Shown: piece by piece, positions 1 through 28,605 of the stretch
Layout: every line of letters starts with the position of its first letter
How positions within the stretch are numbered: position 1 is the first letter of the stretch
Virus record (IMG/VR): IMGVR_UViG_3300020166_000087
Coordinates: 1-28,605 of that record
DNA length: 28,605 bases
DNA from: a virus
Direction: 5' to 3' (one strand)
The notes under the pieces: generated by a model
Databases searched by the model: none
Seen by the model: only the letters and a program-made list of their open reading frames with translations
What the model was told of the DNA's origin: nothing
Made by a program: the position numbers and the translations under genes

Positions 1-1065
1 GGAGTCTTCCCAGCGTTTGACGATGACGTCGCAATATTTCGGGTCGAGTTCCATGCCGTAGCACTTGCGCCCTGTCTTCTCTGCGGCGATGAGGGTAGAA
101 CCTGAACCGAGAAAGGGGTCGTACAAAAAAGACAACTTAAACTCATTGACAAGCCAGACAAACAACTCGACGGGCTTTTGGGTGGGGTGCATTCTTGCTT
201 GACCTTGCTCGCTTGCCTTAATCATGCCGTGCCATTGGTGAGTAAACATTCGAGTTCTGCCCTCTTGATTTGTCCAAGCCAATTCAGCCGCGCTGTAATT
301 TTCCCCTACAACTTCCTTATTCCAAACTATCCAAGACCTTTCGCCATCGAGAATGTCGCAGTAGTAGTTCGCACCCCACCAACACTCGAATGGGTATTCG
401 GTTTTTCTTGTTGCCGTGTACACGTCTCTTGCCGCCGTGGTGCTTCCGTCCCCCAAGATTTGCCCAAAGTTGTTCGCCTTTGCCTTGCCCTTTTGCCCTT
501 TGCCTGAATACTTGATGCCGTAGGGCGGGTCGGTAACAAGCGCGTCAGCCGTTGCCCCATCCATAAGGCGTTCCACGTCCTCGGCTTTGGTAGAATCACC
601 ACACAAGAGGCGATGCTGTCCAAGAATCCACAGGTCGCCGAGCTGGGTCACGGGGTCGGCAGGAACCTCCGGCACCTCATCCGGGTCCGTCAATCCTTCC
701 ACCTCCTCCTCCGGAGTCCATACATCCAAACCCCACTCGGTCAAGGGGTAGACATCCCACTCGTTGCCTAGCATATCCCAATCCCACTCGCCAAAGCCGA
801 CGTTATCCTTAATGATGAACTCGCTGGACTTATCGTGGCTCCACTCCGATCGGTATATCGGGACTTCCGTTAGGCCAGCTTCGCGGGCTGCCTTTAGTCT
901 CATGTTTCCGCCGAGGACGATGTTGTCCTTGTCGACTACGATGGGGCGAGCCTCTAACATCTCCGGAAATTCCTTGAGGCTCTTGACCAGCTTGCGGAAC
1001 TTCTCCTCCGTAATAGTCCGGGGGTTGTGCGGGTTCTCCTTTATGGTGTTTATGTCTGCCTTCAA
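1..1065 (-). CDS. ParB-like domain fused to DNA (N4/N6) methyltransferase, cut by the window end
   Basis: Modifies adenine or cytosine amino groups in DNA, probably to shield phage DNA from restriction. Residues 1-90 form a ParB/Srx-like domain (N-terminal NPHNPR, then GGNMRLKAAREAG at 52-64). Residues 140-355 are a beta-class methyltransferase: catalytic DPPY at 179-182 and the SAM-binding loop DPFLGSGST at 316-324, in that order. The start is TTG at 1065, sharing TTGA with the stop of the small gene upstream; the ParB domain begins a few codons later and the first ATG would delete part of it. Joined through the terminal repeat the protein is 363 aa and ends with the stop at 28458. The last codon at the left edge (Ser) differs from the right-hand copy (Phe), probably contig-end error. 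The ParB-methylase fusion is a known phage and mobile-element architecture; the target site cannot be read. Confidence 0.9.
   Translation of the reverse strand, partial: MKADINTIKENPHNPRTITEEKFRKLVKSLKEFPEMLEARPIVVDKDNIVLGGNMRLKAAREAGLTEVPIYRSEWSHDKSSEFIIKDNVGFGEWDWDMLGNEWDVYPLTEWGLDVWTPEEEVEGLTDPDEVPEVPADPVTQLGDLWILGQHRLLCGDSTKAEDVERLMDGATADALVTDPPYGIKYSGKGQKGKAKANNFGQILGDGSTTAARDVYTATRKTEYPFECWWGANYYCDILDGERSWIVWNKEVVGENYSAAELAWTNQEGRTRMFTHQWHGMIKASEQGQARMHPTQKPVELFVWLVNEFKLSFLYDPFLGSGSTLIAAEKTGRKCYGMELDPKYCDVIVKRWEDS
3..118. repeat. Left copy of the terminal direct repeat
   Basis: Bases 3..118 are identical to 28487..28602 (116 bases, same orientation). The two bases outside the left copy and the last three bases of the window do not match cleanly; the right end finishes in a run of G. 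This is the overlap expected when a circular or terminally redundant genome is assembled into a linear contig. It lies inside the methyltransferase gene, so it is not a gene boundary and is unlikely to be a packaging repeat by itself. Confidence 0.95.
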
Positions 1066-1214
1066 AACAGTTTCTTTTGTGTGTTGGGGTCTCGGTAGGT
1101 CTCAAAGCGGGCGGTGCGGATCTTTCCCGTTGGGGTCTGCTGCTCAAATCCAGTCTCTAGGTACTTCCTGCCGTCCCTCTCGATTACCCGCTGATATACG
1201 ACCTCCTTACTCAT
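1062..1214 (-). CDS. Small protein (50 aa) between the two methyltransferase genes
   Basis: Not recognised. This is a hydrophilic, highly charged 50-residue protein that begins MSKEVVYQRV and ends TQKKLF. Its ATG overlaps the stop of the cytosine methyltransferase by 8 bases, and its TGA overlaps the TTG start of the ParB-methyltransferase. It is therefore tightly coupled between two DNA modification genes. No cysteines, membrane segment or known motif are visible. It may be an accessory factor of the modification genes or a spacer that keeps ribosomes on the message. The overlap pattern at both ends is the main evidence that it is real. Confidence 0.6.
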   Translation of the reverse strand: MSKEVVYQRVIERDGRKYLETGFEQQTPTGKIRTARFETYRDPNTQKKLF

Positions 1215-2277
1215 TGAGTGCTTGAAATATCTGATAAGCTACCTGTGGGACGATGGCGTTTCCATAGGCCTTTATTGACTCTCGTCGCCACTTTGGAAAG
1301 GTGATACCGTCCAGCCTTTGGGGAAGCCCATCATTTCCTCCACAAACCGGGGCGACAGTTGGGAACCGCTCCCAACGGGTGCGAGATAATTCAGGTTTTT
1401 CTGCCGGGTGTTGCTCGTGGTCTTGTGTCCGTCCCCGGCTGCTGGGGTGGGGAGCATTCCTGTTGACGCCGTGTACTTCAAGCGGTCCAACGAGTGTTTG
1501 TGCGCGTAATCCGTCTCCCCCGTTCCCCCTCCCTTCGCGTCCGATGCGTTCGGCGTTGGTAGCAGCTTCGTTCCTATCATAGCTTCTCCTTCCTGCGGTG
1601 TGAATTGCCCCTGTGCTACCGCTGTAGTCATCATCTGCCGCGACCCTGACCCGCCCAATAGTCCTGCTGTCCTCGGCGTTGGTAGCATCTGTTGAACCTG
1701 CGTAGCAAGGTTGGGCATGGTCGTCCCGTTGGGGTACTTCTCCATCCGCGCCTTGAACTTGTCGAGGTCCACCGGCTCCTCTCTGGTCGTGGGCGTGAGC
1801 CACAATCCAAATTCTGTCGCGGCGGTGCGGCGCGTTGACGCTTGCAGCAGGAAGTACGACCGGGAAGACTTCGTAGCCTTCACCTTCCAAGTCAGCGCAC
1901 ACCGTGTCGAGAACCATCCCTTCATTCCAACTAATGAGGCCGCGAACGTTCTCCGCCACGACATAGGTGGGGCGAGCCTCTCGTATGATTCTAAACATCT
2001 CCGGCCAGAGATATCTATCGTCGGATGTCCCGGCCCGCTTTCCTGCTGCACTAAAGGGCTGGCAGGGGAAGCCACCCGAAAGGACTCGTAAACGTCCTCG
2101 AAACGGAGTTGCGTCGAAGGCTTTGACATCGTCGAAGGATTGGGATTCGGGGAAGTGGTGGGCGAGGACTTGCCGGCAGAACGGATCGCGCTCGACGTGG
2201 AAGACATTGTTCCACCCCATCCATTGAGCGGCGAGGTCGAACCCTCCGATGCCTGAGAAAAGACTACCATGGGTCAT
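1207..2277 (-). CDS. dcm: DNA (cytosine-5) methyltransferase
   Basis: Transfers a methyl group from SAM to C5 of cytosine, most likely as phage anti-restriction. 356 aa from ATG 2277. Motifs are in canonical order: I LFSGIGGFD (6-14), IV GFPCQPFS with catalytic Cys72 (69-76), VI with ENV (109-111), VIII RRDRIWIVA (152-160), X YGNAIVPQVA (338-347). Residues 160-300, where the target recognition domain should lie, are unusually hydrophilic and rich in Arg, Asp, Gly and Asn, and look poorly folded. That stretch is overprinted by a second open frame (1272..2270). An in-frame extension to 2397 exists but precedes motif I, overlaps the upstream gene and is rejected. A candidate host-type -7 box lies at 2305..2312. 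The stop overlaps the next small gene by 8 bases. Confidence 0.93.
   Translation of the reverse strand: MTHGSLFSGIGGFDLAAQWMGWNNVFHVERDPFCRQVLAHHFPESQSFDDVKAFDATPFRGRLRVLSGGFPCQPFSAAGKRAGTSDDRYLWPEMFRIIREARPTYVVAENVRGLISWNEGMVLDTVCADLEGEGYEVFPVVLPAASVNAPHRRDRIWIVAHAHDQRGAGGPRQVQGADGEVPQRDDHAQPCYAGSTDATNAEDSRTIGRVRVAADDDYSGSTGAIHTAGRRSYDRNEAATNAERIGREGRGNGGDGLRAQTLVGPLEVHGVNRNAPHPSSRGRTQDHEQHPAEKPELSRTRWERFPTVAPVCGGNDGLPQRLDGITFPKWRRESIKAYGNAIVPQVAYQIFQALNE
1272..2270 (-). CDS. Second open frame overprinting the C5-methyltransferase (LPTP / MMGFP protein)
   Basis: A 332-aa frame, +1 relative to the methyltransferase, opening at an ATG 7 bases inside its start and stopping 65 bases before its end. 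It does not look like a random shadow. Residues 105-160 contain FAASLVGMKGWFSTRC, ALTWKVK and EFGLWLTPT. LPTP recurs at 196-199, 237-240 and 273-276. The end reads LSPRFVEEMMGFPKGWT (305-321). From memory, phage proteins with this make-up are in databases as stand-alone ORFs, and in some actinobacteriophage C5-methylases a similar LPTP...LNPxFVEWMMG block sits in the enzyme's own frame ahead of GNGVVP. Expression here is unproven. It could be translated from the second ATG, joined to the enzyme by frameshifting, or be a by-product of codon constraint. Confidence 0.45.
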   Translation of the reverse strand: MVVFSQASEGSTSPLNGWGGTMSSTSSAIRSAGKSSPTTSPNPNPSTMSKPSTQLRFEDVYESFRVASPASPLVQQESGPGHPTIDISGRRCLESYERLAPPMSWRRTFAASLVGMKGWFSTRCALTWKVKATKSSRSYFLLQASTRRTAATEFGLWLTPTTREEPVDLDKFKARMEKYPNGTTMPNLATQVQQMLPTPRTAGLLGGSGSRQMMTTAVAQGQFTPQEGEAMIGTKLLPTPNASDAKGGGTGETDYAHKHSLDRLKYTASTGMLPTPAAGDGHKTTSNTRQKNLNYLAPVGSGSQLSPRFVEEMMGFPKGWTVSPFQSGDESQ

Positions 2278-2304
2278 TGTTTGCTTGTGTGTGCGGCAAG
2301 TATA

Positions 2305-2312
2305 CAAATTTA
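2305..2312 (-). promoter_or_regulatory. Candidate Bacteroidota -7 box upstream of the methyltransferase genes
   Basis: TAAATTTG on the minus strand fits TAnnTTTG. It overlaps the stop codon of the preceding gene and would place a transcript start about 20 bases before the methyltransferase ATG. No TTTG -33 box lies at 19-21 bases upstream, so it is weaker than the four paired promoters elsewhere in the window. Confidence 0.35.
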
Positions 2313-2633
2313 CAACCTCCCCTCTTCCTTCATGATCTTCCCTGCCCACCGTTTCCCGGCCAGTCCACCCCATAGAAGATACGAAATTGTTCCGCATGCT
2401 TTGGTATCGGATTCGTCATAATACTCTTCCGCACGAGATAGATATGAATACATCCGCTGAACCGTATCGAAAGAGACCGGCTCACCCTTGGCGAGCTGTT
2501 GGGCGCGGACCTTCCCGACCTGGGTGGCGCACTTGTTGCCCACCTTCTCGTTTAGCTCGATCCCGCGCTTGGCGTTATTGCTTACCGCGTCCGGGTAATT
2601 GCTCCACGTCTTAAGGTTTACACGAATACTCAT
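2310..2633 (-). CDS. Conserved phage protein with SYLLWGG-type C-terminus
   Basis: 107 aa from ATG 2633; a longer frame opens at a GTG at 2678 but overlaps the upstream gene by 68 bases. The block NNAKRGIELNEK, followed by SYLSRAEEYYDESD and ISYLLWGGLAGKRWA, resembles a short conserved domain that I know from many phage structural or protease-associated proteins, where it often occurs as a C-terminal appendage. Here it stands alone, far from the head genes. The biochemical role is unknown. Its stop overlaps a candidate promoter for the methylases, so it is the last gene before the modification genes. Confidence 0.75.
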   Translation of the reverse strand: MSIRVNLKTWSNYPDAVSNNAKRGIELNEKVGNKCATQVGKVRAQQLAKGEPVSFDTVQRMYSYLSRAEEYYDESDTKACGTISYLLWGGLAGKRWAGKIMKEEGRL

Positions 2634-2970
2634 AGGCTCGTCGTAGTTTTTTGACCATGCGCTTGTTCTTGCCCGCACAACTGCACGGCCTCTCGTTGGC
2701 GCTGAAGGTCTGATTGAAAATATCGTACATGGTGCGCGTCTCGGCGCGGTTCAATACGCCCTTGTCTATCGCTGGCAACAGCTCCGCGAAGGCGCTCACG
2801 TCCTCGGCGGACATCTCCACGTTGCGACCGGGGAACTGGGCGTTGAGTTTCGCGCGGCGTTCCTCACACCCGCAGTCCTCAACTACGGCGTGGACGAGCT
2901 TATCGATTCCCGTCGCCTTCGTCAGCTTCGCGATCTGGTCGCCGAGCCCCTTGGATTTCTTTTCTGACAC
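2611..2970 (-). CDS. Conserved Bacteroidota-phage protein with CGC and CSC motifs
   Basis: 119 aa from GTG 2970. The start is chosen because the N-terminus VSEKKSKGLGDQIAKLTKATG matches a short phage family I recall (KSKGLGDTIEK...), whereas the longer frame from 3093 reads through the sigma-like gene. Cysteines are clustered at 33 and 35 (DCGCEERR) and at 96, 98 and 117 (PCSCAG, YSCKP), suggesting metal binding. The C-terminus is very basic (KNKRMVKKLRR), so nucleic-acid contact is possible. It overlaps the upstream gene by 71 bases, more than is usual in this genome. Function unknown. Confidence 0.7.
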   Translation of the reverse strand: MSEKKSKGLGDQIAKLTKATGIDKLVHAVVEDCGCEERRAKLNAQFPGRNVEMSAEDVSAFAELLPAIDKGVLNRAETRTMYDIFNQTFSANERPCSCAGKNKRMVKKLRRAYEYSCKP

Positions 2971-3436
2971 GTCGTATCGTAGTGTATAGTTTGTGGCGGC
3001 TGATGCCCGTCGCCTCGGCGAATGAATCGAGCGTGTGGCCCTCTTCGAAGTATATGGCAAACACCTCAGCGTCAAACCACGGCAAATCGGCAAGGCGCTC
3101 CTCGATATGCGTCAGGAGCTCGTCGCGGTGTGCCGCTACGCCGTCCCCGTCCCACCAGTCGACAATGTGCCGGGCGAACTTGCGGCGGCGCTCGATGTCC
3201 TTCCTCCACTTGTAGTGATACCGGGACGTCTTCGAGTTGTAGTTGTTGACCATCACCCGCAGGACCCAATACTTCATCTGGTCCCTTTCGAGTAGGCCGT
3301 CGATGGTGTCCTGTTTGGTTTGGTACAGCTGGAGGATGACCTCATGGAGTAGGTCCGGCCCGTCCTTCCCTGCAATCCGATACGCGGCCTGAAGCAGGTC
3401 GTCGTAATTGCGGGAGAGGTAGCCGTCCAAAGTCAC
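2900..3436 (-). CDS. Sigma-70-like (ECF-type) RNA polymerase sigma factor
   Basis: 178 aa, GTG start at 3436 overlapping the NinG stop (GTGA). Residues 10-80 resemble sigma region 2: an acidic helix (DGPDLLHEVILQLYQ) followed by YWVLRVMVNNYNSKTSRYHYKW. Residues 117-162 resemble region 4, with a helix-turn-helix in HTLDSFAEATGISRHKLYT. The protein is short and lacks other sigma regions, as in ECF-type factors and phage relatives. It lies at the end of the replication block and ahead of the packaging genes in transcription order, a sensible place for a factor switching host polymerase to late genes. Its target promoters are not identified; the paired promoters found here all have the host consensus. 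Confidence 0.72.
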   Translation of the reverse strand: MTLDGYLSRNYDDLLQAAYRIAGKDGPDLLHEVILQLYQTKQDTIDGLLERDQMKYWVLRVMVNNYNSKTSRYHYKWRKDIERRRKFARHIVDWWDGDGVAAHRDELLTHIEERLADLPWFDAEVFAIYFEEGHTLDSFAEATGISRHKLYTTIRRVRKEIQGARRPDREADEGDGNR

Positions 3437-3813
3437 AACTTCCGGAGTCTGCGGTTGTAGACGTCAATCAATGCCTCCAGTTCCTCGCTGCTGAACTTCT
3501 TTGTGGTATTCGAAAGCTGCTCCAACTCCATCGCGGTACCCTCCCCGTGGACCCTGTCCAGGTGCCGGGCAAAAAGGAACTGCTCGCCGCTGCGGAATCC
3601 GTTGCAGCTCTTGCACTGGGGCTTTACGTTCATCTCATCCCACCGGGTCGAGAACTTCGCGCGGGATTGGAAGTGACCGGCGTCGACCGTCTTCCATTGC
3701 TTCCACACCCCACAAGTAAAGCACTGCACAAAGCCACGATGGTCGGCGTCCTTGCTACGCACCCATTGCGAGAAGACCTTGTCGAGGCGTGCGATGAGCT
3801 TCTTTCGGGTCAT
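3433..3813 (-). CDS. ninG: NinG-like recombination endonuclease (Rap family)
   Basis: 126 aa from ATG 3813, which shares ATGA with the upstream stop; an alternative ATG at 3831 adds MPRPVR. Numbered from the longer form, the zinc and active-site cluster is visible: CFTC (37-40), DAGHFQSR (50-57) and PQCKSC (71-76), followed by GEQFLFARHLDRVHGEG. This is the pattern of lambda NinG (Rap), a structure-specific nuclease acting on recombination intermediates such as Holliday junctions. The N-terminal extension of the lambda protein is missing. It sits in the replication and recombination block, consistent with processing branched DNA before packaging. Confidence 0.85.
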   Translation of the reverse strand: MTRKKLIARLDKVFSQWVRSKDADHRGFVQCFTCGVWKQWKTVDAGHFQSRAKFSTRWDEMNVKPQCKSCNGFRSGEQFLFARHLDRVHGEGTAMELEQLSNTTKKFSSEELEALIDVYNRRLRKL

Positions 3814-3944
3814 ACGAACAGGGCGAGGCATGCGAGGAGAAGAACAACGAGATTGAACAGACGGACCTGGTGCTCTTGGTAGAACTCCGCGCCCACCTGC
3901 GCGAAGGTGAGGATGGCAATGGCGACGAGTATTCCCTGAATCAT
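3810..3944 (-). CDS. Small two-helix membrane protein (44 aa)
   Basis: Starts MIQGILVAIAILTFAQVG and ends LVVLLLACLALFV, two hydrophobic stretches separated by a short charged linker (EFYQEHQVR). Its ATG overlaps the preceding stop (ATGA at 3941..3944) and its TGA overlaps the NinG ATG, so it fits the genome's coupling pattern exactly. It is probably an inner-membrane hairpin. Its place among replication genes argues against a classical holin; superinfection exclusion or membrane tethering are guesses. Confidence 0.7.
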   Translation of the reverse strand: MIQGILVAIAILTFAQVGAEFYQEHQVRLFNLVVLLLACLALFV

Positions 3945-4504
3945 TCCGGTGGCTTGATTTGTCCGAGGTCGATGAGATCCTTTACGGTTACCAATATAGC
4001 CTTCCGTTCCTCTCGTGTGCCCGAATGCCTTTGGTATGGGTCGTGTTCGGGACGATGCTTACGTTCTAGAATCCTCTCGGCTCTGGTCTCCTCCCACTTC
4101 CGGCAGCACTCCATAAGCTCGCCCAACTTTAGGCGCCCGTACATGGGGCCGAACTTGTTGCGCTTGATGCCTTCAAAGACCAGCGCGAACTCTTCCAGCT
4201 TAAACGCCGGAAACTCCTCCATGAGCGCCCGAGCCGTCTCGCTCAGTTCCTCGTTGTCCTGGATGGTTTTGGTCGCGTCCACGAACTTAATGAGCCTGCC
4301 CAGCTCGGCGAGGAACCACGCCCGGACCATTTGCGGGTTCAGCCTGAGTGCCGTCCGGATGTTCGTTCCCTCCTCCCACGCATTTTGAGGGGTCAAATTT
4401 CCACGTTCTCCCTTCAGGAGTAGCTCAGTCCTACCCGTTAGCGATAAAGTCCTTGAGGCCGTCCGGAGTGAAGCCTGCGGGGTTAAATCCTTTTCGTCTG
4501 TCAT
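3941..4504 (-). CDS. Replication-associated protein, possibly a helicase loader
   Basis: 187 aa from ATG 4504. The central part is helical: FAELGRLIKF-like segments, then EEFALVFEGIKRNKFGP and YGRLKLGELMECCRKWEE. A tail of basic and acidic residues follows (RAERILERKHRPEHDPY). I associate this helical block with proteins that follow the DnaD/O-type replication protein in Bacteroidota phages, so a loader or primosome partner is plausible. No Walker A motif is present, so it is not an ATPase. It overlaps the upstream replication gene by 74 bases, which is long for this genome; an in-frame TTG start further down would remove the overlap. Confidence 0.6.
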   Translation of the reverse strand: MTDEKDLTPQASLRTASRTLSLTGRTELLLKGERGNLTPQNAWEEGTNIRTALRLNPQMVRAWFLAELGRLIKFVDATKTIQDNEELSETARALMEEFPAFKLEEFALVFEGIKRNKFGPMYGRLKLGELMECCRKWEETRAERILERKHRPEHDPYQRHSGTREERKAILVTVKDLIDLGQIKPPE

Positions 4505-5102
4505 TGCTTTGGTTTTTGCGTTCTCGATTGATCCACTGGTTCACCTTCGGTTTCCACTTGGCGATTGGCGTCCCGTTCACCATCCATCCGTTGGCCTCGT
4601 AGTAGTTCCAGAATTCGGGGCCTAAAGTAGGGGCCAGCTCGTGCGCGCCTCGGTCCTCCATGTACTCGATGACCTCCTCCTCTGTCGGTCTCTGATACTC
4701 CAACTCCTCACGCGCGTCTTTCTTAGTTCTCTTAGAAGTATTTGTTTCTATATGTACACGGGCCAGATTTGGCCCATCGATGGTCCGGTTTTGGCTTATC
4801 GATGGTTCAGTTTCGTCCCATGCATGGTCCGGAATCGTACCAAGGCAATACGTGTGCCTGCGGTCGAATCCATTCGGCTTCCTGTAGATGGCCTCCACCT
4901 CCTCCAGCTTGACGAGAGCCCGCTTGATTTTTGACGGCGTAAGGAAGGGCAAATACTCCGCCATTTCTTTGATGCCCTGCGTCATGCACGGCTCTTCCCC
5001 GGCGGACGTGTTGCGCTCTATCCAATACTTGAGATGGGCGAGTACGGCAGCGGCAGGAAGTCCCCACCGCTGCGCGTCGTCTGTATCGAACCAGTATTTC
5101 AT
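4431..5102 (-). CDS. Winged-helix replication initiation protein (phage O / DnaD-like)
   Basis: 223 aa, with ATG sharing ATGA with the neighbour's stop (5099..5102). Residues 10-90 form a winged-helix domain typical of phage replication proteins: TQGIKEMAEYLPFLTPSKIK, ALVKLEEVEAIYRKPNG, then HTYCLG. After a hydrophilic linker, residues 136-195 carry RPTEEEVIEYMEDRG, EFWNYYEANGWMV and WKPKVNQWINRE, a C-terminal motif common in phage replication proteins that recruit the helicase or primase. It probably binds the origin and loads host replication proteins. No phage DNA polymerase or helicase gene is seen, so replication must rely on the host. Confidence 0.75.
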   Translation of the reverse strand: MKYWFDTDDAQRWGLPAAAVLAHLKYWIERNTSAGEEPCMTQGIKEMAEYLPFLTPSKIKRALVKLEEVEAIYRKPNGFDRRHTYCLGTIPDHAWDETEPSISQNRTIDGPNLARVHIETNTSKRTKKDAREELEYQRPTEEEVIEYMEDRGAHELAPTLGPEFWNYYEANGWMVNGTPIAKWKPKVNQWINRERKNQSNDRRKGFNPAGFTPDGLKDFIANG

Positions 5103-5290
5103 GGCGGGAACATACCATCGGGATCGAGCTTTTTCAAAGCCTTCTGAACTTTGGCTATCTCTAGCCTGAGTTTGTTCTTCTCCCGCTTGGGGATTGTCTC
5201 GTCGCAGTAGTCCCGCAGGAGGTTGCGGCGGTGCTCCCGAAGGAACATAATCCGCGCGACCCGCTCTTCGTAGGTTATATCAGTCCTCAT
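5099..5290 (-). CDS. Small basic protein of the replication operon (63 aa)
   Basis: Not recognised. The protein is highly charged and predicted helical, with basic stretches such as REHRRNLLRDYCDETIPKRE and KNKLRLEIAKVQKALKKL, and no membrane segment. It overlaps the next gene by ATGA and the preceding zinc-ribbon gene by 11 bases. The composition suggests a nucleic-acid-binding or coiled-coil adaptor protein. Confidence 0.65.
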   Translation of the reverse strand: MRTDITYEERVARIMFLREHRRNLLRDYCDETIPKREKNKLRLEIAKVQKALKKLDPDGMFPP

Positions 5291-5393
5291 CTTCGACGTA
5301 TTGGCAGTGTTCTTTGCATTCTGGGCAGATGCCCACGTCTTCGCTGGTTAGGACCGCAGCGGCCCCACAACACTCGCTTATTCTTCCATCCAT
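5280..5393 (-). CDS. Tiny zinc-ribbon-like protein (37 aa)
   Basis: Begins MDGRISECCGA and contains ICPECKEHC: two cysteines at 8-9, then C23, C26 and C30. Together they give a four-ligand zinc ribbon of minimal size. The ATG lies inside the 3' end of the upstream gene and the TGA overlaps the next start, so it fits the compact operon. From memory, short CCGA...CPxCKEHC proteins are common in Bacteroidota phages and mobile elements, with unknown role. The acidic tail (VEDED) resembles small protein-interaction modules. Confidence 0.65.
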   Translation of the reverse strand: MDGRISECCGAAAVLTSEDVGICPECKEHCQYVEDED

Positions 5394-5812
5394 TCGTTGA
5401 AGGCTTGCTCGTATTCCTTAGCCAAGGCGATGACGCCCTTTACCATCACCTGGTGCGGTAGCTCGAAAGACTTGTGTTTGTACTGGTTGGCCCACGCCAT
5501 CCCCGCAACCTTAAAGCACATCCCCCGGATGATTTGCTTGTCCCTGTCCGGGTTTGGCTTGGCGGGTTGGAACTGCTGGAAGCCTCCCGGCGGGGGTGGG
5601 CTCTTGGAAACCTTGAGCTTCTTGCCGTACTGGTCGTCGCTCTTGATTTCGTAATAGACCTCATCGCCCACCTTGTACGGGGGCTCCTGGCTCTTGCTGT
5701 TGGCTTCTCCTACGGTGCCATCGTTAAAAGCAATCTCGAAGGTGTACATCGTCCCGTGGCGACCCTTCCAATCGCCCTTGCCTTGGATGGACTCAATTTG
5801 CGCTTGAACCAT
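5378..5812 (-). CDS. OB-fold-like protein, possible single-strand DNA-binding protein
   Basis: 144 aa from ATG 5812; a TTG at 5836 would add 8 residues and increase the overlap with the repressor gene. The first 70 residues look like a small beta barrel: VQAQIESIQGKGDWKGRHG, TMYTFEIAFNDGTVGEANS and YKVGDEVYYEIKS. A Pro-rich linker follows (SPPPPGG), then a helical C-terminus (ELPHQVMVKGVIALAKEYE). This layout and its position as second gene of the replication operon suggest an ssDNA-binding or replication accessory protein. The assignment rests on architecture, not on a diagnostic motif. Confidence 0.6.
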   Translation of the reverse strand: MVQAQIESIQGKGDWKGRHGTMYTFEIAFNDGTVGEANSKSQEPPYKVGDEVYYEIKSDDQYGKKLKVSKSPPPPGGFQQFQPAKPNPDRDKQIIRGMCFKVAGMAWANQYKHKSFELPHQVMVKGVIALAKEYEQAFNEWMEE

Positions 5813-6026
5813 AGTTCGGGGGGTTTTTAAGGTCAATGTTTAACCACTCGCACACCTGCCCCAACTCGTTCAGAAAGAACTGTCCGGGATCCTTGAGCTT
5901 CCGGTTCATCGTTGCCGGGTGGATTCCTAGCTCTTGCGCAAGCTGCTTCTGGGTCTTCTTCTGCATCGCCATCTCTGCAACGATTGCACGGTTCACCGAC
6001 GTGAACCAACGTTTATATTTCGTCAT
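5793..6026 (-). CDS. Cro/CI-like helix-turn-helix regulator
   Basis: 77 aa, ATG at 6026. The HTH is at about residues 25-45 (TQKQLAQELGIHPATMNRKL), followed by a short helical part and an unstructured tail. It is a single-domain Cro-like protein without a peptidase or dimerisation domain. It is the first gene downstream of a strong host-type promoter, and that promoter overlaps an inverted repeat suited to an operator. It probably controls the divergent promoters, autoregulating its own operon and the rightward operon. No integrase is present, so a lytic/lysogenic switch is not supported. Confidence 0.8.
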   Translation of the reverse strand: MTKYKRWFTSVNRAIVAEMAMQKKTQKQLAQELGIHPATMNRKLKDPGQFFLNELGQVCEWLNIDLKNPPNYGSSAN

Positions 6027-6046
6027 CTTTTAGTGTTTTGACAGAG

Positions 6047-6079
6047 CAAATATAAACCGAAGATTTGGTTTATTGCAAA
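6047..6079 (-). promoter_or_regulatory. Leftward early promoter (Bacteroidota type)
   Basis: On the minus strand, TTTG at 6079..6076, a 21-base spacer, and TATATTTG at 6054..6047. This fits the Bacteroidota housekeeping promoter (-33 TTTG, -7 TAnnTTTG). Transcription would begin near 6041, giving a leader of about 15 bases before the repressor gene and reading into the replication operon. Confidence 0.82.
6052..6073. promoter_or_regulatory. Inverted repeat between divergent promoters, candidate operator
   Basis: ATAAACC (6052..6058) and GGTTTAT (6067..6073) form a perfect 7-base inverted repeat around an 8-base spacer. It covers part of the leftward -7 box and the rightward -33 box, so one bound dimer could block both promoters. 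The adjacent HTH protein is the natural candidate ligand. A second imperfect repeat (CAAAT at 6076..6080, ATTTG at 6092..6096) spans the two rightward promoter elements. Confidence 0.55.
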
Positions 6080-6096
6080 TGATGCGCATATATTTG
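6064..6096 (+). promoter_or_regulatory. Rightward promoter (Bacteroidota type), probably leaderless transcript
   Basis: TTTG at 6064..6067, a 21-base spacer, and TATATTTG at 6089..6096. The ATG of the first rightward gene is at 6101, only five bases after the -7 box. The transcript should therefore start at or within a few bases of the start codon, with no room for a ribosome binding site. Confidence 0.82.
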
Positions 6097-6100
6097 TGGC

Positions 6101-6277
6101 ATGGAATACACAAGCACACAACTATTCGACGAGGTCATCCAGCTGGCCACCCCCGACTGTATCAAGCGCCGGGATATGACCGTCATCCGTAAGATTAAAG
6201 ACCTGCAGAACTACACGCAGCGCCTTGAGCAAATCGCAGAGGATGCCATCGCCACCCTTAAAGAGAAGAACGCATGA
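6101..6277 (+). CDS. Small protein (58 aa), first gene of the rightward operon
   Basis: Not recognised. It begins MEYTSTQLFDEV and is predicted helical with alternating charges (RKIKDLQNYTQRLEQIAEDA), consistent with a short coiled coil. The ATG follows the promoter -7 box by five bases, and the TGA overlaps the next gene's ATG (ATGA at 6274..6277). It is the first product expressed from the rightward promoter, so an early role such as host takeover or anti-defence is possible; nothing in the sequence shows which. Confidence 0.7.
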   Translation: MEYTSTQLFDEVIQLATPDCIKRRDMTVIRKIKDLQNYTQRLEQIAEDAIATLKEKNA

Positions 6278-6498
6278 ACACCGATCACAAGCTGGGACGC
6301 GCTGAGGCCGTCCGCGATATGTCCCGCGTCATCTACGACGAGGTGGGCAAGCTAGACAACCACATCACCGCACGCACGGCACAGCTAACCGAAGACCGCG
6401 AACATAGCGGATACCTCTCCGACGACCCCAAGCTGTCAGAGCTTCGCGCCATGCGTACCGCGCTCGACTTCATCCACGCCCGAATAAACCGGATATGA
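6274..6498 (+). CDS. Small helical protein (74 aa) of the rightward operon
   Basis: Not recognised. Hydrophilic and helical throughout, for example SRVIYDEVGKLDNHITART and LSELRAMRTALDFIHARINR. No cysteines or membrane segments. It is coupled by four-base overlaps to both neighbours. The heptad-like spacing of hydrophobic residues suggests a helical bundle or dimer. Function unknown. Confidence 0.7.
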   Translation: MNTDHKLGRAEAVRDMSRVIYDEVGKLDNHITARTAQLTEDREHSGYLSDDPKLSELRAMRTALDFIHARINRI

Positions 6499-6764
6499 TT
6501 GACTGGTATAACTTCCATTGCAGGACGTGGAGGGAGGCCAAGCGCAATTGGGGTCATATGATGCAGGATAAGGGTTTGCAGCAAATTAACCGCGATGCGC
6601 CCACCGGATACGGAGAAGCTCCCCACCTCATCACGAGCAAGGTCGAGGGCTTCGGCTTCGTCATCTACCCCAAAGGATACGACCCAAGAGAAATAAACCA
6701 CACCCTAAGCTCCAGAGCGTCCATCTATGGCAACCGGTACTGCGGGTCTTTAAACTCCTTCTAA
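6495..6764 (+). CDS. Small protein (89 aa) of the rightward operon
   Basis: Not recognised. It starts MIDWYNFHCRTWREAKRNWG and is rich in aromatic residues (Trp, Tyr, Phe) and Gly. The second half looks like a small alpha/beta fold (APHLITSKVEGFGFVIYPKG). Its stop overlaps the next start as TAATG. Co-transcribed with three other small proteins in the only rightward operon. Confidence 0.7.
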   Translation: MIDWYNFHCRTWREAKRNWGHMMQDKGLQQINRDAPTGYGEAPHLITSKVEGFGFVIYPKGYDPREINHTLSSRASIYGNRYCGSLNSF

Positions 6765-6964
6765 TGGAATTCTTCGACATGATTATCAGCCAGTACGGGA
6801 GCGTCCACAAGTGCGCCGCAAAACTGGGAACCAATAGGGAGCAACTGCTCCGACAAATCCGCACCGGGAACGACCAAGTGCTTAACGCCATAGCCGACAA
6901 CTGCCGCCTCTCCCGTCAGGAGGTGCGGTGGGAATTCCGCTACCATACCGAGCGGATGCCTTGA
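6764..6964 (+). CDS. Small HTH-like protein (66 aa), last gene of the rightward operon
   Basis: A helix-turn-helix-like segment spans about residues 12-55 (SVHKCAAKLGTNREQLLRQI, then LNAIADNCRLSRQEV). The protein is basic overall. It could be a second DNA-binding regulator opposing the leftward Cro-like protein, a layout common in phage control regions. No operator can be assigned to it. The gene is followed by a short trailer and an intrinsic terminator. Confidence 0.7.
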   Translation: MEFFDMIISQYGSVHKCAAKLGTNREQLLRQIRTGNDQVLNAIADNCRLSRQEVRWEFRYHTERMP

Positions 6965-7020
6965 AGTTGTGTGGTATATTGCCTGAGCGCGGCAAGTGCG
7001 CAGCTTTTGGTTAAGTAAAG

Positions 7021-7055
7021 GAGCCTCCGGAAACGTTCGGGGGCTCTCGTTTTTT
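7021..7055 (+). terminator. Intrinsic terminator of the rightward operon
   Basis: GAGCCTCCG (7021..7029) pairs with CGGGGGCTC (7038..7046), a 9-base stem with one G-U pair and an 8-base loop, followed by TTTTTT at 7050..7055. The run of T overlaps the stop codon of the converging minus-strand gene. In the minus direction the hairpin is followed only by a weak T-rich stretch, so it may also work partly in that orientation. The trailer 6965..7020 holds a second small GCGC hairpin of doubtful value. Confidence 0.85.
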
Positions 7056-7896
7056 AGTGGGCTTCCTCTACTCCCGTCGTCCAGCTGCGGCCCGTCTTCT
7101 CGCACCACCACCACCACCCGCCGAGGCGAGGCTGTGCGAACCCTTTCTCTACTTCCCACCCTGCGTAGCCGTCGCCCAGTTTCTTGTAGCTCCCACACCG
7201 CACATGGTGGACGGTACTCTTCCGGACGACCATCTTCTGTGTGATGCGCTCGGTAGTAATTGGGAGGTGCCACTTGTTATGGTCGTGACCTCGGACGATG
7301 AGATCCGCGTCGGGGAACTTGGCCGCGTCAATATCGGCGTGCAGTACGCCCTTGCTTCGTGGTGCGTTCCCTCCGTACCCGTGATGATAGTGCATGAGGT
7401 AGCTCTTGCACTCCGTGGTGTAGAGGTATTGCCACCGCACGTATCCGGAATATCCGCCGAGCTGGATGGGGCTCCCGAGAGCTTGCAGGCCCTCGACGAC
7501 CCGCTTCGATAGGTCGGTGTGTTGCCGCTTCTTTACGTTGGTCTCGTGGTTGCCTTGGGCGTATACCGTAAGCAGGTCTTTGTACGGCTCTAAGAACTTC
7601 ACCGCGTCCTCGGTTACAAGGTCGAAATAGTCCTGCCCTCGGTACTCTGGGCGCAGCCCTCCGGGGAGCGTGTTCCGTGGGTCGTACTTCCCGCCCATCA
7701 GGTCCAAGAAGTCGCCGTTCAGAAACACCTTCGCGTTCCGTTCCTTGGCTTGCTTCAGGTGCTTGGTCAACATCTCCCTGTCGCAGCTCTTAGAGTCGTA
7801 ATGGACGTCGGAGAGGATGAGTATATACTGCCTCTGTCCGGCTTCAATTTCCGGCGTGGTAACCGTGTAGTGGTTGCGCGAGTGCTGGGTAATCAT
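7054..7896 (-). CDS. Calcineurin-like metallophosphoesterase
   Basis: 280 aa. The metal-binding motifs are complete and in order: D30-x-H32 (SDVHYDS), GDFLD (61-65), GNHE (115-118), HH (171-172) and GHDH (203-206). It is a binuclear-metal phosphoesterase that could hydrolyse a nucleic acid, a nucleotide or another phosphoester. The C-terminus has a run of four Trp (GWWWWCEKTG). It is the last gene of the late operon, coupled by ATGA to a membrane protein of the lysis cassette. The resolved substrate is unknown; nucleotide or cell-wall precursor cleavage during lysis is speculation. Confidence 0.88.
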   Translation of the reverse strand: MITQHSRNHYTVTTPEIEAGQRQYILILSDVHYDSKSCDREMLTKHLKQAKERNAKVFLNGDFLDLMGGKYDPRNTLPGGLRPEYRGQDYFDLVTEDAVKFLEPYKDLLTVYAQGNHETNVKKRQHTDLSKRVVEGLQALGSPIQLGGYSGYVRWQYLYTTECKSYLMHYHHGYGGNAPRSKGVLHADIDAAKFPDADLIVRGHDHNKWHLPITTERITQKMVVRKSTVHHVRCGSYKKLGDGYAGWEVEKGFAQPRLGGWWWWCEKTGRSWTTGVEEAH

Positions 7897-8105
7897 CGCT
7901 CAAACATTGACGCGGTAACGGGCACGATAGCGACCGCAGCCAGCGCAACGGCAGGCCACGAGATACCGTGGATTAGGATGACTTCCGAGGCGGTGAAAGC
8001 GAGGACCCCCCCGATGGTACGCTTTGCGCTCCACCGCTTCAGGTCGCCTTTAGTCTTGAATGCTTCGGTAACGTCCAACCCCTTTAGGAGTTGGGACCAC
8101 TTCAC
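7893..8105 (-). CDS. Small membrane protein, possible holin or lysis partner
   Basis: 70 aa, GTG start overlapping the upstream stop (GTGA). The N-terminal 35 residues are basic and soluble; the rest holds one or two hydrophobic helices (GVLAFTASEVILIHGISW and AVALAAVAIVPVTASMF). Small size, membrane character and position two genes after an endolysin suggest a holin or antiholin. No family-specific motif is visible, so the role is inferred from context. Confidence 0.65.
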   Translation of the reverse strand: MKWSQLLKGLDVTEAFKTKGDLKRWSAKRTIGGVLAFTASEVILIHGISWPAVALAAVAIVPVTASMFER

Positions 8106-8341
8106 TTCCTGCGGTCCTTAAATATCAACCCGATGAGGGTGTCCAGGTATCCGAAGATGACAAGCGGTTTCTCGCTGGGGACGAGATTAAGGACGGCTTT
8201 AGCTGCGGCGAGAACGATGAAAATCAGCTCTACGTAATGCGTTACGTACCAAGGTTCCATGGGGTCGAGGATTATGGGGTCTGTGACTACCGTGACAACG
8301 GTGTCGAGGACTGCGGTGAGGGTGTCGAGTGTGTCGAGCAT
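8102..8341 (-). CDS. Small membrane protein, possible holin
   Basis: 79 aa. The N-terminal 30 residues are rich in Thr, Val and Asp (LDTLTAVLDTVVTVVTD). A central hydrophobic helix follows (VELIFIVLAAAKAVLNLV), then a second weak one (VIFGYLDTLIGLIF) and a basic end (KDRRK), typical of holins. It lies seven bases downstream of the M15 endolysin and overlaps the next membrane protein by four bases. It is the best holin candidate of the three membrane proteins here, by context only. Confidence 0.65.
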   Translation of the reverse strand: MLDTLDTLTAVLDTVVTVVTDPIILDPMEPWYVTHYVELIFIVLAAAKAVLNLVPSEKPLVIFGYLDTLIGLIFKDRRK

Positions 8342-8348
8342 CTACCCT

Positions 8349-8702
8349 TCAATATAACCAGATGACATTTCCGACCTTGTCCGGGTCACAATCGACGTGG
8401 ACGAACGTGTCGCCGATGCCGATCCTATTAAACCCGACCTCCATCAGAGCTTGGACAATGAGGAAGCGCCGGTTCGAAGATGTGGCCGAAATATCCGCCG
8501 CCCATCCGATGAGGTGGGAAGAGTTTGGAGTCCCTCCTACCTTGATGTTGTGGTCGTATGACCGCATCCCGGAATTGATGCGAAAGGGTACCCCCGCAAT
8601 GCCACGAGCGAGGTCGAGCTTGTCGAGGAACTCGTCGCGCATCTGGTGGCCAGAGCCCGGAACGTCGGGGCTTTGGAATTCTTCGTAGGTGAAATACTTC
8701 AA
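8349..8702 (-). CDS. M15A-family D-Ala peptidase, endolysin
   Basis: 117 aa, TTG start at 8702 sharing TTGA with the upstream stop. It carries the peptidase M15A layout: SGMRS (44-48), zinc ligands H63 (SSHLIGWAADI) and D70, and H102 in VHVDCD. The length matches stand-alone phage M15 enzymes without a separate cell-wall-binding domain. It should cleave peptide cross-links of host peptidoglycan at the end of infection. No signal peptide is seen, so release depends on a holin, and three small membrane proteins flank it. Confidence 0.9.
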   Translation of the reverse strand: MKYFTYEEFQSPDVPGSGHQMRDEFLDKLDLARGIAGVPFRINSGMRSYDHNIKVGGTPNSSHLIGWAADISATSSNRRFLIVQALMEVGFNRIGIGDTFVHVDCDPDKVGNVIWLY

Positions 8703-8926
8703 TCGATGCCCTTCTTTGCGAGTAGAATCTTGATCTCTTGCACCGAGGCCAGCAGCTCGACGAGCATGGCCTTCACCTCTGTCTCGGTCTTCTCCAACGC
8801 TACGACGCGGCCCTTCAATTTCCCAATCTCTTGGGTTAGCTTGGTGTATACTCCGATGATGGCCCCCGCAAGGCTTAGGATTTCGAATGTCGTAAGAGCG
8901 TCCATACCCTCGAATATGGGAAACAT
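8699..8926 (-). CDS. Membrane-anchored coiled-coil protein of the lysis cassette
   Basis: 75 aa. An N-terminal hydrophobic helix (TTFEILSLAGAIIGVYTKL) is followed by a long charged coiled coil (GKLKGRVVALEKTETEVKAM and ELLASVQEIKILLAKKGID). One membrane anchor plus a coiled coil suits a spanin-like or holin-associated protein in a Gram-negative host. No lipobox is present, so it would be an inner-membrane spanin or a holin variant; no outer-membrane partner is recognised. Coupled by four bases to the endolysin. Confidence 0.65.
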   Translation of the reverse strand: MFPIFEGMDALTTFEILSLAGAIIGVYTKLTQEIGKLKGRVVALEKTETEVKAMLVELLASVQEIKILLAKKGID

Positions 8927-8927
8927 C

Positions 8928-9338
8928 TTACGGTTCGATGGGGTCAGGGAGCCATCCGAGGGCCTCGGCTTCGACCTCAGTGAGTTGTGTGGACGTGGAC
9001 GGGATCAACTGCCCGAAGGCAACCGTTCCGCCACGGTTCGCATCGATGAACATCACAAGTCCATCCTTCTCCTCTTGCGGTACTTCAGGCAGGAGGGCCA
9101 GCATATTCGTCAGGTCTACCTCCGGAGAGATACGGACCTCTTCTGTGGTGTCTCCTACGATGGCCACCTGTCCCGTCTCCGGGTGGGTGATGCGTGGGTA
9201 GTAATACTTGGTCACGTCCTGCGGTGACTGGAGCGAGAGCGGGCGACGTAGGCGCCACGTCTCAGCGTCGAGAGCCTCGGCGCGTTCTGCTGAGTCCATG
9301 CCTTCGATGGGCTGGACGGGGAGGTATACGGTAGCCAT
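8928..9338 (-). CDS. Protein following the receptor-binding fibre (136 aa)
   Basis: Not recognised as a family. Mixed alpha/beta composition, with an N-terminal segment (ATVYLPVQPIEGMD) and a middle part reading YYYPRITHPETGQVAIVGD. Near the end is SPEVDLTNMLALLPEVPQEE. Its ATG overlaps the fibre-gene stop by one base, so it is likely a fibre-associated virion component or chaperone. Acidic overall, with no membrane segment. Confidence 0.65.
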   Translation of the reverse strand: MATVYLPVQPIEGMDSAERAEALDAETWRLRRPLSLQSPQDVTKYYYPRITHPETGQVAIVGDTTEEVRISPEVDLTNMLALLPEVPQEEKDGLVMFIDANRGGTVAFGQLIPSTSTQLTEVEAEALGWLPDPIEP

Positions 9339-10258
9339 TAGGTGTAGATGCTGAAGTAGGTGTTGATGTCAGTCTCGATGCCGGTGCGGTTGGAGTGTCC
9401 TGCAACGTTGAAAATTATGGCTTCTTGCAGAGTGACTTGTCCATTTGATAAACCGCCACCCCCAGGAAAACGTGCCAATCGTATCGCGTTGATGCTCAAG
9501 GCTGAAAAGCCTGTGATTGTGGTTGATTGCTCCACACCATCAACATACCCGCGAATAGTGCCGCTATCGTTGCTGTTGTTCAACAGGTACTGCTGGCCCA
9601 CTGTAGCCTGTGTGTCCAAATCGACATAATTTGTCGAGGTGTCAAATACAACTGTATGTCTTTTTGGGCTGCTTCGTTGATCAAATACAGTCTCAAATCT
9701 CTCACTACTTGGGCCGCCCATGCACAACGCAAACTCGATACCTGTGTTTTCTCCTGAACCGACTGTATAGGTGTGGCCATTGTGTGAAAAGCTGACAGAT
9801 GCTTCGACAAAGTCATCGACGCCATCAAATTGCATAGCAGGCTTGCTGTTTTTGGTAGTCACAGCAGTTCCGTTGTATATCTGCGGTTGGTTGCCGGACG
9901 TGCTTTGCGTGGCGTTGTTCGAGCCCGCTTGGTCGTACCACGTGACCACGTACCCGTTCGCCGTCCCGCAATGGGTAGCGATGGCCGCCGAGTCAAGCTC
10001 GTTGTTCGAGTCGTAGCCGATGTCCGTCTCCGTATCGCCTGAGTCCTCACGGATGCGCATCAGGTTGGTGGCAGAAGTAGCCAACCGCCTGACCGAGTAT
10101 CCCGCCGCCGCGCCCGTATAGGTGTCGAGCAGACCAACGAAGGCAGGAGCGGTAGAGAACACCAAGCCGTTGACCTTCTCAATATTCGCCGCAAGGACGG
10201 CGTCGAGCTTCTCGATATCGGCTATCGCCACCGCATTGATTTTCGATATGTCAGGCAT
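9338..10258 (-). CDS. Receptor-binding tail fibre protein with arabinofuranosidase/lectin-like domain
   Basis: 306 aa. The N-terminus (MPDISKINAVAIADIEKLDA) is an attachment-like helical repeat. From residue 41 onward it resembles the concanavalin-like fold of the AbfB alpha-L-arabinofuranosidase group: LLDTYTGAAAGYSVRRL (43-59), NGYVVTWYDQAGSNNATQ (101-118) and KPAMQFDGVDDF (139-150). Such jelly-roll domains occur in tail fibres that bind surface glycans. Whether it keeps hydrolase activity cannot be told. It follows another fibre gene by a TAATG overlap and is the best candidate host-recognition protein. Confidence 0.75.
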   Translation of the reverse strand: MPDISKINAVAIADIEKLDAVLAANIEKVNGLVFSTAPAFVGLLDTYTGAAAGYSVRRLATSATNLMRIREDSGDTETDIGYDSNNELDSAAIATHCGTANGYVVTWYDQAGSNNATQSTSGNQPQIYNGTAVTTKNSKPAMQFDGVDDFVEASVSFSHNGHTYTVGSGENTGIEFALCMGGPSSERFETVFDQRSSPKRHTVVFDTSTNYVDLDTQATVGQQYLLNNSNDSGTIRGYVDGVEQSTTITGFSALSINAIRLARFPGGGGLSNGQVTLQEAIIFNVAGHSNRTGIETDINTYFSIYT

Positions 10259-11508
10259 TAGGCTCCGATTTCGATGTAGTCTTGAGAGGGTGAGAAAAAC
10301 ACCTTATTGTCGGCGAGGCAGTACCCCGCCACACGCACGAAGTCGCCCGCCGCGCTGGGTTGCGTAGCCGTCAAATATCCGGGGGTCACAGTATCCACGT
10401 AAAGGATATCCCCTGCCGCGCCGGGATCGTGCGAGAGGTACGCCACGCCATGAGTCAAAAACCCGTCCGTCGCTGCTGTTCCCAACGCCACGCCCATCAG
10501 TCCCTTGGTAGTCGTGTCGGCGTCGCCATCGACAGCCACCCAGTTCGTCCCGTTCCACACGTACACCGCGCCCGCTGTGAGGCCCGTAGTCGTGCCGAAC
10601 TTTACGATGTTTCCTTCGACATCGCCTGCCGTAGATACCGCTGTCGAGCGTACCAAGTACTCCACCTCGGTACCGTCGCCGGCTCCAATGGTGATTTGTC
10701 CGCTGGCGTTGGTGATGCGCACAAAACCCGAAGGCCCCGCCGACAGCGTGGTGTTGACGAAGGTGCCGTCGGTTTGAGAAATGAGAAGCTCCCCGTTGCC
10801 CGGCGTGCCTGTTATCGTGACGTCCGTCAGGTCGTTGAGGTCGGAGGCTCCACCCGCTCCCGTGGCCGCAATGGTAACCGTCGTCGAGTCCTCGGTGATG
10901 GTGACGTTGGTGCCTGCCGTGAGGGTCTTGTCTTGGGGTACGCCTGAAGCGTCGCCAATCCAAATATTTCCGTCCGGCAAGTTGGGCAGGTCGTTACTTC
11001 GTCCCGCTCCCGTGACAAGCAGCTCACCCGATGCGGCGGCCTTGGTGACCTTGGCTATCTTCTGAATGAGTGCCGTGCCCGTGGGCTTGGTCGCTGTCAG
11101 GGCTCCCGCCGTGCCGACGAAGAGCTCATCGCCAACACTGAAAGCTGAGGTGTTGATTCCGCTTACCTCCCCACCGATTACGATGGTTCCCGTCGCTCCG
11201 TTGGCGATGTCATCGGCCACAATGCCAAACGCTGGCATGGAAGCCGCGGACGTATTGTCTGCGTCGGCCACCTGCGTCTCTGTGGTATGCCCGGAGACAT
11301 AGACCGCCGAGCCCTTCGTAATCGTCGAGCCGGTGTTGTTTAACGCCGTGAATTGGAGTTGTGTCGCGTTGCCTACGCTGATACCTGCGGACAGGTTAGC
11401 GAAGCTGATCTTCTTGGTCGTGCTTGTCGAGTCGTCTACGATTGCCAGGACGTCGTCGTTTGCGACGGTAGTCAATTCGGAAAGCTCGGAAATTTTGCTG
11501 TTTGCCAT
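10258..11508 (-). CDS. Tail fibre protein with duplicated beta modules
   Basis: 416 aa, low in Cys and rich in Gly, Thr, Ala and Val, typical of trimeric phage fibres. The N-terminus MANSKISELSELTTVANDDV is a common virion-attachment motif in phage fibres. PDGNIWIGDASGVPQ (179-192) is also typical. Two related modules are visible, at about 56-155 (KGSAVYVSG, FGIVADDI, VGDELFVG, ALTATKPTG) and about 300-400 (AGAVYVWNG, LMGVALG, AGDILYVD, YLTATQPSA). They look like an internal duplication of a beta-rich domain. A short 42-base leader separates it from the connector gene. Probably a side or central tail fibre. Confidence 0.75.
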   Translation of the reverse strand: MANSKISELSELTTVANDDVLAIVDDSTSTTKKISFANLSAGISVGNATQLQFTALNNTGSTITKGSAVYVSGHTTETQVADADNTSAASMPAFGIVADDIANGATGTIVIGGEVSGINTSAFSVGDELFVGTAGALTATKPTGTALIQKIAKVTKAAASGELLVTGAGRSNDLPNLPDGNIWIGDASGVPQDKTLTAGTNVTITEDSTTVTIAATGAGGASDLNDLTDVTITGTPGNGELLISQTDGTFVNTTLSAGPSGFVRITNASGQITIGAGDGTEVEYLVRSTAVSTAGDVEGNIVKFGTTTGLTAGAVYVWNGTNWVAVDGDADTTTKGLMGVALGTAATDGFLTHGVAYLSHDPGAAGDILYVDTVTPGYLTATQPSAAGDFVRVAGYCLADNKVFFSPSQDYIEIGA

Positions 11509-11550
11509 CTCGTTCTTGGATATAGTCGGCGAGTTTCTCTTCGGGTGTCA

Positions 11551-12117
11551 TCAATACCGAATCCCGTAATCGCGCAGAATGCGCTCGATAAGTTTGTCGT
11601 CGCGGAAGTTGGGGTAGACGTTCAACCCCTGCGTGTAGTTCCTTACCGTCCGGCACAACTGGCCCGGCCCCTCGGCATCCAAGGAAGGAAAGAGGCTGCC
11701 GTTGTTGTCTAGGTAATCGATAAGCCTCTCGATATGGAAGAGCCCTAAATCTTTAGAGCGGTTCATGAGGGGTTTCATATCGCCGTAGGTGGCTGCCGTC
11801 GATTGCTCGGAGTCCATCACCGTTACGCCGTTGTTTACGATGCGCACACGGATGAAAGGCAGCGCCTCAGAGAACGCCAACTGAACCAACGCCGGGGCGA
11901 TATACGAATCCATCAGCGTCTCGTCGTCGCCGGTAATCGTTCCCGCAGTAACCTTCGCGACGAGGTCGTCGTAGAGGCTTTGTCCTAGCGTCGGGAGTAG
12001 GTGCATCTCCTGAGCCAGTCGGATGTACGGCTGTAGGATTTCGTCGTCGACGGATCCACCGAGGGCGGTCTCCTTCTTGAGCTTCGCCGGAGAAATGAAA
12101 AGGATAAGGTTCGCCAT
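11551..12117 (-). CDS. Head-tail connector / adaptor protein (DUF6712-like)
   Basis: 188 aa. Predominantly helical, beginning MANLILFISPAKLKKETALGG, with further helices (LQPYIRLAQEMHLLPTLG, LYDDLVAKVT, FHIERLIDYLD). It resembles the gp6-like adaptor proteins that attach beneath the portal, annotated in Bacteroidota phages as DUF6712. Its ATG overlaps the portal stop (TAATG), the usual neighbourhood for the adaptor. It should form a ring closing the head and joining the tail. Confidence 0.75.
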   Translation of the reverse strand: MANLILFISPAKLKKETALGGSVDDEILQPYIRLAQEMHLLPTLGQSLYDDLVAKVTAGTITGDDETLMDSYIAPALVQLAFSEALPFIRVRIVNNGVTVMDSEQSTAATYGDMKPLMNRSKDLGLFHIERLIDYLDNNGSLFPSLDAEGPGQLCRTVRNYTQGLNVYPNFRDDKLIERILRDYGIRY

Positions 12118-13883
12118 TATCTCGGAGTTGTAAAGTCACGGGGTTCGAGGAAGCCACGGTTCACCATATCGCGGGGGCGCTGGGCGACCTTCGGGTCGTT
12201 AGGCTGTAGCCTTTGCGCATCGGGACCAGCGGCGCGGATAATCTTCTGCGCTTGGTTCACCGAGACCTTCTTGTTGTTCTTCTTGAGGTACGTCCTGCGG
12301 GACCAGAAGTGACGACATGACCCACCTCCCTTATAGAAGAATAGGTTGTACGTATTGGCACCCTCTGGACCCCATCCGGGATTGACGGCGCGGTTTGAGG
12401 CTCCCAAAATGTCTTCCTTCCTGTAGACCTTCTTCGCGTTCATCATCTTCCGGCAAAACTGCCTGCTCTTATTGTCCGGCTGAGACCCAGCGTAGGAGTA
12501 CCGGACTTTGATGAGGTCGGTGTCTTGCTCGGACTTGCCAGCAGGGTTGGACGATGGCACCCGCGCAAAGGTCCACAGCGCATCAAACTCTTGCTCCCTG
12601 TCGTAATCCACCTCCCGCTCGTCTATGAGCTCGTATTCTTCGTCCTCGTCTTCGCCACGGTCAAGCAACCAATCGGCGGCGGGGTTCAAGTCCCGTTCCG
12701 TTGCGCTCAGCTCCTGCTCGATACCTTCCTTTTCTTGGTCATCAACCGTTTGCGCTTTGACCGCTTCCACGTCGATGAAGTCGGCAGGCTTCAAGGTCTT
12801 GAAGTAGAAGTCGAGGTTGATGCCGTTGACGTTAAAAATGACCTGGAGGCCATCCAACAGGGTCCGCTGGTAGGGCTTGATGACCGTATTTTGGAAGAGG
12901 CTGAAGGCATCGCGCAATTCCTCGGCGTTGTTTCCAAACCCGCTCCCATCGCCACGTATACCAAACAGCAGGGGAGACGTTACGCGGTGGCCTGCCAATA
13001 TTTTGGTGGTGCATTCCTTCGCGAGGAACTCGTACATGCCGTCATTGTCGTTGGGGTTGACGGGGGTCAGCTGCGGCGCCGAATCGGAGCCATCGTTGAA
13101 CGAAATAAGCAGGCGCCCGGCGTTACCCGATCCGCTGAATTTGTCGTTGACGTGCCTTTCTATCGTCCTCCTCTCCTCGTCCGTAGGGACGCCGTTATTG
13201 AACGACAACAACATAGAAGGGAAGAGGCCGTTGCGGATATTGTTCAGGTGGAAAGAACTGATTTCTCTGTCGAGTTCGACGTAGTTGGTAGCTCCCACGT
13301 AATCGGGCAAGCCGTAGTAGAATATTCCGGGTTGGTAGGCCTTGATTTGATACACTACCGCCGCCTCGCTGCGGTCCTCTAAATCCAGCGCGGGGTATTT
13401 GACCGGCGCAAACCTAGGCTCCCGCATCCGTGACCAGTCCGGACTCACGTAATAGCAATCGACGCGCCCCTGACTGTCGGCGATTCCTGTCCGTACCGTA
13501 TGCGCTGGAAGAAAACGGAGCTCGGCCACCTCTGTCCTTACGCGGTTCCAAATAACCTGCACATAGCATTGCCCGTAGAGCTTCAAATCAAAGCACAGTT
13601 GGCGCATGATATCCTCGTCGGAGTTCTCTAGCAGCTTTTGCGTCTTCAGCCACTGTTCCGGCTTCTCCTCCCTGTCGGTAGCGTCTAGGCCGTCGCCGTA
13701 GATCATCTCCGAGACGCCGTTGACGACAGCGGCCTGAATACTCGAACCGAGGTAAAGGTCCCGGAGATAGTCGCCGTACTGATTATCGAAGCCATAGTCT
13801 ACCCAATCGCGGCCGGTCTTCTCCGTAAACAGAGGCAGCTCGTGCGTAGGCAGTCCGAAGACGTTGAACTCGTGCTTACTCAT
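12117..13883 (-). CDS. Portal protein with C-terminal Cys/His extension
   Basis: 588 aa from ATG 13883; an in-frame extension to 13961 is Pro-rich, out-of-frame overlap with the upstream gene, and rejected. The first 400 residues show portal features: DWVDYGFDNQYGDYL, then SIQAAVVNGVSEMIYGDGL and a long region ending in LRDAFSLFQNTVIKPYQ. The dodecameric portal forms the DNA channel at the head vertex. After an acidic linker (DRGEDEDEEYELIDE) comes a separate domain with RYSYAGS, RQFCRKMMNAKK, NPGWGPEGAN, and GGGSCRHFWSRRTY, resembling a minor-head-protein domain. Fusion of this domain to the portal is the odd feature. It overlaps the preceding gene by 8 bases. Confidence 0.85.
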   Translation of the reverse strand: MSKHEFNVFGLPTHELPLFTEKTGRDWVDYGFDNQYGDYLRDLYLGSSIQAAVVNGVSEMIYGDGLDATDREEKPEQWLKTQKLLENSDEDIMRQLCFDLKLYGQCYVQVIWNRVRTEVAELRFLPAHTVRTGIADSQGRVDCYYVSPDWSRMREPRFAPVKYPALDLEDRSEAAVVYQIKAYQPGIFYYGLPDYVGATNYVELDREISSFHLNNIRNGLFPSMLLSFNNGVPTDEERRTIERHVNDKFSGSGNAGRLLISFNDGSDSAPQLTPVNPNDNDGMYEFLAKECTTKILAGHRVTSPLLFGIRGDGSGFGNNAEELRDAFSLFQNTVIKPYQRTLLDGLQVIFNVNGINLDFYFKTLKPADFIDVEAVKAQTVDDQEKEGIEQELSATERDLNPAADWLLDRGEDEDEEYELIDEREVDYDREQEFDALWTFARVPSSNPAGKSEQDTDLIKVRYSYAGSQPDNKSRQFCRKMMNAKKVYRKEDILGASNRAVNPGWGPEGANTYNLFFYKGGGSCRHFWSRRTYLKKNNKKVSVNQAQKIIRAAGPDAQRLQPNDPKVAQRPRDMVNRGFLEPRDFTTPR

Positions 13884-14415
13884 AGTAGGTGAAGGTTTCG
13901 GCGGCGTCGGCTGCGCTGGTGTAGGTTGTCTCTTGGTACGCTTCCGTCGTTGTCGTGGCATCTTCTGTCAATAGTAGCCCGCCGTCTTCCTTGGCGAGTG
14001 AGTTTCCGGATTCTGTGAGGAGTATTCCCGTCTGCGCTCCACGCGAAAGATACCCCAATCCCGTCTCTAGGATTACGTCGGCGGCGGTGATGTCCCGAAC
14101 GTCAGACGAGGACGCCCGCTCAACGATACGGTACTGAATAAACCCCTCCGGCCATTGGGGTCCGCTGAGGTCGGCGGAAGTGTCAGCGGCCACCGTATCG
14201 GCGTCAAACGAGAACGCAGTGAAGCGGTCGGTAACTGTTACCGTGGAGGCGTTGACCATGACCGCCTTGTTTGTGGTTAGGCTGGTCAGCTCCATTCCGA
14301 GAGCTTGGATGGTCGGACCGTACTCGGCGACGTTTGCCGCGCCCCGCTTTTCCTTGGGCGTGATGTAGACCGTATTGGATACGCTGTCGGAATTGTTTTT
14401 GAAGACCAGAATCAT
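13876..14415 (-). CDS. Virion-associated protein (179 aa), possible neck or fibre adaptor
   Basis: Start at ATG 14415, just after a terminator hairpin; a longer frame from 14472 runs through that hairpin. Beta-rich: MILVFKNNSDSVSNTVYITP, then DRFTAFSFDAD, PEGFIQYRIVERASSSD and AADVILETGLGYL. The end contains two related pieces (GILLTESGN and GLLLTEDAT). I associate this pattern with small structural proteins of Bacteroidota phages whose role is not known. It is the first gene after the capsid terminator and leads into the portal. Confidence 0.6.
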   Translation of the reverse strand: MILVFKNNSDSVSNTVYITPKEKRGAANVAEYGPTIQALGMELTSLTTNKAVMVNASTVTVTDRFTAFSFDADTVAADTSADLSGPQWPEGFIQYRIVERASSSDVRDITAADVILETGLGYLSRGAQTGILLTESGNSLAKEDGGLLLTEDATTTTEAYQETTYTSAADAAETFTYYE

Positions 14416-14436
14416 CTCGTAGGGGGATATAAGAAA

Positions 14437-14455
14437 GGGCCGCCAATGGCAGCCC
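14437..14455 (-). terminator. Intrinsic terminator after the capsid genes
   Basis: On the minus strand, GGGCTGCC (14455..14448), loop ATT, then GGCGGCCC (14444..14437): an 8-base stem with one G-U pair, followed by TTTCTTAT. It lies between the 202-aa virion gene and the next start. It would reduce read-through so that capsid-region transcripts exceed portal transcripts. Confidence 0.75.
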
Positions 14456-14484
14456 CTTCCCAAAACACACAAAGCAACGGAGAT

Positions 14485-15093
14485 TTAACCCGTAGTGACA
14501 GTCACGTTTCCAGGTGTCGTCAGTCCATCGAATGGATAAACTGCGGTACCGATTCCGGCGGTAGCTTCGAGGAGGTAGTACGGAGCAGGCTCACGACCGG
14601 CGAAGGTCATGGTGCTTCCTGACATCTCATTGCGAGCAGCGCCAGAGGTAATCGTTCCCCCGTTTAGGTCCATCCCGTAGGTGGCACCGAAGAGGAACAC
14701 GTTATCGTTGTTGTCCAAGACAAAGATTTGAGAACGGTTGCGGCTGATGAGCCGGATCTGTTCGGGGTCTTGTTCTTGGTTCTTCTGAAGCACTACGTTC
14801 AACGTCTGCTCAAAGAGAGACGCGCCCGTAGCGGGGTCAGATTGGACGTTGACGGTGAAGGAAGACAAGTCCGGGCGAAGGTCGTACTGGAGTACAGTCA
14901 TCGCGGGGAGGTCGGTTACGGTAAAGCTCTCGCCGGAGGCGGTCGCTACCGTTGCCGATCCTGCCGTTCCATCACCCGTCCCGGCGGCGGTCACAAGTCC
15001 GTCGGCAAAGTCACTCACGAAGTAAATCCGTGAGAGACCTCCGAGGGCGTCCTTGCAATCCAGCGCGCGGCCGAGGGTGATAGTACAGGCCAT
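14485..15093 (-). CDS. Virion structural protein (202 aa), possible tail tube
   Basis: Begins MACTITLGRALDCKDALGG, a start I recall from a family of Bacteroidota phage structural proteins. Middle segments such as FEQTLNVVLQKNQEQDPE and QIFVLDNNDNVFLFGATYG are beta-rich. GGTITSGAARNEMSGSTMTF near the end is also characteristic. Tail tube proteins have similar size and composition, but its place directly after the major capsid gene could also mean a decoration or head-tail protein. Three bases separate it from the capsid stop, and a terminator follows. Confidence 0.65.
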   Translation of the reverse strand: MACTITLGRALDCKDALGGLSRIYFVSDFADGLVTAAGTGDGTAGSATVATASGESFTVTDLPAMTVLQYDLRPDLSSFTVNVQSDPATGASLFEQTLNVVLQKNQEQDPEQIRLISRNRSQIFVLDNNDNVFLFGATYGMDLNGGTITSGAARNEMSGSTMTFAGREPAPYYLLEATAGIGTAVYPFDGLTTPGNVTVTTG

Positions 15094-15096
15094 GTC

Positions 15097-16074
15097 TTAG
15101 GTGAATGCGAATCCTACCACGCCATCTGTTGGCACGGCTACGTTGACACCGACGGCGAAGTTCATCGTGGCTTTCACGTTGTCGCTACCGTCGTACTGAT
15201 AGACAGGAATCAAAGCAGCGGCCTCGTTGCCTGTGTAGGCATTGGTTCCGACTACGATGTTCTCTGGATAGGTAAACGCAATCGCGTCAGCCGTTCCGAT
15301 ACCTGCTGTTGGGTACACTGGGTATCCGAGGTAGCTTGCGCCGCTCAGGTCCTGGTTGTATCCCGCTCCGGTATTCTGCGCAGCTTGGGCCTGCTGGAAG
15401 AACGCATAAGCCTCGTATCCGATGTAGAAACCGGCTCCGGGCTTCAGCATGATTCCGGGGGTAGCGGCGACACCTGCGAATACCTTGTCCATCTCGCCGA
15501 GGATATTGCCGGCGGTAAAGGCGGCGGCAGTTGTTACCTGAGCAAAGGAACCCATGGCAGAATTGTCGATACCAAGCTCGTCGATGACTCCGTCGTTAGA
15601 CAAGAGACCCAAGCCCCAAATTCCGGGATCGGCAGCGTCTCCAGCCCACAAGAGCGTTTCGAGGTTCTGTCCAGCTTTAGCAGCTACAGAGGAAAGCAAG
15701 AACTCAGCGAAGGCAGGGGGAATCTGACCGTCCCGGCGCATACGACCTTGAGCGGCAATAAACGTTGGGAAGATGGTCTTCCGGCAAATCGTCTCCTTGA
15801 CCATCAAGTCGTTGAGCGTTACAATCTGCTCGGTGAGCGAGGTGTTGGCCCCGTCCGTACCTGCACAATCGGCGGCTTGGATGACGTCGGTGAGTCCGAG
15901 GTTAGAAATAACCGCCTTGTGGACGACGCCCTCGATGAGGCGGCAGCGGTTGTTCGTGATGGTCTCCGCACCGGTGACGGCGGCGGTAACGTACGGCAGT
16001 GCCAACTCACCCGCGTAGGTGTTGTCGGTCACCGTAATGTCGAAGTCGTACTTCTTACTTTTTACAGGATTCAT
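15097..16074 (-). CDS. Major capsid protein
   Basis: 325 aa. It follows a scaffold-like gene by a four-base overlap, and the putative protease precedes that. The composition (rich in Ala, Gly, Thr, Val) and the layout suit an HK97-fold shell protein. Segments include TICRKTIFPTFIAAQG and PPAFAEFLLSSVAAKAGQNL in the first half, PGIMLKPGAGFYIGYEAYAF mid-way, and ALIPVYQYDGSDNVKATMNF near the end. The gene ends with GVVGFAFT. Several hundred copies should build the head. A terminator lies one gene downstream. Confidence 0.85.
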   Translation of the reverse strand: MNPVKSKKYDFDITVTDNTYAGELALPYVTAAVTGAETITNNRCRLIEGVVHKAVISNLGLTDVIQAADCAGTDGANTSLTEQIVTLNDLMVKETICRKTIFPTFIAAQGRMRRDGQIPPAFAEFLLSSVAAKAGQNLETLLWAGDAADPGIWGLGLLSNDGVIDELGIDNSAMGSFAQVTTAAAFTAGNILGEMDKVFAGVAATPGIMLKPGAGFYIGYEAYAFFQQAQAAQNTGAGYNQDLSGASYLGYPVYPTAGIGTADAIAFTYPENIVVGTNAYTGNEAAALIPVYQYDGSDNVKATMNFAVGVNVAVPTDGVVGFAFT

Positions 16075-16733
16075 GAGAACTGGGAAATTACATTGAAGGC
16101 GCGATCTACGCCGGTGAGGTTGGGGTCAATTTCTTTGCTGAATTCAGCCTTCGGCAGAACGCGGTCGGGTTGTGCTGCGGGCTGTTCTTCGAGCTTGGCA
16201 AGTCGTGCGCTGATAGCTTCGAGGGCGACCGTCATCTGGTCGGTGATTGCTGAGAGGTGCGCCGACATCTCGACGGGCGCTTCTGTCTGCATCTCTTCTT
16301 TCTCTTCTTCCTTGGCTTCGACCTCCTCAGCGGGGGCCATTGCTTCCTTCACCACCTCGACAATCTCGGCGGCTACTTCGGGAGAGATTTGGAACTTGTC
16401 GACGAGGGCGGCCTTGACCGCTGCCATTTCGTCCTTCTCTTCTTCGTGGTCTGCGGCCTCGACTTTCTCCTCTTTGTCTTCCATCATCTCGACGACGGCA
16501 GAGTTTTCGTCTACGGTCACTTGCCCACCGTCGGACAGTTCATACGATCCAGCCTCTAGGGGAGCAGCTTCGCCGTCCTCGCTCATAACGCGAACAGGGG
16601 CGCCCGCGCTGAACGCTTCGGCTTCGGTGGCAATTACGCGCCCATCATTTAGGCGGGCTTCGGCGTAGAGGTCTTGGCGTTCTGCCTCTACGACAGAGCG
16701 GACGGCCTCCTTGAGTTTCTCAATTACTGACAT
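16071..16733 (-). CDS. Capsid scaffold-like protein
   Basis: 220 aa. Acidic and coiled-coil rich, with a long Glu/Lys region (residues 80-155, for example VVEMMEDKEEKVEAADHEEE and EEVEAKEEEKEEMQTEA). The C-terminal helix reads ITDQMTVALEAISARLAKLE and the end VDRAFNVISQFS. This composition and its place between the protease and the major capsid gene are typical of scaffolding proteins that guide shell assembly and are later degraded. An N-terminal beta-like part (LNDGRVIATEAEAFSAGAPV) is less usual for a scaffold and may anchor or regulate it. It starts 33 bases after the protease stop. Confidence 0.75.
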   Translation of the reverse strand: MSVIEKLKEAVRSVVEAERQDLYAEARLNDGRVIATEAEAFSAGAPVRVMSEDGEAAPLEAGSYELSDGGQVTVDENSAVVEMMEDKEEKVEAADHEEEKDEMAAVKAALVDKFQISPEVAAEIVEVVKEAMAPAEEVEAKEEEKEEMQTEAPVEMSAHLSAITDQMTVALEAISARLAKLEEQPAAQPDRVLPKAEFSKEIDPNLTGVDRAFNVISQFS

Positions 16734-16766
16734 GATGGAGTTTCTAACGGTCGATATAACGCCGAT

Positions 16767-17513
16767 TTATTCGTTTGGAAGTAGGGGGTCGAGCTGCTCG
16801 TGGTTCTCGCACGGCATAAACAACGCCCGGCCGTTAATGTCGTGGGCGTGGTGGCCTTCACAACCTAGGGCCGAGGCCATCAACTCAGCTTCGAGCGGGG
16901 TGCCGAAAAGGGGCTTGCCATCAAGGAACGCGATAGGCTCCAGCACGTCACGCACGGCGGCGGCGATGGTCTCTATCGTTACGTCTTCCATCTTCACGAG
17001 CTTGTCGATGAAGTACCCTTCGATGCTGAAGCCCCGGTATTTCTTGTCCTTGACATCGGCCCACACGTCGCCGTTGGTGACACGTACCGAAACCATCCAC
17101 GTACCCTCCGGGACATCGAACCCATATACGGCGGCCTTGTCGCGGTCCTTGTCTGCCACAATCCAAGACTCGAAGATGGAGAGCCCGTCGACCTTGGTCT
17201 GGTGCTCTACGGTATACTCTCCGTTGCGCTTCTGACGCATAAAAAGCTCCGCAGCCTGCTGTACCGTCTCCGTCGAGAAGTAGACCTCGAACTCTTCCTG
17301 CTTGCTCTCGTCCCAACGCGGGATCATCTTATCCGGAATCAAAGCCGGACCGACCAAGAGCTGCTTGTCTTCGTCGACCTTGGCGAGGGTCAGCTTTTGG
17401 TCCTTGTTGAAGTACACGAAATTTTCCTCTATAGCGGGGAACTTGACGAGGCTGATAGCCTCTACTCCGAAATCTTCCTGTTCCTCGTCAATCAATAGCT
17501 CGACCGTTCTCAT
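16767..17513 (-). CDS. XkdF-like prohead serine protease
   Basis: 248 aa. The conserved order of the XkdF family is visible: LVGPALIPDKMIPR (53-66), YFSTETVQQAAELF (78-91), EH (103-104) and ESWIVADKDRDKA (115-127). GTWMVSVRVTNGDVW (137-151) and GFSIEGYF (161-168) follow. H104 and S163 are candidate catalytic residues by analogy. The enzyme should cut the scaffold and capsid N-termini during head maturation. A C-terminal extension carries C218, H221, H222, H224, C235 and H238, possibly a metal site. It is coupled to the tape measure gene by ATGA. Confidence 0.85.
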   Translation of the reverse strand: MRTVELLIDEEQEDFGVEAISLVKFPAIEENFVYFNKDQKLTLAKVDEDKQLLVGPALIPDKMIPRWDESKQEEFEVYFSTETVQQAAELFMRQKRNGEYTVEHQTKVDGLSIFESWIVADKDRDKAAVYGFDVPEGTWMVSVRVTNGDVWADVKDKKYRGFSIEGYFIDKLVKMEDVTIETIAAAVRDVLEPIAFLDGKPLFGTPLEAELMASALGCEGHHAHDINGRALFMPCENHEQLDPLLPNE

Positions 17514-19381
17514 AGCGTCGTTTGAATTTGTAGCTCTCTGTTGAGTGCTTGCTTGTTCGATATCTCGTTCTCTACAACATATGCGCGGACAGGTTCCGGT
17601 GTGAGGTTCTGCTGATTCGGCACCAACGTACCCACGTCAACACCGACCGATTGGATACCTCCACCGCCTGCGCCCCCGCCACCCGCTGCGCCGCCTGAAG
17701 AAGCGCCCCCGGTAAACTGTTGCGACTTGATTGCGGCCACCTTTGCCAGACCCGCAGCCACGGCCACACCTGCGGCAATTTGCGCACGGATAGGAGCGTC
17801 GGGGCTCGGTATAGCCAGCTGTGAGGCGTATGCCTTTTGTGCTGCTGCGTATGTAGAGACCAGTGTCTCGGCGATGCTCAAGGCCTGGTTTCTCTTGAAC
17901 GCTTTCCTCTGTCCTTCCTCGGTGTCCTTGGCGAAGGTTTTGTTTAAGGTGGTGAGGAGGTCAAACGTGCCCGCTGTAGCTGACTCCTTGAGTTCTGCCA
18001 TCGCCGTCTCTGCCGCTTCGGTGTCCTTCTTGCGTTGGGCGTCGGCTGCGTCGCGGATCTTCTTCGCGTCGGCTTCCTTCTTCTTTTCGGCCTCTAATTC
18101 GAGCGCGTCATACTTCGCGTCGATGTCTAGCAGCGCGAGCCGCTCGGACTCCTTGAGCTCCGCCACGAGCTCCATGTTCTCGCCGGCTTTTTCTTGCAGG
18201 GCTTGGTACTTGGCCCGCTCTTTTTCTATCTCTTGCGTCTGCGCATCCTCACGGGACAAGGCCGCTTCATCGAGTGCCTTTTGGACTTCCTGCTCGGACT
18301 TGATGATGGCAGCGGCGGCGGCTTCGGTTTCGTTGGTGCGCTGGAGCAGGAGCGTCTGCCGCTCTCCTTCGAGCCTCTTGCGCTGTTTAAGCGACCGTGT
18401 CTCCACCTCAATGACCCGCGCCTCGGCTTCTGCGACGGCCTGCTTTGTCGCTTCGTCGCTCTCGGCGAGGGCAGCCTGCTTGCGTAGTATCTCGGCCCTC
18501 TCATTAGCAAATTCCAGCTCTTTTGCTAACGTCTGTTCTTCTAAGGCTATGGCTTCATCGAGCTTAGAAATTCGTTCATCGAAGCTCTTGGTTTCGTCTT
18601 CTACTGCGAGCCTGTTTTCAGCGATCAATTTGTTTGTTGCAGCCCTTACTGTGAGATGTTCGCGCTCTGAGACCATGAGGTCGTTCATGCGCTTCTCCAA
18701 TGCTCCGGCGGCCTTGGCGCTCTTGGTAGCTTCGACGGCAATTTCTGCCACTCCCGTAGCCACCTGATACGCCACCGCTGTGACGGGGTTTAAGGCGAGG
18801 CCCGCGTCGACGACTTTGGTCAACCCTTCGGCGGCAGTGTTTGCGGCTTTGCTGAAGTCACCCTCGAAGGCTTGCTTGATTGCCGTACCGAGTAGCCCAA
18901 GGCCCTCCATCAACTGTTCGACCTTGGAGATGACGAACGTTTGGATGTCGTCAGCCAGTCCCTTGATAGTTTCGCGGGGGTTGTTGAACGCCTCAAAGAT
19001 GAACTCCCCGACACCGATTACGGAGTCCATGAGTTTGTCCATGACAGCCCCCAGCGTGGCCGTAATTACCCGGAGCTGCTGGGCGCCGCGTTCCGTCCTC
19101 TTGAAGTATTGAATGAGCGATCCTACAGCCACGACCAAGGCACCGATCCCGGTGGCCATAATCGCGCCCCGAAGGGTCTTCATGCCGACGGCCATACCGC
19201 GCACGCCAGCGATTCCCGCCTTGAGTTTAGACGGCAGCCCACCGAGCACCTTGTCCAGCGTTCCGAAAGCCTGCGACCCGGAGGTCTGGGCGTCGTTCAT
19301 GCTGTCGGTTAACCCTTCGACTTGGTTAGTCGCTTGGTCGACTCCGGTGACCTTTACTTTTATTTCGTAGTCCTGCGCCAT
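17510..19381 (-). CDS. Tail tape measure protein
   Basis: 623 aa from ATG 19381 (MAQDYEIKVKVTGVD); a start at 19441 is possible but less likely. The N-terminal 200 residues include a hydrophobic segment (GAIMATGIGALVVAVGSLI, about 75-95). Residues 230-480 form a long coiled coil rich in Glu, Lys, Ala and Arg. The end is Gly-rich (QFTGGASSGGAAGGG). This is the classic tape measure layout, setting tail length and entering the host envelope at DNA injection. The gene overlaps the protease by ATGA and the 71-aa gene upstream by 56 bases. The size implies a medium-length siphovirus tail. Confidence 0.88.
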   Translation of the reverse strand: MAQDYEIKVKVTGVDQATNQVEGLTDSMNDAQTSGSQAFGTLDKVLGGLPSKLKAGIAGVRGMAVGMKTLRGAIMATGIGALVVAVGSLIQYFKRTERGAQQLRVITATLGAVMDKLMDSVIGVGEFIFEAFNNPRETIKGLADDIQTFVISKVEQLMEGLGLLGTAIKQAFEGDFSKAANTAAEGLTKVVDAGLALNPVTAVAYQVATGVAEIAVEATKSAKAAGALEKRMNDLMVSEREHLTVRAATNKLIAENRLAVEDETKSFDERISKLDEAIALEEQTLAKELEFANERAEILRKQAALAESDEATKQAVAEAEARVIEVETRSLKQRKRLEGERQTLLLQRTNETEAAAAAIIKSEQEVQKALDEAALSREDAQTQEIEKERAKYQALQEKAGENMELVAELKESERLALLDIDAKYDALELEAEKKKEADAKKIRDAADAQRKKDTEAAETAMAELKESATAGTFDLLTTLNKTFAKDTEEGQRKAFKRNQALSIAETLVSTYAAAQKAYASQLAIPSPDAPIRAQIAAGVAVAAGLAKVAAIKSQQFTGGASSGGAAGGGGAGGGGIQSVGVDVGTLVPNQQNLTPEPVRAYVVENEISNKQALNRELQIQTTL

Positions 19382-19541
19382 TGCGTACTCCTTGAAGGAC
19401 TTTGCGCCACCATGACGACGCGCCCCATTCATAGTATCCATATAACAGAAGGCAATCGGGGTCGCCCCGAAGCTCGTATTCTGCCGATACTTGGAGGACG
19501 CGAGGTACGGCCTTTCCTACTCCGTCGAGGTAGTCCTTCAT
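19326..19541 (-). CDS. Small protein (71 aa) before the tape measure gene
   Basis: Not recognised. The ATG at 19541 overlaps the stop of the large tail gene (ATGA), matching the coupling used throughout. The first 45 residues look natural (MKDYLDGVGKAVPRVLQVSA, then CLLLYGYYEWGASSWW). The last 20 residues overlap the tape measure start in another frame and are basic and low in structure (LRNKSKGHRSRPSD). It might be a tail assembly factor, as small genes often precede tape measures. Alternatively, translation may shift into the frame opening at 19441. Confidence 0.55.
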   Translation of the reverse strand: MKDYLDGVGKAVPRVLQVSAEYELRGDPDCLLLYGYYEWGASSWWRKVLQGVRNGAGLRNKSKGHRSRPSD

Positions 19542-22510
19542 TCCTGAATCAAGATGTTTCCGTTCTCAGCGGTGAGGCGCTGGCCGGCTTCGGTCAAGAT
19601 TGCGTTGATGTCCGAGGCGATGTTGCTCGCATACATTCGGACCATCTCTACAGAGAGCGTCCAGTTGATGATTTCGTCCACTTCGCCCGTAACCGTAAAC
19701 GAGAGAACCCCGTCGGCCATTGCAGCCGTCAACCTCCGCAGACCTGGAGAGCCGAAACTAAGCTCCGTCCCGTTGGTTTCGGTTACGGTCACGCTCTCGT
19801 CGTTGCCGTTGGCTAGGAAGCGCCACGTCTCGAACTTGGTGGTGTATGGCACACCTGAAGACCCCCCGACAGTAATGGAGGTTATGCGTACCACACCCAC
19901 CGCGATTGTGTTGTCTGCGACTTGGATGGGTACCCCATTGGGAGCCGTGGGCACTACCCCACCCGATCCGGTGGTTTCGCCTGTCAGTATCACCTCATCG
20001 TAAACGCTTACGGTGCCGCTATCGGGGTCGGTGGTGTTCGTGTTGGTTCCCGTCGGCGATACTGGGCCGGGGTTGTCTCCGTTAGTTAGCGGTTCCGGGT
20101 CTTGCGCATCAGTCGGGGTGTCCGGTGGTCCTGCGTCGCCGTCATCGACATCCGGGTTTTGCCAGCGGCAGGTATTGGTTTCTTCATCGTAGAAATACCC
20201 GAAAGCCTCGCAGCATTCAAGGCCGGGGTTTGTGGTGGTCGTCCCGTCGGCATCGGTGAAGGTGACCGTCCCGTTGGCATTTGAGGAGGAAGGGACCGCA
20301 CTACACGCACCAAACGACGACCGGCTCAGGTCGCGCAAGAACTTGCATAACGTAGGCTCTCCCGTCCCGATTTGGTAGTTCGATATTTCGGTCAGCTTGT
20401 ACGTAGCTCCGAGGATATGAAAGCGGTCGTTGAAGCGGACGTTTCGAATGTCGGAAGGGGTCAGGTACAGGAACGCCTCAAAGATTCGCGCGTCCTTGTC
20501 GTAGATGTCCGCGAGGTAGGACGACCAGTACGTCCGATGGTATCCACCCAAGCCGGGAGGGTTGCCGGCAATTAGGGCGTGGTTTGCGCTGAAGGTGCGG
20601 TCGCTGTTGTTCCAGTACAGGTGACGCGATTCGGAGTTGGCGGGGCTGTCCTCATACGGTGAACAGAGCTGGTATTGAGTCAGCGTAGAGCCGGAGATGT
20701 AGAGGGTCGATTGCGTGTCCTGGAGCCCGGTGGCGTGAAACAGTTTTGGCGGTTGCGTCTTGGGCCTTACTCCTACGCCGTCAATCTCATACGACCGATG
20801 CATGAGCACGTTGGGAAGCTCTGTAATAGGGTCCCCTGCCAAAGTCGGGACAGGGTAGACAAAGAAGGGCGCGAAGACAGGCGCGTTCTTGAGCTCACCA
20901 GAAGCGAAGTCGTCATCGATGTCTTGCGTGTATGCGCCAAACACGCGGCCCAATGTTGCGAGCCTGTCCACGTTTCCTACGTCGCCGCTCTCCTTGTCGG
21001 TCAGGTTGATGAGAGAGGACTTAATCGACGACGTCGGCTTCAACGTGCGCTCCTTGTCGAGGTCGAGTTTGTCCGTCCAGTACGCATCGACACCGTCAGA
21101 AATCCAAGAGGCGTAAGGTTCGATATAGAGCTGTTTCGGGTTGTCGGGATCCGCCTCAATTACAAGGTTGAACCGCTGCGCCAAGTCCGCGAAGAACTCC
21201 TTTTGTTTGATTCTAGGCAGCGACTGCGGGACGTTGACCAAGCCGCCGGGAGCCATAGTACAGAGGAAGTGCGAAAAGGCGAAGTCGTCAGCCGTGATGC
21301 CCCCGCCCACAATATCCACCGAGGTGCCCGTCTGAAGCTGCCCTTCCTGAATGTAAAACTCTACCGTCACACCGTCGCCGGCAGCGCATATTGCAGAAGT
21401 GGACCACTCGACCGTGATATCATCTTCTGCCGTGGTTAGTGTTAGCGTCGTACTTCCAATGCTGATGTTTCCGCGCGTGATGCGGGCTATGAGTTCCACG
21501 CTTTCCCCCGCCCCAGCAAATAGCAACCGAAACCGAAGTTTTGCCGAGAAGTTGTGGGTGCCGGCTTCGCCGCAGACGTAGGTATCTGTGACCGTATTAA
21601 AGAGGCCGTCAGTATCGAAGCCGCCATATAGTACGGTGCTGTTTATGGGCACTGTAACCCACTCGCCTTCGACTGCGTTGGTGTACGGGTTTGATGCAAA
21701 CTGGATGACCGCTTTGCACTGTCCAGCGGCTGTAGCTGGTACCCTGTCGACATGGTCGGCGAGGGTCATGTAAATCGTCTCGAAATAAGCCGAGTCGAAG
21801 AAGTCCGACGAGTAGAAGAACCCGTTGCTCCGAAGTATGCGGTCGATTACTTCTTGGAGCCGAATCGCAGGCTTGAGCATCTGCGCCGTCAGTGCCGTAT
21901 TGCCCACAGCGGACCCCATCAAGCCGTATCCCGATTGTGCAACGAGGGGCTGTTGATCGACTCGCAGCCCGTGGTCGGCAAGGGGGATGATTACCGTGCC
22001 GTCATCCATCGCCGCCGGGTTCTGACAGATGTTGTTCGTGAGGTCTTGGGAGTCTATGACATTGGCCGCCGTTTGAGCGTAGTTGTAGGAGGTGATGTAC
22101 TGCCCTGGGGATGACTTGAACGCATCGCGCAAGAGCTTACTACCCATCTCAGCGAATAGGTCGGCGACATCGCCCAAGACGTTGACCTCGTAAACCTGAG
22201 CCATGAGGCGCACGGCTCGGAGCTGCATAGCCCCACGGATTACTTGGACACCGTCCTCGAAGATTAAGACCTCTGTCTTCTGCGTCGGGTCGAAGTCTCC
22301 ATCCGTCAGCGTCACCTCGTAGAAGTGCGCGAAAAAGACATTGTTGCGGTCCGTAAACGGGAGGCGGAACGTCTGCGAATACGGCGCGTGGCGCTGCATC
22401 GTCTCCCCCGGTTTCGCTACCGCAAGGTTCAGAGAGATGGACGGCGAGCCCTCAAGGTCGAGGGTGGTCTGTGCGCTGTTGTCCTGGTCGAGGGCTACGA
22501 GACGGATCAC
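19538..22510 (-). CDS. Large tail protein (990 aa), probable distal tail / host-interaction component
   Basis: GTG start at 22510 sharing GTGA with the upstream stop. The N-terminus (MIRLVALDQDNSAQTTLDLE, then QTFRLPFTDRNNVFFAHFYE) matches a family of long structural proteins I know from Bacteroidota phages. Other parts read YEVNVLGDVADLFAEMG and RLQEVIDRILRSNGFFYSSD. A Cys pair (ECCEAFGYFYD) precedes a disordered region rich in Pro, Asp and Thr (about residues 735-800). A beta-rich C-terminus follows. It probably belongs to the tail tip or a baseplate hub. Unusually, it lies upstream of the tape measure instead of downstream. Confidence 0.72.
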   Translation of the reverse strand: MIRLVALDQDNSAQTTLDLEGSPSISLNLAVAKPGETMQRHAPYSQTFRLPFTDRNNVFFAHFYEVTLTDGDFDPTQKTEVLIFEDGVQVIRGAMQLRAVRLMAQVYEVNVLGDVADLFAEMGSKLLRDAFKSSPGQYITSYNYAQTAANVIDSQDLTNNICQNPAAMDDGTVIIPLADHGLRVDQQPLVAQSGYGLMGSAVGNTALTAQMLKPAIRLQEVIDRILRSNGFFYSSDFFDSAYFETIYMTLADHVDRVPATAAGQCKAVIQFASNPYTNAVEGEWVTVPINSTVLYGGFDTDGLFNTVTDTYVCGEAGTHNFSAKLRFRLLFAGAGESVELIARITRGNISIGSTTLTLTTAEDDITVEWSTSAICAAGDGVTVEFYIQEGQLQTGTSVDIVGGGITADDFAFSHFLCTMAPGGLVNVPQSLPRIKQKEFFADLAQRFNLVIEADPDNPKQLYIEPYASWISDGVDAYWTDKLDLDKERTLKPTSSIKSSLINLTDKESGDVGNVDRLATLGRVFGAYTQDIDDDFASGELKNAPVFAPFFVYPVPTLAGDPITELPNVLMHRSYEIDGVGVRPKTQPPKLFHATGLQDTQSTLYISGSTLTQYQLCSPYEDSPANSESRHLYWNNSDRTFSANHALIAGNPPGLGGYHRTYWSSYLADIYDKDARIFEAFLYLTPSDIRNVRFNDRFHILGATYKLTEISNYQIGTGEPTLCKFLRDLSRSSFGACSAVPSSSNANGTVTFTDADGTTTTNPGLECCEAFGYFYDEETNTCRWQNPDVDDGDAGPPDTPTDAQDPEPLTNGDNPGPVSPTGTNTNTTDPDSGTVSVYDEVILTGETTGSGGVVPTAPNGVPIQVADNTIAVGVVRITSITVGGSSGVPYTTKFETWRFLANGNDESVTVTETNGTELSFGSPGLRRLTAAMADGVLSFTVTGEVDEIINWTLSVEMVRMYASNIASDINAILTEAGQRLTAENGNILIQE

Positions 22511-23886
22511 TTGAGGCGGGGTCGGTTGCTGTACTGCAAGGAGAAAGAGTACGTGATGAGCTTCTCGTTGACGGTCGTCTTAAACAGGTACTCCGAGTCG
22601 GTCACGGTGCAGGGGATGACCTCGGTACCTTCAACGATAAACACCGAGCGCGAGAGAGCCAAATCCCGAAGGTGGTCGGCGTACCCTTCCTCGATGTAGT
22701 CCGTCGATACCTTCACCTGCCTTTCGGCTTGTATCGCGGTCGTCGTTACGCCCCTTTCCCATCCGTTGTAGTTCCAATCTATCAGGCCCGTCACGCTGTC
22801 CCAATTTCCGCGCGGGCGGTTGTATTGGCTGCGCTGGATATTGCGGACGCTCTCCTCGCTGCGCTGGTCGAAGTTGAAGGTGTCCCAACCCCCGTGACGG
22901 TTCAAGAATAGGAGTTGAACGCGGGGGTACTTGCTGCACCCGTTGTCGATAGTGTAGCGGTGGACCGCGCTCACCTGATTGGCTTGCAGTACGGAAGCAA
23001 ACTCCGACAGATAGACCTCGTAATAGGCGAGGGCCGGGTCGGTGATGAGGTCTTCGAGTTGACTGTTGAAGGCTGCCGTGGCGTGGTCTTCTAAGTTGGC
23101 CGGACCGATGCCCACAAACTGCACCGCTTGCGAATCTGTCGAGGGGGTAGTGTCGCCACCTACAGCGTCGATATCCAAGAGCGCGGTGTTGATGATAGTC
23201 CCGTCGGCTTCATACCCTCGGATGATGACGTACTCGGCGTCGCTGGACTGCATACCCCAAGCCAGAACGGACGCCTGAGCTATTCCGATCCGGTGCTCGA
23301 ATGCGTCCCCAAAGTTGAATGTCGAAGCCCTGCCAAGATTGGGGGCCGAGCTCAGGAAGTTGTCGGTGGGGGCTGTAGGTTGGAAGCTCCCGTCGCCGCG
23401 AGCGTATGCGTCGCCGTAGTTCTGGAACTCGTCACGGAAAGCAAAGAGCGTTGTCGTCTCGGCGGGCGACTGTGGCAGCGTCTCCGTAGGGTCGGCGGTG
23501 GCGCTTGTTGCGCTCTCAAATCCTAGCTCCAGCGTGAACTGTGCCGCGACGTTTCTATCGCTACTTTCTCCGATGGCATTGCCGGGGCTGTATCCCGTCC
23601 GCCCCAACGTGAGGATGTTGCCCGTCGTAGCGTTATTGTTCACCACGTTCGCGCCTATGTAGTCGTCACAAATGCGGGAGATGTCGAACACCGCCGAGAG
23701 GTTGTCGGAGGCCAGCGGGTGCGTCTTGAGCTTGGCGAGTTGATCCCCGTTGCGGTTCTTAATCACGAGGATGAACCGGTACTTAAAGAACGGCCCGGCT
23801 GTAGTTTCCCGGACCTGGATGATGAGCGGCTCCGCCGTACTCTGGAAGTCGGTGGTGCTGGGTATGTATTCAAACTGGGCCGCCAT
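22507..23886 (-). CDS. Tail structural protein (459 aa)
   Basis: Beta-rich protein that begins MAAQFEYIPSTTDFQSTAEP. Characteristic stretches include KYRFILVIKNRNG, SAVFDISRICDDYIG and RVQLLFLNRHGGWDTFNFDQ. The last of these, followed by RSQYNRPRGNW, resembles the partner of the large tail protein in Bacteroidota phages. The C-terminus reads EYLFKTTVNEKLITYSFSLQ. It overlaps both neighbours (GTGA at 22507..22510 and 17 bases at 23870..23886). I expect a distal tail or baseplate component; exact role not determined. Confidence 0.7.
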   Translation of the reverse strand: MAAQFEYIPSTTDFQSTAEPLIIQVRETTAGPFFKYRFILVIKNRNGDQLAKLKTHPLASDNLSAVFDISRICDDYIGANVVNNNATTGNILTLGRTGYSPGNAIGESSDRNVAAQFTLELGFESATSATADPTETLPQSPAETTTLFAFRDEFQNYGDAYARGDGSFQPTAPTDNFLSSAPNLGRASTFNFGDAFEHRIGIAQASVLAWGMQSSDAEYVIIRGYEADGTIINTALLDIDAVGGDTTPSTDSQAVQFVGIGPANLEDHATAAFNSQLEDLITDPALAYYEVYLSEFASVLQANQVSAVHRYTIDNGCSKYPRVQLLFLNRHGGWDTFNFDQRSEESVRNIQRSQYNRPRGNWDSVTGLIDWNYNGWERGVTTTAIQAERQVKVSTDYIEEGYADHLRDLALSRSVFIVEGTEVIPCTVTDSEYLFKTTVNEKLITYSFSLQYSNRPRLK

Positions 23887-24448
23887 CGAGTAGAATTTTG
23901 AATGCGTTTGCTATGTCGTCACCGACGGCCTTCTCCAGTTTCGCGTTGTGCTTCTTCAGGGTCCGGTCGTAAGCGTTCGTGAAGAAATAGGACGGACGTA
24001 TTCCGGTTTGATATATGCTTCGGCTGATGGCATACACCATCGACTTACGCGATGCGAACTGTCCGCCAGCCCCACGGGGGGCGATGCCTTTCTTTACTAC
24101 CCACTTATCGATTGACGGACGGAGGCGCCCGGAGGGGCCGGTTCCCGATCCAAACCGAAACGGGGAGCGGGGGGCCTTGGCGCTACTAATGGCGCCTTGA
24201 ACGCCCTCGTCTACGAATTGCCAATAGTCGGCCCCGGGAAAGGTGAAGCGTAGGTTGAGGCTCTTCTCATTGCGTGCGACGCCCTGCTCATACCTGATGG
24301 AGTTGTAGAGGTTGCCCGTCACCACCTTCCCCCGTGACTTAAGGCTGATGCGGGCGCGGCGGCGTACCTCCTTGCCAATCTTGCCAAGCTCCTTCATAGA
24401 GTTGGTCATCGGCACCTTCTGCCCGTCGACGGTTATGTAGTCCTTCAC
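23870..24448 (-). CDS. Tail completion / minor neck protein (HK97 gp10-like)
   Basis: 192 aa, GTG start at 24448. A basic helical N-terminus (MTNSMKELGKIGKEVRRRAR) is followed by TGNLYNSIRYEQGV and YWQFVDEGVQGA. This is the usual layout of HK97 gp10-like tail completion proteins (TGxLxxSI, later YxxFVDxG). Towards the end are SMVYAISRSIYQTGIRPSYF and FFTNAYDRTLKKH. It should help join the tail tube to the head. It starts about five bases after the T run of a terminator, so it depends on read-through from upstream. Confidence 0.8.
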   Translation of the reverse strand: MKDYITVDGQKVPMTNSMKELGKIGKEVRRRARISLKSRGKVVTGNLYNSIRYEQGVARNEKSLNLRFTFPGADYWQFVDEGVQGAISSAKAPRSPFRFGSGTGPSGRLRPSIDKWVVKKGIAPRGAGGQFASRKSMVYAISRSIYQTGIRPSYFFTNAYDRTLKKHNAKLEKAVGDDIANAFKILLDGGPV

Positions 24449-24453
24449 GCTCT

Positions 24454-24482
24454 AAAATAGAAAGCCCCGCACGAAGCGGGGC
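24454..24482 (-). terminator. Intrinsic terminator after the 85-aa moron-like gene
   Basis: Stem GCCCCGC (24482..24476) and GCGGGGC (24470..24464) on the minus strand, 7 perfect pairs with a 5-base loop, followed by TTTCTATTTT (24463..24454). It ends the short unit that starts at the promoter near 24800. Late transcription from further upstream must read through or be antiterminated to reach the next tail gene. Confidence 0.85.
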
Positions 24483-24505
24483 AGTCTGTTTGTATGTGGC
24501 AAACA

Positions 24506-24763
24506 TTAGGCCTGCCGTTGGCGGCGAATGGTTGAGACGTTGTAAACGACTCCACTCCTGCGGTACTGACGTAGGAAGCGGTATCCGTAGAAGTCAACAG
24601 GCTCGCCCTGCTCAAGCTCGTCGTTCAAGGTGTTGAACTCAGAGAGGCTCATCTCGATGCAGGATACATCATCAAGCAGGAGGCTGAGGTCCAGAGAGGA
24701 CTTGGAACCGTTTTCCTCGATGCGAATCTCGCCGGTGTAAAGTGTGTCGCTGCTGATGGTCAT
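24506..24763 (-). CDS. Moron-like small protein (85 aa) with own promoter and terminator
   Basis: Not recognised. It starts MTISSDTLYTGEIRIEENG and continues with SLDLSLLLDDVSCIEMSLSE, then a basic end (RFLRQYRRSG, STIRRQRQA). A small mixed alpha/beta fold is likely; no membrane segment. It is the only gene between a host-type promoter (24792..24822) and an intrinsic terminator (24454..24482), inside the late tail region. That layout is characteristic of morons, which are often expressed independently of the lytic programme or at high level. It could alternatively be an abundant virion protein that needs its own promoter. Confidence 0.72.
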   Translation of the reverse strand: MTISSDTLYTGEIRIEENGSKSSLDLSLLLDDVSCIEMSLSEFNTLNDELEQGEPVDFYGYRFLRQYRRSGVVYNVSTIRRQRQA

Positions 24764-24791
24764 GTCGTTTTGTTTGCCTTGTTTGATGTCT

Positions 24792-24822
24792 CAAAGATAG
24801 GCAGAAACATTCAACCACCAAA
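24792..24822 (-). promoter_or_regulatory. Promoter of the 85-aa gene (Bacteroidota type)
   Basis: On the minus strand, TTTG at 24822..24819, a 19-base spacer, and TATCTTTG at 24799..24792, matching TTTG...TAnnTTTG. The predicted transcript starts near 24786, some 20-25 bases before the ATG at 24763, with an A-rich leader typical of Bacteroidota. Confidence 0.8.
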
Positions 24823-24846
24823 CAAATACACAAATAAATTTCTCCC

Positions 24847-25305
24847 TTATGCGAAAGCCGCCGCGCAAAGGTCGAGCGTATTGGACGTCTGGAGCTGCAC
24901 CGTACCCACCCATCCCGTGAGGAGATTGTCGAAGCGTGCGGTAAACGGCTCACAGTCCACCGGGAGAGAGATACGAACGTCGCGGTCCACGTCCGACTGT
25001 GCAGACAAGACCTGAGCGTATTGGCTCACGATGTCAATCAGCGTGCGCAAGGTGTCCGAATACTGCTCTTGGGCGTCGGTCTGTCCGGGCAGTATCATAT
25101 CCATCACAAGGATGTCGAGCGAGTACGTCAAGACGCCCTTCTCGATGGTGGCGCCTGATATGTCCGCGTAGCAGATGGGGTACTTGTTTCCGGCCAGCTT
25201 CTGAATATCGACCTCCGACATCTCGCCTTCCTTGAAGGAATTAATGAAGCGGTGATCGAGGGCGATGGTGCCCAGCTCGTCGATGATTTGGTTAACTGTT
25301 CTCAT
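24847..25305 (-). CDS. Tail terminator-like protein
   Basis: 152 aa, ATG sharing ATGA with the upstream stop. It begins MRTVNQIIDELGTIALDHRF. Middle segments read NKYPICYADISGATIEKGVL and TYSLDILVMDMILPGQTDAQ. Late segments include FDNLLTGWVGTVQLQTSNTL. This pattern (helical start, then a beta sheet, with a conserved ERF/RFDN and W-V-G tail) is what I recall for neck or tail terminator proteins in Bacteroidota phages. It ends 25 bases before the -33 box of the next promoter. Confidence 0.65.
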   Translation of the reverse strand: MRTVNQIIDELGTIALDHRFINSFKEGEMSEVDIQKLAGNKYPICYADISGATIEKGVLTYSLDILVMDMILPGQTDAQEQYSDTLRTLIDIVSQYAQVLSAQSDVDRDVRISLPVDCEPFTARFDNLLTGWVGTVQLQTSNTLDLCAAAFA

Positions 25306-25490
25306 GTGTTCAGGGTTTTTTTGATGAGTTCGGATGACAGACCGCCTTCAGATACTGGCGACGTGAGGTACACGTTCATCAGTTCCACGAGCATATTAAA
25401 TTCCCCCTTGTCCTGAAGTTCTTTTAGGGCGTTCAATTTCTGCTCCTTCGGCCAAGCCAAGACCATGTTCCGGGTGTGTTCGCTTATCAT
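25302..25490 (-). CDS. Small helical protein (62 aa) after the tail chaperone
   Basis: Not recognised. The protein is helical and hydrophilic: MISEHTRNMVLAWPKEQKLN and ALKELQDKGEFNMLVELMNV. It is coupled by ATGA to the stop of the frameshifted chaperone and to the start of the tail terminator-like gene. That coupling to the -1 frame stop supports the shifted frame as real. Probably a tail morphogenesis factor. Confidence 0.65.
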   Translation of the reverse strand: MISEHTRNMVLAWPKEQKLNALKELQDKGEFNMLVELMNVYLTSPVSEGGLSSELIKKTLNT

Positions 25491-26205
25491 GTGTTCAATT
25501 TTTGTTTCTCCAGAAGCGCCCGGTCTTGTTCGTAGGCGAGCCAGGCGAGCGCCGTTTCGAGGTGAGTCCTTTCCACCTGCGATAGTTTAGTAATGTCCTC
25601 CCCTGCGAGATGTACGAACGTGGCGAACCATCCGTATTTTTCGGATAGCTTGGATCCTTCACCGCCTTGGAATAGCTGTCCAAAGCGTCGACTAATCCCT
25701 TCCCGATACGCAAAAAAAAAGCGGCGGCACCGAGTGCGTGCGCCATCTTCATCTCCCGGAAGAACTCCGAGCGGTCCTCTCCGTCGTAGTCTGCGATGCG
25801 GTAAAATTCGCCGTGCTCCTCTACGATAGGGCGGTAGAGGATGCCCATCACTTGGGGAAGGTGTTTGTCGAGGGAGTCCTTGCACAGCGTCTCGATGTCT
25901 GCGAACTCGGCGACTGTGATCCGTGAGAGGTTCGGATGGAATCCGTAGCGTTGGTCCAGCTCGATGATACGCTCGACGGGGTACGTGTCGTCGTACTTGT
26001 CCAAGATGCCACCGATGACGCCCCCGATGTATTGGATATCCTTCTGCTCCATCGCCATGACCTCAGCGCGGTCCATGTGACACAGTATGCAGATTGTACG
26101 CACTACCTGATCCAGCTCGTCCCCTTCGGGTATCGCTTGGATTTGGAGGTACTGGTCGACGGTGATGTCGTAGAGGTTCTCCGGTATCGTTACGGTCTTG
26201 TTCAC
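25487..26205 (-). CDS. Tail assembly chaperone, -1 frameshift product (lambda gpGT-like)
   Basis: A -1 shift in the T9 run (25720..25712) joins the N-terminal part to a second frame that reads naturally to the stop at 25487. That part includes FAYREGISRRFGQLFQGGEG, KYGWFATFVHLAGED, ERTHLETALAWLAYEQDRAL. The stop at 25487 shares ATGA with the next gene, as most genes here do, whereas the 0-frame stop at 25495 does not. The fused protein would be 239 aa. KYGW...LAG and LAYEQD-type endings are familiar from Bacteroidota phage proteins of this neighbourhood. A one-base homopolymer deletion would give the same picture. Confidence 0.6.
25495..26205 (-). CDS. Tail assembly chaperone, 0-frame product
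   Basis: 236 aa from GTG 26205 (VNKTVTIPENLYDITVDQYL). The frame extends upstream to a TTG at 26328, but that would run through an intrinsic terminator, so it is rejected. The first 165 residues look like a genuine helical protein (LDQVVRTICILCHMDRAEVM, IQYIGGVIGGILDKYDD, FFREMKMAHALGAAAFF). After the T9 run the reading frame turns basic and low in structure (RRWKGLTSKRRSPGSPTNK), as if out of frame. By position, size and paired frames it resembles the lambda G/GT tail chaperones. The product that ends in this frame may be a minor species or an artefact of a homopolymer length error. Confidence 0.6.
   Translation of the reverse strand: MNKTVTIPENLYDITVDQYLQIQAIPEGDELDQVVRTICILCHMDRAEVMAMEQKDIQYIGGVIGGILDKYDDTYPVERIIELDQRYGFHPNLSRITVAEFADIETLCKDSLDKHLPQVMGILYRPIVEEHGEFYRIADYDGEDRSEFFREMKMAHALGAAAFFLRIGKGLVDALDSYSKAVKDPSYPKNTDGSPRSYISQGRTLLNYRRWKGLTSKRRSPGSPTNKTGRFWRNKN
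25712..25720 (-). promoter_or_regulatory. T9 slippery site for -1 frameshifting
   Basis: Nine T on the minus strand. In the zero frame the codons read GCT TTT TTT TTG, giving the slippery heptamer T TTT TTT (X XXY YYZ). A -1 slip leads to TTT GCG TAT in the frame that continues to 25487. No strong downstream stem-loop was established by eye. Confidence 0.55.
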
Positions 26206-26234
26206 GCTATCAAATAGACGAAAGGTAGGGACAT

Positions 26235-26260
26235 AAAAAAAGGAGGGGTTCAGCCCCTCC
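26235..26260 (-). terminator. Intrinsic terminator upstream of the tail chaperone
   Basis: Stem GGAGGGG (26260..26254) and CCCCTCC (26248..26242) on the minus strand, seven perfect pairs with a five-base loop, directly followed by seven T (26241..26235). It ends the short transcript that starts near 26431 and lies 30 bases before the chaperone GTG. Confidence 0.9.
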
Positions 26261-26291
26261 CGCAGCACGTGAGCTCCCGTGCAACTTGCGG
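26260..26291 (-). other. Structured RNA hairpin next to the terminator
   Basis: Read on the minus strand, CCGCA pairs with TGCGG and GCACG pairs with CGTGC, making a 10-pair stem around an 8-base loop with a 4-base bulge (AGTT). It touches the terminator stem at 26260. A noncoding 3' region of this size with two strong hairpins in a compact phage suggests a stable or functional RNA. Confidence 0.5.
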
Positions 26292-26324
26292 CATTTAACG
26301 TAGGCCGCCTCCACTTGTTATCGT

Positions 26325-26402
26325 TCAATCCATGTAATCCAATTCAACCAGTTCAAGGATTGCTTCAAAGGCTTCGTGGATGGAGGGGTTGTTTTCGTTC
26401 AT
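26325..26402 (-). CDS. Moron-like micropeptide (25 aa) with own promoter and terminator
   Basis: ATG at 26402; the peptide begins MNENNPSIHEAFEAILELVE and ends LDYMD. Acidic and predicted to form one amphipathic helix. A longer frame from 26543 runs across the promoter and is rejected. It is the only ORF on a predicted transcript of about 195 bases running from the promoter at 26437..26467 to the terminator at 26235..26260. The AT-rich leader suits Bacteroidota translation. The transcript may also act as RNA, with the ORF incidental. Confidence 0.5.
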   Translation of the reverse strand: MNENNPSIHEAFEAILELVELDYMD

Positions 26403-26436
26403 GTCGTTGTGTGTTTGTTTGTCGTTGTTGACATAG

Positions 26437-26467
26437 CAAATATACGACAATGTTTTGCTTCTCCAAA
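26437..26467 (-). promoter_or_regulatory. Promoter of the 25-aa unit (Bacteroidota type)
   Basis: On the minus strand, TTTG at 26467..26464, a 19-base spacer, and TATATTTG at 26444..26437. This is a perfect match to -33 TTTG and -7 TAnnTTTG. It lies just after the large terminase gene in an AT-rich gap. Transcription should start near 26431. Confidence 0.85.
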
Positions 26468-26491
26468 CATTCACGCAAAAATAATTTGCTT

Positions 26492-27628
26492 TTATGCGAG
26501 GAAGTAGGAACCCGACCGGGAGGTAGTCAGCAGATTGAGACACACGTACCGCACCGCATCAATCCCGTGGTTGTCCTTGTCCACTGGTCGGTTGAGGTTG
26601 CGCCCGTTCTTGTCCTGCTCCCATCGGTACGCCCGGAGTTCTTTCTGTAGGTGCGTGCTCTCAGCGGTCACCAGGAGCTTGTGTCGTCTCATGATGTCGA
26701 TACCCTGACGGATCGAGTCCGGTCCCTTCCGTGCGGGCTTGACGTTGTGCCCCAATCTGAAAAGCTCCTCAATACTCTTCGGCTCGGCTGAGTCTGCGAT
26801 GATGGTCTCGACGTCCAGCTTGTCGAGCTCTTCGCCTATGTCCGGGTTTGTGAGTCCTGTCGAGTACAGGCGCTCGTGAAGTATCAAGGTATGCCCGTCA
26901 AGGTAGACATCGATGACGGCTGTCGGGTCGTTGGTGAATCCAAAGTCGAGGCCCGTGCCTATCCTCTTGCCGGCTATCTCTCCCACCTCCCACGTAAATA
27001 CAGCGGCTTGATTGACGCCCCTTTCTCCGAGTCCGTAGATGCGCCAATAGTTCGGGTCTGCATCCTTAAGGCGTTCTATCTCTTGGATGGTGGCCTTGTC
27101 GAGGTAGGGGTTGTCCTTGTACGTAGTGCGGAAGAAACTCGCATCGGTTCGGGGTATTACCTCCTCGTAAATCCAATGATATTCGTCCGAGGGGTTGAAG
27201 TCAATCACCACCTTGCGCGTGGTACGGAGTAGGAGCTGCCTCCAGTCCTCCAGGCTCAGCTCGTTGGCCTCGTTGATGAATAGGACCTGTCGCTTTCTTC
27301 CCCTGACCTTCTGCGGCTGGTCTACGCTGATGAACTCCACGAGGTTCCCAAAGAGGACATAGTTCGCCTCTGACTTGTTGTGGAGGTCGGGGTTGTAGAT
27401 GTCCTCCCGTTCTAAGATTTCGAAGAAGTCCCTCATGGCCGTAGCCCGTAGCGCGGGGAATGTCTTCCGGGCGATGGTGATGACCGCCCCGGCGTTCTCG
27501 TTCTCGTAACAGAGCTCGACGATACTCTGGAGGATAGAGTACGTCTTCCCGCTCCTTGTGCCCCCTTGGTGGACTTGGATCCGGGAGGCGCAGCCTTTGA
27601 CGTGGTAGTAGGTGGCGGGCTGCTTCAC
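26492..27628 (-). CDS. terL: Terminase large subunit (TerL)
   Basis: 378 aa, GTG start sharing GTGA with the upstream stop. ATPase motifs: Walker A GGTRSGKT (22-29) and Walker B VLFINEAN with E120 (115-122). FNPSDE (144-149) is a conserved phage terminase motif. The nuclease half has acidic residues D228 (GLDFGFTNDPTA), D279 (TIIADSAEP) and D357 (HGIDAVRY). It cuts concatemers and pumps DNA through the portal into the head. Compact length and motif spacing suit the PBSX/Terminase_3 group, many of which package headful-style; the packaging mode cannot be settled from this sequence. Confidence 0.95.
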   Translation of the reverse strand: MKQPATYYHVKGCASRIQVHQGGTRSGKTYSILQSIVELCYENENAGAVITIARKTFPALRATAMRDFFEILEREDIYNPDLHNKSEANYVLFGNLVEFISVDQPQKVRGRKRQVLFINEANELSLEDWRQLLLRTTRKVVIDFNPSDEYHWIYEEVIPRTDASFFRTTYKDNPYLDKATIQEIERLKDADPNYWRIYGLGERGVNQAAVFTWEVGEIAGKRIGTGLDFGFTNDPTAVIDVYLDGHTLILHERLYSTGLTNPDIGEELDKLDVETIIADSAEPKSIEELFRLGHNVKPARKGPDSIRQGIDIMRRHKLLVTAESTHLQKELRAYRWEQDKNGRNLNRPVDKDNHGIDAVRYVCLNLLTTSRSGSYFLA

Positions 27629-27822
27629 AGGCTATCCAGAAACTCCGCGTGGCTCTTGAAAACGTGCCATTGGTGATGCTTCTGGTATCCTCGCATCTTG
27701 TAGAAGTAGACGACCTCCCCGATGCGGTACGCTCCGCTGGATGGGTTAGTGTACTCAATGCCGCGCTCCTTGAGCATTTCCTCAAGCATGGCTTTCGATT
27801 GTCTGCACTCGGCTTTGGTCAT
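27625..27822 (-). CDS. Small protein (65 aa) between terminase subunits
   Basis: Not recognised. Helical start (KAECRQSKAMLEEMLKERGI), then YTNPSSGAYRIGEVVYFYKM and a His-rich segment (RGYQKHHQWHVFKSHAEF). It overlaps TerS and TerL by four bases each, so it is co-translated with the packaging genes. The strand-like middle and His/aromatic end resemble small DNA-binding or nuclease-accessory proteins, with no clear motif. Confidence 0.7.
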   Translation of the reverse strand: MTKAECRQSKAMLEEMLKERGIEYTNPSSGAYRIGEVVYFYKMRGYQKHHQWHVFKSHAEFLDSL

Positions 27823-28157
27823 GATACGTCGGCGTTGTCATCGGTGAACCAAGACAGCGGCTTCTTCTCGGCGACGGCTATCTCTTGACGCTCCACGTAC
27901 CCCCGCTCCTTGCCCTTGGTCTTCAGGTAGAAGATAGTGGCGGCGGGATTGCCTCCGTCGATGAGCTTGTGGAGCTTGCTCTCGGCGAAGTCCAGGGCTA
28001 CATCGGACAGCTCGGCCACGGCTGCCTTGTACTCCGCGTCGGCTTCCATCCAGTTGTAATGGGTTTGGCGGGAGATGCCCACCACCTTGCACGCTTGGGT
28101 CACAATTCCGAGAGCCTTTTCCAAGGCTTGAACCATCGCTTTTTTTTGTACGTCCAT
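27819..28157 (-). CDS. terS: Terminase small subunit (TerS)
   Basis: 112 aa. The N-terminal helix-turn-helix is at about residues 18-38 (IVTQACKVVGISRQTHYNWM), followed by a helical part (AELSDVALDFAESKLHKLID). The motif NPAATIFYLKTKGKERGY is typical of small terminase subunits that act with TerL and recognise the packaging site. The length is as expected. Its stop overlaps the 65-aa gene by ATGA. It lies in front of TerL, as is usual. Confidence 0.85.
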   Translation of the reverse strand: MDVQKKAMVQALEKALGIVTQACKVVGISRQTHYNWMEADAEYKAAVAELSDVALDFAESKLHKLIDGGNPAATIFYLKTKGKERGYVERQEIAVAEKKPLSWFTDDNADVS

Positions 28158-28163
28158 AGTTGT

Positions 28164-28385
28164 CTAAATAGTCGGGTCATACCCTGCGTCGGCGGTGCCT
28201 GTAAATACCGGTGTTACGGTCATCGTGTACTCTACCCGTTTATACTTCGAAGCTATGTTGGTACTTGCCTCTGTCCGTATGTGTCGGGAGAGCATGATAT
28301 CGGCGGCTCTCCTGTTGGAGACGTACCACACCGTTCTCTCGTCGAGTTCAGGACACGTGAAGACAGCGCGGTAGATTTCAGCCAT
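28164..28385 (-). CDS. Small protein (73 aa) upstream of TerS
   Basis: Not recognised. Beta-like sequence: [20 protein letters not shown], then YVSNRRAADIMLSRHI and VEYTMTVTPVFTGTADAGY. Its ATG overlaps the stop of the tiny membrane gene upstream, and it ends six bases before the TerS start, so it belongs to the same message. No membrane segment or known motif. Confidence 0.65.
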   Translation of the reverse strand: MAEIYRAVFTCPELDERTVWYVSNRRAADIMLSRHIRTEASTNIASKYKRVEYTMTVTPVFTGTADAGYDPTI

Positions 28386-28461
28386 ACAGGGCCAAATATA
28401 GCAGGAGGGCCAGAATCCCGACGTAGCCGTAGAAGGTGGCGCGGTATGCGTAGTCGTTCAT
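28378..28461 (-). CDS. Tiny membrane protein (27 aa)
   Basis: Begins [20 protein letters not shown] and ends LYLALYG: a short polar start and one hydrophobic helix. Its ATG shares ATGA with the stop of the ParB-methyltransferase and its TGA overlaps the next gene by 8 bases. The exact fit at both ends supports it despite its size. Function unknown; small single-helix phage proteins often modulate membrane proteins. Confidence 0.55.
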
Positions 28462-28605
28462 TGCTTCTCGGCCTTCTGTCCGGTGAAGTCTTCCCAGCGT
28501 TTGACGATGACGTCGCAATATTTCGGGTCGAGTTCCATGCCGTAGCACTTGCGCCCTGTCTTCTCTGCGGCGATGAGGGTAGAACCTGAACCGAGAAAGG
28601 GGGGG
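28458..28605 (-). CDS. C-terminal part of the ParB-DNA methyltransferase (right-hand copy)
   Basis: Same reading frame as the gene at 1..1065, repeated because the terminal repeat lies inside it. This copy contains the end of the protein, including [20 protein letters not shown] and the final EKQ, then TGA at 28458..28460. The SAM motif begins at the right edge. The last three bases of the window (a run of G) disagree with the left copy and likely mark contig-end error. In the circular genome the gene is intact. Confidence 0.9.
28487..28602. repeat. Right copy of the terminal direct repeat
   Basis: Identical to 3..118. Collapsing the two copies gives a circular genome of about 28,484 bases in which the methyltransferase gene is continuous. 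The three final bases disagree with the left copy. Confidence 0.95.

Follow-up and report, generated by a model that had tools for sequence, protein, structure and literature searches.

A widely conserved gene nested within phage C5-cytosine methyltransferase genes most likely encodes a DNA-recognition subunit

The locus analyzed here lies in a 28,605-base stretch of viral DNA (hereafter, the window) taken from IMG/VR virus record IMGVR_UViG_3300020166_000087. The minus strand carries a C5-methyltransferase gene (frame A, 2277-1207, 1,071 nt, 356 aa), within which a second frame in the +1 register (frame B) is open for 332 codons, from an ATG at 2270 to 1272, as reported by the first-pass annotation. 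That annotation described the overlap as spanning almost the entire gene; the portion under selection (1272-2129, minus strand, 285 aa) is shorter, covering approximately 858 nt of the 1,071-nt gene. The upstream neighbors, also on the minus strand (2310-6026), show PHROG matches to a sigma-factor-like protein, a NinG/Rap junction endonuclease, a replication initiation protein and a repressor-like HTH protein, and look like a phage early region. Among bacterial genomes, the closest relatives come mostly from Bacteroidota (L315-L322; Pedobacter, Edaphocola, Chitinophaga, Phocaeicola, Prevotella and others), suggesting this phylum as the host group of the window phage.

Frame A was assigned to the C5-cytosine methyltransferase family PF00145 (Pfam DNA_methylase, 3e-46) and carries the motifs I, IV (PCQ), VI (ENV), VIII (RxR) and X (GN) expected of this enzyme class, with PCQ, E109, R153/R155 and G339 N340 invariant across 116 members. 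Residues 1-166 (1780-2277, minus strand) make up the large catalytic domain with motifs I-VIII, which AlphaFold models with high confidence over most of its length (pLDDT mostly 85-98), which Foldseek matches to M.HhaI (E ~1e-14), and for which omega_A ranges from 0.10 to 0.17. High confidence is regained near the C-terminus, at the motif X helices (AYGNAIVPQVA, residues 327-356; 1210-1299, minus strand; pLDDT 92-96 near the model end), which fall mostly past the stop codon of B. The intervening residues 167-315 (1333-1779, minus strand), occupying the place in which a recognition domain is expected, are of low complexity, near neutral and disordered, with pLDDT mostly below 50 (182-300 and 306-315), in keeping with the loss of globular character that had been noticed there from the sequence. 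The PDB phmmer match to M.HhaI (6e-19) covers residues 5-164 only, and in A-type genes the best profile stretch ends near position 163-193. Neither a recognition domain nor motif IX was found in the A chain. Since most of A between the catalytic domain and motif X is unfolded and the M.HhaI match ends at residue 164, frame A is best described as a methyltransferase without a small domain.

The features of frame B described in the first-pass annotation, namely three LPTP blocks, a WFSTRCALTWKVK block and an ending LSPRFVEEMMGFPKGWT, are all present. Its N-terminal domain (SGRRCLE...LTWKVKATKSSR; 1830-2042, minus strand) is predicted to form two helices and a beta hairpin (AlphaFold pLDDT ~80 for B residues 40-100), with no fold match in the PDB. 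It is followed by the LPTP-repeat stretch (1395-1823, minus strand), the putative target-recognition region, and by motif IX (QLSPRFVEEMMGFPKGWTV; 1305-1361, minus strand). The B protein matches phrog_1008 (E=1.1e-23), as do 124 of the 124 B proteins in the family alignment; this group is labelled only "DNA methyltransferase", and the overlapping-frame position of its members is not mentioned. Searches of Pfam and NCBIfam identified no family for B, a PDB profile search returned no match, and a Hantavirus hit in one of the 124 B members was dismissed as chance. Modeled by itself with AlphaFold, B gives a weak prediction (mean pLDDT 61.6, pTM 0.34), which counts against a two-subunit enzyme. 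Foldseek searches with this model recovered no C5-methyltransferase small domain and no PDB match at E<=0.001, and a viral structure library yielded two weak, uninformative matches. Such a weak model might be expected if B is a half-domain whose folding depends on its partner, but it is also the point at which the case is most exposed.

The identity of frame B was addressed by comparison with canonical enzymes and with differently arranged relatives. In hhalign comparisons of the B profile with canonical enzymes, the best match, over a short stretch, was to motif IX (LTPRECARLQGFPD), with P from 0.0024 to 0.043 in four comparisons. The distance from B motif IX to A motif X is 31.7 codons across 160 loci and 21.7 across 107, compared to mostly 29-34 in canonical enzymes. 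According to the first-pass annotation, LPTP...FVEWMMG blocks occur in the enzyme frame of some actinobacteriophages, and this is the case for IrishSherpFalk gp71 (from a Mycobacterium phage) and prophiGD91-2 gp27, in which motifs I-VIII, LPTP repeats, motif IX (LNPAFPEWMMGWPTGWV in IrishSherpFalk gp71) and motif X succeed one another in a single frame. These actinobacteriophage examples were found with an LPTP-type query, and the evidence consists of the retrieved records. The profile of the one-piece family aligns collinearly with A residues 1-165 (E=1e-53) and B residues 145-278 (E=2e-14; 3e-8 in pairwise alignment). In Miramae, two overlapping genes (gp79/gp78) carry motifs I-VIII and then the LPTP region with motifs IX and X, respectively, and in L362 and L364 the counterpart of the B repeat stretch belongs to the enzyme frame, where it follows motif VIII and precedes motif X. 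The same half-enzyme thus occurs in one frame, split and nested at +1, as anticipated by the earlier suggestion of a frame exchange between C5-methylase subfamilies, and this argues that B very probably represents the recognition half, that is, the DNA-recognition part missing from the methyltransferase. In some one-piece enzymes (L362 965-1498, L364 1261-1629) the +1 frame keeps a B-like N-terminal domain and one LPTP block, and then stops. Because the one-piece enzymes keep no in-frame copy of this N-terminal domain, B is more than a displaced recognition domain, a point against the two-subunit reading.

The absence of any counterpart of the N-terminal domain in C5-methyltransferases, the lack of a recognizable fold for B alone and the frequency of accessory proteins among viral overlapping genes would also be compatible with B being a separate protein with another job (e.g. 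a regulator or an anti-restriction protein), leaving A as a methyltransferase active by itself. We regard this as unlikely, given that the actinobacteriophage enzymes include the LPTP and motif IX half themselves, that A has no foldable, selected recognition domain, and that no B gene apart from a methyltransferase was seen among the loci examined.

Most relatives keep a B-frame ATG at 21-23 codons upstream of PCQ, and the A-synonymous rate drops just at this point. In the best aligned column for this internal ATG, the A codon has the form xAT in 91% of cases, versus a background of 37% (p=3e-14); in the window it corresponds to 2127-2129 (minus strand), the likely start codon of B. The ATG at 2270, located 7 nt after the A start and taken as the B start in the first-pass annotation, did not hold up, since the corresponding A codon has the xAT form at no more than the background frequency (37% of relatives) and the region is neutral for B (omega_B 0.83); the 5' part of the 332-codon frame (2130-2270, minus strand) is hence probably untranslated. 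The conserved internal ATG and the limits of selection therefore define the window B gene as 2129-1272, encoding 285 aa. All 45 scorable sequences of the L008 clade share one B-frame ATG, and a Shine-Dalgarno core precedes 53% of the distinct B starts of that clade. No Shine-Dalgarno site was found before the B start in the window clade, which again counts against the two-subunit reading; its absence is expected if the host belongs to the Bacteroidota. The choice of arginine codons at the DERSI site was considered as a possible mark of internal ribosome binding in proteobacterial members; it is suggestive in some sequences, but with too few distinct ones to count, and was set aside. The same observations bear on programmed ribosomal frameshifting from A into B, which would generate one chimeric chain with the catalytic domain, the LPTP region and motif IX and would account for both the fixed register of the two frames and the existence of one-piece relatives. 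The conserved B-frame ATG, the onset of selection at that codon and the Shine-Dalgarno sequences in half of one clade point instead to independent initiation, and the location of motif X in frame A would require two shifts, making this explanation very improbable.

Whether B is a gene was assessed through its openness and substitution pattern across homologs. Frame B is open at +1 in all 284 homologous loci with a scorable A, 80 of which were picked by A similarity alone; an earlier count had given 166 of 166. In 69 distinct A-selected genes, the B core contains no stop codons, versus 339 expected from synonymous-codon shuffles of A, a count slightly favored by defining the core so that the B stop closes it, and the +2 frame of the 69 A-selected genes contains 977 stops, near the 1,040 expected. 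Stop avoidance beyond shuffles was also obtained in a whole-gene version with control genes, and no avoidance was detected in 29 canonical C5-methyltransferases from Bacteroidota genomes (650 stops versus 638 expected). Omega values were computed by region for 38 independent gene pairs. Before the B start, omega_A is 0.10 and omega_B 0.83; from the B start to motif VIII they are 0.17 and 0.41; in the variable stretch, which includes the LPTP repeats, 0.90 (0.82-1.00) and 0.43; in the last 30 codons of B, 0.19 and 0.18; and after the B stop, 0.17 and 0.89. Purifying selection on B is thus confined within its limits, as in overlapping genes, and A is under constraint everywhere except in the central stretch. 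In that variable stretch, the first position of A codons, which is the third position of B codons, changes fastest, and the substitution pattern was seen again in two other clades. Similarity in B alone proves nothing, because part of it is forced by A; for instance, VANTN in A entails WPTPT in B.

A shadow ORF, whose openness and similarity would be by-products of A conservation and codon use, might be suspected from the overlap of the best-conserved B blocks with conserved A motifs, from which some similarity follows, and from the frequency of long +1 frames in high-GC genes, but it is hardly credible and was rejected on stop avoidance and substitution classes: stops are avoided beyond synonymous shuffles, A-synonymous constraint starts and stops together with B, the central stretch is neutral for A and not for B, and canonical enzymes are without any such effect. 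The first-pass annotation had itself named two signs of a shadow ORF, stops in close homologs or a lack of constraint beyond that forced by A, and neither was observed. B is a real protein under selection, open far beyond chance, and of the two options that annotation had offered, the one of two genuine proteins is borne out by stop avoidance, substitutions and the phrog_1008 matches. At the level of sequence comparison, selection on both frames, the limits of B and the homology of its C-terminal half to the recognition half of one-piece enzymes are all demonstrated.

We consider it highly probable that the locus encodes a two-subunit DNA-cytosine methyltransferase of the M.EcoHK31I kind, with alpha in frame A, beta in frame B and recognition in the overlapping frame. 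Alpha would comprise the AdoMet-binding and catalytic domain (motifs I-VIII), a floppy linker and motif X, and beta, with a separate start at the internal ATG some 50 codons downstream of the A start, would supply the small DNA-recognition domain, composed of the N-terminal domain, the LPTP array and motif IX. A single message would yield both chains, which would combine into an active, sequence-specific enzyme that needs the two of them, with the LPTP region reading the DNA target. In the central stretch selection would act on beta, and alpha need only avoid stops there, because motif X must be reached. It is somewhat less certain, but still favored, that the DNA specificity of this large phage methyltransferase family is encoded wholly in the overlapping frame, that the recognition half has moved between frames to give one-piece, split and nested forms, and that the LPTP array evolves in beta as alpha drifts neutrally as a linker. 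The biological role may be protection from host restriction or another modification, as is generally assumed for phage orphan methyltransferases. No restriction gene was recognized in the stretch examined.

The gene for the small polypeptide of M.EcoHK31I lies within that for the large polypeptide, in an alternative reading frame. Both M.EcoHK31I and M.AquI are C5-methyltransferases made of two polypeptides; in the former, motifs I-VIII and X are on the large polypeptide and motif IX on the small one (PMC3404938). The window locus, compared by published description, resembles M.EcoHK31I (isoschizomer M.EaeI) in having motifs I-VIII and X in A and motif IX in B. The predicted recognition domain of M.EcoHK31I sits in the large subunit (PMC3404938), which counts against the two-subunit reading here, whereas in the recognition stretch of the window A shows neutrality and disorder, and it is B that is under selection; the window gene is also phage-borne and belongs to a family spread over many phyla. 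M.AquI shares the division into catalytic and recognition subunits, a layout seen as well in Miramae gp79/gp78, where motif X is in gp78, and has motif X in its small subunit (PMC3404938); in the window, by contrast, the genes are nested and motif X is in frame A, mostly past the B stop. The one-piece LPTP enzymes (IrishSherpFalk gp71, prophiGD91-2 gp27) share with the window the catalytic domain, the LPTP repeats and motif IX, as well as their order, but all in one frame, and their B-frame is mostly closed downstream.

The distribution of the overlap was surveyed with tblastn. The window B protein matched 46 of 50,697 phage records, nearly all of them annotated as methyltransferase at the match, and B queries from other clades matched 196, 19, 140 and 57 records (overlapping sets). 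The hosts in these searches include Escherichia, Klebsiella, Salmonella, Pseudomonas, Xanthomonas, Rhodobacter, Paenibacillus, Lacticaseibacillus, Synechococcus, Microcystis, Bacteroides, Porphyromonas, Mycobacterium and others. The overlap is thus spread over phages that infect Bacteroidota, Bacillota, Pseudomonadota, Cyanobacteriota and Actinomycetota, the classic phage N15 among them, with B always at the same +1 register in the inspected loci. Several copies are altered. In Mycobacterium phage Seabastian (L365, 1362-2121) and several related phages, a frameshift cuts both frames relative to Spikelee (L173), and the pieces are annotated as two DNA methylases. In two prophages (L196, L199) and Candidatus Bacteroides pullicola (L321), probably decaying copies, frameshifts run B into the C-terminal part of A. 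In Dunaliella viridis virus SI2 (L176, 1398-1802), motifs I-VIII have been lost through an internal deletion; what remains is a short "cytosine methylase" that retains the variable region and motif X, together with a shortened B. As these five cases resemble deletions or frameshifts, they are no proof of an independent B gene.

The overlap is almost always absent from the records, some of which annotate the second frame only. In Porphyromonas phage018a (L006, 1617-2231), Komagataeibacter phage phiKX1 (L175, 1840-2448) and Microcystis phage Mwe-JY08 (L171, 392-652), the annotation gives just a hypothetical protein that corresponds to all or part of the second frame, and A is missing. B has been annotated inside the methyltransferase gene as "g55 internal gene" in Paenibacillus phage Shelly and as "putative Mte8-like protein" in Escherichia phage K1G. 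The literature searched, which comprised open papers and not subscription ones, contained no analysis of the function or selection of B and no description of a phage overlap of this type. A phage annotation criterion penalizes overlap (PMC6070908).

Long same-strand overlaps with both proteins under selection are thought to be rare in double-stranded DNA phages. The overlapping gene described here is real and widely conserved and, judging from its sequence relationships, most likely encodes the recognition subunit of a two-subunit methyltransferase. On this reading, many phage "Dcm" proteins may lack activity or specificity when expressed by themselves, and the one-piece, split and nested forms provide a natural series in which the division of an enzyme between frames can be studied.

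Follow-up and report, generated by a model that had tools for sequence, protein, structure and literature searches.

A self-contained expression cassette at the terminase junction of a phage genome lies in a high-turnover cargo slot

What is a short unit with its own promoter and terminator doing between the terminase large subunit gene (TerL) and the next gene of a phage virion operon, and how did it come to be there? The question is raised by a stretch of viral DNA of 28,605 nucleotides (IMG/VR record IMGVR_UViG_3300020166_000087, positions 1 to 28,605), referred to here as the window. A preliminary description made from the letters alone had proposed that the unit is a moron with a role outside virion assembly, encoding a 25-residue peptide and perhaps a regulatory RNA, and had placed it between TerL and a tail chaperone gene in the largest gap of the genome. 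The tail chaperone is not confirmed: the sole match of the next gene is phrog_32199, a family with no assigned function. The gap claim stands in part: the interval 26206-26491 is the largest within the run of virion genes, but on the minus strand as a whole it is exceeded by a 924-bp gap at 5837-6760, in a ranking made from a rough hand gene list. This larger gap holds overlapping plus-strand ORFs at 6274-6498, 6495-6764 and 6764-6964, with a one-mismatch promoter upstream of them at 6037-6067, and is possibly a divergent operon. Elsewhere in the window the minus strand encodes a C-5 cytosine DNA methyltransferase (1207-2397; PF00145, 4.6e-46), and the 28.6-kb record, which may be a fragment, contains no match to the integrase family PF00589.

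In minus-strand order from TerL to the next gene, the unit consists of a promoter, a leader, a 25-aa ORF, a 3′ segment and a terminator (Table 1). Its promoter matches the sigma-A consensus of Bacteroidota perfectly, and the host-type promoter of the preliminary description is thereby confirmed. There are two such perfect matches in the window, where 0.03 would be expected, and none of 100 shuffled sequences contains two; both precede small cargo ORFs, the second being that of a similar unit further downstream (Table 1). For Flavobacterium johnsoniae, PMC6847099 gives TTTG/TAHHTTTG as the primary consensus, its last G lying at -5, and an average leader length of 33 nt. Applying this rule places the predicted +1 at about 26432, against 26431 as first claimed, and gives a predicted transcript of about 198 nt in close agreement with the self-contained transcript of about 195 bases that had been proposed. 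There are A residues at -6, -12 and -13, which are among the favourable positions given in PMC6847099, and -3 is a G rather than an A. The fold predicted for leader A has an energy of only -3.1 kcal/mol, start codon included, and exact searches of genome contigs for an origin of the leader sequence in host genomes gave no match.

Upstream of the promoter, the AT-rich segment that follows the TerL stop codon is present in relatives and is possibly an UP-like element. Two further candidate features in this region were rejected. An inverted repeat that resembles an operator and precedes the promoter looks compensatory in a few phages, but a stem of at least five pairs forms in only 13 of 26 distinct versions and it is not a general feature; a potential leader uORF with its ATG at 26434 begins upstream of the predicted transcription start and is absent from two relatives (L002 and L006).

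Table 1. Positions of the unit, its flanking genes and the second cassette in the window
Feature	Position	Strand	Description
TerL, terminase large subunit	26492..27628	-	378 aa; phrog_2, 1.5e-38
AT-rich upstream segment	26468..26491	-	TerL stop codon to -33 box
Promoter	26437..26467	-	TTTG-N19-TATATTTG; -33 box 26467-26464, -7 box 26444-26437
Leader A	26403..26432	-	GTCAACAACGACAAACAAACACACAACGAC; A/C-rich, nearly unstructured, ~30 nt
25-codon ORF (cargo)	26325..26402	-	MNENNPSIHEAFEAILELVELDYMD; ATG at 26402; acidic, net charge -7
3′ untranslated segment	26262..26324	-	predicted 5-pair hairpin and 7-pair bulged hairpin
Intrinsic terminator T2	26235..26261	-	GGGAGGGG-loop-CCCCTCC, seven T; -15.3 kcal/mol
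Insert tail	26206..26234	-	conserved TTTCGTCTATTTGATAGC before downstream GTG
Downstream gene	25495..26205	-	236 aa; phrog_32199; GTG start at 26205, set from relatives
Slot 2 cassette	24449..24846	-	promoter 24822-24792, A/C-rich leader, 85-aa ORF 24763-24506, terminator 24482-24464

Whether the unit is an addition to the operon can be judged from phages with related terminases. A scan of IMG/VR with the TerL of the window returned 452 relatives, of which the best 80 (L001-L080, with 89-100% protein identity) were kept, giving 81 phages with the window; repeating the scan from a distant member recovered nearly the same loci. The counts that follow for the TerL junction, which we call slot 1, refer to these 81 phages, and loci L081-L111, mostly re-fetched contigs, were left out, L084, L086, L092 and L111 among them. 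The 81 are not independent of one another, being represented by 72 different TerL rows.

Slot 1 is empty in 21 of the 81 phages, and at these sites the start of the downstream gene overlaps the TerL stop by four bases. The other 60 are filled, 51 of them with complete inserts and nine on contigs that end before a recognisable downstream gene. A full -33/-7 promoter is present at 42 of the filled sites and the TAHHTTTG box at 52, leaving 18 without the full pair and eight without a -7 box as defined. The leader is of the window's type (leader A) in 37 cases, of a second type (leader B) in 13 and of other types in ten. In the 36 leader-A loci that are readable the cargo ATG lies at an offset of 92 in 35 and 88 in one, and the ATG of the 25-codon ORF sits at this fixed position. 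All 51 complete inserts carry a terminator, either T1 (GGCCCTNCGGGGCC, seven T; 49 inserts) or T2 (two inserts, in the window and L006), and all 51 are lower in G+C than their TerL (0.44 versus 0.57 in the window); morons characteristically deviate in base composition from the genes that flank them. On the TerL tree, well-supported branches carry at least 12 switches between the empty and filled states. The related TerL genes of bacterial genomes (26 loci, 50-57% identity) are found in a different context, and none of the 22 examined has the promoter. The precise overlap at the empty sites, the promoter at filled sites, the terminator in every complete insert and the AT-richer inserts lend strong support to the moron reading of the preliminary description.

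The contents of the slot change much faster than its surroundings. Between the window and L003 the sequence from the TerL stop through the leader is identical at 90 of 90 positions, TerL is 92.1% and the next gene 93.0% identical, and the cargos are unrelated; L011 gives the same 90/90 match with a TerL at 89.7% and again an unrelated cargo. The reverse is seen between L003 and L064, in which cargo plus terminator match at 236 of 238 positions (99%) across TerL genes that are only 82.3% identical. Even the nearest relative of the window, L005 (95% in TerL), carries a different cargo. When the first ORFs are given family labels, assigned by hand, the 25 labels on 55 labelled rows of the TerL tree require 32 changes. 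A hand-picked set of 61 representative ORFs (42 from slot 1, 18 from slot 2 and one from slot 3, a doubtful 34-aa ORF in slot 2 of L011 having been dropped) falls into 41 families, 27 of which occur in slot 1 among its 42 representatives. Tandem double cassettes are present in L002, L004 and L012. Because the same promoter and leader stand before unrelated cargos, and the same cargo recurs across diverged terminases, the unit is best described as a moron in a high-turnover slot. The cargo genes are short, lack family matches and are easily overlooked by gene callers; searches of Pfam, PHROGs and PADLOC (10 proteins each) produced no convincing match for any of the cargos tested.

Slot 1 is one of at least three such sites. 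At slot 2, to which the second perfect promoter of the window belongs, 21 distinct versions are empty and 22 filled, these being counts of distinct sequences from the 61 loci that have both flanks. In L034 slot 2 contains a 58-bp insert that amounts to a bare terminator between the flanking genes, which suggests the ghost of a cassette lost by deletion. A third slot is seen in L020 at 2764-3004, between the small and large terminase genes, where the cargo of a leader-A-type unit is homologous to the slot 1 cargos of L004 and L023; this cargo extends into the start of TerL, with no terminator in between. Cargo homologues are thus found across slots, with a best E value of 6e-20 and one weak match at 0.008; examples are the cargos of L016 slot 1 and L080 slot 2 (2e-19) and of L004 slot 1 and L020 slot 3 (8e-8). 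Read at the level of sequence, the comparisons document insertion, an empty site, a shared promoter, leader and terminator, replacement of cargo, and movement of cargo between genomes and between slots.

Leader B (GTCTTCGGAC...CCCGAAG), present at L013 4014-4080, L021 1224-1291, L056 3710-3776 and other loci, is common to three unrelated cargo families. It looks structured, three of ten sequences having both partners of one pair changed, and is possibly an RNA control element; a search of Rfam gave no match to it.

What, then, does the cassette of the window carry? The single 25-codon ORF reported earlier is present as described, and its sole relative found is a 24-aa peptide, MNNDTNTNEAFEAILDLLEVYGLD, encoded in L006 by a second ORF that lies behind a 94-aa first ORF and is probably translationally coupled. 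In phages, tblastn gave no hit for the 25-aa peptide or for one 66-aa cargo, and the other matches to EAFEAIL in viral contigs (8 of 9) are attributable to chance. The two related ORFs are identical at 57 of 75 aligned bases, with 18 differences and one whole-codon gap. Reading the alignment by eye, nearly all 18 differences change an amino acid, so that the peptide shows no sign of being under purifying selection, the 3′ part of the unit being better kept. Short peptides are nonetheless familiar in this slot: membrane-type peptides of 21-25 aa that start with MKD are encoded by the last ORF before T1, which directly adjoins or overlaps the stop codon of the main cargo, in L037, L045, L055, L066, L074 and others, and a peptide of this second-ORF type is the sole cargo in L066, L070 and L074, making a lone short peptide a recurrent cassette type in slot 1. 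We think it likely that the 25-aa peptide is made. Type I toxin-antitoxin systems combine a small hydrophobic peptide with an antisense RNA. The peptide of the window is acidic, with a net charge of -7, and within the unit there is no plus-strand Bacteroidota-type promoter (N19 spacing, at most one mismatch).

The alternative that survives best is that the cassette has decayed, a deletion having removed its actual cargo so that promoter, leader, a remnant of a second ORF and terminator persist with no present function. The position of the related peptide behind a longer first ORF in L006 fits such a history, the bare terminator in slot 2 of L034 shows that cassettes do decay, and the predominance of replacement changes in the peptide points the same way. 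Against these observations, leader and ATG are spaced exactly as in intact cassettes, cassettes with full-length cargos have an identical promoter and leader, the ORF has remained open with a length change relative to L006 of one whole codon, and second-ORF peptides stand alone in three other phages. We therefore consider decay unlikely, if by no means far-fetched, and prefer an intact cassette with a very small cargo.

A second alternative is that the transcript of about 198 nt acts as a small regulatory RNA and that the 25-aa ORF is incidental. The strong intrinsic terminator proposed for the unit is borne out, with 4 of 200 shuffled sequences folding as well (z -2.42 for the terminator alone), but the 10-pair bulged hairpin proposed upstream of it is not: prediction yields the two smaller hairpins of Table 1, and their stability is that of shuffled sequence (z -0.03, with 98 of 200 shuffles equally stable). 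The z of -2.26 for the whole transcript is partly due to the terminator. This fold is found in one related phage only, L006, where it is identical, and the unit has no match in Rfam; beyond the terminator, then, the structured or regulatory RNA of the preliminary description is not supported. That description had also tied its reading to the retention of promoter and hairpin in close relatives, of which the promoter proves to be widespread and the hairpin is confined to the one phage. The main point in favour of an RNA is that the window and L006 agree at all 119 bases 3′ of the ORF, whereas the ORF matches at 57 of 75, TerL at 1033 of 1131 (91%) and the next gene at 476 of 510 (93%), and small RNAs are carried at phage moron sites (PMC4104026). 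Either recent exchange or constraint on this 3′ region would account for the identity. The other leader-A cassettes with enough sequence have a clear ORF that starts at the same position, and the unit shows neither the conserved nor the unusually stable structure that would mark a regulatory small RNA. An RNA function is in our estimation improbable, and the peptide-coding cassette is again preferred.

It might also be supposed that the insert serves the virion operon itself, as a gap with a regulatory function, in which transcription between TerL and the downstream genes is reset or tuned regardless of cargo. The presence of a terminator in all 51 complete inserts would fit such a role, as would the conserved tail (Table 1) that precedes the next GTG in these inserts, compared by eye. 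This tail is probably the region where translation of the next gene starts. Two other accounts of it were considered and discarded: it resembles the junction at empty slot 1 sites and might have been a duplicated end of TerL, but there is no duplication in slot 2; and as a second promoter it departs from the -7 consensus. A role in the virion operon is hard to reconcile with the 21 of 81 phages that lack any insert and keep the four-base overlap, and it leaves the many unrelated cargos unexplained; we regard it as very improbable. Finally, a chance arrangement of promoter-like, ORF and terminator features in an intergenic region has nothing but the small size of the ORF in its favour and is already refuted by the comparison, given the excess of perfect promoters and the same architecture in 60 of 81 phages, and we give it practically no credence.

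We conclude that the unit is almost certainly an inserted cassette in a cargo slot, and that it is very probably a moron in the full sense, a self-contained expression cassette placed exactly where TerL meets the next gene, with a cargo that is open to exchange. A host among the Bacteroidota is inferred from the promoter type and from distantly related TerL genes found in Bacteroidales genomes. The promoter would then be read by host RNA polymerase carrying the primary sigma factor of these bacteria, in which case no phage factor would be needed for transcription. The short, unstructured A/C-rich leader may support translation without a Shine-Dalgarno site, the cargo would be translated from it, and the terminator would isolate the cassette from the virion operon. 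Exchange could proceed by homologous recombination in the shared promoter and leader on one side and the terminator region on the other, a mechanism that the observed pattern fits. The role outside virion assembly proposed at the outset agrees with the presence and absence of the insert and with the fast turnover of its cargo. Small phage genes that are dispensable, turn over fast and are independently expressed often face the host or a competitor, and from this pattern a cargo role directed at the host or its defences, rather than at the virion, might be drawn. As none of the cargos tested has a convincing match, the function is a guess, and that the 25-aa peptide acts on the host or its defences is put forward tentatively. 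Still more speculative is a plug-and-socket system spanning the whole phage population, in which the virion operon has three or more fixed sockets and unrelated micro-proteins by the dozen, some as small as 21-25 aa, are exchanged among genomes and sockets as a common arsenal against host defences or rival phages, with near-identical promoter/leader and terminator pieces serving both as expression parts and as homology arms; we think this possible and rather doubtful.

The slot shows where a whole group of phages keeps its fast-changing accessory genes, and promoter plus leader A provide a simple sequence handle with which such genes can be harvested. If the cargos prove to be counter-defence or host-takeover factors, the slot would be a ready-made catalogue of them. 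The slot is not described in the general moron and PeSL literature that we searched, although other publications may exist.

Several known systems invite comparison. Morons were originally defined as complete transcription units that have been added to phage genomes (Juhala et al. 2000, via PMC6316719), and the P22-like ant moron occupies a variable site in the late genes with ten types in sixteen genomes (PMC2629481). The cassettes described here resemble these in being extra units between genes that are adjacent in relatives, with a promoter and terminator of their own (here recognised by sequence), a deviant G+C content, small ORFs without assigned function and a variable site inside the late genes. 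They differ in that promoter and leader are common, up to base-for-base identity, to cassettes with unrelated cargos, and in that the cargo families used by at least three slots overlap. Some lambdoid phages carry anti-sRNAs of 51-60 nt at moron sites (PMC4104026), which share with the unit a short independent transcript (predicted in our case) at such a site; the transcript predicted here measures about 198 nt, its cargo position is occupied by an ORF, and it contains no supported fold except the terminator.

There is also a parallel with the T4-type PeSLs, composite promoter-terminator motifs that are dense in the variable regions of T4 and are credited with shuffling genes between phages (Arbiol et al. 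2010; Comeau et al. 2014, via PMC4503421 and PMC3950731). In both systems the same regulatory sequence is found beside unrelated small ORFs in different genomes. In the present phages, however, promoter and leader precede the cargo and the terminator follows it, the two lying side by side only in the tandem cassettes of L002, L004 and L012, and the cassettes are restricted to a few fixed junctions of the virion operon and use a Bacteroidota promoter. Moron sites within late genes and promoter stem-loop shuffling in T4 are thus known; what differs here is a single promoter-leader of Bacteroidota type, base-identical in places, that stands before many unrelated cargos at fixed junctions. The slot forms a Bacteroidota parallel to the T4 PeSLs and the P22 ant moron site, one in which the existence of both empty and filled sites makes gain and loss directly countable.
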